DNA from: Rhizobium sp. Root1203
GTDB taxonomy: Bacteria > Pseudomonadota > Alphaproteobacteria > Rhizobiales > Rhizobiaceae
Assembly (NCBI RefSeq): GCF_001424945.1
Contig: NZ_LMCW01000003.1
Coordinates: 19,677-83,676, forward strand
Reading direction: 5' to 3'
Length of the DNA stretch: 64,000 bases
Shown here: in pieces, positions 1 through 64,000 of the stretch
Numbering within the stretch: position 1 is the first letter of the stretch
Layout: the number at the start of each line of letters is the position of its first letter
The notes under the pieces: generated by a model
What the model was told of the DNA's origin: nothing
Databases searched by the model: none
Seen by the model: only the letters and a program-made list of their open reading frames with translations
Program-made: the position numbers and the translations under genes

Positions 1-88
1 GATCGCAATGGAAGAAAAGCTGCGCTTCGCGATCCGCGAAGGCGGCCGTACGGTCGGCGCCGGCATCGTCGCTTCGATCGTCGAGTAA
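1..88 (+). CDS. tuf: Elongation factor Tu, C-terminal end (partial)
   Basis: Only the last 28 codons are present, entering from the left edge in frame and ending at TAA 86-88. The residues include KLRFAIREGGRTVGAG followed by a VxxIVE-type ending, which is the end of domain III of EF-Tu. EF-Tu delivers aminoacyl-tRNA to the ribosome as a GTPase. A tuf copy directly before the S10 operon is the usual str-S10 arrangement. The first part of the gene lies outside the window. Confidence 0.93.
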   Translation, partial: IAMEEKLRFAIREGGRTVGAGIVASIVE

Positions 89-97
89 TCTTCGGAA

Positions 98-120
98 CGG
101 CCGCTCCATCCGAGCGGCCG
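98..120 (+). terminator. Hairpin after tuf
   Basis: A perfect 8-bp stem (CGGCCGCT with AGCGGCCG) with a 7-nt loop starts 10 bases after the tuf stop. There is no T-run after it, so it is either a weak terminator or an mRNA 3' end structure. Confidence 0.5.
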
Positions 121-400
121 ATTCGATGACAATATTATGATGCAGGCGGTCTTGGCCGCTTGCTTATTACAGAGAAATGTTGCAAATGGCGCGCGAGCGC
201 TATTTGCGCCCTGCTTCGTTTATCGATGCGGGTGACTACAGCAAACAATAAGGTGGGCTGGAAGGCCTGAAGACTGGATAGGGACACCGTAACCCGGCGC
301 CTCTCTCGATCTTTGAAACCGGTGGTCCGCCTTAGGAATAAAAACAGCCCGTGCCTAACCGAAAGGCGCGCGGGATAACAAAACACAAGGATAACGTCGA
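121..400 (+). promoter_or_regulatory. Leader/promoter region ahead of the S10 operon
   Basis: About 280 bases without a convincing ORF separate tuf from rpsJ. An imperfect stem-loop (CCCG..GCCT with AGGC..CGGG) lies around 348-376, just before the AAGGA ribosome site of rpsJ. No -35/-10 pair stood out with confidence, so I assign the region a promoter/leader role only from its position. Confidence 0.4.
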
Positions 401-709
401 ATGAACGGCCAAAATATCCGCATTCGCCTGAAGGCGTTCGATCACCGCATTCTCGACGCTTCGACGCGCGAGATCGTGTCGACGGCGAAGCGCACCGGAG
501 CTAGCGTCCGGGGCCCCGTTCCGCTTCCGACTCGCATCGAGAAGTTTACGGTTAACCGGTCCCCACACATCGACAAGAAGAGCCGCGAGCAGTTCGAGAT
601 GCGCACCCACAAGCGCCTTCTCGACATCGTTGACCCGACACCGCAGACGGTAGACGCGCTGATGAAGCTCGATCTCGCCGCTGGTGTCGATGTTGAGATC
701 AAGCTCTGA
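401..709 (+). CDS. rpsJ: 30S ribosomal protein S10
   Basis: The protein is 102 aa, the normal length for S10, and starts [17 protein letters not shown]10 sits in the head of the 30S subunit and, through NusE activity, also takes part in transcription antitermination. AAGGA lies 9-10 bases before the ATG. It is the first gene of the S10 operon, followed after 34 bases by rplC. The conserved stretch RGPVPLPTR is present. There is nothing unusual about the gene. Confidence 0.97.
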
Positions 710-743
710 GCCCTGCTCGAGCTGAGTTGGAAGGATTGAACCG

Positions 744-1385
744 ATGCGTTCAGGTGTGATTGCACAAAAGGTGGGCATGACCCGCGTCTACAACGACGCC
801 GGCGAACATGTTCCGGTTACCGTACTGCGTATGGAAGGCTGCCAGGTTGTAGCCCAGCGCACAGTAGAGAAGAACGGCTACGCCGCAGTTCAGCTTGGTG
901 CTGGCACGGCAAAGGTCAAGAATACGTCGAAGGCAATGCGCGGCAATTTCGCAATTGCCAACGTCGAGCCTAAGGCGAAGCTTGCTGAATTCCGTGTAAC
1001 GGAAGACAACCTGCTCGACGTCGGCACCGAGATCAAGGCTGGCCACTTCGCCGCCGGACAGCTCGTCGATGTCACCGGCACGACGATCGGTAAGGGCTTT
1101 GCCGGCGCCATGAAGCGTCACGGCTTCGGCGGTCTCCGCGCCACGCACGGTGTGTCGGTTTCGCACCGCTCGCACGGTTCGACTGGCTCGCGCCAGGATC
1201 CGGGCAAGGTTTTCAAGAACAAGAAGATGGCTGGTCACATGGGCCAGACGCGCGTTACGACTCAGAACCTTGAAGTGGTTTCGACCGATGAAGATCGCGG
1301 TCTGATCCTGATCAAGGGTGCAGTACCCGGTTCCAAGGGTGCCTGGATCATTGTGCGCGACGCCGTCAAGTCGGCCGCGAAGTAA
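744..1385 (+). CDS. rplC: 50S ribosomal protein L3
   Basis: The protein is 213 aa and begins [16 protein letters not shown], the typical start of L3. It also contains the conserved [15 protein letters not shown] block around residues 133-147. L3 binds 23S rRNA near the peptidyl transferase centre and is an early assembly protein. A GGAAGG ribosome site precedes the ATG. It is the second gene of the S10 operon, 13 bases before rplD. Length and sequence are ordinary. Confidence 0.97.
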
Positions 1386-1398
1386 GGGAGCCAGACCA

Positions 1399-2019
1399 AT
1401 GGAATTCAACGTCAAGACCCTCGAGGGAAAAGACGCAGGGAAGGTTTCTCTTTCTGACGCGATTTTCGGCCTCGAGCCACGTGAAGACATTCTTGCCCGC
1501 GTCATTCGCTGGCAGCTTGCAAAGAAGCAGCAGGGCACGCACAAGGCCAAGGGCCGCGCCGAAGTATGGCGCACCGGTGCCAAGATGTACAAGCAGAAGG
1601 GTACGGGCCGCGCTCGTCACCATTCGGCTCGCGCTCCGCAGTTCCGCGGCGGTGGTAAAGCTCACGGCCCGGTTGTTCGCAGCCACGAACACGACCTTCC
1701 CAAGAAGGTTCGCGCTCTCGGCCTGCGCCTCGCTCTTTCGGCGAAGCTGAAGTCCGATGATGTCATCATCATCGACAACCTGGTCGCTGCTGAAGCAAAG
1801 ACGAAGGCACTGGCATCGGTTTTCGAGACGCTCGGCCTGACCAACGCCCTCTTCATCGGTGGCGCTGAACTTGATGGCAACTTCAAGCTCGCAGCAAAGA
1901 ACATCCCGAACATCGATGTTCTGCCGATCCAGGGCATCAACGTTTATGACATCGTGCGCCGCGGCAAGCTCGTGCTTTCCAAGGCTGCCGTTGAAGCTCT
2001 AGAGGAGCGTTTCAAGTGA
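1399..2019 (+). CDS. rplD: 50S ribosomal protein L4
   Basis: The protein is 206 aa. The start at [10 protein letters not shown] is chosen because it follows a GGGAG ribosome site and matches L4 N-termini; the open frame extends 27 codons further upstream without support. The basic loop [18 protein letters not shown] around residues 62-80 lines the exit tunnel in L4 proteins. L4 can autoregulate S10 operons in gammaproteobacteria; whether that holds here cannot be read from this sequence. The stop overlaps the GTG start of rplW (GTGA). Confidence 0.97.
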
Positions 2020-2309
2020 CCGATCTTCGCCACTATGATGTGATCGTCTCGCCGGCGATCACCGAAAAGTCCACTCTGGTATCCGAAAACAACCAGGTTG
2101 TTTTCAATGTCGCCAAGACGGCGTCGAAGCCGGAAATCAAGGCTGCAGTCGAGGCGCTCTTCGGCGTCAAGGTCACGGCCGTCAACACTCTGCTCCGCAA
2201 GGGCAAGACCAAGCGTTTTCGCGGTTTTGTCGGCAAGCAGAAGGACGTGAAGAAGGCAATCGTGACTTTGGCTGAAGGCCAGACGATCGACGTCTCCACC
2301 GGTCTCTGA
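2016..2309 (+). CDS. rplW: 50S ribosomal protein L23
   Basis: The protein is 97 aa and begins at GTG, overlapping the rplD stop by 4 bases, so translational coupling is likely. The sequence [19 protein letters not shown] is characteristic of L23, as is the internal [14 protein letters not shown] loop. L23 sits at the exit of the ribosomal tunnel and is the docking site for trigger factor and SRP. It is followed 11 bases later by rplB. Confidence 0.96.
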
Positions 2310-2320
2310 GGAATAAAAAG

Positions 2321-3157
2321 ATGGCATTGAAAACATTCAATCCTACAACCCCGAGCCAGCGTCAGCTGGTCATCGTCGACCGTTCCTCGCTCTACAAGGG
2401 CAAGCCGGTCAAGGCGCTGACGGAAGGTTTGACCAAGAGCGGTGGTCGTAACAACCTCGGCCGCATCACCGCCCGCTTCATCGGCGGCGGTCACAAGCGT
2501 ACCTATCGTCTGGTCGACTTCAAGCGTCGCAAGTTCGACGTCGATGGCACCGTCGAGCGGATCGAATACGATCCGAACCGCACGGCGTTCATCGCGCTCA
2601 TCAGCTACGCTGACGGCGAGAAGGCCTATATCATCGCTCCGCAGCGCCTTGCTGCCGGCGACAAGGTCATCGCTTCGGAAAAGGCTGTCGACGTAAAGCC
2701 CGGCAACACGATGCCGCTGCAGTTCATCCCGGTCGGCTCCATCATCCACAACGTGGAAATGAAGCCGGGCAAGGGTGGTCAGATCGCGCGCTCTGCGGGT
2801 TCCTACGCGCAGCTCGTCGGCCGCGACCAGGGGATGGCGATCCTTCGCCTGAACTCCGGTGAACAGCGTCTCGTCCATGGCTCCTGCCTTGCTTCGATCG
2901 GCGCCGTCTCCAACCCTGACCACGCCAACATCAACGACGGCAAGGCCGGTCGTACCGTTTGGCGCGGCAAGCGTCCGCATAACCGCGGTGTCGTCATGAA
3001 CCCGGTCGACCATCCGCACGGCGGTGGTGAAGGCCGCACCTCTGGTGGCCGTCATCCGGTTACTCCGTGGGGCAAGCCGACCAAGGGCAAGCGCACACGG
3101 TCGAACAAGTCGACCGACAAGATGATCATGCGCTCGCGTCATCAGCGTAAGAAGTAA
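2321..3157 (+). CDS. rplB: 50S ribosomal protein L2
   Basis: The protein is 278 aa, full length for L2. The signature [17 protein letters not shown] lies near residues 228-244; its histidine is implicated in peptidyl transfer and subunit association. The ATG follows AGGAATAAAAAG, which supplies the ribosome site. It lies between rplW and rpsS in the S10 operon. Confidence 0.97.
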
Positions 3158-3172
3158 GAGAGGAAGTCTCCA

Positions 3173-3451
3173 ATGGCTCGTTCAGTATGGAAAGGTCCGT
3201 TCGTTGACGGCTATCTTCTCAAGAAGGCTGAGAAGGTTCGTGAAGGCGGACGTGCAGAAGTAATCAAGATCTGGAGCCGTCGCTCCACGATCCTGCCGCA
3301 GTTCGTCGGTCTCACCTTCGGCGTCTACAACGGCAGCAAGCATATTCCGGTCAACGTCAATGAAGACATGGTCGGCCATAAATTCGGTGAATTCTCTCCG
3401 ACCCGTACCTACTACGGTCACGGTGCGGACAAGAAGGCAAAGAGGAAGTAA
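3173..3451 (+). CDS. rpsS: 30S ribosomal protein S19
   Basis: The protein is 92 aa with [18 protein letters not shown] at the N-terminus and the [17 protein letters not shown] block near the C-terminus, both standard for S19. It binds the 3' domain of 16S rRNA in the 30S head with S13. GAGGAAG precedes the start. rplV begins one base after its stop. Confidence 0.97.
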
Positions 3452-3452
3452 C

Positions 3453-3842
3453 ATGGGCAAGGCAAAAGCCGAACGCCGGCTGAAGGACAACGAGGCGCAA
3501 GCAGTCGCCCGCACGCTCCGCGTCAGCCCACAGAAGCTCAACCTCGTTGCTGCGGCTATCCGCGGCAAGAAGGTTGAACGTGCACTCGCTGAGCTGGAAT
3601 TCTCCCGCAAGCGTATTGCAGGTGCTGTCAAGAAGACGCTTGAATCTGCAATCGCCAACGCCGAGAACAACCATGATCTCGACGTTGACTCGCTGGTGGT
3701 GGCGGAAGCCTACGTCGGCAAGTCGATCGTCATGAAGCGTTTCCACGCTCGTGGCCGTGGCCGTGCATCTCGCGTCGAGAAGCCGTTTGCTCACCTCACG
3801 ATCGTTGTCCGCGAAGTGCAGGCACAAGAGGAGGCCGCATAA
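3453..3842 (+). CDS. rplV: 50S ribosomal protein L22
   Basis: The protein is 129 aa. I place the start at [16 protein letters not shown], one base after the rpsS stop, with GAGGAAG as ribosome site; the frame is open further upstream but would overlap rpsS. The beta-hairpin that reaches into the exit tunnel corresponds to the basic region [17 protein letters not shown] around residues 94-110. Its stop overlaps the rpsC start by one base. Confidence 0.96.
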
Positions 3843-4561
3843 TGGGTCAGAAAATCAATCCAATCGGTTTCCGTCTTGGCATCAACCGTACCTGGGATAG
3901 CCGCTGGTTTGCGGACAATGCCGAGTACGGTCAGCTGCTGCACGAAGACCTGAAGATGCGCAAGTTCGTGATGAGCGAACTGAAGCAGGCCGGTATTTCC
4001 AAGGTGGTAATCGAGCGTCCGCACAAGAAGTGCCGCGTCACGATCCACTCGGCTCGTCCGGGCCTGATCATCGGCAAGAAGGGCGCAGACATCGACAAGC
4101 TTCGCAAGAAGCTGTCGGACATGACGAATTCCGAGACGCACCTCAACATCGTTGAAGTTCGCAAACCGGAAGTCGACGCTGTTCTGGTTGCCCAGTCGAT
4201 CGCTCAGCAGCTCGAGCGTCGTGTTGCTTTCCGTCGCGCCATGAAGCGCGCCGTTCAGTCTGCGATGCGTCTTGGCGCCGAAGGCATCAAGATCACCTGC
4301 GCAGGCCGTCTCGGCGGTGCTGAAATTGCTCGTACGGAGTGGTATCGCGAAGGTCGCGTTCCGCTGCACACGCTGCGCGCTGACATCGACTATGGCACAG
4401 CTGAAGCGGAAACCGCTTTCGGTATTTGCGGCATCAAGGTTTGGATCTTCAAGGGCGAAATCCTTGAGCACGATCCGATGGCCTCCGAGCGCCGCGCACT
4501 CGAGGGTGATGCTCAGGGTCCGGCTAGCCGTGATCGCGATCGTCGCCGCGACAACGCTTAA
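3842..4561 (+). CDS. rpsC: 30S ribosomal protein S3
   Basis: The protein is 239 aa and starts [19 protein letters not shown]. The KH domain carries [18 protein letters not shown] (GxxG loop IGKKG), and the C-terminal S3 domain is complete. S3 lines the mRNA entry channel of the 30S subunit. Its start overlaps the rplV stop (TAATG), suggesting coupled translation. The last about 20 residues are charged (Arg/Asp) and variable in the family. rplP follows after 36 bases. Confidence 0.97.
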
Positions 4562-4597
4562 TAGCGTTGGTGGCAGATAAGTTCGGAGAATAAGAAA

Positions 4598-5011
4598 ATG
4601 TTGCAGCCAAAGCGTACCAAGTACCGCAAGCAATTTAAGGGCCGCATCAAGGGCGTCGCCAAGGGTGGTTCAGACCTCGCATTCGGCGAATTCGGCCTTA
4701 AGGCTCAAGAGCCGAACCGCGTCAATGCACGCGAGATCGAAGCGGCTCGCCGCGCGATCACGCGCTACATGAAGCGCGCCGGCCGTGTATGGATCCGCGT
4801 GTTCCCGGATGTTCCGGTAACCGCAAAGCCGACCGAAGTCCGTATGGGTAAGGGTAAGGGTTCCGTTGAATATTGGGCATGCAAGGTCAAGCCAGGCCGC
4901 ATGATGTTCGAGATCGACGGTGTCAGCGAAGAGATCGCTCGCGAAGCTCTTCGTCTTGGCTCTGCCAAGCTCTCGGTCAAGACGCGCTTCGTACAGCGCA
5001 TTGCAGAGTAA
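4598..5011 (+). CDS. rplP: 50S ribosomal protein L16
   Basis: The protein is 137 aa and starts [16 protein letters not shown], with the conserved [19 protein letters not shown] block around residues 80-98. L16 helps position the tRNA elbow in the A site and is a late assembly protein. GGAGAATAAGAAA precedes the ATG. It is ordinary in length and place (rpsC-rplP-rpmC). Confidence 0.97.
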
Positions 5012-5023
5012 GGAGCAAGGCAC

Positions 5024-5224
5024 ATGAAAGCCGATGAAGTTCGCGGCCTGACGGCCGATCAGCTCAAGGACAAGCTTGCCGACCTGAAGAAGGAGCAGTT
5101 CAACCTGCGCTTCCAGAAGGCCACCGGTCAGCTCGAAAAGTCCTCCCGCGTCAACGAAGTCCGTAAAGACATCGCCCGCGTGAAAACCATTGCCCGCCAG
5201 AAGGCGGCAGAAGCAAAGGCCTAA
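5024..5224 (+). CDS. rpmC: 50S ribosomal protein L29
   Basis: The protein is 66 aa, a two-helix protein typical of L29, with [18 protein letters not shown] in its centre. It lies near the tunnel exit beside L23. AAGGAG is found 7-8 bases before the ATG. The stop is 4 bases before rpsQ. Confidence 0.96.
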
Positions 5225-5228
5225 GAAT

Positions 5229-5468
5229 ATGCCGAAGCGCATCCTGCAGGGCGTCGTCGTTGGCGACAAGAACGAAAAGACTGTAGTCGTTCGCGTTGAG
5301 CGTCGTTTCGCTCACCCGCTGCTCCAGAAGACCGTTCGTCGTTCCAAGAAGTACAAGGCCCACGACGAGAACAACCAGTACAAAATCGGCGACGCCGTTT
5401 CCATCGAGGAATGCGCACCGATCTCCAAGGACAAGCGCTGGACGGTCGTTTCCGCCCAGAGCAAGTAA
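5229..5468 (+). CDS. rpsQ: 30S ribosomal protein S17
   Basis: The protein is 79 aa starting [20 protein letters not shown]. The oligonucleotide-binding fold shows the typical [15 protein letters not shown] segment. An upstream in-frame start would overlap rpmC and is not used. It is the last gene of the S10 operon; a strong hairpin with T-rich tail follows at 5522-5549, so this transcription unit probably ends or is attenuated here. Confidence 0.96.
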
Positions 5469-5521
5469 GATTTTTGCGCGAGGCCTTGCGTCTCGCGGAA
5501 ATATCTGTATGAAGCAGCGTC

Positions 5522-5549
5522 AGAACGCTCGTTCTTCGAGCGTTCTTTT
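5522..5549 (+). terminator. Intrinsic terminator between S10 and spc operons
   Basis: A perfect 10-bp stem (AGAACGCTCG / CGAGCGTTCT) with a 5-nt loop is followed directly by TTT and a further CTTT. A second, smaller hairpin (CGCGAG / CTCGCG, 5477-5497) precedes it. This marks the end of the S10 unit and implies a separate promoter for rplN. Confidence 0.85.
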
Positions 5550-5641
5550 GCTTTGAGCGCACGGAAGGTCCCGTTGGGAAACCACCCTGGCACGATCGAT
5601 CCCGCGCTATTCAAGCTATTGCCGTGTTTTCGCCTGCTGTC

Positions 5642-5670
5642 TTGGCAAGCGGCCGGCTGACAATTTTCAT
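5642..5670 (+). promoter_or_regulatory. Candidate promoter of the spc operon
   Basis: TTGGCA, 17 bases, then TTTCAT lie 59-87 bases before rplN and after the terminator at 5522-5549. The -35 element fits well and the -10 only moderately (4 of 6 to TATAAT). Context requires a promoter in this gap, but the exact placement is tentative. Confidence 0.35.
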
Positions 5671-5728
5671 ATGCCGGGGTAGGGGGCGCAAGCCCAACCA
5701 TTCCGGTAAACCAAGAAGGCGACCTGAT

Positions 5729-6097
5729 ATGATTCAGATGCAAACAAACCTCGACGTGGCGGATAATTCCGGCGCACGTCGTGTCATGTGCATCAAGGTG
5801 CTGGGCGGCTCAAAGCGCAAGTATGCCTCGATTGGCGACATTATTGTCGTATCGATCAAGGAAGCTATCCCGCGCGGCCGCGTGAAGAAGGGTGACGTGA
5901 TGAAGGCGGTCGTCGTTCGTACCGCCAAGGAAATCCGTCGCGTTGATGGCAGTGTCATCCGCTTCGACACCAATGCAGCAGTCCTCATCGACAACAAGAA
6001 AGAGCCGATCGGCACTCGTATCTTCGGACCGGTTCCGCGCGAACTTCGCGCCAAGAACCACATGAAGATCATCTCGCTCGCTCCAGAAGTACTGTAA
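5729..6097 (+). CDS. rplN: 50S ribosomal protein L14
   Basis: The protein is 122 aa and starts [18 protein letters not shown], the standard L14 beginning; an upstream in-frame extension of 35 codons has no ribosome site. AGAAGG lies 8-9 bases before the ATG. L14 forms part of the bridge to the 30S subunit. It is the first gene of the spc operon. Confidence 0.97.
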
Positions 6098-6109
6098 GGA
6101 GCGCGAACG

Positions 6110-6418
6110 ATGCAAAAGATTCGTAAGGGCGACACGGTCGTCATGCTCGCAGGCAAGGACAAGGGCCGCACTGGCGAAGTCCTCCAGGTTCTGCCTAAGG
6201 AAGATCGCGCCGTAGTTCGTGGCGTCAACGTCGTAAAGCGCCACCAGCGCCAGACGCAGACCCAGGAAGCCGGCATCATCAGCAAGGAAGCCTCGGTTCA
6301 CTTGTCCAACGTCTCGATCGTCGACAAGGACGGCAAGCCGACCCGCGTCGGTTTCAAGGTTGTTGATGGCAAGAAGGTCCGTGTGGCCAAGCGTTCTGGA
6401 GATGTGATCGATGGCTGA
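6110..6418 (+). CDS. rplX: 50S ribosomal protein L24
   Basis: The protein is 102 aa with the KOW motif [20 protein letters not shown] at residues 3-22. L24 is an assembly initiator that binds the 5' end of 23S rRNA. AAGGAG precedes the ATG. Its 3' end overlaps rplE by 8 bases in another frame. Confidence 0.97.
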
Positions 6419-6968
6419 CGCAAAATACGAGCCGCGGCTCAAGAAAGAATATGTCGAGCGCATTCGTGCCGCGATGCAGGAGAAGTTCTCCTTCGCCAAC
6501 GAGATGCAGATCCCCAAGCTCGACAAGATCGTGATCAACATGGGTGTTGGTGAAGCAACGGCTGATTCGAAGAAGCCATCAGTTGCTGCAGCTGACCTGG
6601 CCGCTATCGCTGGTCAGAAGCCGGTCATCACCCGTGCACGCAACTCTATTGCGGGCTTCAAGCTTCGCGAAGATATGCCGATCGGCGCAAAGGTTACCCT
6701 GCGCGGCGCTCGCATGTACGAGTTCCTGGACCGCCTGATCAACATCGCGCTTCCGCGCGTTCGCGACTTCCGCGGCCTGAACCCGAAAAGCTTTGACGGC
6801 CGTGGCAACTTCGCCATGGGCATCAAGGAGCACATTGTGTTCCCAGAAATCAACTACGATAAGGTTGATCAGATGTGGGGCATGGACATCATCGTTTGCA
6901 CGACGGCCACCAAGGACGACGAAGCGCGGGCTCTCTTGACAGAGTTCAACTTCCCGTTCCGTCAGTAA
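6411..6968 (+). CDS. rplE: 50S ribosomal protein L5
   Basis: The protein is 185 aa with the L5 blocks [15 protein letters not shown] and [19 protein letters not shown]5 binds 5S rRNA in the central protuberance and contacts S13 and the P-site tRNA. The start lies inside the end of rplX (8-base overlap) with GGAGATGTGATCG as ribosome site. The length is ordinary. Confidence 0.97.
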
Positions 6969-7000
6969 CCGTAACGACGAGCGTAGAAAAGGAACCACAC

Positions 7001-7306
7001 ATGGCGAAGACAAGCGCAGTTGAAAAGAACAAGCGCCGCCGTATTACGGTCGCAAACCATGCCGCTAAGCGGGCTGAGTTGAAAGCGATCATCATGAACC
7101 AGGCTCTTCCGATCGAAGAGCGGTTCAAGGCCTCGATCAAGCTGGCATCCCTGCCGCGCGATGGATCGAAGACCCGTATTCGCAACCGTTGTGAAGTATC
7201 GGGCCGTCCGCGCGCATACTACCGCAAACTGCGCATGTCGCGTATCGCGCTGCGTGAACTCGGCAATCTCGGCAAGGTGCCGGGTATTGTCAAGTCGAGC
7301 TGGTAA
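7001..7306 (+). CDS. rpsN: 30S ribosomal protein S14
   Basis: The protein is 101 aa, starting [14 protein letters not shown]. It has the long zinc-free form: the region [16 protein letters not shown] keeps a single Cys instead of the two CxxC pairs of the short zinc form. S14 sits in the 30S head. AAAGGAACC precedes the ATG. An upstream in-frame extension overlaps rplE and is rejected. Confidence 0.97.
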
Positions 7307-7318
7307 GGAGCAGGTTAG

Positions 7319-7717
7319 ATGACAATGACTGATCCGTTGGGCGATATGCTCACTCGCATCCGCAACGGCGCTTCTCGCCGCAAGTCGTCGGTTTCGACGC
7401 CTGCTTCGAAGCTCCGTGCACGCGTACTCGATGTTCTTCAGGCTGAAGGCTACATCCGTGGCTACTCCCTTGTCGATTTTGGCAATGGCAAGTCTGAAAT
7501 CAGCATCGAGCTGAAGTACTATGAAGGCGCATCGGTGATCCGTGAGATCGGCCGTGTGTCCAAGCCGGGCCGCCGGGTTTATGTCTCGGTCAAGTCCATT
7601 CCGCAGGTCGCGAACGGTCTCGGCATCACCATCCTTTCGACTCCGAAGGGTGTGATGGCAGATCACCAGGCTCGCGAACAGAACGTTGGTGGTGAGGTTC
7701 TTTGCTCGGTCTTCTAA
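7319..7717 (+). CDS. rpsH: 30S ribosomal protein S8
   Basis: The protein is 132 aa and starts [18 protein letters not shown] second ATG six bases downstream is an alternative start. The C-terminal signature [20 protein letters not shown] is present, with a Cys-Ser-Val-Phe ending. S8 binds helix 21 of 16S rRNA and in enterobacteria represses the spc operon; regulation here is unknown. AAGGAG precedes the start. Confidence 0.97.
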
Positions 7718-7759
7718 GATTGAGCATCGATCTCCATAGCGAACAGACAGGATTGAAAC

Positions 7760-8293
7760 ATGTCTCGTATCGGTAAGAAGCCCGTTCAGATACCTGCTGG
7801 GATTACGGCTACGGTCGAAGGCCAGAAGGTCACTGCAAAGGGCCCGAAGGGCGAGCTGTTCTTCGTCGCAAATGACGAAGTCGGCGTTACGCTCGAAAAC
7901 AATGCGGTCGTAGTCACGCCGCTGACGCAGTCGAAGGATGCTCGTTCGAAGTGGGGCATGTCCCGCACGATGATCGAAAACATCTTCACGGGCGTCAAGG
8001 ACGGCTATGAGCGCAAGCTCGAAATCAACGGCGTCGGTTACCGCGCAACGCTTCAGGGCAAGAACCTGCAGCTGGCGCTCGGTTTCAGCCACGACGTGAT
8101 CTATGAGCCGCCGCAGGGCATCACGATCGCCGTTCCGAAGCCGACTGAAATTGTTGTCACTGGCATCAATAAGCAGCAGGTCGGCCAGGTTGCGGCTGAA
8201 ATCCGCGAATATCGCGGTCCTGAGCCTTACAAGGGCAAGGGCGTCAAGTATGCCGGCGAACGGATCGTTCGCAAAGAAGGCAAGAAGAAGTAA
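7760..8293 (+). CDS. rplF: 50S ribosomal protein L6
   Basis: The protein is 177 aa and starts [15 protein letters not shown]. The C-terminal signature [20 protein letters not shown] is clear. L6 lies near the factor-binding site of the 50S subunit. The ATG follows AGACAGGATTGAAAC, which carries the ribosome site AGG. Length and position (rpsH-rplF-rplR) are ordinary. Confidence 0.97.
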
Positions 8294-8305
8294 GGATCAC
8301 GCGAA

Positions 8306-8668
8306 ATGGCTAGCAGGAAAGAAGCACTTGCACGTCGTGCCAACCGCGTGCGCCGTCAGCTCAAGTCGGTGGCCAATGGCCGTCCGCGCCTGTCGGTTCA
8401 TCGCTCCTCGAAGAACATCTACGCTCAGGTTATCGACGATGTTGCTGGCAAGACGCTCGCGTCTGCCTCGACCCTCGATAAGGATCTGCGCGGTTCTCTG
8501 AAGACCGGTGCCGACACGGCAGCAGCAGCCCTCGTAGGCAAGCTCGTTGCTGAGCGCGCCTCCAAGGCTGGTGTCAACGAGGTCGTATTCGACCGTGGCG
8601 CCTTCATCTATCACGGCCGTATCAAGGCCCTGGCAGATGCAGCACGCGAAGGCGGCCTGACCTTCTGA
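8306..8668 (+). CDS. rplR: 50S ribosomal protein L18
   Basis: The protein is 120 aa starting [18 protein letters not shown], with the L18 blocks [20 protein letters not shown] and [20 protein letters not shown]. It binds 5S rRNA. AAGGATCACGCGAA gives the ribosome site. After the stop a strong hairpin precedes rpsE. Confidence 0.97.
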
Positions 8669-8676
8669 TTAAGATT

Positions 8677-8710
8677 TCCGGCCGGACCTTCCAGGTGCCG
8701 GCCGGATTTT
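8677..8710 (+). terminator. Terminator-like hairpin inside the spc operon (rplR-rpsE)
   Basis: A perfect 9-bp stem (TCCGGCCGG / CCGGCCGGA) with a 12-nt loop is followed by TTTT. It falls in an unusually long 134-base gap between rplR and rpsE, where spc operon genes are usually packed. It may cause partial termination or set an mRNA processing end. Confidence 0.6.
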
Positions 8711-8802
8711 CACCGGACCGCAAACACTCTTCCTAAGAAGAGGTCGATGCGGTCTTCGTTTTGTTTGCCGTTTGCACCCGGAAAAGAAAAAGGAAAAGGA
8801 CA

Positions 8803-9372
8803 ATGGCACAGGAAAGAAGAGGTTCTCGCGACGATCGCCAGAACCGCGAGGAACGCGATAGCGAATTCGTCGACAAGCTTGTCGCGATCAACCGCGTTGC
8901 GAAGGTTGTTAAGGGTGGCCGCCGTTTCGGTTTCGCCGCTCTCGTCGTCGTCGGTGACCAGAAGGGCCGCGTTGGCTTCGGTCACGGCAAGGCACGTGAA
9001 GTGCCGGAAGCTATCCGCAAGGCGACTGAAGCTGCCAAGCGCGAACTGATCTTCGTACCGCTGCGTGACGGCCGTACGCTGCATCACGACGTTCATGGCC
9101 GCCATGGCGCCGGCAAGGTTCTGCTTCGTTCGGCCAAGGTCGGTACCGGTATCATCGCCGGCGGTCCGATGCGCGCCGTTTTCGAAACGCTCGGCGTTCA
9201 CGACGTCGTCGCCAAGTCGACCGGTTCCTCGAACCCATACAACATGGTTCGCGCGACCTTCGACGCTCTGAAGCACCAGGTGCACCCGAAGGACATCGCA
9301 GCACAGCGCGGCATCAAGTATGCAACGCTTCAGGCTCGCCGTGCCGCTTCCGGCAACGCCTCTGAAGAATAA
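8803..9372 (+). CDS. rpsE: 30S ribosomal protein S5
   Basis: The protein is 189 aa from [18 protein letters not shown] chose this ATG because AAGGAAAAGGACA precedes it; an in-frame TTG 14 codons upstream would add a non-conserved Lys/Arg-rich tail. The double-stranded RNA-binding domain contains [20 protein letters not shown], and the C-terminal part has [16 protein letters not shown]5 works with S4 in decoding fidelity. Confidence 0.96.
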
Positions 9373-9386
9373 GAGGAGTCTGACAG

Positions 9387-9596
9387 ATGGCTAAGGCTAC
9401 CAAGAAGACTGAAGCGAAGACGGTAACTGTCGAACAGATCGGCAGTCCGATTCGCCGTCCGGACTACCAGCAGCGTACGCTGATCGGTCTCGGACTGAAC
9501 AAGATGCACCGTCGTCGCACGCTGGAAGATACCCCTTCCGTTCGCGGCATGATCCGTGCTGTCCAGCATCTCGTTCGCGTCGTCGACGAGAAGTAA
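9387..9596 (+). CDS. rpmD: 50S ribosomal protein L30
   Basis: The protein is 69 aa; after a short Lys-rich N-terminal tail it contains [18 protein letters not shown] and [20 protein letters not shown], the L30 signature. GAGGAGTCTGACAG precedes the ATG. It lies between rpsE and rplO as in most bacteria. Confidence 0.96.
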
Positions 9597-9612
9597 GCCG
9601 GGAGTATTCGCT

Positions 9613-10086
9613 ATGAAACTCAATGAAATTAAAGACAACGAAGGTTCGACCCACAGCCGCAAGCGCCTCGGCCGCGGTATTGGTTCGGGCTCGGGCAAGA
9701 CTGGTGGTCGCGGTGTAAAGGGGCAGAAGTCCCGTTCCGGCGTTGCCATCAATGGCTTTGAAGGCGGTCAGATGCCAATCTACCGTCGTCTGCCGAAGCG
9801 CGGCTTCAACAACATCTTCAAGGCCGACTTCGTGGTCGTGTCGCTGGAGCGTGTTCAGGCAGCGATCGACGCTGGCAAGCTCGACGCCAAGTCGACGGTC
9901 GACGCAGCGGCTCTCAAGGCTGCCGGCGTTATCCGCCGCATCAAGGACGGCGTTCGCGTTCTCGGTGACGGCGAGCTGAAGGCAAAGGTCAAGTTCGAAG
10001 TTGCTGGCGCGTCCAAGCCGGCTGTCGAAAAGATCGAAAAGGCTGGCGGTTCCGTCACGCTTCTTTCTGCCGCAGCTGCGGAATAA
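9613..10086 (+). CDS. rplO: 50S ribosomal protein L15
   Basis: The protein is 157 aa from [18 protein letters not shown]. The Gly/Arg-rich N-terminal part ([20 protein letters not shown]) is typical. The start follows GGGAGTATTCGCT. It ends 16 bases before a terminator-like hairpin, which separates it from secY. Confidence 0.97.
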
Positions 10087-10102
10087 TATAATCTATGATA
10101 AG

Positions 10103-10133
10103 TCGCCCGGGGTGCTTCACACCGGGCGATTTT
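10103..10133 (+). terminator. Terminator-like hairpin between rplO and secY
   Basis: The stem is TCGCCCGG / CCGGGCGA plus an inner GTG/CAC across a one-base mismatch, followed by TTTT (10130-10133). The 237-base rplO-secY gap is long for the spc operon. In the remaining gap a 13-base inverted repeat TGTGAG-c-CTCACA occurs at 10143-10155; secY may therefore have its own promoter. Confidence 0.7.
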
Positions 10134-10323
10134 GCTCCCATATGTGAGCCTCACAAAAACCGGCTTGGACGCACCTGCGTCAGGGACGGTAGGACTAAAA
10201 ACAAGGGTGAGGCATAGGTTGCGCCCGCAATCCGTCCGAAGCCCGCTTTTGAATAATTCAGAATGCTGATTCGGGGTCCAGTTCGCTTGGTTTGGATCCG
10301 AAATCGGCAGCGCGGAGAATCGC

Positions 10324-11664
10324 ATGGCGTCTGCAGCGGAACAGTTGGCTTCCAACCTTAATTTCTCGACCTTCGCCAAAGCCGAGGATCTCAAGAAGCG
10401 CCTGTGGTTCACACTGGCAGCTCTCCTCGTATACCGGTTGGGTACGCATATTCCGCTCCCGGGTCTCAATCCAGAAGCCTACGCTCAGGCCTTCCGCGGT
10501 CAGTCCGGTGGCATCCTCGGGCTTTTCAACATGTTCTCGGGCGGCGCCGTACAGCGCATGGCGATCTTCGCGCTCGGCATCATGCCCTATATCTCCGCTT
10601 CGATTATCGTGCAGCTGATGACTTCGGTCGTTCCGGCGCTCGAAAACCTGAAGAAGGAAGGCGAGCAGGGTCGCAAGATCATCAACCAGTACACCCGCTA
10701 TGGCACCGTGCTTCTCGGTGCCCTCCAGGCTTACGGCATTTCCGTCGGCCTTGAGAGTGGCAACGGTCTCGTGGTCGATCCGGGCATCTTCTTCCGTGTT
10801 TCCACGGTCATCACGCTGCTTGGCGGCACGATGTTCCTGATGTGGCTCGGTGAGCAGATCACCTCGCGCGGCATCGGCAACGGCATTTCGCTTATCATCT
10901 TCGCCGGTATCGCCGCTGGTCTGCCGACCGCTCTCGCCGGCACGCTGGAACTGGGCCGGACCGGTGCGCTGTCGACCACGCTGATTCTCGCGGTTATCAT
11001 CGTCGCGATTGCCGTCATCGCGGTCATCGTCTTCGTTGAACGCGCCCAGCGCCGCCTTCTGATCCAGTATCCGAAGCGCCAGGTCGGCAACCGCATGTTC
11101 CAGGGCGATACGTCGCATCTGCCGCTGAAGCTCAACACCTCCGGCGTCATCCCGGCGATCTTCGCTTCCTCGCTGCTGTTGCTCCCGGCGACCATCGCAG
11201 GCTTTGCAAACACCACGGCTCTGCCGGGATGGGCAACGTCCATCGTGGCTGCACTGGGTCACGGCCAGCCGCTCTACATGCTCCTCTACGGTCTGTTGAT
11301 TGCCTTCTTTGCTTTCTTCTATACGGCCATCGTCTTCAATCCGAAGGACACGGCCGACAATCTGAAGAAGCACGGTGGCTTCATTCCCGGCATTCGTCCG
11401 GGCGAGCGGACCGCGGAATACATCGACTACGTGCTGACCCGCATTACGGTCATCGGCGCGATCTACCTCGTCTTCGTGTGCATTCTGCCGGAAATTCTGG
11501 TGTCGCAAACGGGCATTCCATTGTCTCTCGGGGGCACTTCGCTATTGATCGTGGTTAGCGTAACGCTCGACACGGTGGCACAGATACAGGGTCACCTGAT
11601 CGCACAGCAGTACGAGGGCCTGATCAAGAAATCGAAGTTGCGTGGAGGAAAGAGGGGGCGATGA
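10324..11664 (+). CDS. secY: Protein translocase subunit SecY
   Basis: The protein is 446 aa and has about ten hydrophobic segments. Family motifs include [11 protein letters not shown] after the first membrane segment, [16 protein letters not shown] around residues 82-98, and the cytosolic loop with [12 protein letters not shown]. SecY forms the channel of the Sec translocon with SecE and SecG. GGAGAATCGC precedes the ATG. adk overlaps its stop by 4 bases (ATGA), so the two are translated together. Confidence 0.97.
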
Positions 11665-12311
11665 GACTCATACTGTTAGGGCCGCCGGGCGCGGGTAAGG
11701 GGACCCAAGCCCAGCGGATCGTGGAGAAGTACGGCATTCCGCAGCTTTCCACGGGCGATATGCTTCGTGCCGCCGTTGCGGCGGGCACGGAGGTCGGCAA
11801 GCGCGCAAAGGCTGTCATGGACGCCGGCAAGCTTGTCTCCGACGAGATCGTCAATGCAATCGTCTCAGAGCGTCTCGATGCGCCGGATTGCGCCAAGGGC
11901 TTTATCCTTGACGGTTTTCCACGGACCCTGGTCCAGGCAGATGCGACCGAAGCCATGCTGAAAGGCAAGGGCATCGAACTGTCCACGGTGATTGAAATCC
12001 AGGTGGACGACAATATCCTGGCGGACCGTGTTTCGGGTCGCTATACCTGCGCCAACTGCGGCGCCGGATACCATGACACCAACGTAAAGCCGAAGGTGGA
12101 AGGGGTCTGCGACCGCTGCGGTTCCACCCACTTCAAGCGTCGTCCCGACGACAACCGGGAAACGGTCGTCACCCGTCTCGGCGCCTATTACAAGGAAACC
12201 TCGCCGCTGATCGGCTACTACTATGCCAAGGGCAAGTTGAAGTCGGTGGACGGCATGGCGGATATCGATCACGTCACCAGCGAGATCGCGACAATTCTTT
12301 CGAAGCTTTGA
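11661..12311 (+). CDS. adk: Adenylate kinase
   Basis: The protein is 216 aa. The P-loop [13 protein letters not shown] is at residues 6-18 and the family signature [12 protein letters not shown] near 80-91. The lid carries four cysteines (CANC and CDRC), so it is the zinc-binding lid form. It converts ATP + AMP to two ADP in the cytoplasm. The start overlaps the secY stop. rpsM follows after 228 bases. Confidence 0.97.
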
Positions 12312-12539
12312 ACCTTCGGAAAATAAAACTTGGCGGGAACGGTTGCTTTTCGGCACTGATTCCGTTAAACACCGCGCCAACTCGCGACATCTAATGCGAT
12401 CGGCGCGGACTTCCTAAAACGGAATTCCGGGTTCGGTCGTTTTGACATGTACGAACTCAAATCTGAACGAGCGGCCATTCCCGGCTGCCTAACGAAAAGC
12501 CTCTTGCCGGATGGCAACTGGAACGCAAGGAGAATAGGC

Positions 12540-12908
12540 GTGGCACGTATCGCTGGCGTCAACATCCCGACTGCAAAGCGCGTTGTTATTGCGCTGACGT
12601 ATATTCACGGGATTGGTTCGAAATTCGCACAGGAAATCGTCGAGAAGGTCGGTATTCCGGCTGATCGTCGTGTAAATCAGCTGACTGACGCTGAGGTCCT
12701 GCAGATCCGCGAAACCATCGACCGCGATTATCAGGTTGAAGGCGACCTGCGTCGTGAAACCTCGATGAACATCAAGCGTCTGATGGACCTGGGCTGCTAC
12801 CGCGGCCTGCGTCATCGCCGCGGCCTTCCGGTCCGCGGTCAGCGCACGCACACCAATGCTCGTACCCGCAAGGGTCCTGCAAAGGCGATCGCTGGTAAGA
12901 AGAAGTAA
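12540..12908 (+). CDS. rpsM: 30S ribosomal protein S13
   Basis: The protein is 122 aa, starting from GTG at 12540 ([16 protein letters not shown] in S13 terms), preceded by AAGGAGAATAG, a strong ribosome site; the longer upstream frame is rejected for that reason. The signature [20 protein letters not shown] is present near the C-terminus. S13 contacts L5 and the P-site tRNA. The 228-base gap upstream of it contains no further gene. Confidence 0.96.
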
Positions 12909-12927
12909 TTTCCGGGAAACCGGGGAT

Positions 12928-12959
12928 GAGGGGGCTGGCGGTCTGCGCCGGCCTCTTTT
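12928..12959 (+). terminator. Terminator-like hairpin between rpsM and rpsK
   Basis: GCTGGCG pairs with CGCCGGC (one G-U pair), and the stem can extend through the flanking GAGGGG / CTCTTT by wobble pairs. TTTT follows. It lies 20 bases after the rpsM stop in a 134-base gap inside the alpha operon. Confidence 0.5.
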
Positions 12960-13042
12960 GAGTTTCGGGCAGGGCCGCAAGGTCTCGTTCCGGTGTAGCC
13001 GCTGGCATTACGGCGGTGAAGAGATCCAAGAAAGGGATTTAA

Positions 13043-13432
13043 ATGGCCAAGGAAGCCGTACGCGTTCGCCGTCGCGAACGTAAAAACATTTCGTCGGGTG
13101 TTGCCCATGTCAACTCGACGTTCAACAACACAATGATCACGATCACCGACGCACAGGGCAATGCTATTGCCTGGTCGTCTGCGGGCGCCAAGGGCTTCAA
13201 GGGCTCGCGCAAGTCGACCCCGTTCGCTGCTCAGATCGCTGCCGAAGACTGCGCCAAGAAGGCTCAGGAACATGGCATGAAGTCGCTGGAAGTCGAAGTT
13301 TGCGGTCCGGGTTCCGGTCGTGAATCCGCTCTGCGCGCGCTCCAGGCTGCTGGTTTCATGATCACGTCCATCCGCGACGTGACGCCGATCCCGCACAATG
13401 GCTGCCGCCCGCGCAAGAAGCGCCGCGTCTGA
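13043..13432 (+). CDS. rpsK: 30S ribosomal protein S11
   Basis: The protein is 129 aa with the conserved blocks [20 protein letters not shown] and [16 protein letters not shown] at the C-terminus. S11 forms part of the 30S platform, near the Shine-Dalgarno helix. AAAGGGATTTAA precedes the ATG. rpsD is not between rpsK and rpoA, as usual in alphaproteobacteria. Confidence 0.97.
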
Positions 13433-13532
13433 TCATCGCCATTCACAACACCGGTGGGCGGTTTGTCGCTCCCGGTGCTTCTCAAGCTCGGTTGCTACGA
13501 TTGGATGGTGGCAACGAACGGAAGGCAAAAAT

Positions 13533-14543
13533 ATGATTCAGAAAAACTGGCAGGAATTGATCAAGCCGAACAAGGTGGAGTTCTCTTCGAGCTCGCGCAT
13601 CAAGGCGACGCTCGTAGCGGAGCCGCTGGAGCGCGGTTTCGGCCTGACCCTCGGCAACGCGCTTCGCCGCGTTCTGCTGTCCTCGCTGCGCGGTGCCGCA
13701 GTAACGGCCGTGCAGATCGATGGCGTGCTGCATGAATTCTCGTCGATTCCGGGCGTCCGCGAAGACGTGACGGACATCGTCCTCAACATCAAGGAAATCG
13801 CCATCAAGATGGATGGCGATGACGCAAAGCGAATGGTCGTGCGCAAGCAGGGCCCGGGCGTTGTTACGGCTGGCGATATCCAGACGGTCGGCGATATCGA
13901 AATCCTCAACCCCGAGCATGTCATTTGCACGCTCGACGAGGGCGCCGAAATCCGTATGGAATTCACGGTCAACAACGGCAAGGGCTACGTTCCGGCCGAC
14001 CGTAATCGTGCGGAAGATGCTCCGATCGGTCTCATCCCGGTCGACAGCCTTTATTCGCCGGTCAAGAAGGTGTCCTACAAGGTTGAAAATACCCGCGAAG
14101 GACAGGTTCTCGACTACGACAAGCTGAACATGACGATCGAAACCGATGGTTCGATCTCCGGCGAAGATGCTGTCGCTTTTGCGGCTCGCATTCTCCAGGA
14201 TCAGCTTGGCGTGTTCGTCAACTTCGACGAGCCGCAGAAGGAAACCGAGGAAGAAGCAGTTACCGAACTTGCTTTCAACCCGGCTCTCCTGAAGAAGGTG
14301 GACGAACTCGAACTGTCTGTTCGCTCGGCAAACTGCCTGAAGAACGACAACATCGTCTACATCGGCGACCTCATTCAGAAGACCGAAGCAGAAATGCTCC
14401 GCACGCCGAATTTTGGTCGCAAGTCGCTGAACGAAATCAAGGAAGTTCTCGCTTCCATGGGTCTGCACCTCGGCATGGAAGTGCCGGCATGGCCGCCTGA
14501 GAACATCGAAGATCTCGCAAAGCGCTACGAAGACCAATACTAA
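13533..14543 (+). CDS. rpoA: DNA-directed RNA polymerase subunit alpha
   Basis: The protein is 336 aa. The start [17 protein letters not shown] follows GGAAGGCAAAAAT; the frame is open upstream but without family similarity. The N-terminal dimerisation domain contains [20 protein letters not shown], and the C-terminal domain (about residues 250-325) has [13 protein letters not shown] and [18 protein letters not shown], which contacts UP elements and activators. It lies in the alpha operon between rpsK and rplQ. Confidence 0.97.
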
Positions 14544-14588
14544 CGTTCAAACGGCGGGCGAGATGCCTGCATGTGAAGGAGAATAGCA

Positions 14589-15014
14589 ATGCGCCACGGT
14601 AAAGCCGGCCGCAAGCTGAATAGAACTGCTAGCCACCGCAAGGCAATGTTTGCCAACATGGCGGCTTCGCTCATCACCCATGAGCAGATCGTGACGACCC
14701 TGCCGAAGGCAAAGGAAATCCGTCCGATCGTTGAGAAGCTCGTGACCCTCGGCAAGCGCGGCGACCTGCACGCTCGTCGCCAGGCGATCTCGCAGATCCG
14801 CGACGCCGCTGTCGTTTCGAAGCTCTTCGACACGATCGCTTCGCGCTACGCAACCCGCAACGGCGGCTACCTGCGTATCATGAAGGCCGGCTTCCGCCAG
14901 GGCGACAACGCTGCTCTCGCCGTCATCGAATTCGTTGACCGCGACACCTACGCCAAGGGCGCAGCCGACAAGGCTCGCGTTGAAGCCGAAGCCGCTGCTG
15001 CTGAAGCTGCCTGA
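14589..15014 (+). CDS. rplQ: 50S ribosomal protein L17
   Basis: The protein is 141 aa and begins [20 protein letters not shown], the L17 signature. The C-terminus is an Ala/Glu-rich tail, usual in alphaproteobacteria. GAAGGAGAATAGCA precedes the start. It is the last gene of the alpha operon and is followed by a strong terminator. Confidence 0.97.
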
Positions 15015-15036
15015 TCCTTTCCGGTCCGCCGGAAGC

Positions 15037-15068
15037 AAAACAGCCGGGCTGCGAAGCCCGGCTGTTTT
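15037..15068 (+). terminator. Strong terminator of the alpha operon, probably bidirectional
   Basis: A perfect 14-bp stem (AAAACAGCCGGGCT / AGCCCGGCTGTTTT) with a GCGA loop. The A-run before and the T-run after it allow function in both directions, serving rplQ and the convergent msrQ. Confidence 0.9.
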
Positions 15069-15111
15069 CGTTTGTGCATGCCTGCGATGCACAGTCATTT
15101 CTGGAGCCTAG

Positions 15112-15774
15112 CTAGCTCACCGTCCCTGCCGCCGCAGATGCGCTGTGTTGCCGACCGCGTCCAGTCTTCCGGCTCCGGGCGATCGGGCGCCAGGAGCGGT
15201 AGAGGATAAGCAGGATGATCAGGCCGACATAGATATATTGCTCGAGATCGAGCAGCTTCGTTGAGAGTGCGAAGTGAACGGCCCCGCAGGCCGCGATGAT
15301 ATAGACGAGGCGATGCAGCCAAATCCATTTCGGTCCGAGATTGCGGATCGAGTAGTTGTTGGATGTAACCGCTAGCGGCACCAGCAGCGTAAGCCCCGCC
15401 ATCCCGAACATGATGAACGGTCGCTTCAGCACATCGTCGACGACGGCGGAGATATCGAACGCCTGGTCCAGCACCATGTAAACCGTGAAATGCATCAGGA
15501 CATAGTAGAAACAGAGAAGCCCAAGCGCGCGACGGTAGCGCAGGTAGTTCCAACCCAGCAGATCGCGGGCAGGGCTGACCGCAAGCGTCAAGATGAGGAA
15601 GCGGATGGCCCAGAGGCCGAGAAACCGCTCGAAGGTCTTGACGGGGTCGGCGCCGAGTTGATCCGATGCGCCGAGGTAAAAGGTCCAGGCCGCCGGCAGC
15701 AGGCCAACGACGTAGAGCAGCCACACGGAGGCCGGTTGCCAACGTTTTGGCAGATGGAACGATAGGGCCGCCAT
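15112..15774 (-). CDS. msrQ: MsrQ, haem-binding membrane subunit of the methionine sulfoxide reductase system
   Basis: The protein is 220 aa and mostly hydrophobic, with about five to six membrane helices; it belongs to the ferric-reductase-like membrane family (former YedZ). Histidines in FYYVLMHFTVYM (about 89-100), WLHRLVYI (about 152-159) and GAVHFAL (about 164-170) are the expected haem ligands. MsrQ passes electrons from the quinone pool to the periplasmic MsrP. Its ATG overlaps the msrP stop (TGATG), so the pair is co-translated. A longer open frame runs back through msrP but is a shadow. Confidence 0.92.
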   Translation of the reverse strand: MAALSFHLPKRWQPASVWLLYVVGLLPAAWTFYLGASDQLGADPVKTFERFLGLWAIRFLILTLAVSPARDLLGWNYLRYRRALGLLCFYYVLMHFTVYMVLDQAFDISAVVDDVLKRPFIMFGMAGLTLLVPLAVTSNNYSIRNLGPKWIWLHRLVYIIAACGAVHFALSTKLLDLEQYIYVGLIILLILYRSWRPIARSRKTGRGRQHSASAAAGTVS

Positions 15775-16721
15775 CAGAAGTTCGCCTTGAGATCCATGCC
15801 GGAATAGAGGCCGGCAACCTCGTCGGCATAGCCGTTGAAGGGTAGGGTCTTGTGGCGGCTCGCGCCGAAGAAGCCGCTTTCGCCGATGCGCCGCTCGGTC
15901 GCCTGGCTCCAGCGCGGGTGATCGACGGCGGGGTTGACGTTGGCGTAGAAGCCGTACTCCTGCGGGTTCGTCACCTGCCATGTGTTCTTCGGTTCTTTGT
16001 CCGTCAGCGTGATGCGCACGATCGACTTGATGCCCTTGAAGCCGTATTTCCACGGCACGACCAGCCTGATCGGCGCACCGTTCTGATTGGGCAGCGTTTC
16101 GCCATAGAGGCCGACGGCCAGCAGCGTCAGCGGGTGGTTTGCTTCGTCCAGGCGAAGGCCCTCGACGTAGGGCCACTCGAGCGACTGGAATATGCCTTTC
16201 TGGCCCGGCATTTCTTCCGGACGCACCACGGTTTCGAAGGCGACGTACTTGGCGCTTCCGAGCGGCTCGACCTTGTTGAGCAACGCAGCAAGCGGAAACC
16301 CGTCCCAGGGGATCACCATCGACCAGGCTTCGACGCAGCGCATCCGATAGGTACGGCTCTCGATCGGGAATTCCTTCATCAGCGCTTCGATATCGAAGGT
16401 GGCCGGTTTGCCGACCATCCCATCGACCTTGATCGTCCACGGCAGCGGCTTGAAGTCGCCTGACAATGCGGCGGGGTCGCCTTTGTCTAGCCCGAATTCG
16501 TAGAAGTTGTTGTAGGTGGTGACGTCCTTAAGCGGCGTTGGTTTTTCATCGACGGCATATTTGCTCTCGACGGCGGAGAGAGCCGCGGCACTCGCCTTGC
16601 CTGCGCTGTAGAGCGCCACGGCGCCAAGGGCGGCCGCGCCCAGGAACTCTCTGCGCCGAACATAGATCTGACGGGGCGTGATCTCGGAGGAATTTATCCT
16701 GGGTGGACGGTAAACTGACAT
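15774..16721 (-). CDS. msrP: MsrP, periplasmic protein-methionine-sulfoxide reductase catalytic subunit
   Basis: The protein is 315 aa from [18 protein letters not shown], with AGGAGACCTCTCA ahead of the ATG; an upstream in-frame start lacks support. A twin-arginine signal ([16 protein letters not shown], about residues 23-38) directs it folded to the periplasm. The molybdopterin domain has the ligand cysteine in [15 protein letters not shown], and [18 protein letters not shown] is a typical later motif. MsrP repairs oxidised methionines in envelope proteins. It forms an operon with msrQ. Confidence 0.94.
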
Positions 16722-16862
16722 TGAGAGGTCTCCTGAGCACGATGCTCGGCCTATGCCTTGAACGCATCCTAGCTGTATCCGGATCATTGTTTATGCCGTC
16801 CCGGGGGGCTGCGGGAAGCAAATTTATTGTGTACGGCCGTGATGGGCTGGACTGTAACAAAA

Positions 16863-16902
16863 CGTCCAGTGCCGACGTATATGTGCGATTGGCAACTGGA
16901 CG
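16863..16902. repeat. Inverted repeat in the msrP-ilvD divergent region
   Basis: CGTCCAGT-GCC is mirrored by GGC-A-ACTGGACG with a 17-base loop and one bulged base. It lies in the 326-base divergent region 16722-17047, which otherwise shows no ORF I trust. It is either a binding site or a leader structure for ilvD; no function can be assigned. Confidence 0.4.
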
Positions 16903-17047
16903 CACCTGGCGTACCGCTTTCGGCCTTCCCGGTAGTGACAGTACAGGCCGTTTGGACTACGACAATTCCAAAAGCAGCGATTGCCCGGCCACATGACTTT
17001 GCCGCCCAGCATCGTGGATAACCTCCGACACTTTGAGGAATAAGACT

Positions 17048-18886
17048 ATGCCAGCTTATCGTTCCAGAACCACGACCCACGGCCGAAACATGGCGGGTGC
17101 ACGCGGCCTTTGGCGCGCAACGGGAATGAAGGATTCGGACTTCGGCAAGCCGATCATCGCTGTGGTGAATTCTTTCACCCAGTTTGTTCCCGGCCATGTC
17201 CACCTCAAGGATCTGGGGCAGCTGGTCGCCCGCGAGATTGAAGCTGCCGGCGGCGTCGCCAAGGAATTCAACACGATCGCCGTCGATGACGGCATCGCCA
17301 TGGGCCACGATGGCATGCTCTATTCGCTGCCGTCACGCGAACTGATCGCCGACAGCGTTGAATACATGGTCAACGCCCACTGCGCCGACGCGATGGTCTG
17401 CATCTCCAACTGTGACAAGATCACACCCGGCATGCTGATGGCGTCCCTGCGGCTCAACATCCCGACGGTCTTTGTATCCGGCGGCCCGATGGAAGCCGGC
17501 AAGGTGACGATGCATGGCAAGAAAGTCGCGCTCGACCTGGTCGACGCGATGGTGGCCGCAGCTGATGACAAGATCAGCGACGAGGACGTCGCCGTCATCG
17601 AGCGCTCGGCCTGTCCGACATGCGGTTCCTGCTCCGGCATGTTCACGGCCAACTCGATGAACTGTCTGACGGAAGCCCTTGGCTTGTCGTTGCCAGGCAA
17701 CGGTTCGACCCTGGCAACACACTCCGACCGCAAGGGGCTTTTCCTGGAAGCCGGCCGCCGTATCGTCGATTTGGCCAAGCGCTACTACGAACAGGACGAT
17801 GCCACCGCCTTGCCACGCACCATAGCCAGCAAGGGCGCCTTCGAAAACGCCATGGCGCTCGATATCGCCATGGGCGGCTCGACCAATACCGTGCTTCATA
17901 TTCTGGCGGCCGCCCACGAGGGCGAGATTGATTTCACCATGGACGATATCGACCGCCTGTCCCGTCGCGTCCCGTGCCTCTCGAAGGTCGCGCCCGCAAA
18001 GGCCGACGTTCACATGGAGGATGTGCATCGCGCCGGCGGTATCATGGCTATCCTGGGCGAGCTGAACCGCGCGGGCCTTCTCAACGTCGATCTCCCGACC
18101 GTGCACGCGTCGACAATGCGCGAGGCGCTTGCTCAGTGGGACATTGCCGTCACCGACAACAAAGCAGCCCTTGACCTCTTCAGTGCAGCGCCCGGCGGCG
18201 TTCCGACGCAGGTTGCCTTCAGCCAGAGTTCGCGCTGGGAAGAGCTTGACCTCGACCGTGAAAAAGGCGTCATCCGTGACGCCCAGCATCCGTTTTCCAA
18301 GGACGGCGGCCTTGCCGTGCTGAAGGGAAATCTGGCGCTCGACGGTTGTATCGTGAAAACGGCGGGCGTCGATGAATCGATCCTGAAGTTCTCGGGCCCG
18401 GCGCGCGTCTTCGAAAGCCAGGATGCCTCCGTGAAGGCGATCCTTGCCAACGAGGTGAAGGCCGGCGACGTCGTCGTCATCCGCTACGAGGGGCCTAAGG
18501 GCGGCCCCGGTATGCAGGAGATGCTCTACCCGACCAGCTATCTGAAGTCGAAGGGCCTCGGCAAAGCCTGCGCGCTGATAACCGATGGCCGTTTCTCCGG
18601 CGGCACTTCGGGTCTGTCGATCGGCCACGCTTCTCCTGAAGCGGCCAATGGGGGCACGATCGGTTTGGTCCGCGAAGGCGACATGATCGACATCGACATC
18701 CCGAACCGGACCATCAGCCTGCGCGTCGACGACAAGGAACTTGCTAGTCGTCGCGCGGAGCAGGAGGAAAAGGGCTGGCATCCAGCTGAGCCGCGCAAGC
18801 GCAACGTGACTACCGCGCTCAAGGCCTATGCTGCCTTTGCAACCAGCGCCGATCGCGGTGCTGTGCGCGATCTCGGTGGCCGCTGA
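17048..18886 (+). CDS. ilvD: Dihydroxy-acid dehydratase
   Basis: The protein is 612 aa, starting [18 protein letters not shown] after GAGGAATAAGACT; a TTG five codons upstream is less likely. It dehydrates 2,3-dihydroxy-isovalerate and its isoleucine counterpart in branched-chain amino acid synthesis. Iron-sulfur ligands are visible in [12 protein letters not shown] and [18 protein letters not shown]. The gene stands alone: msrP is divergent and a terminator follows. Confidence 0.97.
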
Positions 18887-18921
18887 CACGACCTGCGGAT
18901 TAAAAAGTCAGATGCTCATGA

Positions 18922-18957
18922 GACCGGTCGCTTCAAAGCGGCCGGTTAATTTTTTTG
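18922..18957 (+). terminator. Terminator of ilvD
   Basis: ACCGGTCGC pairs with GCGGCCGGT (one G-U pair), loop of 6, followed by AA and a run of seven T. The hairpin lies over the last codons of the convergent gene at 18933-19286. Confidence 0.85.
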
Positions 18958-19286
18958 TAGGTTTCATCCAGTTGCGTCAGCCGCTCCTCATAGGCGGCCT
19001 TGATACAACTCGCATCCGCCTCGCATGCCTGTCTCGTCTTTAGCCACGCCGTCTGCTCATCCTGCAGCGTTCCGCGTGCGCCCATTGCCATGAGCCCTGA
19101 GAGAAGGTCGAAGGTGGTCACCATCTTCACGTCGGCATCGTTGAGAGCCCGATTGTCGCAGATCGCCTTCTCATCGGGCTTCAATTCCTTGCTGTCGCAG
19201 TTGAAGCTCGCCGCATTGGCGATGCTGGACGTAAGAGCCAGAACGGCGGTGGCCATAAGGAGGAGAGGGCTGCGGTATCGCGTCAT
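18933..19286 (-). CDS. Secreted LprI-like (lysozyme-inhibitor type) domain protein
   Basis: The protein is 117 aa with a signal peptide (MTRYRSPLLLMATAVLALTS, cleavage probably after ANA at about residue 25). The mature part has four cysteines and the pattern FNCDSKELKPDEKAICDN followed by QTAWLKTRQACEADASCIK, which fits the LprI N-terminal domain family (PF07007). That family includes lysozyme inhibitors but is mostly uncharacterised. The final codons are shared with the ilvD terminator on the other strand. The function in the periplasm is inferred only. Confidence 0.75.
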   Translation of the reverse strand: MTRYRSPLLLMATAVLALTSSIANAASFNCDSKELKPDEKAICDNRALNDADVKMVTTFDLLSGLMAMGARGTLQDEQTAWLKTRQACEADASCIKAAYEERLTQLDETYKKINRPL

Positions 19287-19307
19287 GCATGCGTTCCTGT
19301 ACCATTG

Positions 19308-19502
19308 CTATCGGGCTCCTGTCGGCGCCATGGCGATGAAGATGATGCAGGACAGCTCGACGGCAAGGACAAAAATCTCCGACAGGACAATGCCTGTAGG
19401 CAGCCAGAGCGCGACATCACGGGCGGCGAGCTGTCTCGCCTTGAGGGTGTTCCCGGATTTTTACCTTTGATATCAGCGATATGGCGTGTTTTCCCGACTC
19501 AT
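19308..19502 (-). pseudogene. Possible broken small membrane protein gene
   Basis: Reading the minus strand from ATG 19502 to TAG 19308 gives 64 codons with in-frame stops at codons 10 (TGA) and 14 (TAA). After these the frame stays open and looks coding: it continues with NTLKARQLAARDVALW and then a strongly hydrophobic segment IVLSEIFVLAVELSCIIFIA. No start codon exists between the second stop and the hydrophobic part. It could be a decayed gene or chance. It occupies the 334-base gap 19287-19620, which otherwise holds only the upstream region of the protease gene. Confidence 0.25.
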
Positions 19503-19620
19503 TTTGGTAGCAGGCTTCAGCATTGCGTGAGGGTACGCATTCTTCCATGGTTCCGCCCTCTTTCCTTTCTAGCGTCCGGCGCTACAACGTCTTCTCAAGA
19601 GTATTTCAGAAGGGATTCCC

Positions 19621-21024
19621 ATGCACGACCTGTTAAAGCGCGCCTCGTTTCCGATGCTCGCTGTGGTGCTTGCACTTCCGCTCGATGCCCGCGCCCAGAC
19701 GGCCAAGGCCGTGCCCCAGAGCCAGATGGAAATGCAGTTGTCGTTTGCGCCGCTGGTCAAGCAGACAACCGGGGCCGTCGTCAACGTCTATGCGGAAAAG
19801 ACAGTGCGCCGTCAGTCGCCCTTTGCGGGCGATCCCTTCTTCGAACAGTTCTTCGGCCAGCAAATGCCCAATCGCAGCGAGAAGCAGTCCTCGCTCGGCT
19901 CCGGCGTCATCGTTGAGGCTAACGGGACCGTGGTAACCAACAACCACGTCGTCGACGGCGCTGACGACATAAAGGTCGCTCTCTCGGACGGGCGGGAATT
20001 TCCGTGCAAGGTGGTGCTGAAGGACGATCGTCTCGATCTTGCCGTCTTGAAGATCGAGACGAAGGAAACCTTCCCGGCTCTCCCGATCGGAAACTCGGAT
20101 GCTGTCGAGGTGGGTGATCTGGTGCTGGCGATCGGCAACCCGTTCGGTGTCGGGCAGACTGTCACGAGCGGCATTGTCTCAGCACTCGCTCGAAACCAGG
20201 TCGTCAAGAACGAGTTTGGCTTCTTCATCCAGACGGATGCATCGATCAACCCCGGCAATTCCGGCGGTGCGCTGATGAACATGAAGGGCGAGCTGATTGG
20301 CATCAACACCGCGATCTTCTCGCGCGGCGGCGGTTCCAACGGTATCGGCTTCGCCATCCCCGCCAATCTGGTCAAGGTTTTCCTGACGTCCGCCGACGCC
20401 GGCGTAAAGTCTTTCGAGCGGCCGTATGTCGGCGCCACCTTCGACGCGGTTACGTCTGAGGTGGCTGATGCACTGGGGCTTGCCAAGGCTCGCGGCGCGA
20501 TCGTGGTCAAGGTCACGGACGGCGGACCCGCCGCAAAGGCCGGCCTCAAGGCCGGCCAGGTGGTGACGGCGGTAGACAGTATACCGGTCGAACACCCGGA
20601 TGCGCTGCTCTACAGGCTGACGACGGCTGGTCTCGGCAAATCGGTCAACCTGACGGTTATCGAGAATGGTCGGGAGCAGACGGTTTCCATCGCCCTCGGA
20701 CGCGCCCCCGAAACCGCCCCGCGCGATCAGCGCACGATAGGCGGGCACTCGCCGTTTACCGGCACTGTCGTCGAAAACCTCTCTCCGCGCGTTGCCGACG
20801 AGTTGCGCATGCCGTCGGAATCGTCAGGTGTCGTGGTATCCGAGGTGAAGGACGGTTCTCTCGCTGCCCGCCTGGGCTTCGAACCGAAGGACATCATCGT
20901 GTCCATCAATGGCACGGAAGTGAAGACCACCAAGGATCTCGCCGAAATGGCGAACGGGGAACCGAGCTTCTGGCGCGTCGAGATCGAGCGCGACGGCCAG
21001 CGGGTCCGGCAGTTCTTCCGATGA
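19621..21024 (+). CDS. degP: DegP/Do-like periplasmic serine protease
   Basis: The protein is 467 aa. A signal peptide covers about residues 1-25 (cleavage near ARAQ). The trypsin-like domain has the triad His109 (TNNHV), Asp139 (DDRLDLAVLK) and Ser214 (NPGNSGGA). Two PDZ domains follow, about 265-350 and 375-465. These proteases remove or refold damaged envelope proteins. AGAAGGGATTCCC precedes the ATG. The stop overlaps the rarA start (ATGA). It could equally be annotated as a DegQ- or MucD-type paralogue. Confidence 0.92.
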   Translation: MHDLLKRASFPMLAVVLALPLDARAQTAKAVPQSQMEMQLSFAPLVKQTTGAVVNVYAEKTVRRQSPFAGDPFFEQFFGQQMPNRSEKQSSLGSGVIVEANGTVVTNNHVVDGADDIKVALSDGREFPCKVVLKDDRLDLAVLKIETKETFPALPIGNSDAVEVGDLVLAIGNPFGVGQTVTSGIVSALARNQVVKNEFGFFIQTDASINPGNSGGALMNMKGELIGINTAIFSRGGGSNGIGFAIPANLVKVFLTSADAGVKSFERPYVGATFDAVTSEVADALGLAKARGAIVVKVTDGGPAAKAGLKAGQVVTAVDSIPVEHPDALLYRLTTAGLGKSVNLTVIENGREQTVSIALGRAPETAPRDQRTIGGHSPFTGTVVENLSPRVADELRMPSESSGVVVSEVKDGSLAARLGFEPKDIIVSINGTEVKTTKDLAEMANGEPSFWRVEIERDGQRVRQFFR

Positions 21025-22337
21025 GCAACGATCTCTTCGCGCCGCGCATTCCGCAGGAGGTCGCCAACCGGCGGCCGCTGGCGGATCGACTTCGCCCGCA
21101 AACGCTGGCCGAGGTCACCGGTCAGGAGCATCTGACCGGCGAGGACGGCGTGCTGCGGCGGATGATCGAGAGCGGCTCATTGGGATCGATGATCTTCTGG
21201 GGACCGCCCGGAACGGGAAAGACGACGGTCGCGCGACTGCTATCCGGCGAGGCTGGTCTTGCGTTCGAGCAGATTTCCGCAATCTTCTCGGGCGTTGCCG
21301 ACCTGAAGAAGGTCTTCGAAGGTGCCCGCCTGCGGCGTATGGACGGCCGCCAGACGCTGCTTTTCGTCGACGAGATCCATCGCTTCAACCGCGCTCAACA
21401 GGATAGCTTCCTGCCCGTCATGGAAGACGGCACTGTGATCCTCGTCGGAGCGACGACCGAGAACCCGTCATTCGAGCTCAATGCGGCTCTTCTCTCCAGG
21501 GCACGCGTACTGACGTTCAAGTCACACGACGACGAGAGCCTGGCAGAACTGCTGAAACGTGCGGAAGCAACCGAAGAGAAGGCGTTGCCCCTCACGCCGG
21601 AGGCAAGGGTCAGCCTGCTGCGGATGGCGGACGGCGATGGACGGGCGGTGCTGACGCTCGCCGAAGAAATCTGGCGTGCGGCGCGAGAGGGCGAGACTTT
21701 CGATACCGAGGGCCTGACTCGCATCGTGCAGCGCCGTGCACCGGTCTACGACAAAGCGCAGGATGGGCACTACAACCTGATTTCCGCATTGCATAAATCC
21801 GTCCGAGGTTCGGACCCTGACGCAGCGCTCTACTATCTCGCCCGTATGTTCGATGCGGGTGAGGATCCTCTATACCTCGGTCGCCGGCTGGTTCGCATGG
21901 CGGTAGAGGATATCGGCCTCGCGGACCCGCAAGCGCTGGTGATCTGCAATGCCGCCAAGGATGCGTACGACTATCTCGGTTCGCCTGAGGGAGAACTGGC
22001 GCTGGCGCAGGCCTGTGTCTATCTCGCGACCGCGCCGAAATCGAACGCGGTCTACACTGCATTCAAAGCTGCTATGCAGGCGGCCAAGCAGAACGGCTCG
22101 CTGCTGCCGCCCAAGCATATTCTGAACGCACCGACAAAGCTGATGAAAGGCGAGGGCTACGGCGACGGCTATCGCTATGACCACGACGAGCCGGATGCTT
22201 TCTCCGGACAGGATTATTTCCCCGAGAAGATGGGGCGCCAAACCTTTTACGATCCCCCCGAACGAGGCTTCGAGCGTGACATCCGCAAGCGCCTCGAATG
22301 GTGGGCGAAGCTGAGGAAAGAGCGCAATCCGCGCTGA
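21021..22337 (+). CDS. rarA: Replication-associated recombination protein A (RarA/MgsA), AAA+ ATPase
   Basis: The protein is 438 aa. The Walker A motif is GPPGTGKTTVARL, Walker B LLFVDEIHRFN, and sensor 1 is VGATTENPSFELN. The C-terminal part (about 250-435) matches the MgsA tetramerisation domain. RarA acts at stalled replication forks together with SSB and RecA. Its start overlaps the protease stop by 4 bases, a pairing I take to be operonic. The gene ends one base before the convergent DUF1883 gene. Confidence 0.95.
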   Translation: MSNDLFAPRIPQEVANRRPLADRLRPQTLAEVTGQEHLTGEDGVLRRMIESGSLGSMIFWGPPGTGKTTVARLLSGEAGLAFEQISAIFSGVADLKKVFEGARLRRMDGRQTLLFVDEIHRFNRAQQDSFLPVMEDGTVILVGATTENPSFELNAALLSRARVLTFKSHDDESLAELLKRAEATEEKALPLTPEARVSLLRMADGDGRAVLTLAEEIWRAAREGETFDTEGLTRIVQRRAPVYDKAQDGHYNLISALHKSVRGSDPDAALYYLARMFDAGEDPLYLGRRLVRMAVEDIGLADPQALVICNAAKDAYDYLGSPEGELALAQACVYLATAPKSNAVYTAFKAAMQAAKQNGSLLPPKHILNAPTKLMKGEGYGDGYRYDHDEPDAFSGQDYFPEKMGRQTFYDPPERGFERDIRKRLEWWAKLRKERNPR

Positions 22338-22640
22338 TTAAGATGCCCGCATCTGTCCAGTCGCCGGAGTGATCTTGACCGAGGACTCCGCGAGCCCATG
22401 GTGGCCTTCCATGTCGACCACGAGATGCCAGTGGCCGCTCTCGGGGATGGGCATGCGGATGGGGGATTTGCGGGCGACACCGCCTACATACTTGAAATCC
22501 AGGACCTCGGTAAAGCGCTGGTAATTCGGCGCGGTCATCAGCCGCACATTCGCGACAGCGTTCAGCGTCACCTCGATGATCGTCCCGGCCCGCTGGTCTT
22601 TGAGATCGTAGTGGGTAAAGCGAAAATTCGGTTTCGACAT
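22338..22640 (-). CDS. DUF1883 domain protein
   Basis: The protein is 100 aa. It contains FTHYDLKDQRAGTIIEVTL, ANVRLMTAPNYQRF, VGGVARKSPIRMPIPESGHW and HLVVDMEGHHGLAESSVKI, which I recognise as the DUF1883 pattern (PF08980). The function of this small beta-rich family is unknown. AGAAG lies 7-8 bases before the ATG. The stop meets the rarA stop tail to tail. Confidence 0.7.
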   Translation of the reverse strand: MSKPNFRFTHYDLKDQRAGTIIEVTLNAVANVRLMTAPNYQRFTEVLDFKYVGGVARKSPIRMPIPESGHWHLVVDMEGHHGLAESSVKITPATGQMRAS

Positions 22641-22751
22641 CGGTCTTCTGGCATCAATGATCTATGCGCTCAGACTAGCAGCGCCCGGTTAAGGAAGCGT
22701 TTGCGGCGTCCCGTGTCGCCGGGAATCTGCGCGTGCCCGCGACCAATATCG

Positions 22752-23015
22752 TCAATGGATACGTCCACCGTCGCCTTCAAGTGGCATGAACTGCAATACC
22801 ACATCGTCACGGCTGTGAGCGATCTGCGTGGGATCATGGCCGCACTCATCGGCGGCGAAGTGACGAGCTGCGTCCTCGCTGGCGAAAATGCCGCCGACGA
22901 GTCCGTCTCGATCCTGAACCACCCAATGGCCACTCTTGTCTTGGCCGATGGTGAAACGCACCGTTTCTTTGTGCCGGAGCGGTGAAATGGGGGGACGCGA
23001 ATGAAGGGAAGGCAT
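22752..23015 (-). CDS. Small conserved-type protein of unknown function
   Basis: The protein is 87 aa with AAAAAGGAAAACG as ribosome site. The centre reads RFTIGQDKSGHWVVQDRDG then GGIFASEDAARHFAADE, a layout seen in small DUF2188-like proteins in which a strand pair is followed by a helix. I do not recognise a function. It has no signal peptide. The next gene upstream on this strand starts 96 bases away. Confidence 0.6.
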   Translation of the reverse strand: MPSLHSRPPISPLRHKETVRFTIGQDKSGHWVVQDRDGLVGGIFASEDAARHFAADECGHDPTQIAHSRDDVVLQFMPLEGDGGRIH

Positions 23016-23111
23016 CGTTTTCCTTTTTGGTCGTTGCCGAAGGTGCCTATGAATCCTAAGGGCGCAGGGGTTTCGGTTCCATCGCTGGAGAGAACTGAAA
23101 ATATAAGAATT

Positions 23112-24026
23112 TCATAGCGGTAGGGATTTACTGCGAAGATCGGATACCAATGTCAGGGCATCGAATACGGAGGTTTTTTCGTCAGGAGCCAACGCGACCA
23201 TCGGCAGCCGAACGCTCGGGTCTGTACCGAGGAGGACATGGAGCGCGTGTTTGACGGCGGACGGATCGCCGTCGGCGCCCAGAGCCTGCACCAGCGGGAG
23301 AAGACGTCCCTCGAGCGCCAGTGCGGCGTGGACATTTCCGGCGCGCGCCGCCTGTTGCATTGAGGCAAACAGTCGGGGATGGATATTCGCTCCAGCTGAG
23401 ATAATGCCGTCGCCGCGCTGACCCAAGAAGGCGCGCGCCGTATCGTCGCGGTTGGAAAGGAAGGTGAACCGATCGCGCAGATGCCGCGGCAGATCGACTG
23501 AACAGATATCGGTGTCGAGCACTCCCACCAAGGCGACGATCGACGGGATGCAGGAAAACGCTTCTAGCGTCTCCCGGGAAAGGCTGATGGCGCAACGAGA
23601 CTGGTTACTGTCGACGATAAGGGGCAGCGTCGTTTCGGCCGCCAACATCTGGAAGTGATGCACGACGCCCCTCTGCAGGGGTTTGGAATAGTAGGGGGCG
23701 GTGACCAGAGCCGCGCTGGCGCCGAGATTCTCTGCCTGGCGGGTGAGGGCGATGGTGCTTGATGTGGAATTGGTGCCTGTCGCGGCGATGATCGGTACGC
23801 GACCGGCTGCAACCCGGACACATGTCCGAACGACTTCGGCCTGCTCCTCCATGGAGAGGGTCGGCCCTTCGCCGGTCACTGTGCAGACTGCCAAGCCGTC
23901 AATTCCGGAACGGATCTGTCGTTCCGCCAGTTGCTCCAGCGCTGCGAGATCGGGTCTGTCGCCACGAAACGGTGTAATCAGCGCCGTCGTGATAGTGCCG
24001 AGGCGCAACGATATGTGTGTTCGCAT
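23112..24026 (-). CDS. Dihydrodipicolinate synthase / N-acetylneuraminate lyase family protein lacking catalytic residues
   Basis: The protein is 304 aa, normal for the DapA family TIM barrel. Family features are the start LGTITTALITPF, the turn VTGEGPTLSMEEQ (residues 50-62), APYYSKPLQ (110-118) and the RGDGIISAGAN block. However, the position of the DapA tyrosine (YNVPSRT) reads VDSNQSRC with Asp139, and the Schiff-base lysine (IIGIKEA) reads IVALVGV with Val167. It is therefore unlikely to be an aldolase. The gene is probably co-transcribed with the small membrane gene 6 bases upstream. Confidence 0.8.
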   Translation of the reverse strand: MRTHISLRLGTITTALITPFRGDRPDLAALEQLAERQIRSGIDGLAVCTVTGEGPTLSMEEQAEVVRTCVRVAAGRVPIIAATGTNSTSSTIALTRQAENLGASAALVTAPYYSKPLQRGVVHHFQMLAAETTLPLIVDSNQSRCAISLSRETLEAFSCIPSIVALVGVLDTDICSVDLPRHLRDRFTFLSNRDDTARAFLGQRGDGIISAGANIHPRLFASMQQAARAGNVHAALALEGRLLPLVQALGADGDPSAVKHALHVLLGTDPSVRLPMVALAPDEKTSVFDALTLVSDLRSKSLPL

Positions 24027-24032
24027 GGGCTG

Positions 24033-24188
24033 TCAGAATCCCCCAAGGATCACATAGAGCTCGACGGTGGCGAGCACGATGCCGAAAACGATCAGCGCCT
24101 GCGCCGTTCTTTTTTCACGCATCTGTCGCCTTTGCATCGGCCTACGTGGGCGGGCGACGAGAAAGATCGGGGACATGAAATATCGCAT
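24033..24188 (-). CDS. Small membrane protein of unknown function
   Basis: The protein is 51 aa from ATG 24188 (a longer in-frame start at 24323 has no ribosome site). It has a basic N-terminal half rich in Arg and Pro, then one membrane helix TAQALIVFGIVLATVELYVI near the end. GAGGT precedes the ATG. The stop is 6 bases before the degenerate DapA-family gene, which suggests an operon. Confidence 0.45.
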   Translation of the reverse strand: MRYFMSPIFLVARPRRPMQRRQMREKRTAQALIVFGIVLATVELYVILGGF

Positions 24189-24465
24189 GGCTTTTACCTC
24201 TGCATTGCAAGGAAGGCTAACGCCGCGCGCCCTAGGAAATCCATTGGGGGCAAGATCGAAAGAAATATAAATAATATAAAGAGCGCCATCATTCGCAACA
24301 GCTGTGAAACGCTGGAATATCACGTAAAAACAAGTATTTGGCTGCGATCTCTGAATCGATGCAGGAGGCGTTTGAATCTAGAAGACAAGCAGAACTGGCT
24401 TGATCTGCGGGCGGAATGCCGAACATTATTGAAATATATCCGAACGAACCATTGCAGCGATTGAT

Positions 24466-25362
24466 ATGCCGACAGAACAGCCTTTGATCGATACGGCGCT
24501 TGTGCGCCGGCTGGTTGGACAGCAGTTTCCCGAATGGTCCACCTTGCCGGTGAAGCCGGTCGCGTTCGGTGGTTGGGACAACAGGACGTTTCACCTGGGC
24601 GATCGCATGACTGTGCGGCTGCCGAGCGCTGCACGCTATGCCGAGCAGGTCGCAAAGGAGCAGCGCTGGCTGCCGATCCTCGCTCCCCAATTGCCACTGC
24701 CGATCCCATCGCCGCTCGCGATGGGCGTTCCGGACGAAATCTATCCATGGCCGTGGTCCGTCTACGAGTGGCGCGAGGGCGAGACCGCCCGGGTCGAACG
24801 GATCGAGGACCTCACGGAATTCGCCCTGACGCTCGCCGCCTTCCTGGACGCACTGCAGAGAGCGGATGCCACCGGAGGTCCGCTGCCTGGCCCTCACAAT
24901 TTTCACCGAGGCGCTCCGCTCCACGTTTACGACGCAGAGACCCGCAGGGCGTTGCTGGATCTTGAGGGACGGATCGACGTGAACGCCGCGACCGAAGTAT
25001 GGGAGGCGGCGCTTTCGAGCACCTGGAGGATGCCGCCCGTCTGGTTCCATGGGGACGTCGCCAACGGCAACCTCCTCGTCGAGAATGGCAGGCTCAGCGC
25101 GGTTATCGATTTTGGTACGTCAGGCATCGGTGATCCTGCCTGCGATCTCGCGATCGCCTGGCACCTGTTCGAAGGTGAGAGCCGGAAGGCATTTCGCGAC
25201 GCCCGGCCGCTCGACAATGGAACCTGGGCGCGGGGGCGCGGCTGGACGCTGTGGAAGGCGCTGATCGTCGCGGCAGGGATGGCAGGGGCCAACGAGTCCG
25301 GTGTTGACAGGTCCTGGCGGGTAATCGACGACGTCTTGGCCGACCACCGCGAATGGGCATGA
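24466..25362 (+). CDS. Aminoglycoside phosphotransferase (APH)-family kinase
   Basis: The protein is 298 aa with the protein-kinase-like fold of the APH family. The N-lobe has FGGWDNRTFHLGDRMTVRLP; the catalytic loop is WFHGDVANGNLLV (HGDxxxxN) near residues 192-204 and the metal-binding VIDFGTSGIGDPACDLA near 212-228. Members phosphorylate antibiotics or small metabolites such as homoserine, choline or sugars; the substrate here is not readable. No resistance context is visible, so a metabolic kinase is as likely. Confidence 0.82.
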   Translation: MPTEQPLIDTALVRRLVGQQFPEWSTLPVKPVAFGGWDNRTFHLGDRMTVRLPSAARYAEQVAKEQRWLPILAPQLPLPIPSPLAMGVPDEIYPWPWSVYEWREGETARVERIEDLTEFALTLAAFLDALQRADATGGPLPGPHNFHRGAPLHVYDAETRRALLDLEGRIDVNAATEVWEAALSSTWRMPPVWFHGDVANGNLLVENGRLSAVIDFGTSGIGDPACDLAIAWHLFEGESRKAFRDARPLDNGTWARGRGWTLWKALIVAAGMAGANESGVDRSWRVIDDVLADHREWA

Positions 25363-25491
25363 AGAAAAAAGAAGCGCGCCGGTGTCGGCAAGCGCGGCGT
25401 TGAGCCGTCCTTGGCATATACCGGGAAGCCGACAATTGCGGTGCACCCGGTCACCCATCGAGAGCCCATTGCGGCCACAGAGGAGACTGAC

Positions 25492-25899
25492 ATGAGCAAG
25501 ACTATCGCAATCCTCGTCGCGCGGCTGATTTTTGGCGCCGTCTTCGTCATGGCGACGAGCTTCAAGTTCCTCGATATGCAATCGACCGCAAACTTCATCT
25601 CCGCTGCGGGCTTTCCCTTCCCGCTCTTCCTTGCCTGGATCGCAGCCTTCTTCGAACTTGCGCTCGCCCTTGCACTGCTGACCGGTGTATTCTTTTCCGA
25701 GGCGTCACTACTGGCCGGAATCTACGTTGTCTTTCTCGCCTTCGCATTCCACGGCCCAGGCCGCTGGGGCGCAAGCCAGGCGGAATTCGGGTTTTTCATC
25801 GACCACTTCACCTTCCTCGCCGGACTGCTGTTTGCGGCCGTCCACGGTCCGGGCGATGCACTGGTCGTGAAAGCCGGCCACGCGCGGCGAGCCGCCTGA
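25492..25899 (+). CDS. DoxX family membrane protein
   Basis: The protein is 135 aa from MSKTIAILVARLIFGAVF with GAGGAGACTGAC upstream; the longer frame upstream is not supported. There are four hydrophobic segments. KFLDMQSTANFISAAGFP matches the DoxX loop after the first helix. DoxX proteins are inner-membrane proteins, some linked to quinones or redox stress, most uncharacterised. It converges with the TauE/SafE gene, ten bases apart. Confidence 0.8.
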   Translation: MSKTIAILVARLIFGAVFVMATSFKFLDMQSTANFISAAGFPFPLFLAWIAAFFELALALALLTGVFFSEASLLAGIYVVFLAFAFHGPGRWGASQAEFGFFIDHFTFLAGLLFAAVHGPGDALVVKAGHARRAA

Positions 25900-25908
25900 T
25901 TTTCCGAT

Positions 25909-26700
25909 CTACCGCAATATGGCGTCGAAGGCAGGCATTCCAATGAGGGCGGAGGCGCCGATCAGCACATAGCAGATGATCCGGAAGGTGCTTTCCTTTG
26001 CCAGGCCGAACAGCCTGGAGCCTGCGAACAAGCCGACGGCATAGCTCGGCAGGATGATGACAGTCAGCGCAAAAACCGCCTCCACGAACAGGCCACCGGC
26101 GTAATAGCTGACCACGCTGAAGCAAGTCGAGACAGAGAAATAGAGGATGACGTTGGCTCTGACCCTGGCAAACTCGGTCTTTCCACCAAGCCAGTATGCT
26201 ACGACCGGTGGGCCGCCAAGCTGGGCTGCGCCGCTGAACAGCCCTGCGACCAGGCCGACCGCGGCGGTGAGCAGTGTAAGGGTCTCTCCGTGAAAACGCC
26301 ATCCGGAGACAAGCAGGACGAGTAGGCAGGCGGCGATAATCGTGATGGCCCAGCGCAGAATCAAGGGGTCTGCCAGTGCCAGAACTGCCGTGCCTGCGGG
26401 GACGCCGAACGCTGCACCGATGGCCATCGTGAATACTTCGCGCCTGTTGGCGTTTCTCCAGGCGGGCGGAATCATGCCGAGCGTTGCCAGTCCGTCGATC
26501 ACCAGAAGAACCGGTGAAATCAGCTTTGGCCCGATGATCGCCCCGCCGAGCGGTATGAAGATCAAAGCGGCCCCGAAACCGGAGAAACCGCGGGCAAGCC
26601 CAGCGATAAAAGCGATTGCGATCAGCGCGTAAAGCCCGTGGTCAGGCAGTGCCGCGGCGAACGACGCGTTGAGGTCGGCCACAAAGGCGCCGAAAGACAT
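25909..26700 (-). CDS. TauE/SafE (TSUP) family permease
   Basis: The protein is 263 aa from the ATG at 26700; a TTG two codons upstream is not needed. It has about eight membrane helices, with the repeated family pattern GLARGFSGFGAALIFIPL near residue 33 and GLVAGLFSGAAQLGGPPVVA near 150. The family exports sulfite, sulfoacetate and other anions or organosulfur compounds. The substrate is unknown. It lies just downstream of argC (16 bases), possibly in the same transcript. Confidence 0.85.
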   Translation of the reverse strand: MSFGAFVADLNASFAAALPDHGLYALIAIAFIAGLARGFSGFGAALIFIPLGGAIIGPKLISPVLLVIDGLATLGMIPPAWRNANRREVFTMAIGAAFGVPAGTAVLALADPLILRWAITIIAACLLVLLVSGWRFHGETLTLLTAAVGLVAGLFSGAAQLGGPPVVAYWLGGKTEFARVRANVILYFSVSTCFSVVSYYAGGLFVEAVFALTVIILPSYAVGLFAGSRLFGLAKESTFRIICYVLIGASALIGMPAFDAILR

Positions 26701-26716
26701 GGGCAAACGACCGGGA

Positions 26717-27649
26717 CTACGAGGCCAGCATCAGATCCATGTTCTGCACGGCGGCGCCCGACGCACCCTTACCGAGATTGTCGAGTAGCGCGACGAGGTT
26801 GACCTGCGAAGCGCCCGGTGTGCCGAAGACGAACAGCTTCATCGTGTCCTTGCCTGCGAGTTCGACGGCATCGACGCGGGAAAGCCCGCGGCTCTCCTCA
26901 AGCGGCACGACGGTCACGATGTCCTGACCCGCATAGTGGGCCACCAATGCTGCGTGAATGCTCTCCAGCGTGGAGCCGGCGGCAAGATCGTCGAGGTAAA
27001 GCGGCACCTGCACGATCATGCCCTGCGCGAACTTGCCGACGGAGGGCGAGAAGATCGGCGCGCGATCGAGGAGGCCGTGGATCTTCATCTCGGGCACATG
27101 CTTGTGCGTCAATGGCAGTCCATAGAGAAAGTGCGGCGCCGAAATGGCATCCTCGCGGCTCTGGTCTTCGATTTGCGCGATCATCTGCTTGCCGCCGCCG
27201 GTATAGCCAGACACCGCATTGACAGTCACGGGATATCCGTCCGGAAGCATGCCGGTCGCGCGCAGGGGGCGGATGAGGCCAATGGCGCCCGTGGGATAGC
27301 AACCGGGGTTTGCCACGAAGCGGGCGGCCTTGATCTTCTCGGCCTGCTCCTTGTCCATCTCTGCAAAGCCATAGGCCCAGGACGGATTGACGCGGAAGGC
27401 CGTCGACGTGTCGATGACGCGCACATTGTTGTTGGCCGAAACCATCTGCACGGCTTCCTTGGATGCGTCGTCCGGCAGGCACAGGATGGCGATATCGGCA
27501 CTGTTCAGCATGTCTTCGCGGATCGCCGCGTTGCGCCGCTCGGCCTCCGGTATGGACAGAAGCTCGACGTCGCGGCGGCCGGCCATGCGCGTGCGGATCT
27601 GCAAGCCCGTTGTGCCGTGTTCGCCATCGATGAAGATCTTCGGTGCCAT
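26717..27649 (-). CDS. argC: N-acetyl-gamma-glutamyl-phosphate reductase (short type)
   Basis: The protein is 310 aa from ATG 27649 ([19 protein letters not shown]); a GTG four codons upstream is a possible but less typical start. The catalytic cysteine lies in [15 protein letters not shown], and the NADP-binding [14 protein letters not shown] is at the N-terminus. It performs the third step of arginine synthesis. The length of about 310 aa marks the short ArgC type found in rhizobia. It is followed by the TSUP permease gene and preceded by the ureohydrolase gene. Confidence 0.95.
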
Positions 27650-27712
27650 TGTCTTTTTCACACTTTCAATAGGTTAGAAGGAAGTCCGGAATCATTTTGA
27701 GAGTTGGGTGAG

Positions 27713-28672
27713 TCAACCGTGTGACGCTGCAGCGCGCCGTTCGGCATGCAACCCAAGCATATACATTGCCACTGTCGCCCCGGCAATGGCGGTGATATCG
27801 GCATGGTCGTAGGGCGGGGAGACCTCGACGACGTCGGCGCCGCGGATGTCGAGCTGGTGCAGCCGTTGCAGGACGGAAAGGATTTTCGCGCTCGAGGGGC
27901 CGCCGGAAACCGGTGTTCCGGTGCCGGGCGCGTAGGCCGGATCCAGGCAATCGATATCGAAGGTCAGGTAAGCAGGCGCCCCCCGGGTGTGGGAGATGAT
28001 CGTTGCCGCAATGTCAGTGGCATTCATGTCCTCGATCTGGTGACCGTAGAGAATATGGATGCCGAAGTCTTCAGGCGCGTGCGTGCGGATGCCAATCTGG
28101 ATCGAGCGGTCCGGGTCGATGATGCCGTCGCGGGCTGAGCGCGCCACAAAGGAGCCGTGGTCGATGCGCCTGTTGTCGTCGAACCACGTATCCTGATGGG
28201 CGTCAAACTGCACGAGTGCCAGCGGGCCGTGCTTTGCGGCATGAGCCTTGAGGATCGGCCAGGTGACATAGTGGTCGCCGCCGAGCGTCAGCATGAAGGC
28301 GCCGCTCTCGACGATCGTCTTTGCCTGTTGTTCGATTGCGGCAGGCGTTTCCTGATGGTTGCCATAGTTCAGCAGGCAGTCGCCGTAGTCGATGACCGCC
28401 ATTTCGGCAAAGAGATCGCGGTCGAACGGATACTGCGGATCGTTGTCGAAAATCGCCGACGCGCGGCGGATCGCCTGCGGTCCGAAACGCGTCCCTGGCC
28501 GATTGGATGTCGCCGCGTCGAAGGGGATACCCCACACGACGGCATCCACGCCGGTCAGATCCTTGGTGAAACGACGGCGCATGAACGACAGCGCGCCGGC
28601 AAACGTCGGGTCGGTCGCGGCGGAGGTGAGGCTGGTTGCCGTGAAGGCATGGTCGATCGACTTGTTCGCCAA
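27713..28672 (-). CDS. speB: Agmatinase-type ureohydrolase
   Basis: The protein is 319 aa. Manganese ligands are visible in LGGDHYVTWP, FDAHQDTW and FDIDCLDPAYAPGTGTPV. The arginase/agmatinase superfamily splits urea off guanidino compounds; agmatine to putrescine is the likeliest reaction, but guanidinobutyrase is possible. The start is TTG at 28672, supported by AGAGGAGCAGATC just before it. It lies 63 bases upstream of argC on the same strand, linking two steps of arginine metabolism. Confidence 0.85.
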   Translation of the reverse strand: MANKSIDHAFTATSLTSAATDPTFAGALSFMRRRFTKDLTGVDAVVWGIPFDAATSNRPGTRFGPQAIRRASAIFDNDPQYPFDRDLFAEMAVIDYGDCLLNYGNHQETPAAIEQQAKTIVESGAFMLTLGGDHYVTWPILKAHAAKHGPLALVQFDAHQDTWFDDNRRIDHGSFVARSARDGIIDPDRSIQIGIRTHAPEDFGIHILYGHQIEDMNATDIAATIISHTRGAPAYLTFDIDCLDPAYAPGTGTPVSGGPSSAKILSVLQRLHQLDIRGADVVEVSPPYDHADITAIAGATVAMYMLGLHAERRAAASHG

Positions 28673-28770
28673 GATCTGCTCCTCTGGATGGATGGAAGGA
28701 CGGTGCTGATCGAAATGAAATTACGAAACGCTGGAGGCCGGGGCCGGCCGGCCTCGTCGCCTATGGAGCG

Positions 28771-29070
28771 TCAGCCGGGCAGGCGGTCGGCCAAAACCTC
28801 GGGGCGTTTTATTTGAGGCGGTGTCTCAAAAAGTTCCCCCGCTCGTGCCATCAGCGCCGCCGCCACTTTACCGCTCAGGTGTGCCTGCCTGCCGGGTTCA
28901 TTGTCAAAGGCATCGAAGATCGCAAATGTACTGTTGTCGTAGCGTACCGCGAACCAAGCGATCGTGTCGGGTTCGGCGGCCACCAGCGCCTGGGCGCTCG
29001 TCAGGAATTGCGCGACCTCGTCTTCCTTGCCGGCTTTGGCTTTGAGTTCGTAGAGAGCAAGTTTCGTCAT
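28771..29070 (-). CDS. Antibiotic biosynthesis monooxygenase-fold protein (putative quinol monooxygenase)
   Basis: The protein is 99 aa from MTKLALYELKAKAGKEDE, preceded by AGAGGAGACGACG. The dimeric alpha/beta barrel pattern shows in LYELKAKAGKEDEVAQFL, TIAWFAVRYDNSTFAIFDAF and HLSGKVAAALMA (ABM domain). Small ABM proteins oxidise quinols or act without cofactors; the substrate is unknown. An upstream in-frame extension is not supported. Confidence 0.8.
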   Translation of the reverse strand: MTKLALYELKAKAGKEDEVAQFLTSAQALVAAEPDTIAWFAVRYDNSTFAIFDAFDNEPGRQAHLSGKVAAALMARAGELFETPPQIKRPEVLADRLPG

Positions 29071-29151
29071 CGTCGTCTCCTCTTTGCGCGCCTGTGCCCG
29101 AGCGCAACCTACCACCAACTCGCGACAGGATTGAATGACTCGACAATGCGC

Positions 29152-29182
29152 CAAAAGAAAAGGCCGGGCAAAACCCGGCCTT
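29152..29182 (-). terminator. Terminator of the rplM-rpsI operon
   Basis: On the minus strand AAGGCCGGG pairs with CCCGGCCTT around a 5-base loop, followed by TTTTCTTTT. It starts 28 bases after the rpsI stop. Confidence 0.9.
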
Positions 29183-29209
29183 CGCAATTCCCGTATTCTC
29201 GGTAAGCGA

Positions 29210-29677
29210 TTAACGCTTGGAGAACTGGAACGAACGGCGGGCCTTGGCCTTACCGTACTTCTTACGCTCGACAACACGGCTGTCGCGGGTCAGGAAGCCA
29301 CCCTTCTTCAGAACCGGGCGCAGGCCTGGTTCGAAGTAGGTGAGTGCCTTGGAGACGCCGTGACGAACGGCACCGGCCTGGCCGGAAAGACCGCCGCCGG
29401 CAACCGTCGCGATGATGTCGAACTGGCCGTCACGGGCAGCCGCAACGATCGGCTGACGCAGAATCATCTGCAGAACCGGGCGCGCGAAGTATTCCGTGAA
29501 TTCCTTGCCGTTGACGACGATCTTACCGGAGCCCGGCTTGACCCAAACGCGGGCAACGGCGTTCTTGCGCTTGCCGGTCGCATAGGAACGGCCAAGCGAG
29601 TCGACCTTACGGACGTGAACCGGAGCAGCTGCTTCGGAAGACGTGCCGAGATCCTTCAGGGAGGAGAGGTCAGCCAT
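29210..29677 (-). CDS. rpsI: 30S ribosomal protein S9
   Basis: The protein is 155 aa. After a roughly 25-residue N-terminal extension common in alphaproteobacteria it shows [21 protein letters not shown] and ends with [19 protein letters not shown], whose last residues contact the P-site tRNA anticodon. The start is 2 bases after the rplM stop, so translation is coupled. A terminator follows. Confidence 0.97.
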
Positions 29678-29679
29678 TC

Positions 29680-30144
29680 TTAGGCGCTCCTTACATTCTT
29701 TTTGTTCAGCTTGGCAACGTCGAGGGCGACGGGCTGCTGTGCTTCGTGAGGATGGTTGGAACCGGCGTAAACGCGGAGGTTCTTCATCTGGCGACGACCG
29801 AGCGGGCCACGCGGAACCATACGTTCAACTGCCTTTTCGAGGACGCGCTCCGGGAAGCGGCCTTCCATGATCTGGCGAGCGGTACGCTCCTTGATGCCGC
29901 CGGCATAACCGGTGTGCCAGTAGTAAACCTTGTCGGAATACTTCTTGCCGGTGAATACGACCTTGTCGGCGTTAATGACGATAACGTTGTCGCCATCGTC
30001 GACGTGAGGCGTAAAGGTAGCCTTATGCTTGCCACGCAGACGCATAGCGATAACAGAAGCGAGACGGCCAACGACAAGCCCTTCGGCGTCGATGATCACC
30101 CACTTCTTCTCCACCTCTGCAGGCTTCTGGGAGAAGGTTGCCAT
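29680..30144 (-). CDS. rplM: 50S ribosomal protein L13
   Basis: The protein is 154 aa from [19 protein letters not shown]; the longer open frame upstream runs through the leader and is rejected. Conserved blocks are [29 protein letters not shown] and [21 protein letters not shown]13 is an early 50S assembly protein. It is the first gene of the rplM-rpsI operon, with a clear promoter and a structured leader upstream. Confidence 0.97.
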
Positions 30145-30225
30145 AGTAGTTACTCTCTTTTGGATCCCTTGACCCGAAGGCGAAAGGGCGTTTCTTGTTG
30201 CTTGATTTGATGGCCAAAGGGCACA

Positions 30226-30254
30226 CCAAAAAGAAAGCAGCCGGGGAAGGCTGC
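30226..30254 (-). promoter_or_regulatory. Attenuator-like hairpin in the rplM leader
   Basis: On the minus strand GCAGCC pairs with GGCTGC around a 6-base loop, followed by TTTCTTTTT. It lies a few bases after the predicted transcription start and about 85-110 bases before the rplM ATG. This is the layout of an early terminator or of a leader bound by a ribosomal protein; neither is proven. Confidence 0.45.
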
Positions 30255-30265
30255 GTTCTGGGGCG

Positions 30266-30294
30266 TGTATAGAAGCAAACGCCGATCCGGTCAA
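30266..30294 (-). promoter_or_regulatory. Promoter of the rplM-rpsI operon
   Basis: On the minus strand TTGACC (30294-30289), a 17-base spacer and TATACA (30271-30266) form a near-consensus housekeeping promoter. Transcription would start near 30259, about 115 bases before the rplM ATG. Confidence 0.75.
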
Positions 30295-30371
30295 TATTGG
30301 CTACCTAGACGGCAAGAAAAACAATCTAGCAAAATCAACATGTTATGTATGTGGTAATTTGATACCTCAAT

Positions 30372-30797
30372 TTATCGCGGCGGAATCGAGTAGGTGACCG
30401 TTGCGTGGGCGACCAGTTCATCGGCGTCCTCCTGAAAAATCGACGCTTCCATGACAGCAAGGCGCTTGCCGAGTTTCAGGATTTTGCAGACGCAGGTGGT
30501 CTGAACCGGCTTTGGCAGGCGCAGAAAATTGATGTACAGGCTGGTCGTGACAGCCAGCGCCACGGGGCCGATATGCGAAAGCACGGCAACGTAAGCCGTG
30601 ACGTCGGCCAGCGTGAACAGGGCAGGGCCCGAAACCGTGCCGCCGGGTCTCAGGTGCCGCTCGGAAGGGTCGAGTCGCATCGAAGCGCGGCCTGGTATGA
30701 TCTCGGTCACGGCAAAGACGCGTCCGTCGGTGTGGATCTGCGGAAAATCGGTCTCCAGAAACCGGTTGACCTCCTCGATCGTCATGACCGGCTGCAT
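30372..30797 (-). CDS. PaaI-family hotdog thioesterase
   Basis: The protein is 141 aa, a single hotdog domain. RHLRPGGTVSGPALFTLADV (about residues 47-66) is the helix-leading segment with the family's HG/Asp-like position, followed by AVTTSLYINFLRLP. Such enzymes hydrolyse acyl-CoA or phenylacetyl-type CoA esters. GAGGAGAAGCG precedes the ATG. It is divergent from the enoyl-CoA hydratase-like gene, so a joint role in acyl-CoA turnover is an inference. Confidence 0.82.
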   Translation of the reverse strand: MQPVMTIEEVNRFLETDFPQIHTDGRVFAVTEIIPGRASMRLDPSERHLRPGGTVSGPALFTLADVTAYVAVLSHIGPVALAVTTSLYINFLRLPKPVQTTCVCKILKLGKRLAVMEASIFQEDADELVAHATVTYSIPPR

Positions 30798-30870
30798 CGC
30801 TTCTCCTCGAAATTGTTCACGGCTTATGGCAGAACTGTTAACACGAAATGGACATTCAGGGAGTTAGACA

Positions 30871-31698
30871 ATGGCCGAAGTCGTATCATTCCGAACGGAC
30901 CCAAGCAAAGCGACCGCGTTGGTGCTCCGCCAGCTTTCCGACGGAATATTGAGGCTGACGCTGAATAATCCGCCCGCCAATGCGCTTTCGATCGCGGTTC
31001 TCGAGACGTTGCTCGGCGAGCTCCAGAAAGCCGGTGAGGACGACAACGTCCGTATCGTCGTCATTGCTTCGACCGGCAATGTCTTTTCCGCCGGCCACGA
31101 CCTGAAGGAGTTGACGGCACATCGCCCCGATCCGGATGGCGGCGTGGCATTCTTCGAGGAAACCTTTGCGCTCGCTGCCGACCTGATGCTGGAGATCACG
31201 CGTCTGCCGAAGCCGGTGGTCGCCGAGATCGACGGACTGGCAACGGCTGCCGGCTGCCAGCTTGTCGCGTCCTGCGACCTGGCGATCTGCACCGATACGT
31301 CCACCTTCTGCACGCCCGGCGTCAACATCGGCCTTTTCTGCTCGACGCCCATGGTCGCCATCTCGCGTGCGGCGCGCCGCAAGCAAGTGATGGAGATGCT
31401 GCTGACGGGTGAGACGATCGATGCTTCGACCGCCAAGGATTTCGGTCTGGTGAATCGCATCGTGCCGAAGCAATACCTCACCCAAGTCGTTACCAAATAT
31501 GCATCCATCATCGCCAGCAAATCACCGCTGACGCTGCGGATTGGCAAGGAGGCTTTCTACCGCCAACTCGAGATGCCGGTCGAGGAGGCCTACAGCTATA
31601 CCGCACAGGTAATGGTCGATAGCATGATGAGCGACGATGCCGAGGAGGGGATCGGTGCCTTTCTGGAGAAGCGGATGCCGGAATGGAGCGGCGAATAG
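30871..31698 (+). CDS. Enoyl-CoA hydratase/isomerase family protein (ECHDC3-like)
   Basis: The protein is 275 aa with the crotonase fold: oxyanion-hole segments SAGHDLKEL (about 73-81) and GLATAAGCQLVASCDLAI (122-139). The two glutamates used for hydration in classical enoyl-CoA hydratase fall at Gln130 and Gly150 here, so ordinary hydratase activity is doubtful. The C-terminal helices are complete. Proteins of this branch are often called ECHDC3-like. GGGAGTTAGACA gives a weak ribosome site. Confidence 0.85.
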   Translation: MAEVVSFRTDPSKATALVLRQLSDGILRLTLNNPPANALSIAVLETLLGELQKAGEDDNVRIVVIASTGNVFSAGHDLKELTAHRPDPDGGVAFFEETFALAADLMLEITRLPKPVVAEIDGLATAAGCQLVASCDLAICTDTSTFCTPGVNIGLFCSTPMVAISRAARRKQVMEMLLTGETIDASTAKDFGLVNRIVPKQYLTQVVTKYASIIASKSPLTLRIGKEAFYRQLEMPVEEAYSYTAQVMVDSMMSDDAEEGIGAFLEKRMPEWSGE

Positions 31699-31773
31699 CG
31701 CGGATAATTCGAGCTCCATGGAGCGAATGGCGGCGGGCGTTTCCATCCGCAGTAGATCGGAACGCCTGCCAGC

Positions 31774-32610
31774 CTAGCCCAGTTTCAAGACCAACCCGCC
31801 GAGGGCGATGATCGCGCCGGCAAGATATCGCCAGCGGCTGGCCTTTTCCTTCAGGACGACGACGGAGATGATCAGCGCGAAGAGGATCGACGTTTCGCGC
31901 AGTGCCGCGACGGTCGCGACCGGCGCTTTGGTCATCGCCCACAGTGCCAGCCCGTAGGATGCGATCGAGCCCGCGCCGCCGATCAGGCCGCGCCACCAAT
32001 TCGCCCGTACATGGATCGCAACGGCATAAGCGCCACGGCGCGAGATAGCCCAGGAAAGCAGCAGCACGGGCGGCAGCAGCGACATCCAGAGCGTATAGGA
32101 CACTGGATTTCCAGAAATTCGCGCTCCGATCCCGTCGACGTAGGTGTAGGTGGCAATCACACAGGCATTGGCAAGTGCCAGGCGTATCGCCTGTCCGCTG
32201 CCTTTGGGCGCTTCGAAAGCAAGGGTCAAGATACCCACGCAAATGGTCACCGTGCCGGCGAGTGTTCCGCCGGAAAGGCTTTCATTCAGGATGAAACCGC
32301 TCGTCGCCGCGATCAGCAGCGGTGCGCATCCCCGCATCAGCGGATAGACCAGGCCAATATCGCCCGCCCGATAGGCTGCGGCGACCAGCTGGAAATACAT
32401 AAACTGAAGGATCGCCGAAGCGCCGATATAGGGCCAGGCGGCCGCGTTGGGAAGCGGCAACAGCGCCAGAAAGGGCAGCGCTGCCACTGCGCCGCCGGCC
32501 GAAATCAGGCTGGCATCGAGGGACTTGTCCGTTCCTGCCTTGATGATCGCATTCCACGTCGCATGCAGCAACGCCCCGAAAAGAACCAGCAGTATGACGG
32601 TGATGGACAA
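31774..32610 (-). CDS. EamA/DMT family transporter
   Basis: The protein is 278 aa with ten hydrophobic segments arranged as two five-helix EamA repeats. Conserved pieces are LHATWNAIIKAG near the N-terminus and YGLALWAMTKAPVATVAALRE in the second repeat. The only available start is TTG at 32610, with a weak ribosome site. Substrates of this family are small metabolites and cannot be predicted. It converges with the crotonase-family gene. Confidence 0.82.
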   Translation of the reverse strand: MSITVILLVLFGALLHATWNAIIKAGTDKSLDASLISAGGAVAALPFLALLPLPNAAAWPYIGASAILQFMYFQLVAAAYRAGDIGLVYPLMRGCAPLLIAATSGFILNESLSGGTLAGTVTICVGILTLAFEAPKGSGQAIRLALANACVIATYTYVDGIGARISGNPVSYTLWMSLLPPVLLLSWAISRRGAYAVAIHVRANWWRGLIGGAGSIASYGLALWAMTKAPVATVAALRETSILFALIISVVVLKEKASRWRYLAGAIIALGGLVLKLG

Positions 32611-33004
32611 GGCGAGGACTACCGGGTGGTGTATTGGAAGGAAGGCTGGAAGCTTGTTACGCCGTCACAGACAAAAAGCAACACCAGGCCAGAAGCGCGG
32701 ATCAAGCAAATGAAGCGATGAAATACAACTCTCAGATGATCATCAGGGTATTCCAAAAGATGCACGTACGCCATGAGCTTTCAATAGAAAGCCCTCATTC
32801 AACCATGAGATGTTTCTAACATACGCGTGAACAAATGTAGACATATACACGATATACAGTGAACATTTGCCTGCCGGGGCCTCGCAATTTTGAGGGGTGA
32901 TGCACGATAGGCACACGTTTGCCAATTCGCGGTTGGTTCCAACGACGATGTGGTTGTGCCGTGCAACCGTTTCTAAGACCTGAAAGTCTCGAAGAGAACA
33001 GCAG
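32611..33004. other. 394-base intergenic stretch with a short inverted repeat
   Basis: I see no gene in this stretch, which is more AT-rich than its surroundings. It holds a 7-bp inverted repeat, CAAATGT (32832-32838) and ACATTTG (32863-32869), around a run of TATAC-like words, and a mini-hairpin near 32880. It lies upstream of the EamA gene and downstream of the secreted cysteine protein gene, both on the minus strand. Confidence 0.4.
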
Positions 33005-33334
33005 TCAAAGCGAATTGTCGGGAATTATGAAAGTCCCGTCCAGGTTGTCTATGTTCTGACAATTGAGGACAGGGCAGTTGGGATTGTCCTTTGTCGGTAT
33101 CCTCGTCCACTCGGCATATTGATTGGCATCGCAGAAACGGCTGTTTCGAATGTAGCGGTCATACAGGGTCATGCCGGCAACGCGCTTCGAGGGATAGCGC
33201 AAGATGACCGCGCCTTCGTTGTGAATCGCCGTACGCGCCTTCTGACACGTCATCGCCTGCGAATTATAGCGGGAGATTGCCAGCGCTGGCGACGCGGCCA
33301 CAACGAAGGCGGTGAAAAGCGCCAGTTTTCTCAT
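33005..33334 (-). CDS. Secreted cysteine-containing protein of unknown function
   Basis: The protein is 109 aa with a signal peptide (MRKLALFTAFVVAASPALA, cleavage about residue 19). The mature part is about 90 aa with four cysteines: SQAMTCQKARTAIHNEGAVI, then SRFCDANQYA and NCPVLNCQN, suggesting two disulfides. GGAGG precedes the ATG. I do not recognise a named family. Likely periplasmic. Confidence 0.65.
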   Translation of the reverse strand: MRKLALFTAFVVAASPALAISRYNSQAMTCQKARTAIHNEGAVILRYPSKRVAGMTLYDRYIRNSRFCDANQYAEWTRIPTKDNPNCPVLNCQNIDNLDGTFIIPDNSL

Positions 33335-33439
33335 CGGGACATCCTCCTTCGTCTTCCTGATGACTATATACGCTGAAACCGGCCGTTGGTTTCAATTGCA
33401 GCTAGATCTAAGTGCGATCACCATTGGGAGAATAGCGAC

Positions 33440-33868
33440 ATGATCCACGATCAATACGACGACAATTATATTCTCGACATCCTGCGTTCGGTAAAGACCA
33501 TCGCTTTGACGGGTGCCTCCCCCAATCCTGCCCGACCAAGCAACGGTGTCATGGGTTATCTGCTGTCACGCGGATATGAGGTTATTCCCGTCAATCCGGG
33601 GCAGGCCGGAAAACACATACAGGGGCAGACGGTCTATGCGCGGCTCGCCGATCTTCCCGTTCCCGTCGATATGGTCGACGTCTTCCGTGCGTCGGAACAC
33701 CTGTCTGAAGTGGTGGACGAGTCGCTTGCCATGAACCCCCGGCCGAAGGTGATCTGGGCGCAGCTTGGCGTTCGCGATGACGCCGCTGCCGCAAGGGCGG
33801 AAGCTGGCGGCATCAAGGTCGTCATGAATCGCTGCCCGGCAATCGAGTATCCGCGCCTTGTCGCATAG
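33440..33868 (+). CDS. CoA-binding domain protein (YccU type)
   Basis: The protein is 142 aa from MIHDQYDDNYILDILRSVK with GGGAGAATAGCGAC upstream. The Rossmann fold has TIALTGASPNPARPSNGVMG near the N-terminus, then VIPVNPGQAGKHIQG and the ending MNRCPAIEYPRL, all typical of the CoA_binding_2 family. It probably binds CoA or a related nucleotide; its biochemical role is unknown. Confidence 0.85.
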   Translation: MIHDQYDDNYILDILRSVKTIALTGASPNPARPSNGVMGYLLSRGYEVIPVNPGQAGKHIQGQTVYARLADLPVPVDMVDVFRASEHLSEVVDESLAMNPRPKVIWAQLGVRDDAAAARAEAGGIKVVMNRCPAIEYPRLVA

Positions 33869-33886
33869 AAGGGGGAAGATTTTTCT

Positions 33887-33900
33887 CGAAACGCGTTTCG
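33887..33900. promoter_or_regulatory. Perfect palindrome upstream of metY, operator-like
   Basis: CGAAACGCGTTTCG is a 14-base perfect palindrome, 80 bases before the metY start and 18 after the preceding gene. Its AACGCGTT centre resembles operators of LacI-type repressors. No such regulator gene is in the window. Confidence 0.45.
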
Positions 33901-33949
33901 GTTGAAACAGATGGAGATTAACTTTTCTAGATCGTCCGCTATGCTCCGG

Positions 33950-33972
33950 CCCATTCGGTCAACCAGAATGGG
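33950..33972 (+). promoter_or_regulatory. Stem-loop covering part of the metY ribosome site
   Basis: CCCATTC (33950-33956) pairs perfectly with GAATGGG (33966-33972). The right arm runs into GGGAGG, the Shine-Dalgarno of metY, so folding could limit translation. The SAM-II core sequence was looked for and not found. Confidence 0.45.
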
Positions 33973-33980
33973 AGGGCTTC

Positions 33981-35264
33981 ATGGCCAATAACGATCCGGG
34001 ATTCAATACTTTGGCAGTGCACGCGGGAGCCAAGCCGGACCCCGCAACCGGCGCGCGCGCGACGCCGATCTACCAGACCACCGCCTACGTCTTCAACGAC
34101 GCAGATCATGCAGCCGCACTTTTCGGCCTGCAGCAGTTCGGCAATATCTACACGCGCATCATGAACCCGACACAGGCTGTGCTCGAGGAGCGGGTGGCGG
34201 CGCTCGAGGGCGGCACGGCGGCTCTTGCTGTGGCCTCTGGCCATGCCGCGCAGATGATTGTCTTCCATACTATTCTGCGGCCGGGCGAGAATTTCGTGGC
34301 CGCCAAGCGTCTTTATGGCGGTTCGATCAACCAGTTCGGCCATGCCTTCGATAATTTTGGCTGGCAGGTCCGCTGGGCCGATCCCGCAGAACCGGCGAGC
34401 TTCGAGAGCCAGATCGACGAAAAGACCCGCGCCATCTTCATCGAGAGCCTTGCGAACCCTGGCGGAACGTTTGTCGATATCGCGGCTATCGCCGAGGTCG
34501 CCCACAAGCACGGATTGCCGCTCATCGTAGACAACACCATGGCCAGCCCCTACCTCATTCGCCCGATCGAACATGGCGCCGACATTGTCGTCCACTCGCT
34601 GACGAAATTCCTTGGTGGTCACGGCAATTCCATGGGCGGCATCATCGTTGACGGCGGCACCTTCGACTGGTCGAAATCCGGCAACTATCCGATGCTCTCC
34701 AGTCCCCGGCCGGAGTACAATGGCGTCGTCCTGCATTCGACCTTCGGGAATTTTGCGTTCGCCATCGCGTGCCGCGTTCTCGGCCTGCGCGATCTCGGTC
34801 CGGCGATATCGCCCTTCAACGCATTCCTGATCCTGACCGGCATCGAGACATTACCGCTTCGTATGCAACGCCACAGCGAAAATGCCGCTGCCGTCGCAAA
34901 ATGGCTGAAAGCCCACAGCAAGATCGCCTGGGTCAACTATGCGGGGCTGGAGGACGATCCGAATCACGCCTTGCAGCAGCGCTACTCGCCAAAAGGCGCA
35001 GGTTCGGTCTTCACCTTCGGCGTCAAGGGCGGCTACGAAGCCGGCAAGTCGCTTGTGGAAGGCTTGCAGCTCTTCTCGCATCTCGCCAACATCGGCGACA
35101 CGCGCTCGCTCGTCATCCATCCAGCATCGACAACGCATCGCCAGCTGACCGACGAGCAGAAGATTGCTGCCGGTGCCGGCCCCGACGTCGTCCGCCTCTC
35201 GATCGGCATCGAAGACGTGAAGGACATCATCGCCGACCTCGAACAGTCTTTCGCAAAGATCTGA
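33981..35264 (+). CDS. metY: O-acetylhomoserine sulfhydrylase (PLP-dependent)
   Basis: The protein is 427 aa of the Cys/Met metabolism PLP family. The PLP lysine lies in VVHSLTKFLGGHGNSMGG (about residues 202-219), and YTRIMNPTQAVLEERVAALE is the N-terminal signature. The length and the long C-terminal domain favour O-acetylhomoserine sulfhydrylase (sulfide to homocysteine) over cystathionine enzymes. GGGAGG precedes the ATG. A cupin gene starts 5 bases after its stop, so the two form an operon. Confidence 0.93.
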   Translation: MANNDPGFNTLAVHAGAKPDPATGARATPIYQTTAYVFNDADHAAALFGLQQFGNIYTRIMNPTQAVLEERVAALEGGTAALAVASGHAAQMIVFHTILRPGENFVAAKRLYGGSINQFGHAFDNFGWQVRWADPAEPASFESQIDEKTRAIFIESLANPGGTFVDIAAIAEVAHKHGLPLIVDNTMASPYLIRPIEHGADIVVHSLTKFLGGHGNSMGGIIVDGGTFDWSKSGNYPMLSSPRPEYNGVVLHSTFGNFAFAIACRVLGLRDLGPAISPFNAFLILTGIETLPLRMQRHSENAAAVAKWLKAHSKIAWVNYAGLEDDPNHALQQRYSPKGAGSVFTFGVKGGYEAGKSLVEGLQLFSHLANIGDTRSLVIHPASTTHRQLTDEQKIAAGAGPDVVRLSIGIEDVKDIIADLEQSFAKI

Positions 35265-35269
35265 GACCA

Positions 35270-35614
35270 ATGGCGAACCACATCACTTTCGACATCGGGG
35301 GCGCCGAACCGGAGTTCGGCGCCCCCGAGGCTGATCGCATCGTTTCCGGCAATCCACAGTTCCAGACCTGGAATCTGGAAGAGGCCGCCGGAGGACTCTA
35401 TGCCGGGATTTGGGAGGCGACGCCGGGCAAATGGCGCATCGCCTATGACGAGTGGGAGTACTTCAATGTACTGTCCGGCCACTCTATCGTCACCGAGGAC
35501 GGTAGAGAGCCCGTTCATCTCCGCGCCGGGGATAGAATGATCCTGAGACCGGGCTTTAGGGGAACATGGGAAGTCATTGAAACGACTCGCAAGGACTATG
35601 TGATCAAGCTCTAG
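35270..35614 (+). CDS. Cupin domain protein (DUF861 / ureidoglycine aminohydrolase-type)
   Basis: The protein is 114 aa. The small beta barrel shows GIWEATPGKWRIAYDEWEYF, NVLSGHSIVTEDG and LRAGDRMILRPGFRGTWEV, which fits the cupin_3 (DUF861) family. The usual metal histidines are largely missing, so an enzymatic role is uncertain. The start is 5 bases after the metY stop; its place in the operon suggests a link to sulfur amino acid metabolism, which is inference. Confidence 0.8.
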   Translation: MANHITFDIGGAEPEFGAPEADRIVSGNPQFQTWNLEEAAGGLYAGIWEATPGKWRIAYDEWEYFNVLSGHSIVTEDGREPVHLRAGDRMILRPGFRGTWEVIETTRKDYVIKL

Positions 35615-35667
35615 CTGGATGCGGCACCCGAGGAGCATTCGCGTACGCTGCGTGCGCGGCGTACGCT

Positions 35668-36174
35668 TTAACTCGGTTCGTCTATCGCCACGCCATTGCC
35701 GGTTGCACCTGCCGCCTTGGCAAAGGCACGGGCAAAATCTGGTGAAGAAATCATATCCATCGTGCGTCGAAGAGCTGCAGAAGCCTCGGTGCCGAATGCC
35801 TTGTCAAAGCGGGCTTGAGCGTCCTGCCAGCGTGCGCTCGCCTCCGTCCATTCCTTGTCGCCCGCTTGCGTCAGGCGTACGCGCTTGACCCGTCGGTCAC
35901 GGACGTCGGGCACCAGCTCGACGAGGCCGTCCCTTATGAGGGGTTTCAGCGTGTGGCCAAGTGCCGAAAGGTCCATCACCATAGCTTCCGCCAGCATCTT
36001 GAGCGGCGTTTCCCCGCCTATCTTGATCTGCGCCAACAGGGTGTGTTGCGTAATCCTGAGACCGCACGGAGCGAGGATATCCTCATACAGTTGGCCAAGT
36101 TGGCGGGACGCACGTTTGAGCGCGCTGTTGCTGCAATAGGTCCATACACCCGGTGCGTCTGCTTTTTCATTCAT
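35668..36174 (-). CDS. MarR-family transcriptional regulator
   Basis: The protein is 168 aa from ATG 36174 (a TTG 16 codons upstream is rejected in favour of the ATG with CGGAGAACTCGAG). The winged helix covers about residues 40-115, with TPLKMLAEAMVMDLSALGHT as recognition region and LVPDVRDRRVKRVRLTQAG as wing. MarR proteins are dimeric repressors responding to small molecules. It is divergent from the short-chain dehydrogenase gene, its most likely target. Confidence 0.88.
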   Translation of the reverse strand: MNEKADAPGVWTYCSNSALKRASRQLGQLYEDILAPCGLRITQHTLLAQIKIGGETPLKMLAEAMVMDLSALGHTLKPLIRDGLVELVPDVRDRRVKRVRLTQAGDKEWTEASARWQDAQARFDKAFGTEASAALRRTMDMISSPDFARAFAKAAGATGNGVAIDEPS

Positions 36175-36207
36175 CTCGAGTTCTCCGCAGGCGATGTCTC
36201 CCCAATG

Positions 36208-36222
36208 TTGACGGTCAGTCAA
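36208..36222. promoter_or_regulatory. Inverted repeat in the MarR/SDR divergent region
   Basis: TTGAC-ggtca-GTCAA lies 34-48 bases upstream of the marR-type start. This size and symmetry suit a MarR dimer. It is a candidate operator only. Confidence 0.4.
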
Positions 36223-36252
36223 TCGTTGCGCCGACTATTTCGAACGTAGCCC

Positions 36253-36281
36253 TTGCACAAGGGATACCGCAGTACCAATAT
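36253..36281 (+). promoter_or_regulatory. Candidate promoter of the short-chain dehydrogenase gene
   Basis: TTGCAC, a 17-base spacer and CAATAT lie 44-72 bases before the ATG at 36325. The -35 and spacing are good, the -10 moderate. The inverted repeat at 36208-36222 lies about 30 bases upstream. Confidence 0.45.
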
Positions 36282-36324
36282 AGTGGCATATACCAGTAAA
36301 TTCCACCAACAAAAGGAAGCCGCA

Positions 36325-37128
36325 ATGTCCCGCCACGATCTTGGAACTGCCCTTGTCACCGGCGCCTCCTCAGGCATCGGTGCAACCTACGCCGAGCGCC
36401 TTGCCAAGCGCGGCTACGATCTCCTGCTCGTCGCACGCGATGCCGCGCGCCTTTCGGCGCTTGCCGAGAAGCTGACGAAAGAGACGGGCGTGAAGGTGGA
36501 TGTGTTGCCGGCAGATCTGACGGAGCGGGCGGCCGTGCGTGCCGTCGAGCAGCGCCTGAGGGAGGATGAGGCCATCACCTTGCTTGTCAACAATGCGGGC
36601 GTGGGCCCCCGAGGCAAGCTTCTCGCCGACGATGTCGATTACCTGGAAAAAATGATCGAGCTCAACGTGATCGCGGTGAATCGCCTTGCGGTTGCCGCAG
36701 CGCAGGCGTTCGCGGCAAGGGGAAGAGGGGCTATCGTCAACATCGCATCCGTCGTTGCCTATGTGCCCGAGCAGTTCAATGGCACCTACAGCGCCACCAA
36801 GGCTTTCGTGCTCAATCTCACGCAGGCAATTCACGCTGAAACGGCTGAAAAGGGCGTCAGGGTCCAGGCGGTTCTGCCAGGTCTGACGCGAACCGAGATT
36901 TTCGAGCGTGCAGGCGTTTCCACGGACAGGTTCCCGCCGTCGATGGTGATGGATGTCACCGATATGGTCGATGCCGCCTTGGCTGGCCTCGATCAGGGCG
37001 AGTTGATCACGATCCCCTCGCTGCCCGACGCTCAGGACCTGGCTGCTGCAACGGCCGCACGGTTGGCGCTGGGGCCCAACCTGTCGCATGACAAGCCCGC
37101 TGCGCGATACGGCGTCGCCGCGGCCTGA
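36325..37128 (+). CDS. Short-chain dehydrogenase/reductase
   Basis: The protein is 267 aa from MSRHDLGTALVTGASSGIGA, with AAAAGGAAGCCGCA upstream; the earlier in-frame start is rejected. The NAD(P) motif TGASSGIG is at residues 12-19, NNAG at about 90, and the active site S..Y..K in NIASVVAYVPEQFNGTYSAT followed by Lys. It is a classical SDR; the substrate is unknown. It is divergent from the MarR-type gene, whose regulator probably controls it. Confidence 0.9.
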   Translation: MSRHDLGTALVTGASSGIGATYAERLAKRGYDLLLVARDAARLSALAEKLTKETGVKVDVLPADLTERAAVRAVEQRLREDEAITLLVNNAGVGPRGKLLADDVDYLEKMIELNVIAVNRLAVAAAQAFAARGRGAIVNIASVVAYVPEQFNGTYSATKAFVLNLTQAIHAETAEKGVRVQAVLPGLTRTEIFERAGVSTDRFPPSMVMDVTDMVDAALAGLDQGELITIPSLPDAQDLAAATAARLALGPNLSHDKPAARYGVAAA

Positions 37129-37193
37129 GCGGATTCCGAGGGAGCATTGGTGGCGCGTCTCGCATGGGGCGTCGCCGCCTCTGTCGAAGCCTG

Positions 37194-38555
37194 CTAACTT
37201 CGGTCGCCATTCGGTGTGAAGTCGGCGCGTATGATGCCGTGGCGCTGGAGTTTGTCGTAGAACGTCTTGCGGGGGATGCCGAGTTCGGTGATCGTCCGCC
37301 GGACGTCGCCGTTGTTGGCATCGAGCGCCTCACGAATGATGCGAGCCTCATAGCGCTCCAGCCTGTCCGGGAGAGGGAGCCCATCGCTCTGGTCGGCTGG
37401 AACAGGCGTGTCGCTCGCAACCTGTTCGACGCCAAGGACGAAGCGCTCGGCAAAATGCGACAGCTCGCGAACGTTGCCAGGCCAGCTGTGGTCGCGCAGG
37501 TGTCGGTGTATCGAGGCTGATGCAAGGGGAACGTCCCGCTTGAACCGCTTCGCGGCGCGCTCCGAGAAGTAGCCGAAGAGGAGGAGAATGTCGTCCCGTC
37601 GCTCTCGGAGGGGGGGAATGGAAATCGTGACGACATTCAGCCGATAATAGAGATCCTCACGGAAATCGCCGCGTTGCCGGGGATCGCCGAGATCGACCTT
37701 GGCGGCTGCGACCACACGCAGGTCCACCGGCCGGACGTCGTTCGTGCCGAGCGGCGTGACCTCCCGCATTTCGAGGACGCGCAACATCTGGACCTGCGTC
37801 GACGGCGGCATGCTTTCGATCTCGTCCAGAAAGAGCGTACCCCCGCTTGCATGCTCGATGCGCCCGATGCGCCTCTTCTGAGCTCCGGTGAAGGCGCCCG
37901 GCTCGTGGCCGAAGAGCTCGCTTTCGATCACCGTTTCCGGCAGCGCGCCGCAGTTGAGTGCAACGAAGTTTCCCGATGCGCGGCGGCTCCACTGATGTAG
38001 GAGGCTGGCGACGACTTCCTTGCCGCTGCCGGTCTCACCCGTCACGAGGACATCGACATCGGTATCGGCGATCTGCCGCAGGGTGTGACGCAGTCTTTCC
38101 ATCGCCGGTGTTTGACCGATCAGGGGCAGATCGTCGCGAACCTGCTCCGTCGCCTTGCGAAGGGCGCGATTCTCCAGAATGAGACGGCGTTTCTCGGCAG
38201 CCCGACGAACGCTCTGGATCAGCCTGTCCGTTGCAAACGGCTTGGTGATGAAGTCGTAGACGCCGTCCTGAATGGCGTTCACGGCCATTGGAATGTCGCC
38301 GTGACCGGTAATGAGGATGACGGGCATGTCTTCGTCCCACTGCCGTACGCGCCCAAAAAGCTGCAGCCCGTCGATGTGGGGCATGCGGATATCCGAAACC
38401 ACGACCCCGGGAAAATCCGGGCTGAGGGCGGCGAGTGCATCGCCCGCGACCGAAAAGGCGGACACGGAAAAGCCCGCAAGCTCAAGCGTCTGCTTGGTTG
38501 CCCGAAGGAGATCCTTGTCGTCGTCGATAAGGAAAATGGGGGTTGCTTCGCTCAT
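37194..38555 (-). CDS. dctD: C4-dicarboxylate transport response regulator DctD (sigma-54 activator)
   Basis: The protein is 453 aa with three domains: a receiver (about 1-125, phospho-acceptor Asp55 in VVVSDIRMP), a sigma-54 AAA+ domain (about 145-375, Walker A GETGSGKE, sigma-54 contact GAFTGA, Walker [12 protein letters not shown]), and a C-terminal helix-turn-helix (about 405-445, [20 protein letters not shown]). Phosphorylated by DctB, it activates dctA. Its start overlaps the dctB stop by 4 bases. The divergent dctA promoter region has tandem sites of the expected type. Confidence 0.95.
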
Positions 38556-40414
38556 GGTTTCGCCTTCGTGAGATGCACGACAAACGTAGTGCCGCTGTCG
38601 CCGCTGGAGACCTCGATGCGCCCGCCGTAGTCGGCAGCAATATCTTTGGAGATGACGAGGCCGAGCCCCAGTCCCTTTTCCTTGGAGGTGTTGAAGGGCG
38701 TGAAAAGCGAACCCAAAATCGCGGGCGGGATCCCGGGGCCGTTGTCGGCGATTGTTATCGCGACCTCGTCCGACGTTTCAGCAACCGAAATCTCCACCTT
38801 CGCATCGTCACGGCCTTCAAGCGCCTCCAAGGCGTTCTGGAAAAGGTTGATCAGGATCTGCTCCAGGCGAACGCGGTTGCCGAGAACGCGCAGGCCCTGC
38901 GCGGGCGGGCGAATGGAAAGCGCTTCGAGCTGTCCGGAAAAGCGGCTTTTCAGCAGCACCAGGGCACCATCGATGACGTCGCGCAGCTCAACCGGTTCCG
39001 CTGCCGTTCGGCCTTTGCGGGCGAATGCCTTGAGCTCCTCCGTGATCGTCCCGATCCGCTCCGTCAGCGCGGCGATCGCGCCGAGGTTTTCCCTTGCCGG
39101 ATCGGGTTGCTGACGCTCCAGGAAGACGCGCGCGTTGTCCGCATAGGCGCGAATGGTCGCGACCGGCTGGTTGATTTCGTGCGCGACGCCTGCCGCGACC
39201 TGACCCAGAATTGCGAGGCGGTTCGCCTGCACGAGCTCTTGTTGCACGACTTGCAGCCGTGCCTCAGTGTTTCTGTGGTCGGAAATTTCGGACTGAAGGC
39301 GGTCCCGGGCGCGGCTCAGATCCTCGGTGCGTTCCGCGACGCGCCACTCGAGTTCCTCTCGCATCCCCTGTTCGACGGCGATCTTCATCGCCGAGACTTG
39401 GCGGCGTCTCAGAAGAAACGCGCCGATTGCCAGGATGGGCACGAGGACGGCGAGCGTCAGCAGCCGCATCTCCCGCACAGCAGAAGCGATCGGGGCATCG
39501 GTCGGAACGAGATATTCCAGTCGCCACGGCGTCGTTGGAACTGCTGCAAACAGACGCAGATAGTCGGCTTCGCCGCTGCCGGGCAGAACTGCGGAGACCA
39601 GCGAGGCTTCCGCATCGATGATCCGGGGGCGCATGATGGGTAGGGGCGCAAGCGGGGCATCGCCGAATTGAAGGCTGTTGCGGATCGCAGCAAGATCCTC
39701 TTGCGGCACCGGAGCTGCCGTCATGAAGCGCCACGAGGGAATACTGGTGATCAGCACCACCCCATGGTCGTCAGTCACGTACACGGGGCGTCGCGCGTCG
39801 CGCCAATCCTCCTCGAGCCTGTCGAATTCAAGCTTGACCACCACCACTCCGAGCGGAGCAGCGGCGCTGCCGACACGGCGCGAGATGTAGAGGCCCGGAC
39901 GTTTGCTCACGCTGCCGAGCGCGAAATGCTCAGCGGTTCCCTGTTCGATCGCTCGCCGGAAATAATCCCTGAAACTGTAGTCGTTGCCGACGAAGCTGAT
40001 CGGCTCCCGCCAGTTGCTCGACGCGATCGCTATCCCATCCGGACCGATAACGTAGAGCACAGCGGCCTGCGTACCTGAGACCAGCCGCTCGAGCTTCTGG
40101 TTCAGAACATCGACAGCGTTGGTGTGCGACGAAGCCAGCCCATCGAACACCTGCTGGTCTTCAGCAAGCAGCAACGGCAGCGCCCGGGGTCTCTCCAGAA
40201 CGGCGCGCAACAGTGCGACCTTGAGCGTGGCATCAGCCCGGCTCTGGCTTTCAAGCGCCTCAATCGAGGAGCGGCGGCCGTAGAGCTCCGCCCCGGCGAG
40301 CGCAGCGACAATCGCAATCGCTGACAGAGCGGCAAACACAATCCAGACGCGCCGCGCGCGCCGGCTGACGTCCGCGACATGCTGAAATTCCGGGATCGAG
40401 ACGGGCGTTGTCAT
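38552..40414 (-). CDS. dctB: C4-dicarboxylate sensor histidine kinase DctB
   Basis: The protein is 620 aa. One membrane helix (about 22-45), a periplasmic double-PAS sensor region to about 315, a second helix (about 316-337), a coiled coil, and a histidine kinase core with H-box [21 protein letters not shown]-box [12 protein letters not shown] and G-boxes DNGPGIP and [12 protein letters not shown]. It senses succinate, malate or fumarate together with DctA and phosphorylates DctD. It is transcribed divergently from dctA and overlaps dctD. Confidence 0.95.
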
Positions 40415-40424
40415 TGCGCAGAAT

Positions 40425-40473
40425 GTGCGTAATTTCGCACGTTCGTCAAATAAATTCGTGCGGAAATCCGCGC
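40425..40473. promoter_or_regulatory. Tandem DctD-type binding sites (upstream activator sequence)
   Basis: Two inverted repeats of the same type: GTGCG-taattt-CGCAC (40425-40440) and GTGCG-gaaatc-CGCGC (40458-40473), 33 bases apart centre to centre, that is about three helical turns. They lie 75-125 bases upstream of the -24/-12 element of dctA and just before the dctB start. The position and pairing match known rhizobial DctD sites. Confidence 0.8.
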
Positions 40474-40547
40474 AGCGCCCGTCATGGATTTTGACTGCTT
40501 CAATTAAAAGTATACAAAATCAATAGGATATCAACTCATTGGTAAAC

Positions 40548-40562
40548 TGGCATGGCGGTTGC
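40548..40562 (+). promoter_or_regulatory. Sigma-54 (-24/-12) promoter of dctA
   Basis: TGGCAT-GGCGG-TTGC matches the TGGCAC-N5-TTGC consensus in all but one base, with the invariant GG and GC correctly spaced. Transcription would start near 40574, about 80 bases before the dctA ATG. Confidence 0.85.
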
Positions 40563-40652
40563 TGTGTATTCGCAAACAGCTGCATGGCTGTTGAATCGAG
40601 CAACGCAATTGCCCCGGGAGGCCGATTTGGTTTGGGGCTGACGGAGGACATC

Positions 40653-41987
40653 ATGGGTGTAGCACTTCCGGTCGCGCAGCCGCGCGGCAAAGTACCATTT
40701 TACCGGCATCTCTATGTGCAGGTTCTGACCGCGATCGCCGCGGGGATCCTGCTCGGACACTTCTACCCCGACATCGGCACGTCGCTGAAGCCCCTTGGCG
40801 ACGCTTTCATCAAACTCGTGAAGATGATCATTGCGCCAGTCATCTTCCTGACTGTTGCGACCGGCATCGCCGGCATGTCCGATCTGCAGAAGGTCGGCCG
40901 TGTTGCCGGAAAGGCGATGCTGTATTTCCTCGTCTTCTCCACCCTGGCACTCGCGGTCGGCCTCGTCGTCGCCAACGTCGTACAGCCGGGAGCCGGAATG
41001 CACATCGATCCCGCGACGCTGGATGCGAAGGCCGTTGCGACTTATACCGCCAAGGCGCACGACGCGACTGTCACGGGCTTCCTGATGAACATCATCCCGA
41101 ACACGATCGTCGGCGCCTTTGCCGATGGCGATATTCTGCAAGTGCTGTTCTTCTCGGTTCTCTTCGGCATCGCGCTCGCCATGGTCGGTGACCGCGGCCG
41201 TCCAGTCGTCGACTTTCTACAGGCTTTGACAGCGCCAGTGTTCAAGCTGGTGGCCGTCCTGATGAAAGCTGCGCCGATCGGCGCATTCGGCGCAATGGCC
41301 TTCACCATCGGCAAGTACGGGATAGGCTCCATTGCGAACCTCGCCATGTTGATCGGCACGTTCTACCTGACTTCGCTGATCTTCGTGCTCGTCGTCCTCG
41401 GCGCGGTTGCGCGATACAATGGCTTTTCGATCCTGGCGCTGATCCGCTACATCAAGGAAGAACTGCTGCTGGTGCTGGGAACGTCCTCTTCCGAGGCAGC
41501 ACTTCCGGGCCTCATGGCGAAGATGGAGCGGGCGGGCTGCAAACGCTCTGTCGTCGGCCTCGTCATTCCCACCGGCTACTCGTTCAATCTCGACGGCACG
41601 AACATCTACATGACCCTTGCGGCGCTCTTCATAGCGCAGGCGACGGATACTCCACTTAGCCTGGCTGATCAGATCCTGCTTTTGCTCGTCGCCATGCTGA
41701 GTTCCAAGGGTGCCGCAGGCATTACCGGCGCAGGTTTCATTACGCTGGCGGCTACGCTCTCCGTGGTCCCGTCCGTTCCGGTAGCCGGTATGGCGCTCAT
41801 CCTTGGCATCGACCGATTCATGTCCGAATGCCGTGCGCTTACGAACTTCGTCGGCAACGCGGTCGCGACGGTTGTCGTCGCGCGTTGGGAGAACGAACTG
41901 GACCTGACGCAGTTTTCCGCGGCCATGGCGGGCGAGCTGCCGGAGGAAATCGAAGCCACTGTGCCGGCCCTGCAGGCCGCCGAGTAA
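40653..41987 (+). CDS. dctA: C4-dicarboxylate:cation symporter DctA
   Basis: The protein is 444 aa from [19 protein letters not shown] with GGAGGACATC upstream; a TTG 38 codons earlier overlaps the sigma-54 promoter and is impossible as start of that transcript. It is a DAACS-family transporter with family motifs [34 protein letters not shown] and [18 protein letters not shown]. It imports succinate, fumarate and malate, the main carbon sources of bacteroids in symbiotic rhizobia. It is controlled by DctB/DctD. Confidence 0.96.
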
Positions 41988-42009
41988 CCCCTGCAGCATC
42001 CGATCATCA

Positions 42010-42041
42010 GAAATCCGCGCTTCACCTGAGGCGCGGATTTC
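42010..42041. terminator. Hairpin between convergent dctA and P450 genes
   Basis: A perfect 11-bp stem (GAAATCCGCGC / GCGCGGATTTC) with a 10-base loop, 23 bases after the dctA stop. There is no long T-run, but its place between two convergent genes suggests a shared terminator. Confidence 0.65.
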
Positions 42042-42050
42042 CTGTTCCGC

Positions 42051-43295
42051 CTACCAGCTGAGTTCCAATCGGTCCAATCCGTGGAAGTGGTAGACATCCT
42101 TGACGGACGGCGTCTTCGCGATCCTGAGGCCCGGCAACCGATCGAACAGGATCGGCAGTACGACGTTGAGCTCCAGGCGGGCCAGTGGTGCCCCGATGCA
42201 GAAATGAATGCCGGCGCCGAATGAGAGATTGGGCGCCTCGTCTCGGGCAGGCTTGAACGTCAGCGGGTCGGTGAATTTCAGCGGATCCAGATTGGCGGCC
42301 GCCAGGATAAGACTGACCTTGTCGCCGCGCTTGAACGAAATGCCGTCGATCTCTGCCGGCTCCAGCGCCCAGCGCTGGAAGATATGCACGGGTGCACAGA
42401 TGCGCAGCGATTCTTCCACCGTCCGCTCCGTCGCATTTTCATCCCTGAAAAGCTCTGCCGGATCGTAGCCGCTGTCGAGGATCATGCGAACGGAGTTGCC
42501 GATCTGGTGGACGGTTGCCTCATGGCCGGCGTTCAGCAGCACGATCGTGGTCGAGACCAGCTCATCCTCGGTCAGGTATTGGCCTTTGTGCTCGGTGTGG
42601 ATCATGTGCGTCAGCAGGTCGTCGCGGGGATTGGCGCGGCGCTCGGCAATGACGGTCTTCACATAGTCGGAAAACTCCTTGGCTGCCTGCTCGGCGCCGT
42701 CCTCATCGCCCCTGGTGCGGCCGAAGAGATACATGCGGATATAAGCATGCGACCACTTCAGGAGCTGCGGACCCATCTCTTCCGGAATCCCGATCATGCG
42801 GGCGATCATCGTCACGGGTATGATGTCGGCGAAAGCCGAAAGCAGCTCGACATCTCCCTTCTTCTCGAAATCGTCGATCAGCCTGTTGGCGAGTTCGGTA
42901 AGCTCCGGCTTCATTTTCTCGACATGTCGCGACACGAAGGCGCGATTGACGAGCGTTCTGAGGCGGGTGTGCTCGGGCGGCTCCAGCTCAAGCAGCGAAT
43001 AGCGCTCGGCAAGATCGAAGTTGGCGAGATGCTGGTCCGGCTCGGGGAGACCGAGCTCATCACGCGTCGCCACGTGCAGGATCTGGCGCCCGAATCGGCG
43101 GTCGCGCAACAGTGCGTTCACATGGTCGTAGCCGGTAAAGAACCATTGCTTCTGCTCCTCCCAATAGAAGGTCGGACAATGGGCGTGCAACGCCGCATAT
43201 GCGGCGTTGGGGTTGCTGTAGAAAGCTGGATTGCCGGCGTCGAGAGAGACGCGGCGGGTGGCGGGATCGATCGAAAGAAAAGCCGGTATCATCAT
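42051..43295 (-). CDS. Cytochrome P450
   Basis: The protein is 414 aa, soluble bacterial class. The I-helix oxygen-binding motif is AGHEATV (about 254-260), the ExxR motif EESLR, and the haem-binding loop FGAGIHFCIGAPLARLE with the thiolate Cys (about 355). It needs ferredoxin partners encoded elsewhere. The substrate is not predictable. It converges with dctA; the neighbouring diguanylate cyclase gene is 54 bases upstream on the same strand. Confidence 0.93.
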   Translation of the reverse strand: MMIPAFLSIDPATRRVSLDAGNPAFYSNPNAAYAALHAHCPTFYWEEQKQWFFTGYDHVNALLRDRRFGRQILHVATRDELGLPEPDQHLANFDLAERYSLLELEPPEHTRLRTLVNRAFVSRHVEKMKPELTELANRLIDDFEKKGDVELLSAFADIIPVTMIARMIGIPEEMGPQLLKWSHAYIRMYLFGRTRGDEDGAEQAAKEFSDYVKTVIAERRANPRDDLLTHMIHTEHKGQYLTEDELVSTTIVLLNAGHEATVHQIGNSVRMILDSGYDPAELFRDENATERTVEESLRICAPVHIFQRWALEPAEIDGISFKRGDKVSLILAAANLDPLKFTDPLTFKPARDEAPNLSFGAGIHFCIGAPLARLELNVVLPILFDRLPGLRIAKTPSVKDVYHFHGLDRLELSW

Positions 43296-43349
43296 GTTTC
43301 GAGGCTTAGCGGATTTGCCAGGTCACGAAAAGAGAGCGCCGTCGGATCT

Positions 43350-44600
43350 TCAACCTCTGGACAGCGATCCAACTCGGCGAAGGGCATGGATCTGATCGTC
43401 GAGCGTCGGGACCAGTTCGCCGCTGTTGCGGCGAGGCTCGGTCGGCACAGGCGCGGCGGTCTCCGCTTCTCCAAAGATGACCGTGCAGTTCCGTCCCGCC
43501 GCCTTCGCGGCGTAGAGGGCACGGTCCGCCGCGGAAACCAGCTTATCCATGTTGGCCTCTATCGGCGATGCGAGCGCTACCCCAATGCTGACAGTCGCCG
43601 GAATGATGGCGCTGCCCGTGCTGATCGGGACCCGGCAGAACTCTGCCCGGATCGATTCGGCGAGTGCCTCGGCCTCGGTTTGGTCGACGACGCTGGTGAA
43701 AGCTGCGAATTCCTCACCGCCCATCCGTCCGAAGACACCTGCCGGAGTATACTGGCGCGCCATTCGGGCAAAGACCGTCAACACAGCATCGCCGGCCTGA
43801 TGACCGAAGCGGTCGTTGATCCGCTTGAAGTTGTCGAGATCGAACAGAAGAACGGCGATCTGCCGCTTTTCGTCGAACGCCTTGGTTTGGACGGACTCGA
43901 ACTGCCCGAACAGCCCGCGTCGGTTGAGGACCCCGGTCAGCGCGTCGGTCACGCTGAGCAATCGCAGATGGCGCTCCGAGCGTTCCATGATCACGCGAAA
44001 GGTCAGCGCGCAGGCAAACGTCAGCAGGAACGCCGTGCCAAGCGCGGCAGCGCCGGCGTAGTTGGCTGCCTGCAGATCCGTGGGGGCGGCCAACCCGATT
44101 GCCACCGCCATACTGAAGCAGAGGCCGCTCTGGACGACAAAGATCGCCGCAAGCTTGATCCTGGCAGCGTCGCCGCGGCCGTTGGGCGACGTGACGGCCA
44201 TGGCAAGAGCCGTTGCGCCGGTCGCCGAGGCGAGATTGTAGAGGACGACGCGGTTTGCGTAGTCGTCGTTCACCCAGGGAAGGAAGACACCCGCGAGCCA
44301 GACAAGGGGTGGCAACAGCATCCACCACTCCGCCTTGCGCTTGTAGAGCGCCAGATAACCGGCAACCCAGGCGCTCTGACCTGAAAGCGCGACAGCGTTG
44401 CCGACTTCGATCGAGAGGTAGGTCGGGATGTGGTCGCGCAGGGCTACCATGGCAAAACCGGCCGCGCTTAGCAAAAAGCCGATGCCCCAGTAAAGATAGG
44501 TCCTGTTGCGGACATCGTGACGCCATGCCATGAACGCCACCAGTGCAAGCGTCATGGCCTCGGCACACCAGATGGCCAATCCCGTCGTAACATTGAACAC
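43350..44600 (-). CDS. Membrane-bound diguanylate cyclase
   Basis: The protein is 416 aa if it starts at GTG 44600, which has AAGGGG seven bases upstream; ATG at 44624 is an alternative. The first about 205 residues form six or so membrane helices, followed by a GGDEF domain with LSVTDALTGVLNRRGLF, LLFDLDNFKRINDRFGHQAG and the active signature GGEEF. The residues before it (TPAG) do not form the RxxD inhibitory site, so product inhibition may be absent. It makes cyclic di-GMP; the signal sensed by the membrane part is unknown. Confidence 0.88.
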   Translation of the reverse strand: MFNVTTGLAIWCAEAMTLALVAFMAWRHDVRNRTYLYWGIGFLLSAAGFAMVALRDHIPTYLSIEVGNAVALSGQSAWVAGYLALYKRKAEWWMLLPPLVWLAGVFLPWVNDDYANRVVLYNLASATGATALAMAVTSPNGRGDAARIKLAAIFVVQSGLCFSMAVAIGLAAPTDLQAANYAGAAALGTAFLLTFACALTFRVIMERSERHLRLLSVTDALTGVLNRRGLFGQFESVQTKAFDEKRQIAVLLFDLDNFKRINDRFGHQAGDAVLTVFARMARQYTPAGVFGRMGGEEFAAFTSVVDQTEAEALAESIRAEFCRVPISTGSAIIPATVSIGVALASPIEANMDKLVSAADRALYAAKAAGRNCTVIFGEAETAAPVPTEPRRNSGELVPTLDDQIHALRRVGSLSRG

Positions 44601-44889
44601 GGCAATACCCCTTGTTGGGCGCATACTTGCCGAAGAAGCTGGCAACTTCGTTAATCGCCGGCCATTCGCTGGCGCCCGCTCGCACTTATCCGGAATAGGA
44701 TTTCCGCCAGGTAAACGTGGGGGCTGCTTGCGGTTGGATTCAGCATTCCTTCATCTTGCTGCCGAGAAAAACTGTGAGGGCACGCACCCCCGCCTCGCCA
44801 TTAACGACCGTTTTGGACAATACCCCTACGGAAAGGCACAAGTTATTTCACGTGGCTCCCGGCACTCTCAACGTTATGCATAGGCGCGT

Positions 44890-44919
44890 CTTGAAGAGGA
44901 GGGTAGGGAAGTTCTATGT
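44890..44919 (+). promoter_or_regulatory. Candidate heat-shock-type promoter of clpP
   Basis: CTTGAA, 18 bases and CTATGT fit the alphaproteobacterial RpoH pattern (CTTG with a C/T-TAT-N-T -10 at 17-18 bases). It lies 64-93 bases before the clpP ATG. The rest of the 337-base gap before clpP shows no gene. Confidence 0.5.
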
Positions 44920-44982
44920 AGGGGTAAGGCATTTTCTTTGATTCCCGGCGTCGGGCCGGAAAGACGTTGACAAAGGACGCAC

Positions 44983-45612
44983 ATGAGAAACCCAGTCGAT
45001 ACCGCTATGGCCCTCGTGCCGATGGTTGTGGAACAGACCAATCGCGGTGAACGATCCTACGACATCTATTCGCGCCTGCTTAAGGAACGCATCATCTTCC
45101 TGACAGGCCCGGTCGAGGACCACATGGCGACGCTCGTTTGCGCCCAGCTGCTTTTCCTCGAAGCCGAGAACCCGAAGAAGGAGATCGCTCTCTACATCAA
45201 TTCTCCGGGCGGCGTCGTGACCGCAGGCATGGCGATCTACGATACGATGCAGTTCATCAAGCCGGCCGTTTCGACGCTCTGCGTCGGTCAGGCGGCGTCG
45301 ATGGGGTCGCTGCTTCTGGCTGCGGGCGACAAGGACATGCGGTTCGCGACGCCGAATTCGCGCATCATGGTTCACCAGCCTTCAGGCGGATTCCAGGGGC
45401 AGGCTTCCGATATCGAGCGCCACGCGCGCGATATCCTCAAGATGAAGCGCCGCCTGAACGAAGTCTACGTGAAGCATACGGGCCGCACCTACGACGAAGT
45501 TGAAAAGACGCTCGATCGCGACCATTTCATGGATGCGGTCGAAGCACGAGACTGGGGCGTTATCGACAAAGTCCTGACGTCTCGCGCCGAAATGGAAGGC
45601 GATGCGGCCTAG
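44983..45612 (+). CDS. clpP: ATP-dependent Clp protease proteolytic subunit
   Basis: The protein is 209 aa. The catalytic triad is Ser106 (GQAASMGS), His131 (MVHQPSGG) and Asp180 (LDRDHF). It forms a double seven-subunit ring that degrades proteins unfolded by ClpX or ClpA. AAAGGACGCAC precedes the ATG. clpX follows after 293 bases with its own probable regulation, and lon lies further downstream. Confidence 0.96.
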
Positions 45613-45710
45613 TAAGAAGTAGGGATGGTGTTTTATCCGCCACAGTTCTATCTCATTTGTGATCGAACAAGGGAATAAACCCGGTGGCGGGTGAACCAAT
45701 CTCAAGTATT

Positions 45711-45742
45711 AATGCTATGTTGAATTTTTATGACATAGCATT
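45711..45742. repeat. Inverted repeat between clpP and clpX
   Basis: AATGCTATGT and ACATAGCATT form a perfect 10-bp inverted repeat with a 12-base AT-rich centre, about 165 bases before clpX. There is no T-run after it, so it looks more like an operator or mRNA structure than a terminator. Confidence 0.5.
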
Positions 45743-45905
45743 CGGCTTCGAAGGGGAACTCGTTGCCGCCGGAGCCAGGACAGCCTAGTCTGGTCCCGGT
45801 TCGTGCCCCTTAACGGCCTTGGCCGGCTGGAGCTCCAGAGTGGAGCAGGCCAATGAGTTGACCGTTATTTCACCTTGAAATGCGGCGTGCTGGAAGGAAA
45901 GTGAT

Positions 45906-47183
45906 ATGAGCAAAGTCAGCGGCAGCAACGGCGGCGACTCCAAAAACACCCTCTATTGTTCGTTCTGCGGAAAGAGCCAGCACGAAGTCCGGAAGCTTAT
46001 TGCCGGACCGACAGTCTTCATCTGCGATGAATGCGTCGAATTGTGCATGGACATCATCCGTGAGGAAAACAAATCCTCGATGGTCAAGTCCCGAGACGGC
46101 GTTCCGACGCCCCAGGATATCATCAAGGTCCTCGATGAATACGTCATCGGCCAGCGTCAGGCGAAGAAGATCCTGTCGGTTGCCGTTCACAACCATTACA
46201 AGCGCCTCGCGCACGCCTCCAAGAACGGCGAAGTCGAGTTGGCGAAGTCGAACATCATGCTGGTCGGCCCGACCGGTTGCGGCAAGACCTATCTTGCCCA
46301 GACGCTCGCTCGCATCATCGACGTTCCCTTCACCATGGCTGATGCAACGACGTTGACCGAAGCCGGTTACGTCGGCGAAGACGTCGAGAACATCATTCTT
46401 AAGCTCCTGCAGTCTGCCGATTACAACGTCGAACGCGCCCAGCGCGGCATCGTCTACATCGACGAAGTCGACAAGATCTCGCGCAAGTCGGACAATCCGT
46501 CGATCACGCGCGACGTGTCGGGCGAGGGCGTCCAGCAGGCGCTTCTGAAGATCATGGAAGGCACGGTTGCCTCCGTGCCTCCGCAGGGCGGACGCAAGCA
46601 TCCTCAGCAGGAATTCCTGCAGGTCGATACGACGAACATCCTGTTCATCTGCGGCGGTGCTTTCGCTGGCCTGGACAAGATCATCTCCGCCCGCGGCGAA
46701 AAGACCTCGATCGGCTTCGGCGCGACCGTCAAATCGCAGGACGACAGGCGCGTCGGCGAAGTGCTGCGTGAACTGGAACCCGAGGATCTGGTCAAGTTCG
46801 GCCTCATCCCGGAATTCATCGGTCGTCTGCCGGTTCTTGCAACGCTGGAAGACCTCGACGAGGACGCGCTGATCCAGATCCTGTCGGAGCCCAAGAACGC
46901 GCTGATCAAGCAGTACCAGCGGCTGTTCGAGATGGAAGATGTCGAATTGACGTTCCATGAGGACGCATTGCGCGAAATCGCCCGCAAGGCGATCACCCGC
47001 AAGACCGGCGCCCGCGGTCTCCGCTCGATCATGGAAAAGATCCTGCTCGACACGATGTTCGAATTGCCGACTCTGGAAGGTGTTCGCGAGGTGGTGATCT
47101 CGGACGAGGTGGTTCGCGGATCGTCGCGTCCGCTCTATATCTACGCAGATCGCCAGGATGAGAAGGCAAACGCTTCGGCGTAA
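45906..47183 (+). CDS. clpX: ATP-dependent Clp protease ATP-binding subunit ClpX
   Basis: The protein is 425 aa. The N-terminal zinc-binding domain has [14 protein letters not shown] and ICDECVELC; the AAA+ domain has Walker [16 protein letters not shown], Walker [11 protein letters not shown] and a sensor region. ClpX recognises tagged or specific substrates, unfolds them and feeds them to ClpP. GGAAAGTGAT precedes the ATG. The final residues are a short variable tail. Confidence 0.97.
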
Positions 47184-47222
47184 AGCGCTTTCGATATCTT
47201 TGCGATATGAACCGTGATTTTT

Positions 47223-47253
47223 AGGGGCTTGCCGTTGGCGAGCCCCTTTCTAT
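47223..47253 (+). terminator. Terminator of clpX
   Basis: AGGGGCTTGCC pairs with GGCGAGCCCCT (one G-U pair) around a 3-base loop, followed by TTCTATTT. The rest of the 416-base gap to lon holds no gene that I can support; CTTGAA at 47491-47496 is a possible -35 for lon. Confidence 0.8.
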
Positions 47254-47599
47254 TTGCAAACCGGTGCGCAGCGCTGATAAATCTTGCTGATGAGATCGGA
47301 AACCGCCTGCGTTGCCGTTGCGATTTGATCCGCCGTTGGCGATTATGCAATGATTCCGTTGGTGTTGTTTCGGCCTCGTATTTTAGCCGGTTCGGAAATG
47401 GTAAGCGCCGGTCCAGCCTGGTGCGCCAGAGTGCAGGTGTTCCGTTGTAGCATAGCTGTCATGTCCAGGGGGACGTCGGCCATGGCGCAGCTTGAAAAGC
47501 GTAGTCAGAACCTCCACTTGTGTCTCAAGTGAGAGTGTGGCCGGTCCAAAACGGCCGCGCCAGAAGAGCCCGGCAACGGGACGATGGAAAGGAAATAAA

Positions 47600-50014
47600 A
47601 TGACGAAGAAAACGTCAGTTGCGAGCACTGCTTATCCGGTTTTGCCTCTGCGCGACATCGTGGTCTTTCCGCATATGATCGTGCCGCTATTCGTCGGCCG
47701 GGAAAAGTCGATCCGTGCGCTTGAAGAGGTCATGGGATCCGACAAGCAGATCATGCTCGTCACGCAGATCAACGCGAGCGACGACGATCCGGAACCCTCG
47801 GCTATCCACAAAGTCGGCACGGTTGCCAACGTGCTGCAGTTGTTGAAGCTGCCGGACGGCACCGTCAAGGTTCTGGTCGAGGGCCGCGCACGCGCTGAGA
47901 TCGACGCCTACACGGATCGCGAGGATTTTTACGAAGCGCTCGGCCATGTGCTTGAGGAGCCGAATGACGATCCGGTCGAGCTTGAAGCGCTGAGCCGCTC
48001 GGTCGTGTCCGAATTCGAGAGCTACGTAAAGCTCAACAAGAAGATTTCGCCTGAAGTTGTCGGCGCTGCCAGCCAGATCGATGACTACTCCAAGCTTGCC
48101 GATACGGTCGCTTCGCACCTGTCGATCAAGATCACCGAAAAGCAGGAGATGCTGGAAACCACAAGCGTCAAGGCACGCCTCGAAAAGGCGCTCGGCTTCA
48201 TGGAAGGTGAGATCTCGGTCCTTCAGGTCGAGAAGCGCATCCGCTCGCGCGTCAAGCGCCAGATGGAGAAGACCCAGCGCGAATACTACCTGAATGAACA
48301 GATGAAGGCGATCCAGAAGGAACTCGGCGATGGCGAGGAAGGCCGCGACGAGATGGCCGAACTGGAAGAGCGCATCGCCAAGACCAAGCTTTCCAAGGAA
48401 GCCAGGGAAAAGGCCGACGCAGAGCTGAAGAAGCTGCGTCAGATGAGCCCGATGTCGGCCGAAGCGACGGTTGTGCGCAACTATCTCGATTGGCTGCTTG
48501 GCATTCCGTGGAACAAGAAGTCCAAGGTCAAGTCGGATCTGAACAATGCAGAGAAGATCCTCGAAGCGGATCATTTCGGTCTCGACAAGGTCAAGGAGCG
48601 CATCGTCGAGTATCTCGCCGTGCAAGCCCGCGCAACGAAGATCAAGGGGCCGATCCTGTGCCTCGTCGGCCCTCCTGGCGTCGGCAAGACCTCGCTTGCC
48701 CAGTCGATCGCCAAGGCGACCGGCCGTGAGTATGTCCGCATGGCGCTGGGCGGCGTTCGTGACGAAGCCGAAATCCGCGGTCACCGCCGCACGTACATCG
48801 GTTCGATGCCCGGCAAGGTCATTCAGTCGATGAAGAAGGCAAAGAAGTCCAACCCGCTCTTCCTGCTCGACGAAATTGACAAGATGGGCCAGGATTTCCG
48901 CGGCGATCCGTCTTCGGCTCTCCTCGAGGTGCTGGACCCGGCTCAGAACTCGACCTTCATGGATCACTACCTGGAAGTCGAATACGACCTGTCGGACGTG
49001 ATGTTCATCACGACGGCGAACACGCTGAACATTCCTGCGCCCTTGATGGACCGCATGGAAGTTATTCGTATCGCCGGCTACACCGAGGACGAAAAGCGTG
49101 AAATTGCCAAGCGGCATCTGCTGCCGAAGGCAATCAAGGAACACGCGCTGCAGCCGCATGAATTTTCGGTCAGCGACGATGCCCTGATGGCAATCAGCCA
49201 GCAGTACACTCGCGAAGCCGGTGTTCGCAACTTCGAACGCGAACTGATGAAGCTCGCCCGCAAGGCGGTCACCGAGATCATCAAGGGCAAATCGACGTCC
49301 GTTCACGTAACGGCGCAGAACATCGACGACTATCTGGGCGTTCCGCGCTTCCGCCACGGCGAAGCAGAACGCGAGGATCAGGTCGGCGTCGTCACCGGTC
49401 TGGCCTGGACGGAAGTCGGCGGCGAGCTGCTGACGATCGAAGGCGTGATGATGCCTGGCAAGGGTCGCATGACCGTTACCGGCAACCTGAAGGAAGTCAT
49501 GAAGGAATCGATTTCCGCTGCGGCATCCTATGTCCGTTCGCGTGCCGTCGATTTCGGCATCCAGCCGCCGCTCTTCGACAAGAGCGACATCCACGTGCAC
49601 GTGCCGGAAGGCGCGACGCCGAAGGATGGTCCGTCGGCCGGCGTCGCCATGGCGACGGCGATCGTCTCGATCATGACCGGCATCCCTGTGAACAAGGATG
49701 TTGCCATGACCGGTGAAATCACCCTTCGCGGCCGCGTGCTGCCGATCGGTGGACTGAAGGAAAAGCTGCTTGCAGCACTTCGCGGCGGCATCAAGAAGGT
49801 GCTGATTCCGGAAGAAAACGCCAAGGACCTGGCGGAGATTCCGGACAACGTGAAGAACAACATGGAGATCATCCCGGTATCCCGCATGGGCGAGGTGATC
49901 AAGCATGCTCTGGTTCGCAGGCCGGAGCCGATCGAGTGGGATGGCACGGTGGAAACGCCGGTCATCGCGACGGTCGAAGGGCTTGATGAAACGGGCGCAA
50001 CCATAGCTCACTGA
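47600..50014 (+). CDS. lon: ATP-dependent protease La (Lon)
   Basis: The protein is 804 aa from [20 protein letters not shown] with GGAAAGGAAATAAA upstream; a TTG 36 codons earlier is rejected. The domains are the substrate-binding N-domain (about 1-300, with a coiled coil near 235-300), the AAA+ domain (Walker [14 protein letters not shown], Walker [10 protein letters not shown]) and the protease domain with catalytic Ser in [13 protein letters not shown] and Lys downstream in [10 protein letters not shown]. It degrades damaged and regulatory proteins. It is followed by a strong terminator. Confidence 0.97.
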
Positions 50015-50056
50015 GCCCTGTTTGCCACATTCGTGCCAAATTGCTTAAAAACCCTG

Positions 50057-50087
50057 AAAAGGCTGGCGTTTTCGCCAGCCTTTTTTT
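50057..50087 (+). terminator. Terminator of lon
   Basis: AAAAGGCTGGCG pairs perfectly with CGCCAGCCTTTT around a 4-base loop, followed by three more T. It is 43 bases after the lon stop. Confidence 0.92.
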
Positions 50088-50220
50088 GTGAAAACCACGT
50101 GTAGACGCTTGCATTTCCTTTGTTTGCAGGGTCTTTGGGGTTCGGCGGGCCTGATGAACGTTATTCGCGCCTAGCTTATAGATTTGAGTCGTTTCGAACC
50201 ATTTAGAAAGGGGTGGAAAC

Positions 50221-50496
50221 ATGAACAAGAATGAACTCGTGTCCGCAGTTGCCGAAAAGGCAGGACTCTCGAAGACCGATGCTGCTTCTGCAGTTGATGC
50301 AGTTTTCGAAGTTGTCCAGGCTGAACTCAAGGGCAAGGGCGATGTTCGCCTCGCTGGTTTCGGTAGCTTCACCGTTTCCCATCGCGCTGCCACGAAGGGC
50401 CGCAATCCTTCCACCGGCGCAGAAGTCGACATTCCGGCTCGCAACGTGCCGAAGTTCACGCCCGGCAAGGGCCTGAAGGAAGCCGTCAACGGCTGA
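50221..50496 (+). CDS. hupB: DNA-binding protein HU
   Basis: The protein is 91 aa, full HU length, with MNKNELVSAVAEKAGLSKTD and the signature GFGSFTVSHRAATKGRNPST followed by the DNA-binding arm. HU bends DNA and compacts the nucleoid. AGAAAGGGGTGGAAAC precedes the ATG. The position after lon is the usual one. A terminator follows 50 bases later. Confidence 0.96.
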   Translation: MNKNELVSAVAEKAGLSKTDAASAVDAVFEVVQAELKGKGDVRLAGFGSFTVSHRAATKGRNPSTGAEVDIPARNVPKFTPGKGLKEAVNG

Positions 50497-50545
50497 TAGG
50501 TTTTCTTGGCTGCCGGGTAACGAGACCGGCAGGACAAGTCTTTCG

Positions 50546-50573
50546 AAGGGTTCGGCGCAAGCCGAACCCTTTT
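50546..50573 (+). terminator. Terminator of hupB
   Basis: AAGGGTTCGGC pairs perfectly with GCCGAACCCTT around a GCAA tetraloop, followed by TT and CGC. Confidence 0.88.
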
Positions 50574-50624
50574 CGCATTCTGAAGACCTTGCCGTCGCTG
50601 CGACTTTCAACTACGCAATGGACG

Positions 50625-50765
50625 TTCTCAGGGCGGGGCGAAACTCCCCACCGGCGGTAAGGGCATCTGCTCGAGCCCGCGAGCGCCTTTCCGATCAAAG
50701 CGGCGAGGGTCAGCAGATCCGGTGTGAATCCGGAGCCGACGGTTACAGTCCGGATGAAAGAGAAT
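50625..50765 (+). ncRNA. FMN riboswitch (RFN element)
   Basis: All conserved parts of the RFN element are present in order: AGGGCGGGGCGAAACTCCCC, ACCGGCGGTAAGGGC, AGCCCGCGAGCG, GGTCAGCAGATCCGGTG, GAATCCGGAGCCGACGG and TTACAGTCCGGATGAAAGAG. It senses flavin mononucleotide. The downstream region to the gene (50766-50849) can form a hairpin (GGGCA/TGCCC inside GCACGA/TCGTGC) but no classical terminator, so translational control is more likely. Confidence 0.95.
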
Positions 50766-50849
50766 GAGCAAAACGCACGAAGGGCAGTTCCTGCCCGGCG
50801 TCGGCTGTCGTGCTCATGCGTCCTGATTTGTGTTGGTCCTTTTGTGCGG

Positions 50850-51773
50850 ATGAATGACATGAATCAGACTTCCCTTGCGTTTTTTCCATCACGTGCCATG
50901 GCCGGAGCCGGCTGGATGGTGCTCGCTGGCATTGCCTTCGCGATCCTCAACGTCGTCACACAATGGCTGACGATGAGACTTGCCTTTCCATCGGCCTCTG
51001 CTGCGTTCTGGCAATACGCTTTCGCGCTCGTCTTTTCGCTGCCTTTCCTGAAGAAAGGCGGTTTCCCGGCGTTGCGGACGCGCTACCCCTGGCGGCACGT
51101 GATCCGGGTAGCCTTTGCGGCATTTGGCGTCCAGGCCTGGATTGCCGGGCTCGCGGTCGTTCCGATCTGGCAGGCGATTGCCCTGGTGATGACATCTCCC
51201 TTCTTCATCGTTCTGGGCGCAAGGCTCTTCCTGGGGGAAGAGGTCGGTGCTGCTCGCTGGACAGCGACGGGTATCGGGTTTGCCGGCGCAATGATCATCC
51301 TGCAGCCATGGTCGGACGGTTTCACCTGGGCAGCGTTCCTGCCGATCCTGTCGGCGCTTCTCTGGGGCGCGTCGTCGCTGATGACCAAGAGCTTGACCGA
51401 CATAGAGAGACCCGAGACGATCACCGTGTGGCTGCTGGTTCTTCTGACGCCGATCAACGGGGGGCTTGCCCTCGCGGCCGGGTTCAGCGCGCCGATGGGG
51501 ATTGCGCTCACCCTCTTCGTCGCGGCAGGGGTCCTGACGGCGATGGCGCAGTATTTCCTCACGCTTGCCTACGCTGCCGCCGACGCCGCGTATGTGCAGC
51601 CCTTTGACGATCTCAAGCTGCCGCTGAATGTCTTGGCTGGCTGGCTCGTCTTCGGGTACGCGCCGTCGGGCTATCTGTGGCTCGGAGCTTTGCTAATTCT
51701 CGGAGCGTCGCTGTTCATCATGCGAAACGAGATGAAGCGAGAGCGCCAGGGTGGCGGCCGAGCGGCGAAATGA
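50850..51773 (+). CDS. ribN: RibN, EamA-family riboflavin transporter
   Basis: The protein is about 307 aa from ATG 50850 (or 304 aa from ATG 50859); no strong ribosome site is visible before either, which fits translational control. The open frame reaching back into the riboswitch is not used. Ten hydrophobic segments form two EamA repeats, with PIWQAIALVMTSPFFIVLGA and GEEVGAARWTATGIGFAGA. EamA transporters behind FMN riboswitches in rhizobia are described as riboflavin importers (RibN). The C-terminus is a charged tail. Confidence 0.85.
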   Translation: MNDMNQTSLAFFPSRAMAGAGWMVLAGIAFAILNVVTQWLTMRLAFPSASAAFWQYAFALVFSLPFLKKGGFPALRTRYPWRHVIRVAFAAFGVQAWIAGLAVVPIWQAIALVMTSPFFIVLGARLFLGEEVGAARWTATGIGFAGAMIILQPWSDGFTWAAFLPILSALLWGASSLMTKSLTDIERPETITVWLLVLLTPINGGLALAAGFSAPMGIALTLFVAAGVLTAMAQYFLTLAYAAADAAYVQPFDDLKLPLNVLAGWLVFGYAPSGYLWLGALLILGASLFIMRNEMKRERQGGGRAAK

Positions 51774-51817
51774 GGGTGGCCGGGTCGATCCCGGCCAATC
51801 CGGCTAGATTGCGGACG

Positions 51818-52804
51818 CTACCACCGCTGGTGAACGTGCGGGGCAATCAGCCGCTCGTAAATGTCACGCGTGGCTTCCATCACGCCCTGAGACAGTGGCG
51901 CAAGGCTGGCCGCTGCTGCATTGGCCCGGGCCTGCTCGGCATTGCGCGCCCCCGGGATGGCGACGGTGACGGCGTCGTTCATAAGGATCCAGCGAAGCGC
52001 GAACGCTGCCATCGACACGCCGGCGGGGACCAGCTTTCGGACTTCCTCGACGGCCTGCAGGCCGACGTCGAACGGCACGCCGGCAAATGTCTCGCCGACG
52101 TCGAAGGCTTCGCCGTGGCGATTGAAATTACGATGATCGTCACCTGCGAATGTTGTCTCGCGGGTGATCTTGCCTGACAGAAGGCCGCTTGCCAGCGGCA
52201 CGCGTGCGATGACGGCTATGTTTTTCCGGCGGGCCTCCTGAAAGAACAGGTGGTCAGGGCGCTGGCGGAAGATGTTATAGATGATCTGGATGCTGACGAC
52301 GCCCGGATATTCAATCGCCTTCAGCGCCTCCTCGACTTTCTCCACGCTGACGCCGTAGCCCATGATCTTGCCGGCCTTCTGAAGCTCGTTCAGACCTTCG
52401 AAAACCTCCGGACGATAGAGCACATCCGTCGGCGGGCAGTGAAGCTGAACGAGATCCAGGCAATCCACCTGGAGATTCGCGAGGCTGCGATCGATGAAAC
52501 TCTCGAGATTGGCTTTGGTGTAGCCATCTGCCACGTGCGGGCTCAGCCGGCGGCCGGCCTTGGTTGCGACCATCGGGCGGTCGCCGCCACGGCTTTCCAG
52601 CACGTCGGCAATGATCTTTTCCGAGCGCCCATCACCGTAGACGTCTGCTGTGTCGATGAAGGTCATACCGGCATCCAGCGCCGCGTTGAGCGCAGCACGC
52701 CCGTCTGCCTCGCTGACATCGCCCCATGCACCGCCGATTTGCCACGCGCCGAAGCCGATATTGGAGACGGTGTGAGGCAGGTGGCCGAATGAATGCTGTT
52801 TCAT
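51818..52804 (-). CDS. Aldo/keto reductase
   Basis: The protein is 328 aa, a TIM barrel. The catalytic tetrad is visible as Asp and Tyr in FIDTADVYGDGRSE, Lys in MVATKAGRR and His in LVQLHCPPTD. NADPH binding at the C-terminus fits AIPGARNAEQARANAAA. It probably belongs to the AKR11/12-like group related to YghZ/IolS; the substrate is unknown. A stand-alone gene on the minus strand. Confidence 0.9.
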   Translation of the reverse strand: MKQHSFGHLPHTVSNIGFGAWQIGGAWGDVSEADGRAALNAALDAGMTFIDTADVYGDGRSEKIIADVLESRGGDRPMVATKAGRRLSPHVADGYTKANLESFIDRSLANLQVDCLDLVQLHCPPTDVLYRPEVFEGLNELQKAGKIMGYGVSVEKVEEALKAIEYPGVVSIQIIYNIFRQRPDHLFFQEARRKNIAVIARVPLASGLLSGKITRETTFAGDDHRNFNRHGEAFDVGETFAGVPFDVGLQAVEEVRKLVPAGVSMAAFALRWILMNDAVTVAIPGARNAEQARANAAAASLAPLSQGVMEATRDIYERLIAPHVHQRW

Positions 52805-53058
52805 GGAAAATCCTCCGCGCGATCGATTGACCCGGCACTAGCAGCGCGCCGGTTTGTGGGCAAGCGTTCGCGGCAGGAGATAGAGCACGACGCCCCTATT
52901 TCCTGGAAAAGCGGATACTCGCCTGGCAGACGGAATAGGAGGGATCAGGATACTGGCAACCCTCCAGCGCACGATCATTCATTGCTTCACTTGGATGATG
53001 TCGATCCATGCCTTACGTTCGTTTGAGCGATAGAGGTCAATGCACAAAGGAACGGACG

Positions 53059-53460
53059 ATGGACATCAAATCTGCTGGATCGCGACCTTCTATGAAGGCG
53101 CCTGCCGAATACTTCACCGGTGCCGTTCGCCAGGACCCGCTGATGGACGCGCCCGAACCTGCGCGGGTGAGGGTGGTCAGCGTCACCTTCGAGCCCGGCG
53201 CTCGAACCGCTTGGCACACGCATCCCTTGGGACAGACACTGATCGTCACGTCGGGAAGGGGCCTTGCGCAGAGCTGGGGCGGACAACTCCGGGACATCCG
53301 GGCTGGAGATACCGTGTGGTTCGCGCCTGGTGAAAAGCACTGGCACGGCGCTGCGCCGGAAACGGCCATGACACATATCGCCATCCAGGAGGCCGTCGAC
53401 GGCAACGCCGCCGACTGGATGGAACACGTCAGCGACGAGCAATACACCGCAAAGGCCTGA
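53059..53460 (+). CDS. Cupin domain protein (metal-binding)
   Basis: The protein is 133 aa from [19 protein letters not shown], with AAGGAACGGACG upstream. The first cupin motif is [19 protein letters not shown] with two metal histidines and a Gln in the Glu position, and the second [19 protein letters not shown] with the last histidines. It resembles the small TM1459-like cupins that often accompany carboxymuconolactone decarboxylases. The function is unknown. It converges with the methyltransferase gene. Confidence 0.85.
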
Positions 53461-53466
53461 CGGCGC

Positions 53467-54072
53467 CTAGAGGCGCTTCAGGCAATAGGAGAAATGCGCG
53501 TGCGATTCGACGGTGAGATACTCGAATTGCCAGCCAAAGTCCCTGCAGAACTTGGTCACGGCCTCGACCACGCCGTAGACGATGGGCTTGACAGTGTTGC
53601 CGGTGCAGAAGTCATGACCCGCAATTCTGCCGGTGCGCTTGACCTTTTTTTCGCACAGGAGAAGCTCTTGCCAGGTCAGCTCGAACGAGTGATCCGTGTC
53701 GATATAGGCCCAGTCCAGGAAATCGTCCTCGAAATCCGCAAGCCTGTCGAGTGACGTGCCCTGCATCAGGTGCAACTGGCCGGCCTCGATCTGATGCTTG
53801 AACTGCGTATGGATCTGATCGAGCCCGGAACTGTAGCGATCCATGCTCCACGGATCGATCAGGTATAGCCTCGCGGGGCGATTCTTTTCGAGGATCTCAG
53901 CCGTATATTCCCCAAACGCAGCGCCCACCTCGACGCCGATGCCGCCATTGGGGATGCGATAGAGCAGTTCCCCGCGATCGGGAAGCAGTCGCGCGTTTTC
54001 CAAGTGGTGGGCAGCCAGCTGGGTTCGCGGCATGCCCGCCCGCTGTGCCTGCCGTTCCTCGCGTGTTTTCAT
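53467..54072 (-). CDS. Class I SAM-dependent methyltransferase (Methyltransf_24 type)
   Basis: The protein is 201 aa. Motif I is GIGVEVGAAFGEYTAEILE (about 44-62), motif II ARLYLIDPW (about 67-75), and the later DFLDWAYIDTDHSFELTWQE carries the acidic motif with His of the Methyltransf_24 family. It probably methylates a small molecule or sugar. No neighbour explains its role. Confidence 0.82.
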   Translation of the reverse strand: MKTREERQAQRAGMPRTQLAAHHLENARLLPDRGELLYRIPNGGIGVEVGAAFGEYTAEILEKNRPARLYLIDPWSMDRYSSGLDQIHTQFKHQIEAGQLHLMQGTSLDRLADFEDDFLDWAYIDTDHSFELTWQELLLCEKKVKRTGRIAGHDFCTGNTVKPIVYGVVEAVTKFCRDFGWQFEYLTVESHAHFSYCLKRL

Positions 54073-54218
54073 GATGCTGTCTCGAATTCTGATGAATGGG
54101 GCTGGCTAGCCATGCTGGCATATCCCCAGCCCTTATAGCCAGCCTAGTGCGACCTTGGCTAGACGTTCAGCAAAATGCGCCCTTGCCCACGGTGGTGCGG
54201 CGGCTCTGTCGGCTTCGT

Positions 54219-55271
54219 CTACCGGTAAATCAGCCAATCCTTCGGCACATGCGAGATATTGGCGACGCCATGAACGGAAACGCTGTCGCCGCCTGAAGCC
54301 TTCGCCATACCCAAGGCCTGCTCCGCAAATGTCATCAGTGCATCTGCGGCACGCGCCTGCTTGGACATGCATATTCCGACGGAGAAGGAGAGCAGGGCGG
54401 CCTGCTTGCCTGAGACGGGATGGGCAACGGGCATTCCTTTCAGTCGATCGCGAAGCCGATCGACAAGCCGCATGATCTCCGTCTCGTCGGCCGTTCGAAA
54501 AATGAAACCGAATCGCCCGCGATCGAATCGGCAGGCAAGATCCTCGCTGCCGAACATCGGTTGAATTAGGGCGCCGATCTTCTTGAGGACCGGTTCGATC
54601 AGATTTGGAATGGTCGTGATTGCCTCGTACCGGTCGAGTTCCGCAAAGGCGATCCCGCACAAGTCGGGAAGCCCGGACTTGTCATAGACTTTCGCCATTT
54701 CCTTGTTGAACATTCGGCGATTGCCCAATCCGGTTATCGCATCGGTGAACTTTGCAGCCTCGGCTGCTGCGGCCTCACGCTGCACCTGTTCAAGCTTTTG
54801 CGATTTTTCGACGACCTTGGAGGCAAGCATCGCGCTTTGCGCCTCACGATCATGCGTTGCCGAGGTCACCGATTTGAGAGACTGCTGGAGCGCGGTCTGG
54901 TCCGACGGATTGCTTGAATCGAATACGCGCGCCGCCTGACTGATCACGGTGCCGTATCGGGTCAGTGCCGACTTTTCCTCGTCGAGCAATGTCAGGATGC
55001 TCTGCAACTCTTCCCGAACCTGGCCTGACCGGCTTTCCAGCAGCCCGCCTTCGTAATGATGCGGCAGATACCGACGGCCGAGCTTGTCCAGGGCATCCTG
55101 CGTTCTTGCCGAGCCAAGAGATCGCAGTTCCCGCGCCAGATCCGGGCTGTTGCCCGTCATCGCCTCAAAAACGAGCTCGTAGTTCCGTGGCAGCCCGTCA
55201 ATGCCCAGTTGCTGCATAATCGTAGCAACACGAAAGGCTACATGCGTGGTCGAATTCCCCGTAGGCTGCAT
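54219..55271 (-). CDS. Degenerate GGDEF domain protein
   Basis: The protein is 350 aa and cytoplasmic. Residues 1-145 are a helical N-terminal domain, 140-172 look like a coiled coil, and about 174-335 form a GGDEF fold with FTDAITGLGNRRMFNKEM. The signature is replaced by RF-DRGRF-GF (residues 248-256) instead of GGDEF, and the metal site reads FAELDRYEA. It is unlikely to make cyclic di-GMP and may bind a partner or nucleotide instead. Confidence 0.85.
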   Translation of the reverse strand: MQPTGNSTTHVAFRVATIMQQLGIDGLPRNYELVFEAMTGNSPDLARELRSLGSARTQDALDKLGRRYLPHHYEGGLLESRSGQVREELQSILTLLDEEKSALTRYGTVISQAARVFDSSNPSDQTALQQSLKSVTSATHDREAQSAMLASKVVEKSQKLEQVQREAAAAEAAKFTDAITGLGNRRMFNKEMAKVYDKSGLPDLCGIAFAELDRYEAITTIPNLIEPVLKKIGALIQPMFGSEDLACRFDRGRFGFIFRTADETEIMRLVDRLRDRLKGMPVAHPVSGKQAALLSFSVGICMSKQARAADALMTFAEQALGMAKASGGDSVSVHGVANISHVPKDWLIYR

Positions 55272-55639
55272 CTGGTGTGCTCTCCAAAAACGACTTCATG
55301 TTCGCGACTGACGACCGATCGTTTACGCCGAGTTCTAAGTGCTCGGCGGCATCGTCGGGCAATCTCGGGGGAAGAGACTGCAACGCGACAGCCGTCGGGC
55401 AATGCTGGATGCGGGATTTCGACCAAACGACCTAAGACGGGGTCCCGCCGAATGCGCAGAGATATGGGAGAAGAACCGCGGCGCGTCATGCACAGACGGT
55501 AAGCAACATGGGAGGAAATTATGAGCTAGTCTTAATTAAGACGAGGTAAATACGAGAATCGCCAATTGCTGCCGACTGAGAAGGCCGCGCTGAAGCCCAA
55601 AACGAAGCTTGGACCAGTAATATCGCTAAGGGAAAAGAA
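55272..55639. other. 368-base intergenic stretch before tRNA-Val
   Basis: I find no gene here: the open frames are short, without ribosome sites, and rich in Arg from shadow reading. It holds the upstream region of the degenerate GGDEF gene, the palindrome at 55529-55542 and the 3' side of tRNA-Val. Confidence 0.5.
55529..55542. promoter_or_regulatory. Perfect AT-rich palindrome, operator-like
   Basis: GTCTTAATTAAGAC is a 14-base perfect palindrome in the intergenic stretch between the degenerate GGDEF gene (250 bases away) and tRNA-Val. It has no loop, so it suits a dimeric DNA-binding protein rather than an RNA hairpin. The target gene is unclear. Confidence 0.35.
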
Positions 55640-55715
55640 TGGTGGGCGATGAGAGACTCGAACTCCCGACATCCTCGGTGTAAACGAGGCGCTCTACCAA
55701 CTGAGCTAATCGCCC
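55640..55715 (-). tRNA. tRNA-Val (anticodon TAC)
   Basis: Read on the minus strand it starts GGGCGATTAGCTCAG and folds into a full cloverleaf: acceptor GGGCGAT/ATCGCCC, D arm with AGTTGGTAGAG, anticodon stem CCTCG/CGAGG with loop TTTACAC (anticodon TAC), T arm with GTTCGAGTC. Discriminator A is followed by an encoded CCA. Length is 76 bases including CCA. Confidence 0.96.
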
Positions 55716-55757
55716 TTCGCGAAGTCGGTCCGTTCGGTCCGCCGCGTTGGTGGCCGT

Positions 55758-55786
55758 GATCTATGCGGATCGCGTGGAAACCGCAA
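55758..55786 (-). promoter_or_regulatory. Promoter candidate of tRNA-Val
   Basis: On the minus strand TTGCGG (55786-55781), 17 bases, TAGATC (55763-55758), about 43 bases before the tRNA 5' end. The spacing is exact and the elements moderate. Confidence 0.5.
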
Positions 55787-56008
55787 GAGCGTTTGTGAAG
55801 ATTTTTTGATTTTTTTGAACGAGCGCCTTCATTTGGTAGCATTGCCTGCATTGCCGGCTGTGGATAAAATCGACGAGTGCGGCCGCGGGGTGCGACGCCG
55901 GCGAAACCGGCGATGCGACATGCCTGTTGAAAGAGGGCTGATTTGCTCACCGCTTTTCGCCGTTCGCAAACAAATCGCGGACTGTCATCGTTTTGTATCC
56001 AAACCTGC

Positions 56009-56037
56009 TTGACACTCAAATGCGAACCCCTTAGTTA
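56009..56037 (+). promoter_or_regulatory. Promoter of the tRNA-Asp pair
   Basis: TTGACA, 17 bases and TAGTTA give a perfect -35 and a fair -10, 69 bases before the first tRNA-Asp. The rest of 55716-56105 has no gene; it contains T-rich words near 55801-55816 and an inverted GC-rich repeat near 55895-55915. Confidence 0.7.
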
Positions 56038-56105
56038 GCCGCTCATCGAAGCGGCAAGCCTGCTTTGACAAGGACGCGAAAGCTTCCGGATTGCTTGAAA
56101 TGAAT

Positions 56106-56182
56106 GCGGGTGTAGCTCAGTTGGTTAGAGTGCCGGCCTGTCACGCCGGAGGTCGCGGGTTCGAGCCCCGTCACTCGCGCCA
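56106..56182 (+). tRNA. tRNA-Asp (anticodon GTC), copy 1
   Basis: It starts GCGGGTGTAGCTCAG; acceptor GCGGGTG/CACTCGC, anticodon stem CCGGC/GCCGG with loop CTGTCAC (anticodon GTC), T arm GCGGGTTCGAGCCCCGT, discriminator G and encoded CCA. 77 bases. Confidence 0.96.
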
Positions 56183-56232
56183 TTTCAAAGCAAGTGCTGA
56201 AAAGCATGGTCCGGGTATCGTGTCTGAAATGC

Positions 56233-56309
56233 GCGGGTGTAGCTCAGTCGGTTAGAGTGCCGGCCTGTCACGCCGGAGGTCGCGGGTTCGAGCCCCGTCA
56301 CTCGCGCCA
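56233..56309 (+). tRNA. tRNA-Asp (anticodon GTC), copy 2
   Basis: This copy is identical to the first except for one D-loop base (CAGTCGG instead of CAGTTGG). It follows 50 bases downstream and is probably cut from the same transcript. TTTATAAATTT follows it. Confidence 0.96.
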
Positions 56310-56639
56310 TTCTTTATAAATTTCAAACTGTTCCTCCTCCTGATATAACCGATGTACGCGCCGGCCGATGTTTGGCGTCCCTCGTTGGCGCCAGGCTTTC
56401 ACATCCAGCCATGCAATATTCGATGGGCTGGCATGCGCTTGAATCAACTTCTGTGGATTTGTCGCGACATCATTGCATCTGCTTGATAATGTCGCACATC
56501 GACTGCTCGAATTGACCGTCTAAAGTCTTGCGCCGTGGCTCCGGCTGCGCTAACCACGGCTTGTTGCAACGCACGTTCGCTTGCCGGGCAAATGCCCACT
56601 TGCGCCTCCCGGCGCAGCCGGCAAGCAGGGATGAACCTG
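56310..56639 (+). promoter_or_regulatory. Upstream region of the nuo operon
   Basis: About 330 bases without a supported gene lie between the tRNA pair and nuoA. An inverted repeat GCGACAT (56464-56470) / ATGTCGC (56489-56495) stands out. No -35/-10 pair is convincing. The promoter of the complex I operon is expected here on context alone. Confidence 0.4.
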
Positions 56640-57005
56640 ATGACTGGACTGCTCAGTTCCTATATTCCGATCGCCATTTTCATTGCTATCGCCCTTGTGA
56701 TCGGCCTGTCGCTTCTGATTGCGCCTTTTGCCGTTGCTTACAAGGCGCCCGATTCGGAAAAGCTTTCGGCCTTTGAATGCGGCTTCAACGCATTTGACGA
56801 CGCTCGTATGAAGTTCGATATCCGCTTCTACCTGGTGTCTATCCTCTTCATCATCTTCGACCTCGAAGTCGCCTTCCTGTTCCCCTGGGCCGTTTCTTTC
56901 GGCGCGATCGGCTGGTTCGGTTTCTGGTCCATGATGGTCTTCCTCGGTGTTCTGACCATCGGCTTTATCTATGAATGGAAAAAGGGAGCCCTGGAATGGG
57001 AGTAG
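56640..57005 (+). CDS. nuoA: NADH-quinone oxidoreductase subunit A
   Basis: The protein is 121 aa from [14 protein letters not shown]; this ATG is preferred over one three codons upstream because AGGG lies 9 bases before it and rhizobial NuoA proteins begin like this. Three membrane helices; the conserved loop [20 protein letters not shown] holds the cysteine of the quinone-site loop. It is a membrane subunit of complex I, first gene of the operon; nuoB overlaps its end by 10 bases. Confidence 0.95.
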
Positions 57006-57580
57006 CCCCAAGCGACAAGGCGCTCGTCGCGCCGCACCCGAAAGGCGTGATCGACCCGGCAACGGGCAAGCCGATCGGCAGCGACAGTGCGTTTTTCGGC
57101 GAAATCAACGATGAGTTGGCTGACAAGGGCTTCCTCGTTACCTCGACCCGCGACCTGATTACCTGGGCCCGTACGGGCTCGCTGATGTGGATGCAGTTCG
57201 GTCTGGCCTGCTGTGCCGTCGAAGGCCTCATGCAGGTTTCAGGTCCGCGTTACGACATGGAGCGCTTCGGTGTCGCGCCGCGCGCCTCGCCGCGCCAGTC
57301 GGACGTGATGATCGTTGCCGGCACGCTGACCAACAAGATGGCGCCCGCGCTCCGCAAGGTCTACGACCAGATGCCGGAGCCGCGTTACGTTATCTCCATG
57401 GGCTCCTGCGCAAACGGCGGCGGCTACTATCATTATTCCTATTCGGTCGTGCGTGGCTGCGACCGTGTCGTTCCTGTCGATATCTACGTGCCGGGCTGTC
57501 CCCCCACGGCAGAAGCATTGCTCTACGGGGTGCTGCTCCTGCAGAAGAAGATCCGTCGAACCGGAACGATCGAACGCTAA
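56996..57580 (+). CDS. nuoB: NADH-quinone oxidoreductase subunit B
   Basis: The protein is 194 aa from [17 protein letters not shown]. The N2 cluster ligands are the tandem cysteines in [12 protein letters not shown], then [12 protein letters not shown] and [11 protein letters not shown]. It is the last iron-sulfur subunit before quinone. GGGAGCCCTGGA precedes the ATG, which lies inside the 3' end of nuoA. Confidence 0.96.
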
Positions 57581-57595
57581 GGGCGGAGGACTGTT

Positions 57596-58198
57596 ATGAG
57601 TGAAGCCTTGAGCGAACTGTCGTCGTATCTCCGAGAGATGCGCGGCGACCTGATTGTCGATGCGTCCATCAGCTATGACGAGCTCACGTTGACCGCAACG
57701 CCGGAAGCGATTTTGGCCCTGCTGACGTTCCTGCGCGACGACGCGCGCTGCGGTTTCATCAGCATGATCGATATCTGCGGTGTCGACTGGCCCCAGCGCG
57801 AGAAGCGCTTCGACGTGGTCTACCACCTGCTGTCGCCGAAGCAGAATCAGCGCATCCGTATCAAGGTTGCTGTAGCCGATGGTGAATCGGTGCCGTCGGC
57901 GACATCGGTCTACAAGGGTGCCGAGTGGTTCGAACGCGAAGCCTGGGACATGTATGGGATTCCTTTCTCGGGACATGCCGACCTTCGCCGTATTCTCACC
58001 GATTACGGCTTCGAAGGACATCCGCTGCGCAAGGACTTCCCGACGACAGGTTACGTCGAGGTTCGTTACGACGATGCCGCCAAGCGCGTCGTCTACGAAC
58101 CCGTCGAACTGAAGCAGGAGTTCCGCAATTTCGATTTCATGTCCCCTTGGGAAGGCACGGACTACGTGCTGCCGGGAGACGAGAAGGCGGCGAAATAG
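57596..58198 (+). CDS. nuoC: NADH-quinone oxidoreductase subunit C
   Basis: The protein is 200 aa. The 30-kDa subunit signature [20 protein letters not shown] is at about residues 118-137, followed by [17 protein letters not shown]. It is separate from NuoD, not fused as in E. coli. GGAGGACTGTT precedes the ATG. It belongs to the peripheral arm of complex I. Confidence 0.96.
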
Positions 58199-58271
58199 CG
58201 ATGAGGCTCGTATCTCTCGATGCCTCCCGGTTTGCCGTCCTATGCCAATTGCCAGCGCGGAGCGCGTCGCT

Positions 58272-59462
58272 ATGACTGAACATAACGTTCGCAACTTTAC
58301 GATCAACTTCGGACCGGAACACCCGTCCGCGCACGGTGTTCTGCGTCTCGTTCTTGAGCTCGATGGTGAAATCATCGAGCGGGTCGATCCGCATATCGGC
58401 CTTCTGCACCGCGGCACCGAAAAGCTGATCGAAACCAAGACCTATCTGCAGGCCGTTCCCTATTTCGATCGTCTCGACTATGTCGCGCCGATGAACCAGG
58501 AGCATGCATTCGCGCTCGCCGTCGAAAAGATGCTGAAGCTCGAAATTCCGATCCGCGGTCAGTTGATCCGCGTTCTCTACTCGGAAATCGGCCGTATCCT
58601 GTCGCACATCATGAACGTCACGACCCAGGCCATGGACGTCGGCGCGATGACGCCGCCAGTCTGGGGCTTCGAAGAGCGTGAAAAGCTCATGGTGTTCTAC
58701 GAACGCGCCTGTGGCGCCCGCATGCATTCTGCCTACTTCCGTCCCGGCGGCGTCCATCAGGACATCCCGCCGGAACTGGTCGAGGATATCGGCAAGTGGT
58801 GCGATCCGTTCCTGAAGATTCTGGACGACATCGAAGGCCTGCTGACGCACAACCGCATTTTCAAGCAGCGCAACGTCGATATCGGCGTGGTCTCGTTGGA
58901 AGATGCGTGGTCCTGGGGCTTCTCGGGGGTCATGGTTCGCGGCTCGGGCGCTGCCTGGGACCTGCGTCGTTCGCAGCCCTACGAGTGCTACAACGACATG
59001 GAATTCGACATCCCGATCGGCAAGAATGGCGACTGCTACGATCGCTATCTGATCCGCATGATCGAAATGCGCCAGTCGGTGCGCATCATGAAGCAATGCG
59101 TAGAGCGGCTGATGGGCAACGCGAAGACTGGACCCGTTTCGTCGATCGACGGCAAGGTCGTGCCCCCGAAACGCGGGGAGATGAAGCGCTCGATGGAAGC
59201 CCTCATTCACCATTTCAAACTCTACACCGAAGGCTATCACGTGCCCGCCGGCGAAGTGTACGCAGCCGTCGAGGCGCCGAAGGGCGAGTTCGGCGTCTAC
59301 GTCATCTCCGACGGCAGCAACAAACCCTATCGCTGCAAGATCCGCGCACCGGGCTATGCCCACCTTCAGGCGATGGATTTCCTGTGCAAGGGCCATATGC
59401 TCGCTGACGTCACGGCTGTACTCGGCTCGCTCGACATCGTGTTCGGCGAGGTAGATCGCTGA
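58272..59462 (+). CDS. nuoD: NADH-quinone oxidoreductase subunit D
   Basis: The protein is 396 aa from [20 protein letters not shown], a start supported by GGAGCG 8-9 bases upstream; a TTG ten codons earlier is less likely. It has the 49-kDa subunit blocks [20 protein letters not shown] and [10 protein letters not shown], and forms the quinone cavity with NuoB. Its TGA overlaps the next gene's ATG (TGATG). Confidence 0.95.
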
Positions 59463-59734
59463 TGCGCCTGCTGCCGCTCGTTGCCGTTGTTCTTCTCGCC
59501 GGTTCCGGGGCTCTCGCCCAGGAGATCGGCGGAATGGGCCCCAAACTGGGCCAGGAAGAGGCGACTCCGCCGGCAGGCAAGGCATCCATGGGCGAGCTGC
59601 TGTCCAAGGGCTATCAAATCAAGGCCGCCGTTCCAAACGGCGGCAAATTCGTTGTGTTTTTGCAAAAAGACCAGTCGGCCTACGCTTGCGAGATGAAGTC
59701 TCTGACGGCATCGCAGTGTGGCACACTAAACTGA
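59462..59734 (+). CDS. Small secreted protein inside the nuo operon
   Basis: The protein is 90 aa with a signal peptide ([20 protein letters not shown], cleavage about residue 20). The mature part has two cysteines (YACEMKSL and SQCGTLN) and the motif NGGKFVVFLQKDQSAYACEM. Its start overlaps the nuoD stop and nuoE follows 16 bases later, so it is transcribed with complex I. I know of no assigned function; it would act in the periplasm, opposite to the nuo peripheral arm. Confidence 0.75.
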   Translation: MRLLPLVAVVLLAGSGALAQEIGGMGPKLGQEEATPPAGKASMGELLSKGYQIKAAVPNGGKFVVFLQKDQSAYACEMKSLTASQCGTLN

Positions 59735-59750
59735 CAAGGCGTGAGGAAGA

Positions 59751-60884
59751 ATGTCCGTTCGTCGATTAGCCGAAGATCAATTCCAGCCGGTTGCGTTTTC
59801 CTTTAGCGAGGAAAATGCTGCCTGGGCGGATAAGACGATCCAGAAATATCCCGCAGGCCGCCAGCAATCGGCGGTCATTCCGCTGTTGATGCGGGCACAG
59901 GAGCAGGACGGCTGGGTCACGCGCGCCGCGATCGAAAAAGTCGCCGATATGCTGGATATGGCATACATCCGCGTTCTCGAAGTGGCGACTTTCTATACCC
60001 AGTTCCAGCTCAATCCGGTCGGAACGCGCGCTCACATCCAGGTTTGCGGCACCACTCCCTGCATGCTGCGCGGTTCGGAAGGCCTGATGTCGGTCTGCAA
60101 GAGCAAGATCCATCAGCACCCGTTCGCGCGCAACGCCGAAGGAACGCTCTCCTGGGAAGAGGTCGAATGTCTCGGGGCCTGCGTCAATGCGCCCATGGTC
60201 ATGATCGGCAAGGACACCTACGAGGATCTGACGCCGGAACGCCTCGAGCAGATCATCGACACGTTTGAAGCCGGCAATGGTGCCAGCATCACGCCGGGCC
60301 CGCAGATCGACCGTCACTTCTCCTCGCCTGAAGGCGGCCCGACGACGCTGACGGAAGAGCCGAAGGCGAAAAAGACGTCCGCAAAAAAGGCAGTCGCGGA
60401 AGCTGCGACCGCCAGCGTCGACGCTGCCCCGGTTCCGCCGTCCGAAGCGGCTCGCCCCAAAAGCACCGACGCAGAGACCAATGCCGCATTGAAGACGCCG
60501 GCAACGGCGCCGAAGGCAGCTGCCAAGAATGTGAAGGCAGTCGAAGAGCAGCCTTCACCGGCAACTGCTGCTCTTGCTACGGCAACCGCGAAGCCGTCGC
60601 TGACCGACAAGAACCGGCCGTCAGGCATCGAGAAGCCTGCTGCCCCTGATGATCTGAAGCTGATTTCCGGTGTCGGACCTAAGATCGAAGGCACGCTCCA
60701 TGACCTCGGTATTTTCACCTTTGCGCAGGTCGCAAGCTGGAAAAAGGCCGAACGCGAATGGGTGGATGGCTACCTGAACTTCAAGGGCCGCATCGATCGC
60801 GACGACTGGGTTAAGCAGGCCAAGGCGCTCGCCAAGGGCGGCGAAGCGGAATATATCAAGGTCTTCGGCAAGAAGCCGCGGTAA
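59751..60884 (+). CDS. nuoE: NADH-quinone oxidoreductase subunit E with C-terminal helix-hairpin-helix extension
   Basis: The protein is 377 aa, about twice the usual NuoE. Residues 1-175 are the 24-kDa subunit with the 2Fe-2S ligands Cys99, Cys104 (CGTTPC), Cys140 and Cys144 (CLGAC). Residues about 190-298 are an Ala/Lys/Pro/Thr-rich linker. Residues 299-365 form a helix-hairpin-helix-like domain with DDLKLISGVGPKIEGTLHDL and GRIDRDDWVKQAKALA, closely related to the protein at 62205-62825. AGGCGTGAGGAAGA precedes the ATG. Confidence 0.94.
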   Translation: MSVRRLAEDQFQPVAFSFSEENAAWADKTIQKYPAGRQQSAVIPLLMRAQEQDGWVTRAAIEKVADMLDMAYIRVLEVATFYTQFQLNPVGTRAHIQVCGTTPCMLRGSEGLMSVCKSKIHQHPFARNAEGTLSWEEVECLGACVNAPMVMIGKDTYEDLTPERLEQIIDTFEAGNGASITPGPQIDRHFSSPEGGPTTLTEEPKAKKTSAKKAVAEAATASVDAAPVPPSEAARPKSTDAETNAALKTPATAPKAAAKNVKAVEEQPSPATAALATATAKPSLTDKNRPSGIEKPAAPDDLKLISGVGPKIEGTLHDLGIFTFAQVASWKKAEREWVDGYLNFKGRIDRDDWVKQAKALAKGGEAEYIKVFGKKPR

Positions 60885-60894
60885 GAGGTGAAGC

Positions 60895-62199
60895 ATGTTA
60901 CAAGATAAAGATCGCATCTTTACCAATATCTACGGCCTCAAGGACAAGTCTCTGAAGGGCGCGATGAGCCGCGGCCACTGGGATGGCACCAAACAGATCC
61001 TCGAAAAGGGTCGCGACTGGATCGTCAACGAGATGAAGGCGTCAGGCCTTCGCGGACGTGGCGGCGCAGGCTTCCCGACCGGTCTGAAGTGGTCCTTCAT
61101 GCCCAAGGAAAGCGATGGTCGCCCGCACTACCTCGTCGTCAACGCCGACGAGTCGGAGCCGGGCACCTGCAAAGACCGCGACATCATGCGCCACGATCCG
61201 CATACGCTGATCGAAGGCTGCGTGATTGCCAGCTTCGCCATGGGTGCGAACGCAGCCTACATCTACGTACGCGGCGAATACATCCGCGAGCGCGAGGCGC
61301 TGCAGGCCGCGATCGACGAATGCTACGACTACGGCTTGCTGGGAAAGAACAACAAGCTCGGCTATCCCATTGACATTTATGTTCATCACGGCGCCGGCGC
61401 ATACATCTGCGGCGAAGAGACAGCCTTGCTCGAAAGCCTCGAAGGCAAGAAGGGCCAGCCGCGCCTGAAGCCGCCGTTCCCGGCGAACATGGGCCTCTAC
61501 GGCTGCCCAACGACCGTCAACAACGTCGAATCGATCGCGGTCGCGCCAACCATCCTGCGTCGCGGCGCTGGCTGGTTTTCTGCACTCGGTCGTCCGAACA
61601 ACGTCGGCACCAAGCTGTTCATGCTCTCCGGTCACGTCAACAAGCCGTGCACGGTCGAAGAGGAAATGGGCATCACCTTCCGCGAACTCGTCGACAAGCA
61701 TGGCGGCGGTATTCGCGGCGGCTGGGATAACCTGCTCGCCGTCATTCCGGGCGGTGCATCCTGCCCGATCGTTCCGGCCAAGGACATCATCGACTGCCCG
61801 ATGGATTTCGATGGCTTGCGAGCCGTCGGTTCCTCGTTCGGAACGGCTGCCGCGATCGTCATGGACAAGTCCACCGACGTCATCAAGGCAATCGCCCGCA
61901 TTTCCGCGTTCTTCAAGCATGAGAGCTGCGGCCAGTGCACGCCGTGCCGTGAAGGCACCGGCTGGATGTGGCGCGTCATGGAACGCATGGCCAAGGGCAA
62001 TGCGCAGAAGCGCGAGATCGACATGCTGTTCCAGGTCACCAAGCAGATCGAGGGCCACACCATTTGTGCGCTCGGCGACGCCGCCGCATGGCCGGTGCAG
62101 GGTCTGATCCGTAACTTCCGTCCGGAGATCGAAGCACGCATCGACCAGTATACGGCGAGCGCAATGGATCACGGTGCGGTTCTCGAGGCTGCAGAATAA
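60895..62199 (+). CDS. nuoF: NADH-quinone oxidoreductase subunit F
   Basis: The protein is 434 aa. The NADH/FMN site shows [16 protein letters not shown] and the glycine-rich [20 protein letters not shown]; the 4Fe-4S cluster N3 is held by [13 protein letters not shown] plus a later Cys in [13 protein letters not shown]. It is the entry point of electrons into complex I. GAGGTGAAGC precedes the ATG. The next gene starts 5 bases after its stop. Confidence 0.97.
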
Positions 62200-62204
62200 G
62201 GCTG

Positions 62205-62825
62205 ATGATGTCGAAGGCGCCCGATAGCACTGACAATGAAGGAGCGGCCGATTTTTCGGCTGACTTCAGCCGTCTTGCTGCCGAGATGCTTGAAAATGCA
62301 CGCGCCTTGCCACCGCTTATGGTCAATCCGGCCGCGGCCATGGCTGCCGCGACAGCGATCGGTTTCGGTTTCTCGTCGCAGATGGCTGGTGCGTTCTTCG
62401 GAGCCCTGCAAGGCGCGATGGAGGCCACCAACAAGCTGAAGGCCGTTCTCGACGAGACGCCGCCGGATGAGGGGAAGCCTGAAATCGAAGTCAAGCCTGA
62501 GAACATTCGCTCGGCACCCGCCAAGAAAGTGGCGAGCAAAGTGAAGCTTGCTGTTGTCCCGGTATCAGTGCCGGATGCGCCGAAGGCAAATCCGACGTCA
62601 CGCGCCGGAAAGGCCGACGATCTGAAGCGGATCCCGGGTGTCGGTCCGAAGCTGGAGCAGGTGCTGAACGCCAGGGGCATACGCACCTTCGCTGACATCG
62701 CAGCCTGGTCTGACGATGACATCGCCCGGATCGAAGCAGAACTCGGCTTTGATGGCCGCATCGTGCGCGATGGCTGGACGACACAGGCCAAGGCGCTTGC
62801 GGCGAGGAGCCGGAAGCGGACGTGA
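62205..62825 (+). CDS. Helix-hairpin-helix protein of the nuo operon (unknown role)
   Basis: The protein is 206 aa. Residues 20-82 are helical and Ala/Met-rich (PAAAMAAATAIGFGFSSQMA), 85-135 a linker, and 138-203 a helix-hairpin-helix-like domain with ADDLKRIPGVGPKLEQVLNA and GRIVRDGWTTQAKALA. This last part is about half identical by eye to the NuoE tail, with the same DDLK..GVGPK and W..QAKALA anchors. It lies between nuoF and nuoG. A structural or assembly role in complex I is inference. Confidence 0.8.
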   Translation: MMSKAPDSTDNEGAADFSADFSRLAAEMLENARALPPLMVNPAAAMAAATAIGFGFSSQMAGAFFGALQGAMEATNKLKAVLDETPPDEGKPEIEVKPENIRSAPAKKVASKVKLAVVPVSVPDAPKANPTSRAGKADDLKRIPGVGPKLEQVLNARGIRTFADIAAWSDDDIARIEAELGFDGRIVRDGWTTQAKALAARSRKRT

Positions 62826-63046
62826 ATTTTCGGCCGGGATCGACCGGCCGGATCCAGGATAGGGCAAAGCGGCGGACGGGCAGGGGCCTAACGCTGCGAG
62901 TGCCGCATACCGCTCCCTCGGGATCGGTGAATAGAATTGGGACGACACCGGTGCTAGCGGGACAAAAATCCGGCCTGGCAGTGGAAGCGTTGCAAATGAG
63001 GTTTGTTTGCCGCCATCCGGCAAACGGAAAACAGGACTGAGTGACG
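62826..63046 (+). other. 221-base gap between the helix-hairpin-helix gene and nuoG
   Basis: An open frame of 72 codons from a GTG overlapping the previous stop exists here, but its composition is irregular and it lacks a ribosome site, so I do not call a gene. An inverted GC repeat GGCCGG..CCGGCC lies near 62831-62853. Confidence 0.4.
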
Positions 63047-64000
63047 ATGGCAAAACTGAAGATTGACGGTAACGAGATCGAGGTCCCGGATCATTACACC
63101 CTCATTCAGGCGTGTGAGGAAGCCGGTGCTGAAGTTCCGCGCTTCTGCTTCCATGAACGCCTTTCGGTTGCCGGCAATTGCCGCATGTGCCTCGTCGAGG
63201 TCAAGGGCGGCCCGCCGAAGCCACAGGCATCCTGCGCGATGGGCGTGCGCGACATCCGTGGCGGCCCGAATGGCGAGCTGCCGGAGGTGTTCACCAACAC
63301 GCCCATGGTCAAGAAGGCCCGCGAAGGCGTGATGGAATTCCTGCTGATCAACCATCCGCTGGATTGCCCGATCTGCGATCAGGGCGGCGAATGCGACCTG
63401 CAGGACCAGGCAATGGCCTTCGGCATCGACAGTTCGCGTTATCAGGAAGACAAGCGCGCCGTCGAAGACAAGTACATCGGCCCGCTCGTCAAGACTGTGA
63501 TGAATCGCTGCATTCACTGCACGCGTTGTGTTCGCTTTACGACCGAGGTTGCCGGTATTGCCGAACTCGGCCTGATCGGCCGTGGCGAGGATGCCGAGAT
63601 CACCACCTACCTCGAGCAGGCGATGACCTCCGAGCTGCAGGGCAACGTTGTTGACCTCTGCCCGGTCGGCGCCTTGACCTCCAAGCCTTTCGCTTTCACG
63701 GCCCGTCCATGGGAACTGAACAAGACCGAATCGATCGACGTCATGGACGCTCTCGGTTCCGCGATCCGCGTGGATACCCGCGGCCGCGAGGTCATGCGCG
63801 TACTGCCGCGCGTCAATGACCAGATCAATGAGGAGTGGATCTCCGACAAGAGCCGCTTCATCTGGGATGGCCTGAAGACACAGCGCCTCGACAAGCCCTA
63901 TGTCCGCAAGGGCGGACGCCTGCAAGCAGCCACTTGGGGCGAAGCCTTCAGTGCGATCAAGGCGGCTGTTTCGGCAACGACGGGTGAGAAGATTGGCGCG
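63047..64000 (+). CDS. nuoG: NADH-quinone oxidoreductase subunit G (partial, runs off the window)
   Basis: 318 codons are visible from [22 protein letters not shown] lies 10 bases before the ATG. The N-terminal 2Fe-2S domain has [20 protein letters not shown] and a later Cys in ASCAMG; then the His-containing [20 protein letters not shown] and a 4Fe-4S motif [12 protein letters not shown] with VDLCPVGAL. The molybdopterin-like domain begins near residue 215 and continues past the edge. It carries several iron-sulfur clusters of the peripheral arm. Confidence 0.96.

Follow-up and report, generated by a model that had tools for sequence, protein, structure and literature searches.

The stretch of DNA analysed here (the window; 64,000 nucleotides of Rhizobium sp. 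Root1203) carries on its reverse strand a short run of genes around a DapA-like gene, here called DapAL. The features of this run are, in the direction of reading:

24189..24282, reverse strand: non-coding 5' block ahead of smTM1, conserved in 22 of 22 aligned loci
24263-24281, reverse strand: AT-rich element of the 5' block
24233-24246, reverse strand: ATGGATTTCCTA-type element of the 5' block, with a few differences between species
within 24189..24282, reverse strand: ribosome-binding site
24033..24188, reverse strand: smTM1, 51 aa with one hydrophobic stretch, 6 bases before DapAL
23112..24026, reverse strand: DapAL, a DapA-like pseudoenzyme of 304 aa with Val167, Asp139 and Val50 at catalytic positions, uninterrupted reading frame
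22752..23015, reverse strand: hyp87, 87 aa with the motif RFxxGxxxxGxWxxxxxxGxxGGxF, co-inherited partner of DapAL
22338..22640, reverse strand: DUF1883 gene, end of the conserved run, which remains at the locus where DapAL and hyp87 are missing

The serial order of the genes in most named Rhizobium loci is smTM1 - DapAL - (in some lineages a second small transmembrane, TM, gene) - hyp87 - DUF1883 - rarA - degQ - ilvD. No dap genes were found among the conserved neighbours of DapAL, i.e. those seen are hyp87, the TM genes, DUF1883, rarA, degQ and ilvD. In the lineages of R. leguminosarum and R. tropici, the gap between DapAL and hyp87 holds the second single-TM gene, of ~55-84 aa (L047, L060, L064, L070 and L078 are among these loci); at the locus in the window there is no space for it. 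A small protein with a Pfam match to LprI, a lysozyme inhibitor (E 1.6e-05), is encoded at 18933-19286 on the reverse strand and is conserved beside degQ.

The stop codon of the upstream ORF is separated from the DapAL start codon by 6 bases, exactly as the original prediction had it. Read from a GTG, the smTM1 frame would span 96 aa, but the ATG start that gives 51 aa is favoured, since a purine-rich AGAGGT-/AAAGGT-like site stands ahead of this ATG in most of the 22 aligned loci. The N-terminus of smTM1 is basic (RQMREKRTA). Its single hydrophobic stretch contains a Glu that is invariant in 13 aligned rows, which is unusual for a simple anchor. hyp87 matched no family in Pfam or NCBIfam; its structural model (β-β-β-α-β) is of low confidence and had no significant match in the PDB (best E 0.45), the YegP-like entries being a weak lead. 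The PADLOC models did not match DapAL, hyp87, DUF1883 or smTM1 at E 0.1, and these proteins may still have a defence role.

The 5' region of the window matched no Rfam family. The ATGGATTTCCTA-type element, with one mismatch allowed, occurs in its own genome once here and once elsewhere, and the exact ATGGATTTCCTA site was found exactly once, at the DapAL locus, in five of seven other genomes and was absent from the remaining two. The element looks locus-specific, and a regulon marked by it was rejected because such sites are rare outside the DapAL locus. An upstream mini-ORF was likewise rejected as the cause of its conservation, since the frame varies by species and stops early in two loci (L041, L044). 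Regulation by EcfG, the general stress sigma factor with the strict promoter consensus GGAAC-N16/17-CGTT, was also discarded: the strict promoter was found within 700 bases upstream in 0/75 loci, and a looser one in 2/75, at about -650.

Alignment of DapAL with DapA places Val167 at the position of the Schiff-base Lys (end of strand 6) and Asp139 at that of the catalytic Tyr of the T-Y-Y triad. Both replacements had been foreseen by the original prediction, which missed the replacement of the first Thr of TTGE (Val50) as well as the presence of M, Q and S at the positions equivalent to H53, H56 and E84. The latter are the lysine-allosteric positions of DapA (E. coli numbering). The equivalent of Y107, the Tyr reaching in from the neighbouring subunit, is retained as Tyr113. 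DapAL has lysines at positions 115, 259, 284 and 300 only, and none of the four lies in a barrel strand or in the five residues that follow one.

The barrel is otherwise complete, as had been expected. The DHDPS profile (PF00701) covers residues 10-291 with E 1.3e-58, and the AlphaFold2 model has the complete DHDPS fold (pLDDT 89.5, pTM 0.90). In other words, DapAL has the whole-domain profile and the predicted TIM barrel with C-terminal helical domain that define the DHDPS/NAL superfamily. MosA of Sinorhizobium meliloti (2vc6) is the top PDB match of DapAL by sequence and the top Foldseek match of the model (TM 0.88, 38% identity); by Z score it is second, tied with the first (Z 40.7, rmsd 1.9 over 291 residues). 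MosA is an extra DapA-type protein in rhizobia. Unlike DapAL, it retains both Tyr and Lys in the alignment, and MosA look-alikes with the KGVKDATGNLLR stretch (L030, L178, L195) fall among ordinary DapA in a tree that did not include MosA itself.

The DapA of the same genome (G000:C67:37308-38150) is 37% identical to DapAL. The two share the full-length fold and the GE, GTN and PYY motifs of DapA (PF00701, TIGR00674), but DapAL lacks the Schiff-base Lys, the catalytic Tyr and the first Thr, has altered allosteric lysine positions, is linked to hyp87 and falls into a separate clade. Of the sequence and tree features that mark a functional DapA (EC 4.3.3.7), DapAL has the Y107 equivalent and lacks the Lys, the Tyr, the first Thr and a position among DapA in the tree. 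Nevertheless, DapAL scores 206.7 bits against the NCBI dapA equivalog model, just above the cut-off of 206.15, which 8 of 10 Lys-less members tested also pass.

The closest named relatives of DapAL are found in Rhizobium spp., with identities of up to 63%. A match at E 1e-55 was present in 92 of 148 Rhizobium genomes; one of these matches (G062) is an ordinary Lys-bearing DapA according to the tree, so this genome was counted as DapAL-negative, giving 91 positive and 57 negative genomes. The state of the Lys column was determined on 76 distinct Rhizobium-type proteins (different within residues 21-260), rather than in each of the 91 genomes; they are what is left of 92 distinct proteins once 5 that are ordinary DapA and 11 that belong to other genera have been dropped. 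Lys is absent in 75/76 and Tyr in 74/76 of them, keeping in mind that the scan which supplied most of the named loci used patterns of the Lys-less family and may have under-sampled Lys-bearing relatives. The Lys column contains A (30), V (21), L (8), I (6), R (5), C (4), T (1) and K (1). The only protein with Lys (L011, identical to L171, genome G025) has the small TM, hyp87 and DUF1883 neighbours of the Lys-less Rhizobium loci and is a basal lineage, sister to all Lys-less Rhizobium proteins with a support of 100/97. The replacements are thus clade-wide and not a local mutation of the present strain.

The 45 Lys-less rows of the tree alignment were inspected for compensation, which was taken as a Lys on the catalytic face only. 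In none of them does a Lys occur within a barrel strand or in the following five residues, so that no migrated Schiff base is apparent from the alignment. (L042 was excluded from two alignments because its reading overran its stop.) Seven residues (V, A, R, C, L, I, T) occur in the Lys column and seven in the Tyr column, the latter in addition to one remaining Tyr; no new fixed residue was seen at either column among these rows, and even close relatives differ, e.g. R versus T in L047 and L008. Conversely, the Tyr-Tyr motif of the tight dimer is largely intact (Y107 equivalent 45/45, Y106 41/45), the equivalents of R138 and of the second Thr are kept in 31/45 and 29/45 rows, and the alignments show strong conservation over roughly half of the catalytic face (TPF, GE, GTN, PYY and AN motifs).

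This pattern bears on two explanations in which DapAL would still be an enzyme. The conserved half of the catalytic face would suit a new, Schiff-base-independent chemistry in the same barrel, an option that the original prediction had also raised. With seven residues at each of the two columns, differing between close relatives and fixed in none, we consider it improbable, and the variety at the Lys position in particular speaks against it. Catalysis could also persist if Lys-less members used another residue with pyruvate or formed mixed oligomers with Lys-bearing subunits; the retained Y107, R138 and second Thr equivalents would be in line with this. The absence of a catalytic-face Lys in all 45 rows and the fact that the DHDPS active site is built within one subunit, except for Y107, make this highly improbable. 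In short, a class I aldolase or one new conserved chemistry fits poorly with a varied Lys position and a catalytic face devoid of Lys. The retention of the Tyr-Tyr motif and of the whole fold suggests a barrel dimer that is kept as a structure.

The selection acting on DapAL was estimated by the Nei-Gojobori method. The ω values were 0.11-0.30 in the 25 closest pairs, and the median was 0.25 with a maximum of 0.56 over 615 pairs, which are not independent. The median values for the neighbouring genes were 0.16 (hyp87), 0.33 (smTM1), 0.09 (DUF1883) and 0.045 (rarA). In nine other genome pairs DapAL had ω values of 0.10-0.32, as opposed to 0.016-0.067 for the true DapA encoded in these genomes, i.e. 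dN was ~5-20 times and ω ~3-11 times higher in DapAL. DapAL is therefore under purifying selection, with a weaker constraint on this dead enzyme than on true DapA. The family has two hallmarks of a pseudoenzyme, in that catalytic residues were lost with no compensating Lys on the catalytic face and selection continued after the loss. As judged from the sequences, the widespread loss of Lys together with purifying selection supports the first half of the original interpretation, i.e. lost catalysis with a retained function; the different chemistry it offered beside this is disfavoured. Neither of the two findings that the original prediction named as counter-evidence turned up, as the one Lys-bearing relative in the genus belongs to the basal sister lineage and the catalytic face shows no alternative Lys.

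DapAL is also dispensable. It evolves faster than true DapA, 57 of 148 Rhizobium genomes have no match at E 1e-55 (G062 being included in this number as explained above), one copy is frameshifted (G088, where hyp87 is still there and an assembly error is possible) and another has an in-frame TAG (G165). These decayed copies, a locus with only a hyp87 remnant (G033), the missing matches and the faster evolution compared with DapA could all be expected of a slowly decaying relic that is kept by chance. We give little credence to this explanation, as ω does not exceed 0.56 in any of the 615 pairs and is far lower in the closest 25, there are 75 distinct Lys-less proteins in Rhizobium alone, and the gene cassette is found in several families.

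The original prediction had paired DapAL with the 51-aa membrane protein. The adjacency is real, but it is not the key link. Using absence cut-offs of E 1e-55 for DapAL, 1e-5 for hyp87 and 1e-3 for smTM1, hyp87 was found in 91/91 DapAL-positive and only 3/57 DapAL-negative Rhizobium genomes, whereas smTM1 was found in 91/91 and 35/57, respectively (126/148 overall); the 148 genomes are related, so Fisher values calculated on such co-occurrence overstate the evidence. Accordingly, the faithful partner of DapAL is hyp87, a downstream gene that the original prediction had left unmentioned, and smTM1 is a resident of the locus. The rarA loci of 17 genomes counted as DapAL-negative show the same: 15 lack both DapAL and hyp87, the remaining two are the frameshifted copy and the hyp87 remnant mentioned above, and a match to smTM1, in some cases weak, is kept in 16. 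hyp87 lies 1.0-1.4 kb downstream of DapAL in 62/62 named Rhizobium-type loci (L031-L090, L093, L095). Its motif adjoins DapAL, on either side, in 29/29 loci both with and without Lys, these loci being hand-picked, none of them from Lichenifustis, and the motif being defined from members already seen.

Relatives of DapAL also occur outside Rhizobium. Lys-less ones were found in Ancylobacter (L099), Lichenifustis (L091, L092), on plasmid pAt of Agrobacterium tumefaciens Ach5 (L179) and in three further genomes (G233, G465, G537); the Lys-bearing ones come from a plasmid of Phyllobacterium (L177) and from two more genomes (G410, G393). In all of them except Lichenifustis, hyp87 lies beside the DapAL-like gene, either upstream or downstream. 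Near the two Lichenifustis genes, one of which begins at a contig edge, no hyp87 was found by eye in the stretch examined. A small TM-like ORF is located near by in 7 of the 9 hyp87-linked loci compared and is absent at G465 and G537.

Of 397 Hyphomicrobiales genomes searched for hyp87, 48 gave hits, and these represent 19 of 141 genera. A DHDPS-family gene was located within 1.5 kb of hyp87 in 19/30 loci fetched, or 11/22 without the 8 loci known before, figures that are biased toward such loci since the search model was built from DapAL-linked copies. The remaining 11 of the 30 loci, in other genera (L215, L216, L219, L221-L224, L226-L228, L231), have no DHDPS gene within this distance, i.e. 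hyp87 exists in other settings too. Family f35 (genomes of 4.8-8.4 Mb) contributed seven members in which Tyr is replaced by His and Lys by Arg or Cys, and three other families contributed four Lys-bearing DHDPS-family members. The Lys-bearing cassette members retain the whole active-site set. As to the small TM proteins, those near DapAL in f35 (L229, L232, L233, L235) and in Lichenifustis (L091, L092) have an L(N/S)xWDE motif in common, and small TM ORFs are also seen near Lys-bearing cassettes in other lineages.

The trees were built without the active-site columns. The Rhizobium-centred cassette clade is separated from true DapA with a support of 100/98 (52 rows) and, in a tree with more rows overall, of 96/88 (45 rows); the f35 group has a long branch that attaches close to the root. 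By parsimony, Lys was lost twice in the first tree and three times in the second, along with four changes of Tyr. A single clade of all Lys-less rows was rejected with p-AU 1.6e-5, for a group defined after inspection of the tree and in the presence of long branches. By these sequence comparisons, Lys seems to have been lost about three times independently. The Lys-bearing cassette members branch close to the base of the clade, so the association with hyp87 in a cassette probably predates the losses. This suggests that DapAL descends from a Lys-bearing DHDPS-type paralogue that was already part of the hyp87 cassette, and catalysis may have been the ancestral job of the cassette aldolase, as the Lys-bearing members keep the full active-site set.

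A true DapA with Lys and Tyr was present in 14/14 Rhizobium genomes fetched, and pseudoenzymes are often regulators of their own active paralogues. One may therefore ask if DapAL is a regulatory subunit of DapA that tunes lysine and diaminopimelate synthesis in mixed tight dimers or tetramers, for which the retained Tyr-Tyr motif would be suitable. We find this rather unlikely, given that dap genes are missing from the conserved neighbourhood, that DapAL evolves so much faster than DapA in the nine genome pairs and that the two proteins had split before Lys was lost according to the tree.

The reading we prefer, with a probability of roughly 0.55, is that DapAL is a pseudo-aldolase which, within a small membrane-linked cassette, serves for binding or as a scaffold and not for catalysis. 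A non-catalytic role near the membrane is what we infer from the co-inheritance of hyp87 and the small TM proteins in the run. The proposed course of events would start with a Lys-bearing DHDPS-type paralogue whose gene shared a cassette with those for hyp87 and small single-TM proteins. Lys, Tyr and usually the first Thr would then have been lost in several lineages, including Rhizobium, while the barrel, the Tyr-Tyr motif and purifying selection were kept. The TIM-barrel dimer of DapAL would bind hyp87, its remodelled pocket might hold a small metabolite, and the small TM proteins would place it near the membrane, where its contacts with them and with hyp87 could give it a scaffold or sensor function with a regulatory output. 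A broader version of the same reading, which we put forward tentatively and hold to be doubtful rather than probable, is that Hyphomicrobiales have an undescribed membrane-linked system made up of DapAL, hyp87 and the small TM proteins. Its ancestral keto-acid aldolase would have become, about three times independently, a metabolite sensor without catalysis or a scaffold for hyp87.

Pseudoenzymes as such are well known, and DapAL resembles them in general by its lost catalytic residues, its retained fold and selection, and the presence of an active paralogue in the cell. Pseudoenzymes in general are treated in two reviews (PMC5106787, PMC10211241). A full-text literature search showed no paper on the DapAL family and no pseudoenzyme of the DHDPS family, let alone one that combines a fixed small partner with a repeated origin. 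Seven dapA isoenzymes of R. etli are listed in a passage of PMC9611204, and three dapA copies are up in maize exudate according to a passage of PMC8581550, the Lys state being unstated in both passages. By term search, dapA does not occur in the main text of three further papers (PMC11406972, PMC11103875, PMC5118466).

Since DapAL and 8 of the 10 Lys-less members exceed the NCBI cut-off, and the Agrobacterium pAt protein (L179) is indeed annotated as 4-hydroxy-tetrahydrodipicolinate synthase, proteins of the DapAL type can be named active DapA, and counts of rhizobial dapA genes as well as metabolic models may include dead copies. If the proposed history is true, this cassette family, with both intact and dead versions of one aldolase, would be a replicated natural experiment in enzyme death, and the approximately three losses of Lys would allow one to ask which function made catalysis dispensable.
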